Of a DNA stretch of 26,553 nucleotides, positions 1 to 26,553 are shown in pieces. Source of the DNA: Nitrospirota bacterium (lineage in GTDB: Bacteria; JACPQY01); contig JACPQY010000003.1 in NCBI GenBank assembly GCA_016190245.1, positions 1 through 26,553 of the forward strand, in the 5' to 3' direction. Every line of letters begins with the position of its first letter. The first letter of the stretch is position 1. The position numbers and the translations under genes are program-made. The notes below the pieces were generated by a model that was not told the DNA's origin, did no database searches, and saw only the letters and a program-made list of their open reading frames with translations.

Positions 1-12
1 GTCAACATGGTA

Positions 13-171
13 CTAGGCTCTGTTTGAAAACCCTTCGCCGGCCACCGCAATCCATGTAGGGGAGGTTGCTTGCACCCTCCCTCCCCTCGGGCGGGTCCAA
101 GGACCCGCCCCTACGAAGAACCGTCCTGCCCATGGTCGATCCCCTTAAGGTCGTTTTCAAACAGAGCCTAG
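13..171. repeat. MITE-like element with 19-bp terminal inverted repeats
   Basis: The sequence ctaggctctgtttgaaaac at 13-31 recurs as its exact reverse complement at 153-171, bounding a 159-bp element with no coding capacity. Inside lie two further small hairpins (56-114). Perfect terminal inverted repeats around a short non-coding core are typical of MITEs or remnants of insertion sequences. I do not recognise the family and see no clear target duplication. The right terminal repeat overlaps the end of the minus-strand gene at 168-938 and provides its TAG stop. Confidence 0.7.
56..114. repeat. Nested palindromes inside the inverted-repeat element
   Basis: The ends gtagggg (56-62) and cccctac (108-114) are inverted repeats. 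Between them are an imperfect hairpin at about 62-79 and a strong one at 91-108, formed by gcgggtcc and ggacccgc around a 2-nt centre. GTAGGGG...CCCCTAC repeats of this style occur as interspersed REP-like units in GC-rich bacteria. It could fold as RNA or as a cruciform; no function is evident. Confidence 0.6.
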
Positions 172-938
172 CCGCGTTCGAGGGCGCGCCGGGTAAACTC
201 GGAGTCGTCCAGCGGGATATCGACCTGAAGATCCTGGAGAAGCATGCGTGTGCTGTGTTCCTTGTCCAGGGTCTCCATCAGCGTATCCGTGATGATCGTG
301 TGCGCGCCGCGTTTCTCGAAGGCGCGTACGGTCAGGCGCTTGATAGGCTTGGGGGAGCGCGAATAGAAAAGGACCTGCACGGGGATGAAATTGTCCTTGC
401 GGACCCATGCCTCGATACGATCGTACGGCTCGTCCGCCCCTTCAACGGCCGACTCGAGGACGTAGCAGTCCGTTCCCTCCAGGGCCTCGGTCCGCAGGAG
501 ACGCTGGGTGCCTTCGTCGAAGTAGTCCAGTTGGATGTCCGAGTAGGAGAAATCGCTGCCCACGAAACTGCGGTTCGTCTCGGCGCCGGCGATCCGCCGC
601 GTGCGCTTGAGTTCGGGTAGGTACATCTGGATCACGGCGTCCTTCCCCGTTTCCTTCGTAATCAGGAAGGCGGTTCCCTTGACCTCGGGCGGCTCCACGA
701 AGCGGATCACGGCGTCACCGGCATCGCCCGTGCCGCGGCGCTTGAGATCGAACACGCGCAGCCGTTCCCCGCCGCGCTTGTCCCGGAGGACCATGCGCAC
801 CTTGGCGGCCATCCGGGCCGGGAATTCGTGCTCGCGGACACGGCGGACGATCTCCTCGACCGGGAGGTTCTCGGCCACGGCGGGAAGGGGCCCCCAGAGA
901 AGGAAGAGGGCAACCCAGACGGAGCGGGGTATTCTCAT
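168..938 (-). CDS. LolA-like outer membrane lipoprotein-sorting protein
   Basis: A 256-aa protein with a clear signal peptide (Met-Arg-Ile-Pro-Arg, hydrophobic core, cleavage expected after PAVA at about residue 22). The body has the half-open beta-barrel pattern of the 'outer membrane lipoprotein-sorting protein' family: KRRGTGDAGDAVIRF, a FLITKE stretch, MYLPELKRTRRI, an SFVGSDFSYSDI motif, and a C-terminal DSEFTRRAL. It is predicted to be periplasmic and to bind hydrophobic ligands such as lipoprotein acyl chains. Such genes often neighbour RND/MMPL exporters, but the neighbourhood downstream lies outside the window. The ATG is preceded by AGGGGA at a good distance. Its TAG stop is the first three bases of the right terminal repeat of the 13-171 element, so the native C-terminus may have been altered by a few residues. 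Family assignment is good; the ligand is unknown. Confidence 0.85.
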   Translation of the reverse strand: MRIPRSVWVALFLLWGPLPAVAENLPVEEIVRRVREHEFPARMAAKVRMVLRDKRGGERLRVFDLKRRGTGDAGDAVIRFVEPPEVKGTAFLITKETGKDAVIQMYLPELKRTRRIAGAETNRSFVGSDFSYSDIQLDYFDEGTQRLLRTEALEGTDCYVLESAVEGADEPYDRIEAWVRKDNFIPVQVLFYSRSPKPIKRLTVRAFEKRGAHTIITDTLMETLDKEHSTRMLLQDLQVDIPLDDSEFTRRALERG

Positions 939-1019
939 GTTCCCCTGCCTATCACAGAACCGGTCACGCGCTCAAACGACTCGTGGGGCTCGAGGTAGCG
1001 TTTCCATCGGGGCTTGTTC

Positions 1020-1025
1020 TACACT
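1020..1025 (+). promoter_or_regulatory. -10 box of the PTPS-like gene
   Basis: TACACT lies 6 nt before the GTG at 1032, the same -10 hexamer and spacing style as at rplM. No good -35 is visible at 16-18 bp. If used, the transcript would start at or next to the start codon. Confidence 0.4.
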
Positions 1026-1031
1026 ACCGGC

Positions 1032-1520
1032 GTGGAAAGGGTTGGCGTTCGCATCCAGAAAGAGCACGCAAAGTTCAGCGCCGGGCATTTCCTCGTTTTC
1101 GCGGACGGGACCTCCGAGCCGCTTCACGGCCATGACTACCGTTTGGCGGTGGAGGTGGAGGGTCGCCTCGATCGGCAGGGCCTGCTGATCGACTTCGGCA
1201 AGCTGAAAGAGGCGATGGAGCAGATCTGCCGCGAGCTCGACCTGCGGACGTTGCTCCCCACGCGCAATCGGTTCCTCAAGGTGGCGTCGGGGCCTGATAC
1301 CGTCACCGCAAGGGTCGGAACGAAGCGCTACGAGCTGCCGAGGGAGGACACCGTCCTGCTGCCGATCGCCAACACCAGTTGCGAACTGCTGGCGCGGCAT
1401 GTGTGTGAGACTCTTGGCCGGAGTCTGGGGCGGGCTTCCGGAGGCCGTGGTCTTCGCCGGATCCGGATCACTCTCGAGGAGGCGCCGGGCGAGCTGGCTA
1501 TCTGCGAGCGGACGCTATGA
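1032..1520 (+). CDS. 6-pyruvoyl-tetrahydropterin synthase family protein (PTPS-III-like motif)
   Basis: 162 aa if started at GTG 1032; a TTG at 1014 would add six residues but overlaps the presumed -10 box. The N-terminal HAKFSAGHF and LHGHDY motifs supply the family's three zinc-binding histidines (H19, H32, H34), and CELLARHV matches the conserved C-terminal glutamate region. QueD and true PTPS have a catalytic Cys four residues before HGH. Here that position is Ser28 and is followed by Glu29, giving an ExxHGH motif. That motif is described for PTPS-III enzymes, which can replace dihydroneopterin aldolase in folate synthesis. The usual Asp-His pair reads LDL rather than LDH, and there is an insertion around residues 83-108. 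Queuosine versus folate versus another pterin role cannot be settled from sequence. The next gene overlaps by ATGA. Confidence 0.8.
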   Translation: MERVGVRIQKEHAKFSAGHFLVFADGTSEPLHGHDYRLAVEVEGRLDRQGLLIDFGKLKEAMEQICRELDLRTLLPTRNRFLKVASGPDTVTARVGTKRYELPREDTVLLPIANTSCELLARHVCETLGRSLGRASGGRGLRRIRITLEEAPGELAICERTL

Positions 1521-1735
1521 GCGCGGGGGAGTCGCTCCCGAAGGAGGTGGCTCGTCGCGTGGAGGCGCTTGCCGCCGAGGGTCTGGAGGTGCCGGCGGAG
1601 CGATGGGTGGCGGTGGACGCCATCGCAAATGCGGTGTTGTCGGCCCTGGAGAAGAACTTGAAGGGATTCGACCCTGCGAGCATCCGGCGCGACCAGGTGC
1701 TCATGATCCCGGCGGCCTCGGGCGAAGAAGGTTGA
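1517..1735 (+). CDS. Small hypothetical protein coupled to the PTPS-like gene
   Basis: A 72-aa protein starting at the ATG of an ATGA overlap with the upstream pterin gene's stop, the classic arrangement for translational coupling. It is acidic and mostly helical in appearance (KEVARRVEALAAEGLEVPAERW, then AIANAVLSALEKNLKGF), with no signal peptide, TM segment or cysteine. I do not recognise a family. The overlap and sensible codon use argue that it is real and co-expressed with the pterin enzyme. Confidence 0.55.
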   Translation: MSAGESLPKEVARRVEALAAEGLEVPAERWVAVDAIANAVLSALEKNLKGFDPASIRRDQVLMIPAASGEEG

Positions 1736-1784
1736 TCTTACTCGAGTCGGCGCGCGGCGGGCGCTCGGGGACGGGCAGTCCGGC

Positions 1785-3398
1785 GTGAATACCAACACGG
1801 GCTCACCGTCCCTTGGCGCTCCACCACGCCGGGACTGGCCTCTCTCCTTGGTGATCAGCGCGGGACCGGCCCTACCCGTCGTGCTTGCCCTCGGGCATCT
1901 GCTTGGCCTGTGGGGCCTTCTGCTGTCGCTCGCCGTTGTGGCCGCCTTTTCTGTGATACTGACCCGGCCCTGGCCACGGTCGAGAGCGCTGGAGGCGCTG
2001 AGCCTGGGCTACGGGTTGGCGCAGGCCGTTCTCTGGTTCGGCGTGGCGGACGCCTTCCTGCGGCCGATGGACCCGACGGGTTTCGCCCTCTGGTTGGGCA
2101 TGTCCCTGGCCTACGTGCCCTTCGCGATGGTGGGAGGGCGGGCTTGGACATTGTATGTGGCTCTGTTCGCCCTGTTCTTGGGCTGGATCGGCTCTCGCAT
2201 GGGCAAGCCTGTGGCCTACGGTGCGCTGGCGCTTGGTCTGGCCTGGGCGTGGCGTCGGCGGTGTCACTCCCCGGAGATCCTGCGGGCTTGGCCCCGCACT
2301 CTGCTCCACGCGCCGGTCCTCGCACTCCCGCTGGCTGGATTCGTGCTGGTGTTGCGCTTTGCCGAACGCGGTGACCTGGCGGAGAGGGTCTTGGCACAGC
2401 AGCAGGTGAAAGCCCTCTGGACGATTGGGAGCGAGAGTTGGCCGGCGACGCTGAGCCCTCAGGTGCGCTTTGTGATGGATCTCTGCGTGGCGGACGCGCT
2501 TCTTGTCGGAGCAGCCGGAAACGACCACGCAGCCTCCCTCGTGCGGTGGGACCGGAGGACCGGTGGGACGAGCGTCGGCCGCGCCATCCGGCGGAGTTCG
2601 AACATGGCGGCGGTGGACTGCGAGCGAGGCCGATTCTTCGTGGGCAGCGAGTCCACGCACGAGATCGTTGAGTACGCGCTCGATCGCGTAACGTCCACCG
2701 GTCAGGTGTGGAACATCCCGGGAAGCGAGCCGCGATTTCTGGCGCTGTTCGGGAAGGGGCGCTACCTCGCGGTGGTGGATGACGGAACATTCCGGCATCA
2801 TCTTGTGGACACCTTCACCGGCTCGGTTCATCACCTCCCGGAGCTCCATCCCTCCAAGTGCGTCTTCGAGCGGAAGGGCGAACTCTGGGTGACGTGGGGC
2901 AGCCCGTCACGGCAGGGCGTCGGCTTCGACATCGTGAGTGTCGAAACGGGAAGCCCCGTGCTGAGGCAAAGCGGCCTGCTGTTCGGAGGCGCGGGCGCGA
3001 CCGGCCCGGGCCGCATGCCGGCGGACGACCTGTGCACCTTTGACAGGGTCGGAGACCAACTGTTTTTCTCGGATCTCTTCTACGGCCGCATCACACGGTT
3101 ACGGCTTACCCCCACGCCGGGCTTCGACCAACTGGATCTGGAACGGGGTGTGCGGTTCGTCGCGGTCGAGCCTTCCCGTCGGCTCCTGGCTGTGGCCAAC
3201 TACGTCACGGGGAGCGTGGTCTTTCTCGGGGCGGACGATCTGTCCCGGCGGGGCGAGGTTTTCCTGGGGCCCCGAGTCCGTTGGCTCGACTTCTCCGCGG
3301 ACGGGCGAAGTATGTACACGGCGTCGAGCACGGGGATCTTTGAGGTCGATCTTGGGCCGTATCTTCCAGAATCGGACCGGGCAGGAGGAACCCCGTAG
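1785..3398 (+). CDS. Multi-TM protein fused to a C-terminal beta-propeller
   Basis: 537 aa from a GTG with only a weak upstream Shine-Dalgarno. Residues about 20-195 hold five or six hydrophobic segments (for example LSLVISAGPALPVVLALGHL, FALWLGMSLAYVPFAMVGG, and LLHAPVLALPLAGFVLVLRF near 175-194). Residues about 210-530 form repeated beta-rich blades of YVTN/NHL-propeller type, such as RFFVGSESTHEIVEYAL, RLLAVANYVTGSVVFL and SMYTASSTGIFEVDLGPYL. The propeller is probably exported, with the TM part as anchor. The gene converges with 3471-5141, whose product has the same two-part layout and a similar final blade, so the two look like diverged paralogues. Function unknown. Confidence 0.75.
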   Translation: MNTNTGSPSLGAPPRRDWPLSLVISAGPALPVVLALGHLLGLWGLLLSLAVVAAFSVILTRPWPRSRALEALSLGYGLAQAVLWFGVADAFLRPMDPTGFALWLGMSLAYVPFAMVGGRAWTLYVALFALFLGWIGSRMGKPVAYGALALGLAWAWRRRCHSPEILRAWPRTLLHAPVLALPLAGFVLVLRFAERGDLAERVLAQQQVKALWTIGSESWPATLSPQVRFVMDLCVADALLVGAAGNDHAASLVRWDRRTGGTSVGRAIRRSSNMAAVDCERGRFFVGSESTHEIVEYALDRVTSTGQVWNIPGSEPRFLALFGKGRYLAVVDDGTFRHHLVDTFTGSVHHLPELHPSKCVFERKGELWVTWGSPSRQGVGFDIVSVETGSPVLRQSGLLFGGAGATGPGRMPADDLCTFDRVGDQLFFSDLFYGRITRLRLTPTPGFDQLDLERGVRFVAVEPSRRLLAVANYVTGSVVFLGADDLSRRGEVFLGPRVRWLDFSADGRSMYTASSTGIFEVDLGPYLPESDRAGGTP

Positions 3399-3470
3399 TA
3401 ACGGATCTTGAACCGTCCGGAACGCAGGAGATCGCCCAACCCGAACGGACATCTGTGAGAATGTGTCCCA

Positions 3471-5141
3471 CTATGGCTCAGCGCCGGCCAGCCAGCGATG
3501 GGGTTCGATACGCAGGATGCCTCGATTCGTTCCCAGGTAGAGACGGTCATCACCTGGGGAGAAGACGACGCATCGGATTCGCCGCCCGATCGGTGTGCGC
3601 CGCACCGCAAGCCCGTCGTCGTGGCGGATCGCCCAGATTTCGCCGGTGAGCTCTCCGGCCGCGTAGACCAAACGCCGCCGAGGATCGACCGCGGGTCGCA
3701 CGGATCCGAGCGGAGCCTGCAGCACGCGACGCACGCTCAGCGGTGTCTCGTCCACCTCGTAGATACGACCCCCGAACACCGAGGCCGCGAGGAGTCGCCC
3801 CGCCTCCGATGGGGCAAGCCCACGCACGGGCTCGGGAAAGACCAGTGTGTCCGTGATGGCCAGAGGGTCCATCGCAATCCTGAAAATCAGGGAGCTGTCC
3901 CCGATGCCCACAGGGCCGAGCAGGCCGAACAACCCTCCGGCAGAGAGGGCCAGCGAGTGGGAAGCACCCCTGAAACGAGTGAGCCCCAATTTCCGAAAGT
4001 CGAGCGACGCAACGGGTCCGGAGTGAACGGGTGAGAAGAGCGCGAGCCCGGGGGTTTCCCGATATGCGACGACGACATCGCCGCTATCCATCCTCCGCCA
4101 GTCTTGTGGCGTCACGAGCGGCATGCGCGAGATGTCCCACCGCATGAGCGTGTGGAGGGGATCCTTGCGAACAAAGAGGAGATAGCTACCGTCGAGATCG
4201 AGTGCAAGGAGCGGATCCTGAGGACCGCCCACGTCGAGCGCTCCCGGACGACCCGTGAGATGGAGGACATCAGGCGTTCTGCCGCCCAGATCGATTCGGG
4301 CCACTGCGGTACCGGCCGCGTCGGCGTAGAAGATCCGGCCGCGTGTGGCATCCACGGCCAGGTCTGCGACCCCCGGGGCCGGCAGGGTGCTTCCGTCCGC
4401 GGAGGTGGGCAGGATCTCTTCGAACCCGTCGGGCCAGTCGGGCTGTCCGAACGAGAACAGCGGGAGTGACCCGCCGACCTGGCGGAGTGCGACGGTTGCG
4501 ACGAGGCCGGCGACCCCGACTCGCGCCGCCCAGAGCGCACGACCACGGCGCAAGAGCTCGATGCAGAGGAGCGGAGGGGCCGCCAGCACGGCCAGAGACG
4601 CCATCAAGTCGTTGCGGAACGTCGGCTCCAAGGCAAGCCACGCGTCATGCAGGAGCCAGATGAGAAGCACCGCCGCAGTCAGGACGCGACGCCCCAGCCC
4701 GATCCCTCCTATGAGTGCCATGGCCAGGACACCGAATGCCAGGGCATCGAGAGGTGAAGCCTGCGCCAGGAGCGCCAGACGACGGGGAGTGAGGTGCCAT
4801 TCGAGAGGGAGCCAGGCGGCGGCACAACCCTCGCCCGGGGTACCCAGAGCGAACAGCAGCAGCAGAGCGACCAGCCCTCCGGGGAAGAGCACGTGTTCCG
4901 GGATCCGCTCCCTTTCACTGAGTTTCCCTCGTGTCACAGAGTAGACGCAGAGCGCGAGAAGACCCCCGCCACCGACGGCGACTCGCAGGGCGCCGCCCGG
5001 AAGATCGGTCGCCCCATCGCGGATGAGAAGCACTCCCTCCACCAGCACGTAGAGGAAGACGGTGTAAAGGAGGGCGTCGACTGCGAAACGGGCGAGGCGG
5101 GCAAGGCCTGGCGGTGGGGAGATCGGAGGCACGAGCGACAT
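3471..5141 (-). CDS. Multi-TM protein fused to a C-terminal beta-propeller (paralogue of the convergent gene)
   Basis: 556 aa. Residues about 15-220 contain roughly seven hydrophobic segments (for example ALLYTVFLYVLVEGVLLI and VLTAAVLLIWLLHDAWLAL). Residues about 240-550 are propeller blades such as ATRGRIFYADAAGTAVARIDL, RLLAASVFGGRIYEVDE, RLVYAAGELTGEIWAI and DRLYLGTNRGILRIEPHRWL. The last blade aligns with the end of the convergent neighbour (IRCVVFSPGDDRLYL against VRWLDFSADGRSMYT). A membrane-anchored extracytoplasmic propeller is the best description; the ligand is unknown. It is divergent from rplM across a 95-bp gap that holds the rplM promoter. No terminator is evident in the 72 bp between the two convergent genes. 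Confidence 0.75.
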   Translation of the reverse strand: MSLVPPISPPPGLARLARFAVDALLYTVFLYVLVEGVLLIRDGATDLPGGALRVAVGGGGLLALCVYSVTRGKLSERERIPEHVLFPGGLVALLLLFALGTPGEGCAAAWLPLEWHLTPRRLALLAQASPLDALAFGVLAMALIGGIGLGRRVLTAAVLLIWLLHDAWLALEPTFRNDLMASLAVLAAPPLLCIELLRRGRALWAARVGVAGLVATVALRQVGGSLPLFSFGQPDWPDGFEEILPTSADGSTLPAPGVADLAVDATRGRIFYADAAGTAVARIDLGGRTPDVLHLTGRPGALDVGGPQDPLLALDLDGSYLLFVRKDPLHTLMRWDISRMPLVTPQDWRRMDSGDVVVAYRETPGLALFSPVHSGPVASLDFRKLGLTRFRGASHSLALSAGGLFGLLGPVGIGDSSLIFRIAMDPLAITDTLVFPEPVRGLAPSEAGRLLAASVFGGRIYEVDETPLSVRRVLQAPLGSVRPAVDPRRRLVYAAGELTGEIWAIRHDDGLAVRRTPIGRRIRCVVFSPGDDRLYLGTNRGILRIEPHRWLAGAEP

Positions 5142-5198
5142 GCTACCGCAGCAGCCGGGGTGATGAAACTTGCGTGAAGGCTGTGGCGAAAGTCGGCA

Positions 5199-5227
5199 TT
5201 GACTTTTGGTGAGCCGTTCCCTACACT
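5199..5227 (+). promoter_or_regulatory. Sigma70-type promoter of rplM-rpsI
   Basis: TTGACT (5199-5204), 17-bp spacer, TACACT (5222-5227). The rplM ATG begins 10 nt after the -10, so the transcript should have almost no leader. Confidence 0.75.
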
Positions 5228-5236
5228 TGCGCCCTC

Positions 5237-5641
5237 ATGGACAGCTCCCAGAAGTGGTATCTCGTCAATGCCGAGGGCCAGATCGTGGGCCGGCTGGCGA
5301 CCCGCATCGCCACGCTGCTTCGGGGAAAGCACAAACCGGAGTTCGCCCCGCATCTGGATATCGGCGATCACGTGGTTGTGGTGAACGCCGAGAAGGTGCG
5401 GTTCACGGGCGACAAATGGGACACCAAGATCTACCACCGCCATACGGGCTACCCCGGCGGCCTGAGGAGCGACGATGCCGCCAAGGTCCGGCGTGAGCAT
5501 CCGGAGAGGCTTCTTCTGATGGCGGTGAGCGGCATGCTTCCCAAGAACAAGCTTCGCAAGAGGATGCTGGGTCGCTTGAAGGTCTATGCGGGGCCGTCGC
5601 ATCCCCACCGCGCCCAGGAACCCCAGTCCATCTCATGGTAG
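5237..5641 (+). CDS. rplM: 50S ribosomal protein L13
   Basis: 134 aa, slightly shorter than the usual 140-145. Characteristic L13 segments are [56 protein letters not shown] and [21 protein letters not shown]. It binds 23S rRNA early in large-subunit assembly. The start follows a strong promoter directly, with no room for a Shine-Dalgarno. The stop overlaps the start of rpsI by 7 nt (ATGGTAG), consistent with the near-universal rplM-rpsI operon. Confidence 0.98.
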
Positions 5642-6129
5642 ACGAACCCGAGGTCGAGTCGCCCGCCCCGGCGGAAGTTTCGGAGCCGCCCGCGGAGGTT
5701 GTGCAACCGCCCCCCACGTCGGCCCAGCCCGTTCGCTCTTCGGGGCTCCATCACGCGGTGGGGCGGCGCAAGACCGCCGTAGCTCGCGTGTTCCTGCGCC
5801 CCGGCAAGGGGGTCATTCGGGTCAACCGGAAGGACTTCGAGGCCTACTTCGGCACGCCGGGTGCCTACCGGGCCATCGTGGAGGCGCCGTTCCGCGTAAC
5901 GAGCACCGAGGGCCAGTTCGCCGTCTGGGCCAACGTGTCCGGCGGCGGCACGGCGGCACAAGCCCAGGCCATCCGTCACGGGATCTCGCGCGCCTTGGCT
6001 GAGATGAATGAGGACTACCATCTCCCGCTCAAGCGGGCCGGTCTCCTCACGCGTGATCCCCGCATGGTGGAGCGCAAGAAGTACGGCCGCAAGAAGGCGC
6101 GACGCGGCTTCCAGTGGACGAAGCGGTAG
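5635..6129 (+). CDS. rpsI: 30S ribosomal protein S9 with N-terminal Pro/Glu-rich extension
   Basis: 164 aa, against about 130 for typical S9. The S9 body begins near residue 40 ([19 protein letters not shown]) and has [20 protein letters not shown] and the conserved basic tail [18 protein letters not shown], whose final Lys-Arg reaches the P-site tRNA. Residues 1-38 are a low-complexity acidic and proline-rich extension ([20 protein letters not shown]...). This extension is not an artefact of start choice, because the ATG overlaps the rplM stop and no closer start codon is obvious. Co-transcribed with rplM. Confidence 0.97.
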
Positions 6130-6281
6130 GGCGACCGCCGCTCCTCGCGCGCCCGCCGCACGTTTTCCCCACCCCACCGTGATTGTCTGTGGCTTCGCCT
6201 AGGCAACGCCGTCTCAGGTCCGGGCCGAAGAGCCCCGGCAAGTCCGCTCCCTCCTCGGTCGGGGTACGGGGGGAGGGGCGG

Positions 6282-7298
6282 GTGCGGATCGCCATCCTCG
6301 GCGCCACCGGCTACACGGGCTACGAACTCCTCCGAATCCTCCTGCGCCACCCCGGAGCGGAAATCACCGTGGTCACGTCCGAGAGAGACGCCGGCAAGCC
6401 GGTGGGGGATATTCATCCGAGTCTGCGGGGGCGGACCGATCTCGTCCTTGAACGGTTGGATGTGGAGAGGCAGGCGGGTCGCGCCGACGTTTTTTTCCTC
6501 GCGCTTCCCAACGGGCAGGCGATGCGTCTGGCGCCGCCCCTCCTCGATCGCGGCCGGCGCGTCATCGACCTTAGTGCGGATTTCCGATTTCGCGATCTCG
6601 GTACCTATCGCGCGACCTACGGGCCTCACGATGCGCCCGAAGAGAACAAGACGGCCGTGTACGGGCTGTGCGAGCTGCGCCGCGAGGAGATCCGACGGGC
6701 CCATCTCGTCGCGAATCCAGGCTGCTACGCGACGTCGGTGATTCTCGCGTTGGTCCCCTTTGCGGAGGCCGGTGTCACAGGGGAGGGGGCCGCGTCCGTG
6801 TGTGCCGCGTCGGGCGTGTCAGGCGCGGGTCGGCGAGGTGACGACAAGCCGTTCGTGAGTGTGAACGAGGGTTTCCACGCCTACAACCCCACGGCGCACC
6901 GCCACCGACCCGAAATCGAACAGGAGGTCCGCGCGTTGGGAGGCCGACGCGCCGCGATCAGCTTTGTGCCGCACCTGCTCCCCGTCACGCGCGGCATCCT
7001 CTCGACCATTGTGTTCAAACCTTCGCGCGCGGTGACCGTGGAATCGCTTGCCGGGATCCTGGAGAAACGCTACGCGGGGGAGCCTTTCGTTCGCGTCCGC
7101 CGGATCGAGGCCGCGTCGCCCGACATCCTGGACGTGCAAGGCACGAACTTCTGCGACCTTTGTGTCCACTACGATGCCGCCGCGGGCCAAGTGATCGTGT
7201 TCTCGGCTCTCGACAACCTTATCAAGGGGGCGTCGGGTCAGGCCGTCCAGAACATGAACCTGATGTGTGGGCTCGAGGAGAGTTGGGGGCTGTTGTAG
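6282..7298 (+). CDS. argC: N-acetyl-gamma-glutamyl-phosphate reductase
   Basis: 338 aa from GTG 6282, the start that begins directly with the Rossmann motif MRIAILGATGYTGYELLRIL and has GGGAGG just upstream; the frame is open further 5' but encodes nothing family-like. NPGCYATS carries the catalytic cysteine (C148), and HAYNPTAHRHRPEI carries the catalytic histidine region. It catalyses the NADPH-dependent reduction of N-acetylglutamyl phosphate to the semialdehyde in arginine synthesis (cytoplasmic). Placement after rplM-rpsI is conserved in several Deltaproteobacteria-like lineages. There is a 152-bp gap after rpsI with no obvious terminator. Confidence 0.96.
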   Translation: MRIAILGATGYTGYELLRILLRHPGAEITVVTSERDAGKPVGDIHPSLRGRTDLVLERLDVERQAGRADVFFLALPNGQAMRLAPPLLDRGRRVIDLSADFRFRDLGTYRATYGPHDAPEENKTAVYGLCELRREEIRRAHLVANPGCYATSVILALVPFAEAGVTGEGAASVCAASGVSGAGRRGDDKPFVSVNEGFHAYNPTAHRHRPEIEQEVRALGGRRAAISFVPHLLPVTRGILSTIVFKPSRAVTVESLAGILEKRYAGEPFVRVRRIEAASPDILDVQGTNFCDLCVHYDAAAGQVIVFSALDNLIKGASGQAVQNMNLMCGLEESWGLL

Positions 7299-7343
7299 AG
7301 AGCATGCTGGTTCGGTGCTGCGCCCGGTCGCTTCCGAAATCCG

Positions 7344-7373
7344 TTGCGCGGGGCCCCGGTGGGCCCCTATAAT
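7344..7373 (+). promoter_or_regulatory. Sigma70-type promoter of the phosphofructokinase gene
   Basis: TTGCGC (7344-7349), 18-bp spacer, perfect TATAAT (7368-7373). The ATG is at 7380, exactly where transcription would be expected to begin, so the mRNA is probably leaderless. Confidence 0.75.
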
Positions 7374-7379
7374 CGCGGG

Positions 7380-8618
7380 ATGCTGGGAAAGCTGGGGATC
7401 CTTGTCGGGGGGGGGCCGGCGCCCGGCATCAATGGCGTCATCTCGGCCGTCACGATCGAGGCGGTCAACCGCGGGCGCGAGGTCGTCGGCATCCGAGACG
7501 GATTCCGCTACCTCGTTCGAGGCGACATTTCACAGGTTGACACCCTGACGATCGAGGAAGTGTCCCGAGTCCATCTGCAGGGTGGGTCCATTCTCGGCAC
7601 GTCCCGTGAAAACCCGACCAAGAGCCCGGAGAAGATGCGCAACGCCATTCAGGCGATCGAGCGGCTCGGGATCGACGCGCTCGTCACGATCGGCGGTGAA
7701 GACACGGCCAGTTCCGCCTATCAACTGGAAGTGGCCGCGAAGGGGCGTTTGCGGGTCGTCCACGTCCCCAAGACCATCGACAACGACCTTCCCCTTCCGG
7801 GCAACGTGCCGACGTTCGGTTTCGAGACGGCGAGACACGTGGGAACGCTCCTCGTTTCCAACCTCATGGAGGATTCGCGGACGACCCGCCGCTGGTTCTT
7901 CGTCGTCGCCATGGGCCGCTCGGCCGGGCATCTCAGTCTCGGGATCGCCAAGGCCGCCGGCGCCACGCTGGCCGTCATCCCCGAGGAGTTTCCGAATGGG
8001 ACTACGCTGGACGCGCTGTGCGCCATTCTCGAGGGCTCCATCATCAAGCGGCTGGCGATGGGGCGGGAGTACGGGCTCGCGGTGATCGGCGAGGGGGTGG
8101 CGGAGAGGCTCAAGCTGGACGACGTGGGGGCGGCCGACGAGATCCGCCGGGACGAACATGGCCACGTGCGGCTCGCCGAAATAGGTTTTGCGGAGATGCT
8201 CAAGCGGCACGTCGAGAAAACGCTCAAGGCAAGGGGGCTGACCGTCGCGATCACGGACAAGAACGTGGGCTACGAGCTTCGCAGCGCGTCCCCCATCCCC
8301 TTCGACGCCGAATACACCCGCGATCTCGGCTATGCCGCGGTGAAATTCATCCACGAGTCCGGGGCGGGCGCCATGATTGCCGTGACGGGCGGCAAGACCG
8401 TGCCCATCCCGTTCCGCGAAATGGTGGACGAGGGTACGGGCCGGTCGCGCCTGCGTTTGGTGGACCTCCGTTCGGACGGCTACGAGGTAGCGCAACGCTA
8501 CATGATCCGGCTTCGCAGGGAGGATTTCGAGGACCCCGCCGAGTTGAAACGGCTGGCGCAGGCCGCGCGGATGAGTACCGAGGCCTTCATCGAGCGCTAT
8601 CGGCCGATCGCCGTCTGA
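7380..8618 (+). CDS. 6-phosphofructokinase family, PPi-dependent-like
   Basis: 412 aa starting at the ATG after the TATAAT box (MLGKLGILVGGGPAPGIN). Motifs in order: GGGPAPGIN (10-18), GGSILGTSRENP (68-79), IGGEDT (104-109), PKTIDNDL (130-137) and MGRSAGHL (178-185). The Lys in PKTIDND and the Asp in GGEDT, instead of the Gly residues found in ATP-dependent enzymes, are the classic signs of pyrophosphate-dependent PFK. The preceding Glu replaces the usual Mg-binding Asp of GGDD. Predicted reaction: reversible phosphorylation of fructose 6-phosphate with PPi. PPi use is inferred from motifs only. The protein is longer than the 320-aa ATP enzymes and similar to long-clade PPi enzymes. Confidence 0.88.
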   Translation: MLGKLGILVGGGPAPGINGVISAVTIEAVNRGREVVGIRDGFRYLVRGDISQVDTLTIEEVSRVHLQGGSILGTSRENPTKSPEKMRNAIQAIERLGIDALVTIGGEDTASSAYQLEVAAKGRLRVVHVPKTIDNDLPLPGNVPTFGFETARHVGTLLVSNLMEDSRTTRRWFFVVAMGRSAGHLSLGIAKAAGATLAVIPEEFPNGTTLDALCAILEGSIIKRLAMGREYGLAVIGEGVAERLKLDDVGAADEIRRDEHGHVRLAEIGFAEMLKRHVEKTLKARGLTVAITDKNVGYELRSASPIPFDAEYTRDLGYAAVKFIHESGAGAMIAVTGGKTVPIPFREMVDEGTGRSRLRLVDLRSDGYEVAQRYMIRLRREDFEDPAELKRLAQAARMSTEAFIERYRPIAV

Positions 8619-8622
8619 GCGG

Positions 8623-9462
8623 TTGCCGCGCGCTCGTCCCCAACCGCCTTTGAAGAGAGGACGAGTCGCACCGATAGCGGAAATACGGCTGTGGCGGGGC
8701 GAACTCTGGTTTTCAGCGCGCCGCGTGGGAGGGGCCTACGAGCTCTCGTGGACGCGTGCCGCGACGGCCGCCATCTCCCTCGATGGGCGGCGCGTTCGAT
8801 TCCGGTCGGTGCAGGGGGCAGCCCCCGTCAGCCTTGCTCTTGTCCGCCGGATGGTTCGAGCCTATGCCTTCAGCCTGCGAGGTGTCGAGAGCCTCCACGC
8901 CACCACCATCGCCAAGGGCACCGCGGCCGTCGCTCTGCTCGGCCCCTCCGGCGCGGGCAAGTCCACGCTGGCGGCGTACCTTGTCCGCCGGGGATGGCAC
9001 CCCCTCTCGGATGATGTCCTCTGGCTGAAGTTGCGCCGGGATGGGGTGTGGCCGACGCGCACCCTGCCGTGGCTCAAACGAGTGCCGGCGAAAGGGGGCA
9101 TCTCCCGAGGCGTCGTATTCGATCCGAACCTCGGGAAAGAGATCCTCATTCCCGGACGCACGGCCGGGCCTCGCCGCGTGCGCGCCTTCGTCCGGCTCGA
9201 TCGTCGCCCGCGGGGGAGGGTGCAGGTGGAGCGCTTGCGTGGGGCGCGGGCGGCGGCCGTGCTTGCCGTGAACGTGTACAACGAGCTGCTCCGCCCGCCT
9301 CGGGTGAGGGTGGCGCAGCTCCAGTGGGCCTGCCGTCTTGCCGAGCGCGTGCCCGTCTGGAGGCTGAGATTTCCGTCGGGGATGGTGCACCTGCCACGGG
9401 TCGCCGGCACGATCCAGAATATCCTTGCCGGCGGTCCCCTCCGGCCCGGCATTTCCCCGTGA
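8623..9462 (+). CDS. HprK-like P-loop kinase of RiPP/lasso-type clusters
   Basis: 279 aa if started at TTG 8623; another TTG at 8650 is possible and the start is uncertain. The core LHATTIAKGTAAVALLG leads into the Walker A GPSGAGKST (107-115) and then LSDDVLWL (128-135). This is the signature of HPr kinase/phosphorylase-related proteins found beside PqqD-like and asparagine-synthetase-like genes. The N-terminal DRTGG-type half of true HprK is absent. In characterised lasso clusters such kinases phosphorylate the precursor's C-terminal serine, so the substrate here may be a peptide rather than HPr. The stop overlaps the next start as GTGA, implying tight coupling to the cyclase-like gene. HprK-related kinase A systems of other loci are an alternative home. 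Confidence 0.8.
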   Translation: MPRARPQPPLKRGRVAPIAEIRLWRGELWFSARRVGGAYELSWTRAATAAISLDGRRVRFRSVQGAAPVSLALVRRMVRAYAFSLRGVESLHATTIAKGTAAVALLGPSGAGKSTLAAYLVRRGWHPLSDDVLWLKLRRDGVWPTRTLPWLKRVPAKGGISRGVVFDPNLGKEILIPGRTAGPRRVRAFVRLDRRPRGRVQVERLRGARAAAVLAVNVYNELLRPPRVRVAQLQWACRLAERVPVWRLRFPSGMVHLPRVAGTIQNILAGGPLRPGISP

Positions 9463-11099
9463 GCGGGCTCTGCGGTCTCGTCGCCTTCGACCGCGAGCCG
9501 CGGGGACCGGACCTTCACGCGATGCTCTTCATGCTGAGCCATCGTGGAGTTGGCGATCCGGGCTTGTGGACGGGGAGGCGCGCCGCCCTGGGCTGGTGGG
9601 AGCGTTCCACATCGGAACCCGAGCGCCGGACCGTTCAACCCCTGCGGGCCAGCTCGACGGGTCATGTCCTGGTTTTCGATGGCCGCCTCGACAACCGAGA
9701 CGAACTCGTGGAAAGCCCGGCGCTTGCCCGTGCCGGCGATGCCGAGATCGTGCTGGATCTCTATGCGCGGCGCGGGCCCGAGGCGTTCGATGCACTGCTC
9801 GGAGACTTCGCCCTCGCCCTGTGGAACGGCGAGAAGGAAACGCTTCATCTGGCGCGGTCTCCGCTGGGCGTACGCCCCCTCTTCTGGTGCATCACGCGAG
9901 ACCAGTTCCTGTTTGCGTCCGAGGCGAAGGCCATCCTTCCGGTTCACGGCGTTCCGCGCGAGTTGGACGCGCCCTCGCTTCGCAGAAAAGCGCACGTGCG
10001 TTCTCGCGACTGCGGTGAAACCTTCTTCAAAGCTATCCGCCGCGTGGTCCCCGGCACACGCATCGAGCTGCGTGCGGGCTCCGTCTCGGTTTTCCCCATC
10101 TGGCGACCCGACGTGTCACGACGGATCGCCAAGCCCGATTCGCGGGCCTATCAGGAAGCTTTCGTGCGGATCCTCCGAGAGGCTGTCCGGTGCAGGCTCC
10201 CCGCGCGTGGCCATGCGGCTGTCTTGCTCTCAGGCGGGGTTGATTCTGCGGCCGTCTCGCTCATGGCAGGAGAGGCCGCGCGTGCCGCGTCGTGGGCGAA
10301 CCGCGCAGAGGCCTATACGTGGGTATCGGATGATCTGCCGGAAGAGCAGTCGGCTGCTCGGGAGGCCGCAGCGCGTGCCGGCGCGACTCACGTCGAGGTG
10401 CGGATAGACCGCCTGGATCCGCGCGCGGAACTCGACCAGAGAGTCTTCGAGTTGGAATCCCCATTCGTGGATGCGGAGTGCAATTGGTTTCGGGCCCTGA
10501 TGAGGGAGGCTTCGCAGCGCGGGGCCACGGTTCTCCTGAGCGGGCTGTGGGGGGACGAGACGATGCGGTGTCATGCTCGCCCCGCGGACCTCCTCTCAAC
10601 CGGCCGTTGGTCGGCAGCCTGGGGGGAGCTGAGAGGGATGGTGCCGGGTGACTTCCCCAACCTCTGGTTCGGTTTGGAATACTCGCTGAGGGCGCTGCTC
10701 CGCCCCGACAGGCCGGCTCTGCGGTTCCGGACGCGGGCGCAAAGGGAACTGCATGAACGCGCGTGCGGTCCACACAGTGTTCGTCGGCTCGAGGAGTGGG
10801 AGCGTGCCGCGGCGTGGGCGGGGCTGGAACTGCGCGTGCCTTTTCTCGACCGCCGACTGCTGGACCACCTGCTGGCCATCCCCGCCGAGGAACGCGGCGG
10901 GAAGCGTCTGCTACGAGAGGGGTTGGCCGGTCATCTGGGGGAAAGATGGGCGAGTCCCAAGGTGGCCTCCGAAGCACGCACGGATTTTCTGATGGGGCCT
11001 TTCCGCCAAACCGAAGGGAGAAGTCGCGACACGGGCCGTGCCTTTCATCACTGGGACGAGCACACGCTCCAACTGTTCCGGCAGGCCTTCGGTTCCTGA
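9459..11099 (+). CDS. Asparagine-synthetase-like (lasso cyclase-type) protein 1
   Basis: 546 aa from the GTG in a GTGA overlap with the kinase gene. It has an N-terminal class-II amidotransferase-like fold (MSGLCGLVAF, GHVLVFDGRLDNRDEL, LGDFALALW, LGVRPLFW) and a C-terminal ATP-pyrophosphatase domain with SGGVDS (258-263) and LRVPFLDRRLLDHLL. In AsnB the nucleophile is Cys2 (MCGIAG). Here residue 2 is Ser and a Cys occurs at position 5, so glutamine hydrolysis is probably lost. That is typical of lasso isopeptide cyclases, which adenylate an Asp/Glu side chain of the peptide. Another amide-forming role cannot be excluded. It is paralogous to the minus-strand gene 11264-12940. Confidence 0.85.
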   Translation: MSGLCGLVAFDREPRGPDLHAMLFMLSHRGVGDPGLWTGRRAALGWWERSTSEPERRTVQPLRASSTGHVLVFDGRLDNRDELVESPALARAGDAEIVLDLYARRGPEAFDALLGDFALALWNGEKETLHLARSPLGVRPLFWCITRDQFLFASEAKAILPVHGVPRELDAPSLRRKAHVRSRDCGETFFKAIRRVVPGTRIELRAGSVSVFPIWRPDVSRRIAKPDSRAYQEAFVRILREAVRCRLPARGHAAVLLSGGVDSAAVSLMAGEAARAASWANRAEAYTWVSDDLPEEQSAAREAAARAGATHVEVRIDRLDPRAELDQRVFELESPFVDAECNWFRALMREASQRGATVLLSGLWGDETMRCHARPADLLSTGRWSAAWGELRGMVPGDFPNLWFGLEYSLRALLRPDRPALRFRTRAQRELHERACGPHSVRRLEEWERAAAWAGLELRVPFLDRRLLDHLLAIPAEERGGKRLLREGLAGHLGERWASPKVASEARTDFLMGPFRQTEGRSRDTGRAFHHWDEHTLQLFRQAFGS

Positions 11100-11129
11100 A
11101 GTTTCGCCGCCGGCTCACCCGCCGAAAAC

Positions 11130-11348
11130 CTACGAGCTCCCCGGTGGAGTCTTGCTCTTCCCCAACTCAGTACGGTTCCCCCCCTTGGTCGCAGCAACTT
11201 CGTGCAGTTGGCCCATGTCAATCAGGCGGGGAGGGGAGTAGGGGCGACGGTGTCGGCGGTGCCCTACCTCGGGTGTTGCTCCGCGTGCTTTTCTCCCGTC
11301 AGTCCGAACCAGTTCGCCTCCCACTCGGCCCGTGTGTGGCGCCGCCAT
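11130..11348 (-). CDS. Candidate lasso-type RiPP precursor peptide
   Basis: A frame open on the minus strand, ending at TAG 11130, encodes YSPPRL (11223-11240) followed by IDMG and HEVAATK. This matches the lasso leader signature YxxPxL-xxx-G-...-T recognised by PqqD-like RREs. The C-terminus GGNRTELGKSKTPPGSS is a plausible core or tail after the Thr at position -2, but the first Glu is at core position 6, short of the usual 7-9, so the cleavage site is uncertain. It lies immediately downstream of the second cyclase on the same strand. The start is unresolved: ATG 11346-11348 (72 aa, used here) or GTG 11322-11324, both inside the cyclase 3' end. A GAGG-TAGGG stretch at the cyclase stop precedes no canonical start. 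Confidence 0.5.
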   Translation of the reverse strand: MAAPHTGRVGGELVRTDGRKARGATPEVGHRRHRRPYSPPRLIDMGQLHEVAATKGGNRTELGKSKTPPGSS

Positions 11349-12940
11349 TGCTCCGTTCGCTCCGAGAATGTCCGACCTGTGAATCCAGCTTCTTCGAGTT
11401 TTTCGCTCCAAAAGCTCGTATAGTCGCATTTCCCCACGCGCTGCGCAACCCTTTCAGGTAGGACGCCCTTCAAGGCATCTCGAAGCAGCGGCTTGTCCAT
11501 TCCCTGATGGATTCGGACGCTGGCGGGTAGGGAAAAGAGGAGGTCGATGAGGCGTTGGTCCCTGAAAGGCAGTCGGATCTCGACCCCTTGCGCCGCCGCG
11601 TTCATGTCCCACGACTCCAGCGTCATCACTTGGTAGAGGTTGAAAAGCGCTACGTGCATCTCCATTTGGTTGCAGGTGTGATAGCGTGCGGAGGGCTCTC
11701 CCGGCAGCAGGCGATTGGGAAGGAGAAGAAACCGCGCGACGCGCCGGATGAGATCCTCAAGCGGCGGGCCTCCACCGCGGCGGAATGCCCTCGTCTCTCT
11801 CCAGAACCGGATCCACCGGCCCTCTCTGAGAAGATCCGCCAGATAGGCCCATCCGGTCATGGCCTCATCTCCAGCGTAGCCCATCAGGAGGACGCGCGAG
11901 CCGAGGGCGTGAACGGTTCCAAAAAGCCTCTCACCAAACGCTTCGTCTTCTTTCTCCACAAAGGGTGATTCCAGCCGCCGGACCATGTCCCCCAGGCGGT
12001 GGCCCACGCGGAGCGGGCCGAAGTCAACCACCGTGTTGGGGAGGTCCCATCGCTCGCAGACCTCGCGGACGTACTCCATCTCGTTCGCATAGGGTCCCGG
12101 CAGCACCGACAAGGCGTGGAGGGACGCGCCGGACGCCCCCTGCCGCACGAGGTGGGCGGCGCCACACGCGATCGAAGAGGAGTCGAGGCCGCCGGAAAGC
12201 GCGATCACCGCCGGGCCGGAGGAGGGGAGGCGAACACGAACGGCCTCCAGGAGGCGGTCCCGGAACTCACTCAGGTGCGCCTCACGGGGGTGGCGGGTCG
12301 GCGTGCCGGACCACGGACCCCAGAAACGCCGCCGGTGGAGGCTTCCCCCCTCGTGCCAGAGGATCTCTCCCGGCACGACGCGCCGGACGCCCTCGAAGAA
12401 GGTCTCCTCCAAGCCGCGGAACCTGAAACGCGTGTACTCGGCGAGGCGCTTCCGGCAGGGCCGACGCGGCGCATCGGGGAGGGCGAGGATGGCCTTGCAT
12501 TCCGAAGCGAAGGCGAGGCAGCGCGAGCCGATCCAATAGAAAAGGGGCTTCATCCCCATCGCGTCTCTTGCGAGGATCAAGCGGCCCGCCGCGCGGTCCC
12601 AGAGGGCGATCGCGAAATCTCCACGGAGTTGCTCGGGGAAGTCCAGCCCGCACCGGCGGTACTCGCTGATCACCCGTTCCACCGGGGACTCCGTGACCGC
12701 CTCAGGCCCGATCACGCCGTCGAAGCGCCCATCCGCGACGAGGTGGAGGCCGCCCCCTGCGAAGGGCATGGGGGAGCGTTCGTCCACACGCATCAGGCGA
12801 TGGCCCATGGCCATGGCTCCGTCGGTGAGAACCGCGCTGCCGTCCGCTCCTCGGTGGGCGATCGTCGCCAGCATCTCCCGAACCGCGCCGGCATCCGCCC
12901 GACCGCCATCGAGCCGGAGGATGCCGGCAACGCCGCTCAC
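11264..12940 (-). CDS. Asparagine-synthetase-like (lasso cyclase-type) protein 2
   Basis: 558 aa starting at the GTG of a GTGA overlap with the PqqD-like gene; the frame is open further upstream, but that part is the PqqD gene in another frame. The N-terminus MSGVAGILRLDGG has Ser in place of the catalytic Cys2 of glutamine-dependent AsnB, exactly as in lasso cyclases. Other conserved parts are IAHRGADGS, LRGDFAIALWDR, MGMKPLFYW, the PPi-binding SGGLDS (249-254), LMGYAGDEAMTG and EIRLPFRDQRLIDLL. It probably activates a carboxylate by adenylation to form an amide or isopeptide on a RiPP substrate. The order PqqD-like, cyclase, precursor candidate is that expected of a lasso operon. Confidence 0.87.
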   Translation of the reverse strand: MSGVAGILRLDGGRADAGAVREMLATIAHRGADGSAVLTDGAMAMGHRLMRVDERSPMPFAGGGLHLVADGRFDGVIGPEAVTESPVERVISEYRRCGLDFPEQLRGDFAIALWDRAAGRLILARDAMGMKPLFYWIGSRCLAFASECKAILALPDAPRRPCRKRLAEYTRFRFRGLEETFFEGVRRVVPGEILWHEGGSLHRRRFWGPWSGTPTRHPREAHLSEFRDRLLEAVRVRLPSSGPAVIALSGGLDSSSIACGAAHLVRQGASGASLHALSVLPGPYANEMEYVREVCERWDLPNTVVDFGPLRVGHRLGDMVRRLESPFVEKEDEAFGERLFGTVHALGSRVLLMGYAGDEAMTGWAYLADLLREGRWIRFWRETRAFRRGGGPPLEDLIRRVARFLLLPNRLLPGEPSARYHTCNQMEMHVALFNLYQVMTLESWDMNAAAQGVEIRLPFRDQRLIDLLFSLPASVRIHQGMDKPLLRDALKGVLPERVAQRVGKCDYTSFWSEKLEEAGFTGRTFSERTEQWRRHTRAEWEANWFGLTGEKHAEQHPR

Positions 12941-13224
12941 GCGCGCCTCAGCAATCCGTGTCTCACAAGCAGCCGGGCGAAGGCCAGCAGATCCCGCGTG
13001 AGCCGGCGCGATCCTACGCGATGACGTGCGAGCAGCCGAGCGCGAGCCAACCCCAGCCGCCGGCCCCGGAGGATCTCCTCCCAGAAATCCCTCCCGACGG
13101 GATCCAGGCCGAAGTAACGCCCTTTCCGGGTCTCGACGATCAAGCACTCGCCGCCCGCCTTCCCGTAGGCCACCGCCGCCGGCAGCGTGAATCTCGACGC
13201 CAGAGAGACCCTTGTCCTTGCCAC
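12937..13224 (-). CDS. PqqD-like RiPP recognition protein (lasso B1-type)
   Basis: 95 aa from GTG 13224. The stretch GECLIVETRKGRYFGLDPVGRDFW, followed by a helical segment and LLAFARLLVRHGLL, is the winged-helix PqqD/RRE fold: two or three beta strands with 'lDpvg...W', then helices. Stand-alone RREs bind the leader peptide (YxxPxL in lasso systems) and deliver it to the modifying enzymes. Translationally coupled to the cyclase gene by a GTGA overlap. The Arg-rich middle (LRGRRLGLARARLLARHRVGSRR) is unusual. Confidence in the fold is good; the lasso role rests on context. Confidence 0.82.
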   Translation of the reverse strand: MARTRVSLASRFTLPAAVAYGKAGGECLIVETRKGRYFGLDPVGRDFWEEILRGRRLGLARARLLARHRVGSRRLTRDLLAFARLLVRHGLLRRA

Positions 13225-13232
13225 TCGTTTCC

Positions 13233-13261
13233 AGAATAGCAGGCCAGAGACCCCTGGTCAC
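13233..13261 (-). promoter_or_regulatory. Promoter of the PqqD-like/cyclase 2 operon
   Basis: On the minus strand GTGACC (13256-13261), 17-bp spacer, TATTCT (13233-13238). The GTG start begins 9 nt after the -10, another almost leaderless arrangement. Confidence 0.5.
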
Positions 13262-13487
13262 TCGGCAGGGCGGGACTACTCCCGATGGGTGATGGCGTGA
13301 GCCCATCGAAGTTCCAAGGTGTGTGGAGGCCGGTAGCGATAGTTGGCAGTGGAGCCGCGTCCAAGCTCTGCATCTCCCCGGGATAGCCTGAGAAACGTGA
13401 TGAAGCTCACTTCAAGCCCGGGATGACGTTGACCGAAGATGCTTAGAAAGCATTGGCGGTGGCAACGGTTAGGGCAGGATCAATAAC

Positions 13488-13691
13488 GTGACAGGAATCA
13501 CATTCGCGCAGGATATGTGCCACTGTGTAAGCAAATTAGACACAGATGTAGAAGTTTCCATGTTTGAGCCCATTTCCGCGATTGCAACCGCGACTTGTAT
13601 TGAAATGCTATCTGATGTAGATATGTTGTGTGATAGATGTGTTTTCGCCTGTGGCATCGTTATTGCTGGTCAAGGGAGAAACTGGGCGTGA
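13488..13691 (+). CDS. Small Cys-rich ORF in the low-GC interval
   Basis: 67 aa from GTG, preceded by AGGGCAGGA at a reasonable distance, and running into the start of the HD gene (overlap by a few nt). It contains six cysteines (MCHCVSK, TCIE, LCDRCVFACG). Codon use is AT-richer than in neighbouring genes. No family is recognised. It could be a real small protein, part of a recently acquired segment, or a chance ORF; the antiparallel 62-aa ORF (13469-13657) covers the same bases, and at most one is likely to be real. Confidence 0.2.
   Translation: MTGITFAQDMCHCVSKLDTDVEVSMFEPISAIATATCIEMLSDVDMLCDRCVFACGIVIAGQGRNWA
13595..13623 (+). promoter_or_regulatory. Possible promoter of the HD/BY-kinase operon
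   Basis: TTGTAT (13595-13600), 17-bp spacer, TAGATA (13618-13623), about 65 nt before the HD-gene GTG. It lies in AT-rich sequence, where chance matches are more likely. Confidence 0.3.
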
Positions 13692-14719
13692 CTGACATGC
13701 GCGAAAAGCTTTCACCGGTGGACCCGACGATCGGGACACCGCCGGAAGTGCTGGCAGAGCGGCGTGATCGGACGTCGGGCCTGTTTGCCGAGTCCGAGAG
13801 GAGGCTTGCGGAATATCTTCGAGCACTCCATGGGGGAAGCGCGGTCAGTCCATCGCCCCTGTCCGGCTTGGTGGCCGTTGTGACCGAGGAGTTGTTCGGC
13901 GGCCGCGACCAAGCGTTGGAGAAAGTCTTCTACTTTTCCGAGCGTGCCGCGGATCCCTCTCTTCGGACGGCCCGCCACTCGCTGAACGTGGCGGTGCTCT
14001 CCTGCGCACTCGGCGCAGAACTCGAGTTCCGCCCCGAGAGGCTCCGCATAGCGGTGGGCTGCGCGCTCGTGCACGACGTGGGTGTCCTCTCGCTGCCTCC
14101 GGATCTCGTGGAGCGCCCTCGACCGCTTTCGGCCGAGGAGTTCGGGAAGCTCCGCGAACATTGCGGCATCACCCGAGACCTGCTGGCTCGCCGCGGTGGG
14201 GATGAAGCGGCATTGGCCCAGCTCGTCTATCAAGCCCAGGAGAGGTACGACGGCAGCGGCTACCCGCTCCACTTGGCGGGCGAGGACCTGGATGATGTCG
14301 CGCTGGTGCTGGGTTTTTGCGACACGATCGAGGGGCTCACGCACGACCGCCCGCAGAGGACCGCCCGGACCTTCATGCAGGCTGTGGAACTTCTGCTGAG
14401 CGAGGCGCGGGACCGGTTCCCGGAGTACATGTGGATCGCCGCCTTGGGCGCGTTCACTCTCTACCCGCCCGGCAGCATCGTGACCCTCTCCTCGGGAAGA
14501 GTGGCTCGCGTCCTGCGAACGCACAGTGAGGCGCCCATGAGGCCGGTGGTCGAAATCCTGGGGGATCGTACGAGCCGGCAGCCCCAACTGGCGGACCTGA
14601 GGCATCTGCCGTTCGTCCATATCACCGGCCAGGTCTCAGCGCCGCCTCGAGGCGTGCTTCCCCCAAGGCCCGAAGACGCGCCCTCGGCAACCGCATCCTC
14701 CATCGGTTCGGCGGGTTAG
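13688..14719 (+). CDS. Degenerate HD-GYP domain protein
   Basis: 343 aa from GTG 13688, chosen because AGGGAG lies 9 nt upstream; ATG 13697 is an alternative. The HD-GYP core spans about residues 80-230. H97 (TARHSLNVA), H129-D130 (LVHDVG), H158 (LREHCG), GYP (191-193, RYDGSGYP) and D212 (FCDTIEGLTHDRP) are kept. The HH pair that normally precedes E-R-W-D-G-S-G-Y-P reads A183-Q184, so two metal ligands are missing. The family hydrolyses cyclic di-GMP; this member may have altered or lost activity and act as a binding protein. It lies 9 bp before the BY-kinase gene, which suggests a role in controlling polysaccharide export. Confidence 0.8.
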   Translation: MTDMREKLSPVDPTIGTPPEVLAERRDRTSGLFAESERRLAEYLRALHGGSAVSPSPLSGLVAVVTEELFGGRDQALEKVFYFSERAADPSLRTARHSLNVAVLSCALGAELEFRPERLRIAVGCALVHDVGVLSLPPDLVERPRPLSAEEFGKLREHCGITRDLLARRGGDEAALAQLVYQAQERYDGSGYPLHLAGEDLDDVALVLGFCDTIEGLTHDRPQRTARTFMQAVELLLSEARDRFPEYMWIAALGAFTLYPPGSIVTLSSGRVARVLRTHSEAPMRPVVEILGDRTSRQPQLADLRHLPFVHITGQVSAPPRGVLPPRPEDAPSATASSIGSAG

Positions 14720-14728
14720 TCGAGACCT

Positions 14729-16999
14729 ATGAACAACCGCGGGGCGGCGCCGGAAGGCAATCTCTTCCTCGATCTCGTCCGCGTCGCCCGCAAGCGGAGG
14801 TGGATCATCGTGGTGACGGCCCTCGCAGCGCTTGCCGTGGGATGGAGCTACGCAAAGGGCCGCAAACCCGCCTACCAGGCGCGCGCCACCATCGAATTCG
14901 AGAAGCCGCCGGCCACCGCCCTGGGCCAGTACGGCTGGTCCGATGACGCGCTCGACCTCCAAACGGAGCTCGAAGTCATCACGAGCCTTCCCGTTCTCCT
15001 CGAAGTGGCTAAGCGCTTGGGCGAGGTCCCCGTCGAGCTGTCGGTCGCGGATATCATGCACGATGAACCGACGGTCCGCAGGCTCAAGGCCCATGAAAGT
15101 CAGCTCAGGGTCCGGTCCCGGGGGGGCACGCGCCTTGTCGATATCATCGCCACCTCCAGCGAACCCCAACAGGCGCGCGACCTTGCCAACGCCGTGGCGG
15201 ACACGTTCAAGGGATATCGTCTCGAGCAGGCGTTTCGAAAGAGCGCGGACACCAAGGACATCAGCCGCCGCTATCAGGAACGTCTCGATGGGCTCCTGGC
15301 GGAGGCGGAGGAGAAGGTGCGCCGGCATCGCGAGGAGCACGGGCTGGTCGGCGTGGATGCCGCTGTCAGCGTCAACCTTGGCCGGCTGGCGGCTCTCGAG
15401 GAGGAGGAGGCACGTCTCGCACGGCAGGTACAGCAGGCCGAACGGCTCATTCAGGTTCTTTCCGAGGGGGCGTTCCTCGATGGCGACACGCTGCCCTCCC
15501 TGGAGTGGCGCGATGCCCCGCCCGAGTACCAATCGCTGAGATCGCAACTGCTGGAGAGCGTGTTCCAGTACCGGGACCGGGCTCACGGCTGGACCGCCGA
15601 GCACCCCGAGGTGCAGGAGGCCAGGTCGCGCGCGGAACGCCAGATCGAACAGCTGTCCGTTCTCCTCGCCCGCCAAATCGAGGATCTGCATGAGCAGCAA
15701 CGGCAACTGGGGGAAAGTCGGGACAGGCTCCAGGAGCGCAATGGCGCCGTCATCCGTGAGGACATCGAGTTGGCCCGGCTCCAAAGACAGGTCGATCGCT
15801 ACCGGACGATGATCGATTCGGTGGATGCCGCCACGCAGCAGGCGCAGCTCAGTGGAGCCATCCAGAGCAGCAACGTGCGCCTGGTCGAATATGCGCTCCT
15901 CCCCTCGCGCCCCATCGAGAGGCTCAGTATGTTGCCTGCCGCGTCCTTCGCGGTCGTCGGGATCATCCTCGGCATCGCGCTGGCCTTCCTCAGGGAGTCC
16001 CTCGATTTCTCCCTCGACACCGTGGCCGATGTCGAGCGCTTCCTGGGCATCCCGGTGCTCGGGATCATTCCCCATTTTGAGCTGCGCCAGACCATCGAAC
16101 AAGAGAAGAAGCTGCGCCGGAAAATCCCCCGCCTCACCAATCTCGATCATGCCGTGAACATGGTTGTTCACTTCTGGCCCAAGTCCCCTGTGAGCGAGTC
16201 GTTCCAGAGCCTGCGGATGCTTCTGCGGCGGCGGGAGAACATGAGAGTGATCCTCGTGACCAGCGCCACCCCGCAGGAGGGCAAGTCCTTTGTGGCGGTG
16301 AACCTGGCCCTCTCCTTCGCGCAGGGGCAGATGCGGACCGTGCTGGTGGAGGCCAACACCCGGCGCCCGACCCTCCACAAACGGTTTCCCGTGAGCCGAG
16401 GCCCGGGCCTTACGAACATCGCCTCCGAGGGTATGAGCTGGAAAGACGTGGCGAAGGGCATCAAGCATTTCATATACGGGGGAATTGATCTCACCTCGCT
16501 CGAAGCTTCTCCGGGCCTGGACAACCTCCACGTGATCAATGCGGGACCCACCCCCGTGCATCCGCCCACGACGCTCGATCTCCTGACTCAGCGCGGACTT
16601 CTCAATGAGCTGCGCGAGGCCTTCGATGTCATCGTGGTGGATTCCCCGCCCACGCTGCCGGTGGCGGACGCCTCCGTCCTGGCTCCGTACGTGGACGGCA
16701 TCGTGCTCGTCTACCACCTGGGCAAGACGGCCCGCGACGTCACCCTGCGGACGCTCGACCACCTGCGCGGCGCCCAGGGCAAGATTGTCGGCATCGTGCT
16801 CAACGACGTGGACTACCACGGCCCCTACTTCTACTCGCGCTACGCGTACCGCTACCCCTACCTGCGCTACACCCCAGATGAGGACTACCGCCGCAGAAAC
16901 GCGTTCGAGAAGCTTCGTGACTTTGTAACGACCCGCGCGCGGCGCCGCGGCGGCCGCCTGCGGCGGCAGCCGATGTCACCCGACACCTGGGTGCACTGA
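14729..16999 (+). CDS. Wzc-like polysaccharide co-polymerase / BY-kinase
   Basis: 756 aa. N-terminal Wzz domain with TM1 (about 25-42); long periplasmic coiled coil (about 170-365, rich in Glu/Gln/Arg); TM2 (about 402-421) preceded by PSRPIERLSMLP; cytoplasmic P-loop kinase domain from about 485. Walker A is SATPQEGKSF (512-521) and Walker B VIVVDSPP (634-641). The C-terminal tyrosine cluster has nine Tyr between 696 and 720 (YHGPYFYSRYAYRYPYLRY), the autophosphorylation tail of BY-kinases. Walker A' reads VEANTRRP (540-547) where the family has an Asp-x-Asp before RRP, so catalysis may be impaired. It regulates chain length and export of exo- or capsular polysaccharide at the inner membrane. 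No glycosyltransferase genes are nearby. Confidence 0.92.
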   Translation: MNNRGAAPEGNLFLDLVRVARKRRWIIVVTALAALAVGWSYAKGRKPAYQARATIEFEKPPATALGQYGWSDDALDLQTELEVITSLPVLLEVAKRLGEVPVELSVADIMHDEPTVRRLKAHESQLRVRSRGGTRLVDIIATSSEPQQARDLANAVADTFKGYRLEQAFRKSADTKDISRRYQERLDGLLAEAEEKVRRHREEHGLVGVDAAVSVNLGRLAALEEEEARLARQVQQAERLIQVLSEGAFLDGDTLPSLEWRDAPPEYQSLRSQLLESVFQYRDRAHGWTAEHPEVQEARSRAERQIEQLSVLLARQIEDLHEQQRQLGESRDRLQERNGAVIREDIELARLQRQVDRYRTMIDSVDAATQQAQLSGAIQSSNVRLVEYALLPSRPIERLSMLPAASFAVVGIILGIALAFLRESLDFSLDTVADVERFLGIPVLGIIPHFELRQTIEQEKKLRRKIPRLTNLDHAVNMVVHFWPKSPVSESFQSLRMLLRRRENMRVILVTSATPQEGKSFVAVNLALSFAQGQMRTVLVEANTRRPTLHKRFPVSRGPGLTNIASEGMSWKDVAKGIKHFIYGGIDLTSLEASPGLDNLHVINAGPTPVHPPTTLDLLTQRGLLNELREAFDVIVVDSPPTLPVADASVLAPYVDGIVLVYHLGKTARDVTLRTLDHLRGAQGKIVGIVLNDVDYHGPYFYSRYAYRYPYLRYTPDEDYRRRNAFEKLRDFVTTRARRRGGRLRRQPMSPDTWVH

Positions 17000-17044
17000 A
17001 GGCCTTCCCTTTCCCTCGCAGCCCGGGCGGAAACGGGGGGGGGG

Positions 17045-17701
17045 CTACACGGCGGCGGCAGGGGGATCGCCCGAGTGGCCGGTGGACTGCGGGCTGAAGA
17101 GGGTCTTGTAGGTCGTTTCGAGGAGGAAGGAGCGGAAGGCCTCGGCCATTTCCTGCTGTGTTCGAGGGGGATCGCCGTTCAGGAGCGGTGTGAGCGACGG
17201 GCCGAAGATGAAGAAGTAGGAGGCGGATCCCAGAGTGTGCAGAAGGAAGCGGATGTCGACCGGGGGTGCCGTTCCCTCTTGGCTCCGTTGGCGGAAGAAA
17301 CCGAGGACCCGATCGAAGAGGGGGACGACGTAGCGGGCCATGGTCTTGCGCACCCGGGCGGGGTTGTCGAGTTGCTCGCGGGTGAGGAGCTTGAAGAAAT
17401 CAGGGTAGGTTTGGAGGCGGTCCACGTACCTGCTGACGAGCAGGGCCACCTTGTGGCGGTCGTCGACATCCATGTCCAAGATGCTCATGAAGGCCCGCTC
17501 GAGGTCCTTTGCGCCGCGCTCGAGGAGCGCTTCGTACAGCGCCTCTTTTGAACGGAAGTAGTACAGGAGGCTGGGGGTGGCGATGCCCACGGCCTGGGCG
17601 ACTTCGCGCAGGCTCGTTCCGGCGAATCCCTTCCGGGCGAACAGGCCCTCGGCCGCCTTGAGGATGCGGCTGCGGGTTCGCGGTGCAGGGGCGCTCTTCA
17701 T
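17045..17701 (-). CDS. TetR/AcrR-family transcriptional regulator
   Basis: 218 aa. The N-terminal HTH (about residues 8-55: TRSRILKAAEGLFARKGFAGTSLREVAQAVGIATPSLLYYFRSKEALYEALL) is a textbook TetR DNA-binding domain; the C-terminal part is the ligand-binding helical bundle. It is divergently transcribed from the AtuA/acyl-CoA operon, and a palindrome matching the one at that operon's promoter overlaps its own start codon. It is therefore probably an autorepressor and operon repressor relieved by an acyl-CoA intermediate. Convergent with the BY-kinase gene; no terminator is visible in the 45 bp between them. Confidence 0.93.
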   Translation of the reverse strand: MKSAPAPRTRSRILKAAEGLFARKGFAGTSLREVAQAVGIATPSLLYYFRSKEALYEALLERGAKDLERAFMSILDMDVDDRHKVALLVSRYVDRLQTYPDFFKLLTREQLDNPARVRKTMARYVVPLFDRVLGFFRQRSQEGTAPPVDIRFLLHTLGSASYFFIFGPSLTPLLNGDPPRTQQEMAEAFRSFLLETTYKTLFSPQSTGHSGDPPAAAV

Positions 17702-17716
17702 CTAACGACAATTAGG
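17701..17716. promoter_or_regulatory. Predicted TetR operator at its own promoter
   Basis: TCTAACGACAATTAGG is an imperfect 6-4-6 inverted repeat that shares TAA-n-GA-nn-ATTAGG with the palindrome at 17857-17872. It covers the tetR start codon and lies just downstream of the tetR -10 box, a position fit for repression. Confidence 0.6.
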
Positions 17717-17723
17717 TACGAAG

Positions 17724-17752
17724 AGGATACCCGAATGCGGTGTGCAAGTCAA
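17724..17752 (-). promoter_or_regulatory. tetR promoter
   Basis: On the minus strand TTGACT (17747-17752), 17-bp spacer, TATCCT (17724-17729), 22 nt before the ATG. The operator follows directly. Confidence 0.7.
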
Positions 17753-17759
17753 CGAGCCA

Positions 17760-17824
17760 TAAGCGCAGTAAATATATATCAATTACAATATATCATGATG
17801 GGACATAGAGGAGGACAAAAAGCC
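17760..17824. promoter_or_regulatory. AT-rich segment between the divergent promoters
   Basis: The stretch around 17768-17798 is almost pure A/T with repeated TATATC words (tatatatc, aatatatc) and an ATCATGAT palindrome, in striking contrast with the GC-rich surroundings. It lies directly upstream of both -35 boxes and could act as a UP element, a bending site or a second regulator site. Confidence 0.35.
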
Positions 17825-17853
17825 TTGACAAGAAGGGCGCGTTCGGATATGAG
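17825..17853 (+). promoter_or_regulatory. Promoter of the AtuA/acyl-CoA operon
   Basis: Consensus TTGACA (17825-17830), 17-bp spacer, TATGAG (17848-17853). It is followed 4 bp later by the operator palindrome, with the first gene's ATG at 17898. Confidence 0.78.
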
Positions 17854-17856
17854 CTG

Positions 17857-17872
17857 CCTAATGAGGATTAGG
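17857..17872. promoter_or_regulatory. Predicted TetR operator of the AtuA operon
   Basis: CCTAATGAGGATTAGG is a perfect inverted repeat (CCTAAT/ATTAGG) with a 4-nt centre, located where transcription would start. It has 6-4-6 geometry and half-sites related to the palindrome at the divergent tetR gene. Confidence 0.68.
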
Positions 17873-17897
17873 TTGATTCGTGCGGTTCTGAGCCGTG

Positions 17898-19670
17898 ATG
17901 ACTGAGAAACTGATCGTCGCCAACTGCAGCGGCTTCTACGGAGACCGCCTGTCCGCCGGTCGGGAGATGGTTCGGGGTGGGCCGATCGACGTGCTGACAG
18001 GGGACTACCTGGCCGAGCTCACGATGGCGATCCTGTATCGCAACAAGATGAAAGACCCGAAGACGGGCTATGCGACGACGTTCCTGCGCCAGATGGAAGA
18101 AATCATAGGCGAGTGCCTGAACAGGGGAATCCGCGTGGTCTCCAACGCGGGCGGACTCAACCCGAAGGGCATGGCGGAGGCCTTGGAGGGGATCGCGAGC
18201 AAGTTGGGCCTTCGGCCCCGAATTGCCTACATCGATGGTGACGATCTGGTCGGTCGGCTGGGCGAGTTGCAGTCCGCGGGTGAGCCCCTGGCGCACATGG
18301 ACAAAGGAATCCCGCTCTCGCAGGCGCAGGGGACGGTGGTGACCGCGAACGCGTACCTGGGTGGCTGGGGCATTGCCGATGCGCTGGGCCGTGGCGCGGA
18401 CATCGTGGTGTCCGGGCGGGTGGCTGACGCGTCGCTGGCCGTCGGCCCGGCGGCGTGGCGGTTCAACTGGAAAACGGACGACTGGGATCGGCTGGCTGGG
18501 GCGGTGGTTGCGGGGCACATCATCGAATGCGGGCCGCAGGCGACGGGTGGGAACTACCCGTTCTTCGAGGAGGTGCCTTCGCTGGAGAACATCGGTTTCC
18601 CCATCGCGGAAATGCACGAGGACGGCTCGTGCGTGATCACGAAGCACCCGGGGACGGGCGGTGCGGTTACGGTCGGCACGGTGACGTCGCAGCTTCTCTA
18701 CGAGATCGGTGGACCGGCGTACATGAATCCCGACGTGGTGGCGCGCTTCGACATGGTCAGCCTCTTGCAGGAGGGTGAGGACCGCGTGCTTGTCCGCGGC
18801 GCGCGCGGAGAGGCGGCCCCGGCGACGGCCAAGGTCTGCCTCCACCTGCTGTCGGGAGCGCGGAACGCCATGACGGTGGTCCTTTGCGGACTTGATATCG
18901 AGCGAAAGTACGAGACCGTGAAAGCGGCCCTCCTCAAGGCATTGGGGGGGGAGGGTGCGTTCGACAGAATCGAGATCCGGCTCGCGCGGGCGGACCGGGA
19001 GAATCCGCGAACCAACGAGGAGGCGTGGGCCTTCATGCAGGTGGCGGTCTGGTCACGGGATGGCGAGCGGGTGGGGCGACGGTTCTCCTCGAAGGTCATC
19101 GAGATCGCGATGGAGACCGTGCCCGGCGCGAGCTTCTTGAATCCACCCGGCGACGGCGTGCCCGCGATCGTCTATTGGCCGGCTCTCGTGAAGGCCGACC
19201 GCGTGTTGCAGATGGTGCATCTGGATGGAGAAACACGGACGATCGCGTCTGCGACCGCTGGGGGGGAGGGGGCGAAGCTTCCGCTTGCAGCCCCCCTGCC
19301 CGCGCGGCCGATGGCCGGACGGACGCGGCGCGTGCGCCTCGGTCGGATCTTCGGTGCGCGATCGGGCGACAAGGGGGGCCATGCAAATCTTGGCGTCTGG
19401 GGGCGGACGGAAGAGGCGTTCGAGTTTCTTCGGGACTACCTGATCGCAGGGCGGCTGAAGGAACTTTTGCCGGAAACGGCGGCGTTCGAGATCGAGCGTC
19501 ACGAGTTCCCGAATCTGCTCGCGTTGAACTTTTTCATCAGGGGCATTCTCCAGGATGGCGCGGCGGCCTCGACGAGGTGGGATCCGCAGGCCAAGACGTT
19601 GGCCGAGTACTTCAGGGCGAAGGTCGTCGAGGTTCCCGAAGCGCTGCTGGATAGGTCAGGTCGTGAGTGA
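17898..19670 (+). CDS. AtuA-like protein (acyclic terpene utilisation family, DUF1446)
   Basis: 590 aa from ATG 17898 (a GTG sits one codon earlier). Family marks include VANCSGFYGDRLSAG, IDVLTGDYLAELTMAIL, VVSNAGGLNPKGMAEAL, DIVVSGRVADASLAVGPAAW and, in the C-terminal ferredoxin-like domain, FGARSGDKGGHANLGVWG. AtuA is needed for citronellol/geraniol breakdown in Pseudomonas, but its reaction is not established; related genes also occur with acyl-CoA carboxylases elsewhere. It is the first gene of a TetR-controlled operon, ahead of an enoyl-CoA hydratase, a carboxyltransferase and a second hydratase. Its stop lies 7 nt before the next ATG. Confidence 0.9.
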   Translation: MTEKLIVANCSGFYGDRLSAGREMVRGGPIDVLTGDYLAELTMAILYRNKMKDPKTGYATTFLRQMEEIIGECLNRGIRVVSNAGGLNPKGMAEALEGIASKLGLRPRIAYIDGDDLVGRLGELQSAGEPLAHMDKGIPLSQAQGTVVTANAYLGGWGIADALGRGADIVVSGRVADASLAVGPAAWRFNWKTDDWDRLAGAVVAGHIIECGPQATGGNYPFFEEVPSLENIGFPIAEMHEDGSCVITKHPGTGGAVTVGTVTSQLLYEIGGPAYMNPDVVARFDMVSLLQEGEDRVLVRGARGEAAPATAKVCLHLLSGARNAMTVVLCGLDIERKYETVKAALLKALGGEGAFDRIEIRLARADRENPRTNEEAWAFMQVAVWSRDGERVGRRFSSKVIEIAMETVPGASFLNPPGDGVPAIVYWPALVKADRVLQMVHLDGETRTIASATAGGEGAKLPLAAPLPARPMAGRTRRVRLGRIFGARSGDKGGHANLGVWGRTEEAFEFLRDYLIAGRLKELLPETAAFEIERHEFPNLLALNFFIRGILQDGAAASTRWDPQAKTLAEYFRAKVVEVPEALLDRSGRE

Positions 19671-19677
19671 GGTGCCC

Positions 19678-20457
19678 ATGAGCCCATCCCAAGAAGATAT
19701 CCGACTCGAGCGCCGAGACGGCGTCGCGTTCGTCACCATCTGCCGGCCGGAGCGGCTCAACGCGCTCAGCCCGCCGGCTGCCAGGGAACTGCGCGAGAAG
19801 CTCCAAAAGGCGGTGGCCGACGAAGAGGCGAAGGTTCTTGTCCTGTCGGGATCGCCTCCGGCCTTCTGTGCGGGGGCGGACTTGACGTGCGCCTCGGCCG
19901 GCGTGCCCGAGGGAACCTTCGAGAACGACTTCAACGGCATGATCCACGTGCTGGTCGAGTCGCCCAAGCCCGTAATCGCGCGGATAGACGGGCCGGCGGT
20001 GGGCTACGGGATGAGTCTTGCCCTCGCGTGCGACTTCCGGGTCTGCACGCCCGCATCCTACTTCTGTCTCGCCTTTGCCAAGATCGGCCTGATCCCGGAC
20101 GGGGGAGCGACCTGGCTGCTGCCCCGTTTGGTCGGCGTGGGTCGGGCGATGGAGATGACCCTCACGGCCCAGCAAGTGGACGCGGACTCGGCGGCGCGGA
20201 TGGGCCTCGTGGGCCGCGTGGTTCCCCCCGAGGAGTTGGATGGCGCCGTCGGCGATCTCGCGCAACGGCTGGCCCGCGGCCCGGGCTTGGCCTACGCCTT
20301 GGGCAAGGAGTGCATCCAGAAGGGGTTGGAATGCAACCTTAAGGAGGCGCTGAATCGCGAGATGAAGTACCAGCTTCGCCTCATTGGCTCGGAGGATTTT
20401 TCGGAAGGCGTTTCGGCGTTCCTCGAGCATCGGAAGGCGGTCTTTCGAGGTCGGTGA
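19678..20457 (+). CDS. Enoyl-CoA hydratase/isomerase family protein 1 (PaaG-like)
   Basis: 259 aa. ATG 19678 is preceded by GTGAGG at a good distance; an in-frame GTG at 19663 overlapping the AtuA stop would add five residues. Crotonase features are PPAFCAGADL (oxyanion hole), DGPAVGYGMSLALACDFRV and AKIGLIPDGGATWLLPRLVG. The two Glu residues of rat enoyl-CoA hydratase (E144, E164) correspond to Ser and Phe here. The GLIPDGG stretch with Asp resembles PaaG-type isomerases, so isomerisation is more likely than hydration. It probably acts on an acyl-CoA intermediate of the pathway encoded by this operon. Confidence 0.9.
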   Translation: MSPSQEDIRLERRDGVAFVTICRPERLNALSPPAARELREKLQKAVADEEAKVLVLSGSPPAFCAGADLTCASAGVPEGTFENDFNGMIHVLVESPKPVIARIDGPAVGYGMSLALACDFRVCTPASYFCLAFAKIGLIPDGGATWLLPRLVGVGRAMEMTLTAQQVDADSAARMGLVGRVVPPEELDGAVGDLAQRLARGPGLAYALGKECIQKGLECNLKEALNREMKYQLRLIGSEDFSEGVSAFLEHRKAVFRGR

Positions 20458-20466
20458 GAGGCCGCT

Positions 20467-22068
20467 ATGGAGGTTCTCCCCACGAAGGTCGACACGTCGA
20501 GCCGCGAGTACCGCGAGAACTTCGACGTCAACACGGCCCTCGCCTCCGAACTGAAGAACCGTCTCCGGCAGGCGCGGGAGGAGCGTTCCGAGCGGGCCCG
20601 TGCGCGACACGCCGAGCAGAACAAGATCCCCGTTCGGAAGCGGATCGAGATGATTGTGGACACCGGGACGCCGTTCCTGGAGATCGCTCCGCTGGCCGCC
20701 TACGGCATGTACGACGGGAAGATCCACGCCGCCGGAAGTATCAGCGGAGTCGGCATCGTGCACGGACGCGAATTCCTCATCACCGGCAACGACGCCACGA
20801 TCAAGGGCGGCGCCCTTTTTCCGATGACGGTCCACAAGATCCTGCGCGAGCAGGAGATCGCGATGGAGAACCGGCTCCCCATGATCATCCTGGTGGATTC
20901 GGCAGGCGCCTACCTCCCATTGCAGGATGAAGTGGGTGTGGCAGGTGGGAGGATGTTCTACAACCAGGCGATCATGTCAAAGATGGGCATCCCCATGATA
21001 TGCGCGGTGCTTGGCCACTGCACGGCCGGCGGCGCGTACATTCCGGCCATGTCCACGTACGTCGTGATGGTCAAGGGCACGAGTGCGATTTTCCTCGGGG
21101 GTCCGCCGCTGGTGCGGGCGGCGACAGGCGAGAGCGTGACTGCGGAGGACCTTGGCGGCGCGGCGGTGCACTGCGGGGTCTCCGGCGTGAGCGACTTCTT
21201 TGCCAAGGACGAGACGGAGGCGCTCCGGATCGTCCGCAGCCTGGCGGAGAACGTGAGCGTGCAAGACAAAACGAGGATCCCCTGCCGCCAGCCACGTCCA
21301 CCCCTATACGACGCGCAGGAGTTGTACGGCGTCATCCCCAAGGATCTCCGCCGGCCCTTCGAGGTTCGGGAGGTGATCGCGCGGCTAGCGGACGGGAGCG
21401 AATTCGAGGAGTTCAAGGCGCGCTGGGGCCGGTCGCTCGTGACGGGGACGGCGTACATCCACGGATACAAGGTGGGGATCGTGGCCAACAACGGCGTCCT
21501 GTTCTCGGAATCGGCGCTCAAGGGGACGCAGTTCATTCAGATCTGCAACCAGCAGCGGGTGCCGCTGCTCTTCCTGCAGAACATCGTGGGGTTCATGGTG
21601 GGGAAGGAGTACGAGAGGCGGGGGATCACGAAGGACGGACACAAGATGGTGGCCGCCGTGTCGTGCTCGGTGGTCCCGAAGTTCACGGTGGTGATCGGCG
21701 CGGCCTCGGGGGCGGGGTACTTTGCGATGTGCGGCCGGCCGTACGGCCCGCGGTTCATGTGGTCGTGGCCTAATTCGCGGCTGTGCATCATGGGCGGCGA
21801 GCAGGCGTCGCAGGTCCTCATCCAGATCAAGAGAGAGCAGCGGGAGCGGGAGGGGGGGGCGCCGCTCTCCGAGGAGGAAGAGGAGGCCATCCGCCGGCCC
21901 ATCATGGAGACATTCGAGAGAGAATCGAGTCCTTATCACCACACGGCGCGGTTGAGGGATGACGGTATCCTGGATCCGGTCGAGACGCGGGACGTGCTCC
22001 GGACGGCGATTTCGGTTTCGCTCAATGCGCCAATCCCTGAGCCGGGATACGGCGTGTTCAGGATGTAA
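20467..22068 (+). CDS. Acyl-CoA carboxylase, carboxyltransferase beta subunit (MCC/geranoyl-CoA type)
   Basis: 533 aa, matching the usual 530-540. First crotonase-like half: ITGNDATIKGGALFPMTVHKILR, DSAGAYLPLQDEV, GHCTAGGAYIPAMS. Second half: FLQNIVGFMVGKEYERRGITKDGHKMV, PKFTVVIGAASGAGYFAMCGRPYGPRFMWSWPN, MGGEQASQVL. This pattern is closer to methylcrotonyl-/geranoyl-CoA carboxylase beta than to propionyl-CoA carboxylase. At the acyl-binding GGSFGAG motif of MCC the protein has GAASGAG (411-417), replacing the bulky Phe with Ser414, compatible with a longer acyl chain such as geranoyl. The alpha (biotin carboxylase/BCCP) subunit is not in the window. It lies 9 bp after the hydratase. Confidence 0.93.
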   Translation: MEVLPTKVDTSSREYRENFDVNTALASELKNRLRQAREERSERARARHAEQNKIPVRKRIEMIVDTGTPFLEIAPLAAYGMYDGKIHAAGSISGVGIVHGREFLITGNDATIKGGALFPMTVHKILREQEIAMENRLPMIILVDSAGAYLPLQDEVGVAGGRMFYNQAIMSKMGIPMICAVLGHCTAGGAYIPAMSTYVVMVKGTSAIFLGGPPLVRAATGESVTAEDLGGAAVHCGVSGVSDFFAKDETEALRIVRSLAENVSVQDKTRIPCRQPRPPLYDAQELYGVIPKDLRRPFEVREVIARLADGSEFEEFKARWGRSLVTGTAYIHGYKVGIVANNGVLFSESALKGTQFIQICNQQRVPLLFLQNIVGFMVGKEYERRGITKDGHKMVAAVSCSVVPKFTVVIGAASGAGYFAMCGRPYGPRFMWSWPNSRLCIMGGEQASQVLIQIKREQREREGGAPLSEEEEEAIRRPIMETFERESSPYHHTARLRDDGILDPVETRDVLRTAISVSLNAPIPEPGYGVFRM

Positions 22069-22098
22069 GAGGTTCATGAGGGGAAAGGAGCGAGTCTG

Positions 22099-22878
22099 AT
22101 GGCGGATCTTGAGTTCGAGGTGTTGGAAGGGATCGGGCGGATCTCGATCAATCGGCCGGACAAGCGCAACGCGTTGAACAACGCCGTGTTGGAGGGGATC
22201 GCGGCGGCCGTCTCGCGGGCCAACACCGATCCGGCAATTCGACTCCTCACGCTTGGCGGGGTGGGAGATAAGGCGTTCTGCGCGGGGGGCGACCTTCAGG
22301 GGATGCGGGAGGCGGAGCAGAGCGGGGGCGTGGCGCTCCATTTCTTTCACGCGAAGTACGTCGAAGCCGTGCGATCGCTGACCTCGTCGGCGGTGCCGGT
22401 GATCGGCCTGGCGAACGGCGACGCACTTGCGGGCGGGTTGGGGCTCCTCTTGGCCTGCGATTTGGCCGTGGCGGCGGAGAGCGCTCAGTTCGGACTACCC
22501 GAAGTGAATGTGGGTTTGTTCCCGATGGTGGTCATGTCTGTCCTTTTCAAGAACATCGGGCGGAAGAGGGCGCTGGAGTTGACGCTCCTCGGAAACCGGA
22601 TCTCCGCGGGTCAGGCACTCGAGTGGGGCCTGCTCAACAGGGTGTTCTCGAAGTCGAATTTCGAGAAAGACGCGGCTGAGTTCGTGCGGCAATTCGCGTC
22701 CAAACCGGGCATGGTGATGCGCCTTGGAAAGTCCGCCTACAACGCCGTGGATGGAATCGATCCGCGCACCATTCACGCGTACCACATGAGCGCCGGGAGC
22801 CTCACACACGCGGAGGACTGCCGCGAAGGTATCGCGGCGTTTCTGGAGAAGCGCGAGCCGAAGTGGAGGCACCGGTAG
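22099..22878 (+). CDS. Enoyl-CoA hydratase family protein 2
   Basis: 259 aa; a GGAG lies about 9 nt upstream of the ATG. Motifs: NRPDKRNALNNAVLEGI, DKAFCAGGDLQGM (oxyanion hole), ANGDALAGGLGLLLACDLAVAAESAQFGLPEVNVGLFPM. The second catalytic Glu (LPEV) is present, while the first (E144 in rat) is Leu. In citronellol or leucine degradation the carboxylase product is hydrated by such an enzyme (AtuE-type or methylglutaconyl-CoA hydratase), which fits its position last in this operon. The specific substrate is unproved. Confidence 0.9.
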   Translation: MADLEFEVLEGIGRISINRPDKRNALNNAVLEGIAAAVSRANTDPAIRLLTLGGVGDKAFCAGGDLQGMREAEQSGGVALHFFHAKYVEAVRSLTSSAVPVIGLANGDALAGGLGLLLACDLAVAAESAQFGLPEVNVGLFPMVVMSVLFKNIGRKRALELTLLGNRISAGQALEWGLLNRVFSKSNFEKDAAEFVRQFASKPGMVMRLGKSAYNAVDGIDPRTIHAYHMSAGSLTHAEDCREGIAAFLEKREPKWRHR

Positions 22879-22925
22879 GGCGTTCGGAGCGGTGCGGGCT
22901 GGAGGGATCGGCTGGGCTGGCGGGG

Positions 22926-23274
22926 TGGAGGCGCCGGGAGTTGAACCCGGGTCCGGGGCTACTCTAAGAGTGACGCCTACGCGCGTAGTCGGCGTTTTGA
23001 GTTAGCCCGTCGGGCTCGCACCGACGCGATCCCTTCGGGCGAGGCCCCCGTTATGTTTCGGCCGGTGCCCGGAGGCCGGAACACCGGCTTATCCCGCTGG
23101 ATGACGTCCGTCCCGTCCCCGCGGGAGTGGGGCGGGGGGACGCCTTACGGCCTACTGACTAAGCCGCGAGGGGTAGTGCCTGTTCGGCGTTTATTGGTTC
23201 TCCCCCACTTACCCGGAGAGAGCTAGGGCGCGCCATCGCTCCTTTCGTAACCCCGTCGAATCCAGTACGCCCCC
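22926..23274 (-). ncRNA. ssrA: tmRNA (transfer-messenger RNA)
   Basis: The minus-strand transcript begins GGGGGCGUACUGGAUUCGACGG, the hallmark 5' end of tmRNA, and ends with a T-arm GGGUUCAACUCCC and CGCCUCCA. The ends pair as a 7-bp acceptor stem with one G-U. CCA is not encoded (the next bases are CCC). In the middle is the tag ORF ending ALPLAA and a stop. About 349 nt, one piece, not permuted. It rescues stalled ribosomes with SmpB, whose gene lies 87 bp upstream on the same strand. It converges with the hydratase gene at 22878; no U-run terminator is visible after the 3' end. Confidence 0.96.
23159..23203 (-). other. tmRNA proteolysis tag ORF
   Basis: Reads GEPINAEQALPLAA and then UAG. 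The Leu-Ala-Ala end is the conserved degradation signal. The resume codon is GGA (as given) or the GGG just before it; the neighbouring frame hits UAA within five codons. There is no Ala-Asn-Asp-type beginning, and the end is ALPLAA rather than ALAA. Confidence 0.8.
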
Positions 23275-23282
23275 ATACGCAT

Positions 23283-23311
23283 AGCGTAAAGGGTAAAGAG
23301 TGAAGTGTAAA
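23283..23311 (-). promoter_or_regulatory. ssrA promoter
   Basis: On the minus strand TTTACA (23306-23311), 17-bp spacer, TACGCT (23283-23288). The mature tmRNA 5' end follows 8 nt after the -10, so ssrA can be expressed independently of smpB. Confidence 0.6.
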
Positions 23312-23373
23312 GTGTGAGAGGGAGGAGCGGTCAGAAGGTACCTCCGGGCCCTTCTTGCACTTCACCCTTTGCG
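23285..23373. repeat. Imperfect inverted repeat around the smpB stop and ssrA promoter
   Basis: cgtaaagggt plus gaagtgtaa (23285-23310) are repeated in inverted orientation as ttgcacttcaccctttgcg (23355-23373), with a 7-nt insertion in the left arm. The right arm contains the last codons of smpB; the left arm overlaps the ssrA promoter. It could be a weak transcriptional attenuator or an old REP-like unit. Confidence 0.45.
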
Positions 23374-23829
23374 AACAACCCTCGTTTCCTGCCGCAACTC
23401 CCGCAAAAGATCCTGTTTCTTGATTTCGTCCCGGCGATCCGGCCCTTCCTTGCGGCGCATCACGGCGATCTCCAGCTTGATGCGGCGGTTCTTCAGATAC
23501 GCCTTGAGGGGGATGATGACGGTGTTCTTGACCCCCCATTTCCCCACAATACGATCGATTTCGGCGCGGTTCAGGAGGAGTTTCAGGGGTCGTCCGGCTT
23601 CGGGGTTCCAGATTCCCCCCTGCGCGTAGGGTTGGATGGTCATCTTGTAGACGAACACTTCGCCCCGCTCGATCCGGGCATATGCTTCCCGGATGGAGGC
23701 GTGCCTTTGCCGCAGCGACTTGACCTCCGGGCCGGACAGGACGATCCCCGCCTCGAAGGTCTCGAGGACCTTGAAGTCGCGCAGGATGCGCCGGTTGCTG
23801 AGGAGAACCGTTTCGACCGCGCGGGCCAC
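23362..23829 (-). CDS. smpB: SsrA-binding protein SmpB
   Basis: 155 aa, the usual length. It starts at a GTG that follows the TGA of the aldehyde dehydrogenase gene directly (TGAGTG). Family segments: NRRILRDFKVLETFEAGIVLSGPEVKSLR, AYARIERGEVFVYKM, IQPYAQGG, RPLKLLLNRAEIDRIVGK, TVIIPLKAYLKNRRIKLEIAVMRRK and the basic tail DRRDEIKKQDLLRELRQE that enters the decoding centre. It binds tmRNA and brings it to stalled ribosomes. Its position beside ssrA is the common arrangement. Confidence 0.97.
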   Translation of the reverse strand: MARAVETVLLSNRRILRDFKVLETFEAGIVLSGPEVKSLRQRHASIREAYARIERGEVFVYKMTIQPYAQGGIWNPEAGRPLKLLLNRAEIDRIVGKWGVKNTVIIPLKAYLKNRRIKLEIAVMRRKEGPDRRDEIKKQDLLRELRQETRVVRKG

Positions 23830-25368
23830 TCAGCTCGAGGCGCGACGGAGCGCCTGCATCAGCCCTTTGACCCGATGGCGGACGCCGCGGCCGTACAACA
23901 GGTCCAGCGCCGCAGGCACGACCTCGCTCTTCTTGCGGTCGTACTTGAACCACATCGGGTTGGACATGCGGAAGCCGCGGTTCGTGTGAACGTGGCGGAT
24001 CTCGACCATCTCGCGGATACCGATGCTCCCGTGGGTCCGGCCGATCCCACTCTGCTTCCAGCCGCCCCACGGTGTTTGCGCGATCCCGTAGGTGACGCCG
24101 TGGTCGTTAATGGAGACGCTGCCGTATTCCAGCCGCGAGGCCAGCTCCCGGGCCCTGGCCAGATTCGCGGTCCAGATGCTCGCCGTCAGTCCGTAGGGCG
24201 AGTCGTTGGCCATCGAGAGCGCCTCGTCCTCGCTCTCGAAGGGGATCACGGGCAGGGTGGGGCCGAAGGTCTCATCGCGAATGGCCTGCATCTGGGGTGT
24301 CACGTCCGTCAGGACGGTTGGCTTGTAGAACCAGCCCTTGAGCTCGCGGTTGCGCTCGCCCCCGGCCAGAATCCGCGCGCCCTTCTTCCGGGCCTCGTCC
24401 ACCTGCGATTCAACGATCCGGAGCTGACGCTCGCTGATGAGCGGGCCGATGTCCGTCTCGGGGTCCATCCCGTTGCCCTGGCGAAGCGAGTTGGTCTCCG
24501 CCACAACTCCGTCCAGGACCTCCTTGTAGATGTTCTTGTGCACGTAGAGCCGCTCGACGGAGCAGCAGACCTGCCCGCAGTTGACGTAGGCGCCCCAGAC
24601 CGCGGCCTTGATCGCGGTCGGGAGGTGCGCGTCTTTGAGAAGGATCATCGGATCCTTTCCACCCAGTTCCATGACCACGGGTTTGAGGTCCTGCCCGGCA
24701 AGCGACATGATCTTCTTGCCGGTGGCCGTGCTGCCGGTGAAGACAATCTTTCGCACGCTCGACCGCACGAGCGCATCGCCCGTCCGGCCGTCCCCGGGTG
24801 CGACGATCACGATATCCTGCGGCAAACCGGCGTCCCGGAACAGATCGGCGATCTTGAGCCCCGTGAGGGTGGTCAACTCGCTGGGTTTGAGAACGACCGT
24901 GTTGCCCGCCATGAGAGCCTGGGCGATCGGGCCCATCGAGAGGGAGAAGGGAAAATTCCAAGGGGAGATGACGCCGACGACGCCGAGCGGCGCGAATTCG
25001 AGGTAGCTCTCGCGGCGCATGAACTTCCACTTGCCGATGTCGAGGAGCTCCTTGCGCAGGAGATCCTCGGCGCGCTGGGCGAAGTAGGTGAGGAATTCGA
25101 GGACGGGCATGACGTCATAGGCGAGGGCCTCCACGAACGGTTTGCCGTTCTCCTTCACGATGACCTCAGCGATCTCGCGCTTGCGCTTGATGATCTCGTC
25201 CTTGAGGCGCAGCAGCCAGCGACGGCGCTCGCGGAAGCTGGTGCGATGCCAAGAGTCGAACGCGCGCGCGGCGCGGCGGACGGCGTCTTCGACGCGCGGC
25301 GCGTCCCAGATCTCCACTTCCGCCAGCTTCTCGAGCGTGGCCGGGTTGGTCACGACGATCTTGTCCAT
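23830..25368 (-). CDS. NAD(P)+-dependent aldehyde dehydrogenase
   Basis: 512 aa from the ATG at 25368, preceded by GGAGG at 5 nt; an upstream ATG at 25392 falls in the presumed -10 box and is unlikely. Motifs: PWNFPFS with the catalytic Asn (N138), FTGST (210-214), VMELGGKD with the general base Glu (E234), and NCGQVCC with the nucleophile Cys (C268). It oxidises an aldehyde to the acid or acyl product; the substrate is not predictable. The C-terminal 35 residues (KSEVVPAALDLLYGRGVRHRVK...) are a basic tail beyond the core. It is upstream of and contiguous with smpB. It could serve terpene or fatty-aldehyde metabolism along with the nearby acyl-CoA operon, but no link is shown. Confidence 0.94.
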   Translation of the reverse strand: MDKIVVTNPATLEKLAEVEIWDAPRVEDAVRRAARAFDSWHRTSFRERRRWLLRLKDEIIKRKREIAEVIVKENGKPFVEALAYDVMPVLEFLTYFAQRAEDLLRKELLDIGKWKFMRRESYLEFAPLGVVGVISPWNFPFSLSMGPIAQALMAGNTVVLKPSELTTLTGLKIADLFRDAGLPQDIVIVAPGDGRTGDALVRSSVRKIVFTGSTATGKKIMSLAGQDLKPVVMELGGKDPMILLKDAHLPTAIKAAVWGAYVNCGQVCCSVERLYVHKNIYKEVLDGVVAETNSLRQGNGMDPETDIGPLISERQLRIVESQVDEARKKGARILAGGERNRELKGWFYKPTVLTDVTPQMQAIRDETFGPTLPVIPFESEDEALSMANDSPYGLTASIWTANLARARELASRLEYGSVSINDHGVTYGIAQTPWGGWKQSGIGRTHGSIGIREMVEIRHVHTNRGFRMSNPMWFKYDRKKSEVVPAALDLLYGRGVRHRVKGLMQALRRASS

Positions 25369-25390
25369 GTGGCCTCCGATCTTGGGGGTC

Positions 25391-25396
25391 ATTCTA
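25391..25396 (-). promoter_or_regulatory. -10 box of the aldehyde dehydrogenase-smpB unit
   Basis: TAGAAT on the minus strand, 22 nt before the ATG at 25368, with the GGAGG Shine-Dalgarno in between. No clear -35. Confidence 0.4.
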
Positions 25397-25476
25397 GATG
25401 AGAGCGCCGAGGCGTGCCACTTGGTTTGGGCTCGGCCGCCGCGAGGTGTGTGCGAGGTGGCGGGCGGGGGGGGCGG

Positions 25477-25716
25477 TCAGGAAGACGCCGCGGATTGCTG
25501 CGGGGTCGCCGGACGTCCGGCCGCTTCCGCTTCCTGGATGTGGCGGTTGGACTTGTAGCACACCGAGCACATCCGACGATGGGCCCATTCCCCGGCGATC
25601 CGGATGCGGACCCATCTGAGGTGCGGCATGAACACCCGCTTTGTTCGATTGTTAGCGTGGCTCACGTTGTGCCCGCTGCGGGTCCCTTTGCCACAGTAAT
25701 CGCACCGCCTTGCCAT
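25477..25716 (-). CDS. rpmB: 50S ribosomal protein L28 (zinc-binding type)
   Basis: 79 aa from the ATG at 25716; the frame is open upstream, but the L28 fold begins here ([27 protein letters not shown]). It has two CxxC pairs (C5-C8 and C50-C53), marking the zinc-ribbon form. [10 protein letters not shown] and [11 protein letters not shown] complete the family pattern. The last 18 residues ([18 protein letters not shown]) are a non-conserved low-complexity tail. Monocistronic by appearance; 108 bp separate it from the aldehyde dehydrogenase start. Confidence 0.95.
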
Positions 25717-25774
25717 GGGGGGGTTGTGTACCACGTCCTGATCCATCCCGCAACTGGTGGTGGCGCGACGACCA

Positions 25775-25780
25775 ATTATA
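25775..25780 (-). promoter_or_regulatory. -10 box upstream of rpmB
   Basis: Perfect TATAAT on the minus strand about 58 nt before the rpmB ATG. The -35 region (CATGTG at 17 bp) is poor. Confidence 0.4.
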
Positions 25781-25860
25781 GACTTGACAAATAGGCCCAC
25801 ATGTGATTTCGTGTCCAACATGATGGCTGGCATGGTTCAAGTGAGACCTGAATCCATCGG

Positions 25861-25873
25861 CCCCCCCCCCCCC
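25861..25873. repeat. Poly-C homopolymer tract (13 C)
   Basis: An uninterrupted run of 13 C in the intergenic region, the longest homopolymer in the window. Its length may be unstable in the genome or uncertain in the assembly. It lies about 180 nt upstream of the secreted-protein gene. Confidence 0.8.
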
Positions 25874-25906
25874 ACACCCAGGTTCTTCGGTAGTCGCGGG
25901 CTTTCC

Positions 25907-25958
25907 GCCTGTCCAGTCCGTCCGCCGTGGCGGACCGGACGGACTTCGGCGGACAGGC
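25907..25958. repeat. Nested inverted repeat (REP-like hairpin)
   Basis: Outer arms gcctgtcc (25907-25914) and ggacaggc (25951-25958), inner arms gtccgtcc (25916-25923) and ggacggac (25937-25944), and a GCC-GT-GGC tip (25924-25931), with asymmetric bulges. It resembles GC-rich interspersed palindromes of uncultured bacteria. No T-run follows, so it is not a standard terminator. Confidence 0.65.
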
Positions 25959-26055
25959 AACCCGCGCAAGCCCCCTCGCCCCGCACGCACACTGTCTCAC
26001 GCGGGTCTCCACCCAGCCCGGGTCACGCGCACACTCCCGTTCAAGGCCTGATCGG

Positions 26056-26553
26056 ATGAGACGGGCCCGTTCGCTTCTCGTCCTTATTGCACTCGTTCTC
26101 CTGATCCCATTCGCGCTGGCCCACAACGGCGATCAGTGCGGGCCGGGCAAGAAACACCCGCCGCGCGATCTTCCACCCGGGCGCAAGTTGCTTGTGACGG
26201 GCGTGACCGCCGATCCCAACCCCTTCTCCCCCAATGCGGATGGTCGCCTGGACACCGCCACGATCTCGGTCGAAGGGGTCGTCAAGGCTTCCGATGGCCT
26301 GCACGCCCGGGACCATGATCGAGACGACGGCGATGATGGCCGGGCGTCGTTCTACTTTGCCGCGACAGCCGTGATCGGAGATGACGTCCGCCGACTTCGC
26401 GCCCGCTCCGAAATCCCCCGCACCCCCGACCGCTCCGTTCGGGTTCGGACCGAAACGGCCTTCGATGGCAACGACGAGACCGGCCGACTCCTTCCCGATG
26501 GGGATTACGATTCCACCGTCCTCGCCTTCTTCCTCCGCGAGCGGATCAAGGAA
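26056..26553 (+). CDS. Secreted protein with an NPFSPNxDG (FlgD-Ig-like) motif, 3' end outside the window
   Basis: The reading frame is open from ATG 26056 to the last base (166 codons, no stop), so the gene continues beyond the window. Residues 1-22 are a signal peptide ending in FALA before HNGDQ. Residues about 52-66 read ADPNPFSPNADGRLD, the motif that introduces FlgD-like/CHU_C-type Ig domains in secreted and cell-surface proteins. An Asp-rich stretch (HARDHDRDDGDDG, about 83-95) interrupts the beta-rich part and could bind calcium. DGDYDSTVLAFF fits the same Ig-like fold. No clear Shine-Dalgarno or promoter. Confidence 0.7.
   Translation, partial: MRRARSLLVLIALVLLIPFALAHNGDQCGPGKKHPPRDLPPGRKLLVTGVTADPNPFSPNADGRLDTATISVEGVVKASDGLHARDHDRDDGDDGRASFYFAATAVIGDDVRRLRARSEIPRTPDRSVRVRTETAFDGNDETGRLLPDGDYDSTVLAFFLRERIKE

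Follow-up and report, generated by a model that had tools for sequence, protein, structure and literature searches.

A short frame on the minus strand (positions 11130 to 11312) very probably encodes a lasso peptide precursor, judging from its sequence and from comparison with relatives. The window analysed here is an entire contig of 26.5 kb, belonging to a genome that is 85% complete. Descent of the frame from lasso precursors is nearly certain; that it still serves to make a lasso peptide is only slightly favoured. The precursor is a further example of an already known type of lasso peptide, in a little-known bacterial phylum. The features of the locus are collected in Table 1.

Table 1. 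Features of the predicted lasso peptide locus in the 26.5 kb window.
Feature	Position	Strand	Description	Basis
HprK-like kinase	8623..9462	plus	Likely tailoring kinase	NCBIfam HprK_rel_A, E 6.8e-10, below cut-off
Cyc1	9459..11099	plus	Asparagine-synthetase-like cyclase	PF00733; NF033535, 244 bits, under cut-off
Probable lasso precursor gene	11130..11312	minus	60 aa, LVRTDGRKARGATPEVGHRRHRRPYSPPRLIDMGQLHEVAATKGGNRTELGKSKTPPGSS	Profile of relatives and start homology
Predicted leader peptide	11190..11312	minus	Y-17xxP-14xL-12...G-8, Ala at -2 (11195-11193)	
Predicted core	11133..11189	minus	TKGGNRTELGKSKTPPGSS	Register by alignment with the cores of relatives
Predicted ring acceptor Glu8	11168-11166	minus	Would form a macrolactam with the Thr1 amine	
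Cyc2	11264..12940	minus	Asparagine-synthetase-like lasso cyclase	PF00733, GATase_7; NF033535, 281 bits, under cut-off
PqqD-like RiPP recognition element (B1)	12937..13224	minus		PF05402, E 2.4e-8, over cut-off

The precursor frame is placed after Cyc2, between the convergent kinase–Cyc1 and PqqD–Cyc2 units. Both cyclase genes start with GTG and overlap the preceding gene by 4 nt, Cyc1 the stop of the kinase gene and Cyc2 that of the PqqD-like gene. Among the components of a lasso cluster, the AsnB-like cyclase (C) is present in two copies, for both of which the lasso cyclase model NF033535 was the best in NCBIfam, with scores below its cut-off, and the PqqD-like recognition element (RRE, B1) is present as well. 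Neither the cyclases nor the kinase is truncated, and their SGGxDS and P-loop motifs are intact, LSGGLDS being kept in Cyc2. The kinase assignment is weak by profile; its position is conserved in both cassettes of the related genome G001, with 43% and 39% identity. An RRE in the same transcription unit as Cyc2 had been proposed, and the overlap between the two genes, together with the best PDB match of the PqqD-like protein, TbiB1 (5v1u, E 2.5e-5), bears this out. TbiB1 (5v1u, 5v1v) is a lasso leader-binding protein and, like the window protein, a PqqD-like RRE; its sequence is distant. By analogy, the window protein would bind the leader.

Downstream of Cyc2 on the minus strand, the frame reads ...PYSPPRLIDMGQLHEVAATKGGNRTELGKSKTPPGSS* and closes with a TAG stop at 11130. 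All elements listed in the original prediction were found there, namely YSPPRL (Tyr codon at 11240-11238), IDMG, HEVAATK and GGNRTELGKSKTPPGSS. A scan of all six frames for Y..P.[LIVMF] with Gly at +9 matched nothing else in the window. The precursor has 44 codons outside Cyc2 at a GC content of about 65%, and at such a length and base composition an open frame by itself is no evidence; therefore, the judgement was based on comparison with relatives.

A profile, A4, was built from 12 precursors, all from other genomes, with the window sequence left out. Searched against the 3.3 Mb genome to which the window belongs, it gave a single good match, positions 11136 to 11264 of the window on the minus strand (E 8.1e-6; next 0.845), which establishes homology to peptides encoded beside lasso cyclases. 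Against the 546 stop-to-stop frames of the window, the precursor obtained an E-value of 8e-8, and the next best frame 0.55. The claim that the full pattern would hardly arise by chance is upheld by the genome-wide match at the expected place and by the same position being repeated twice in G001. When the 36-residue window peptide was shuffled, its alignment score with 9 of 10 relatives was never reached, while the similarity of the core alone to the relatives' cores was not significant; most of the homology signal thus comes from the leader. No Pfam or NCBIfam model matched the 99-aa frame, and none of the six frames upstream of the PqqD-like gene (13225-13637) contained an alternative precursor. 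Lasso precursors in poorly sampled phyla can escape notice, being short, overlapping a cyclase gene and perhaps having no ATG, and a profile of relatives recovers them.

G001, the only other genome of the phylum that was compared, represents the same family as the window genome. It carries the convergent kinase–Cyc1 and Cyc2 set twice on one contig, with a lasso-type peptide encoded directly 3' of each Cyc2 copy: MVQKRRRS...RYAAPRLIEYGDLTALT-R-GGGGSIEKDPTNKTAFSNHN in one case and MVRNKRKRRRTYKAPRLIAYGDLRTLT-K-AKGTVKSETNKTRATGSD in the other. Genes for B2, an ABC exporter and PqqD form one run with the lasso set. As the original prediction implied, the frame and its motif are conserved in relatives, twice in G001 after Cyc2 and also in lasso loci of other phyla. 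Wzz and HD genes adjoin the cluster in both the window and G001, an indication that the locus was inherited and not acquired recently. The HD-domain and Wzz-type flanks of the window (13637-16999) and of locus L016 (833-4254) have opposite orientations relative to the lasso cluster.

Scanning contigs with Cyc2 alone gave no matches. With an alignment of three Cyc2 copies as the query, 80 loci were obtained, about 20 of which encode lasso-type precursors; further precursors came from 95 genomes of the phylum of locus L022 (Rokubacteria). Genomes G007 and G045 matched PqqD but contained no comparable precursor, and were set aside.

The gene had originally been placed at 11130-11348. A frame from the upstream ATG does exist, but the start homologous to that of the relatives lies at 11312. 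The ATG of both G001 copies corresponds to CTG 11312-11310 in the window (LVR versus MVR/MVQ); this CTG is followed by GTTCGG, and the G001 ATGs sit inside the last Cyc2 codons (Trp-Glu-x-x-Trp-Phe). No ATG, GTG or TTG is found at the homologous start position of the window precursor. Canonical in-frame alternatives upstream of the CTG are GTG 11324 and ATG 11348, either of which is possible as the actual start. The conserved GGGAGG ahead of the start was discarded as evidence, since Cyc2 needs these bases to encode Trp-Glu.

In the leader, Y-x2-P-x-L is followed by Gly four residues past Leu, and the pattern Y..PRLI..G.L is common to the window peptide and both G001 peptides. The YxxPxL motif is numbered -17 to -12 in lasso leaders (PMC10368454); in agreement with this, Thr-2 of the relatives lies 15 residues past Tyr and their core begins 17 residues past it. 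The lasso leader signature YxxPxL...G...T was recovered in part: the spacing of Tyr, Pro, Leu and Gly is kept, but Thr-2 is replaced by Ala. Position -2 is normally Thr, rarely Ile or Val, and among 25 aligned relatives it was Thr in 24 and Val in one. This residue serves recognition and does not define the class; losing it matters for processing.

The register was anchored on the relatives' cores AKGTVKSE.., AKGGTKGD.. and GNMKTRTE.., and therefore the predicted window core has Glu at position 8, within the range of 7 to 9 looked for in an Asp or Glu acceptor. The first acidic residue of the core occurs at positions 7 to 10 in the 25 aligned relatives; 17 share position 8 with the window, and seven have Thr1. 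These relatives were mostly chosen by the YxxPxL...G motif, and so only the features of the core are unaffected by this selection. In a working pathway, a leader peptidase would cut after Ala-1, and a cyclase would activate Glu8 as the acyl-AMP and link it to the Thr1 amine, so that a ring of eight residues encloses the tail; the HprK-like kinase may add a phosphate to a Ser or Thr of the core.

The component missing from this scheme is the B2 transglutaminase-like leader peptidase, which searches with PF13471, NF033537, the B2 of G001 and an alignment of nine members failed to find in the window or elsewhere in the 85% complete genome. It is present in G001 and was located nearby in 15 of the 19 other precursor loci, one of the remaining four being a short contig. 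A transglutaminase-like match on contig C9 was not accepted as B2, since it forms the C-terminal portion of a 498-aa protein encoded next to a different kind of ABC transporter. Since neither the locus nor the assembled genome encodes the peptidase, it would have to be supplied from unassembled DNA or replaced by another protease, or else the pathway has stopped. The absence of B2 and Ala-2 are two departures from the relatives that fit together; neither these nor the CTG start figured in the original prediction. In combination they mean that decay or an unusual peptidase must be taken seriously, with incompleteness of the assembly as a third possibility.

The strongest of these alternatives, to which we assign a considerable though minor share of the probability, is a decaying cassette: the frame would be a true precursor by descent, with B2 and the exporter lost, Thr-2 and the ATG no longer kept, and no product formed. 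Besides the missing B2, this explanation accounts for Ala-2 and the CTG start; in the Bsf system, the leader was no longer removed at all once residue -2 was Ala (PMC10368454), and the window contains no counterpart of the G001 ABC exporter. However, Cyc1, Cyc2, the PqqD-like gene and the kinase gene are all open with their catalytic motifs present, the peptide retains Tyr, Pro, Leu, Gly and Glu8, and B2 may sit in the missing part of the genome.

The same intact parts would be expected of a working pathway without a B2 of its own, in which the leader is cut by a peptidase from another family, or by one whose gene lies elsewhere, that is less selective at -2. Ala-2 coincides with the missing B2 here, and loci L021, L044 and L093 are also without B2 nearby, but no candidate peptidase was identified and an assembly gap would explain the missing B2 equally well; we regard this explanation as rather unlikely. 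A pathway free of B2 altogether, with paired cyclases, RRE and kinase acting on an Ala-2 precursor whose leader is cut by an unrelated protease or retained, appears more doubtful still. The locus offers a natural case for asking whether a leader cleavage site drifts after loss of the peptidase.

Cleavage one residue earlier, which would put Val at -2 and make Ala residue 1 of an Ala1-Glu9 ring, is improbable to a similar degree: a kinase is present and Ile or Val at -2 has been reported for phosphorylated lasso systems (PMC10368454), but Tyr would move from -17 to -16, and the alignment with the AKGG cores, which have Glu or Asp at 8, would be broken. Finally, the frame is short and overlapping, has no ATG at the homologous start and has a core without significant similarity, all of which would fit a chance non-coding frame, but the profile match falls exactly at the expected place and the position is conserved twice in G001, which leaves this explanation hardly any weight.

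Returning to the reading of the frame as a lasso precursor, its locus has paired cyclases. A maximum-likelihood tree joins the Cyc1 group and the Cyc2 group formed by the window and G001 as sisters (six rows, 100/100), and the cyclase pairs of Rokubacteria, an Opitutia bacterium and genome G092 each cluster within their own lineage. Two cyclases beside one precursor therefore arose several times, and one ancient pair shared across phyla is rejected by the tree. The position of the glutaminase nucleophile is occupied by Cys in Cyc1 proteins and by Ala in Cyc2 proteins. A literature search for two-cyclase lasso clusters returned nothing relevant, which does not prove their absence; the present locus points to repeated independent doubling of the cyclase beside one lasso precursor. 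Two cyclases with a single precursor were seen in the window (9459-11099/11264-12940), L022 (6118-9659), L026 (6277-9731), L045 (8001-11785) and L117 (90-3121).

The bsf system of Bradymonas sediminis, with split B1/B2 and a kinase (PMC10368454), shares with the window the YxxPxL leader at -17 to -12, the acidic residue at core position 8, a PqqD-like B1, an HprK-like kinase and an AsnB-like cyclase. It differs in having B2 and Ile at -2, whereas the window has two cyclases and a precursor gene that follows the cyclase gene and overlaps with its 3' end. The Rokubacteria loci L022 and L026 resemble the window in their two cyclases, the precursor after the second and the HprK-like kinase (PqqD was found in L022), as well as in their cores, where basic residues precede Glu8 and the tails are rich in Lys and Thr. 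In contrast to the window, their cyclases are tandem rather than convergent, B2 is present, and the precursors have Thr-2 and an ATG start; according to the tree, their cyclase duplication is independent of that in the window.

Several further peptide genes were noticed in the compared loci. Two or more different lasso-like precursors are encoded in tandem at L041 (12471-13135, minus) and L031 (1765-2358), and L125 has two short frames in tandem, each with a YERPELKRLGTLRD leader (1581 and 1758, minus); a cyclase was not detected in the surrounding 1.5 kb or so. In G001, a Cys-containing peptide, MMKNQDRKSPIGRKPYKKPELVYSKMVEALAIVCDSSRSPGFTCRTVGNASCVKTRD, is encoded at L006 10926-12267 (minus), between the lasso cassettes; its neighbours are genes for a radical SAM-SPASM protein and an ABC exporter, and it looks like part of another RiPP cassette. 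In addition to the two kinases preceding Cyc1, G001 encodes an extra P-loop protein resembling HprK-type kinases (L006 12535-13263, minus).
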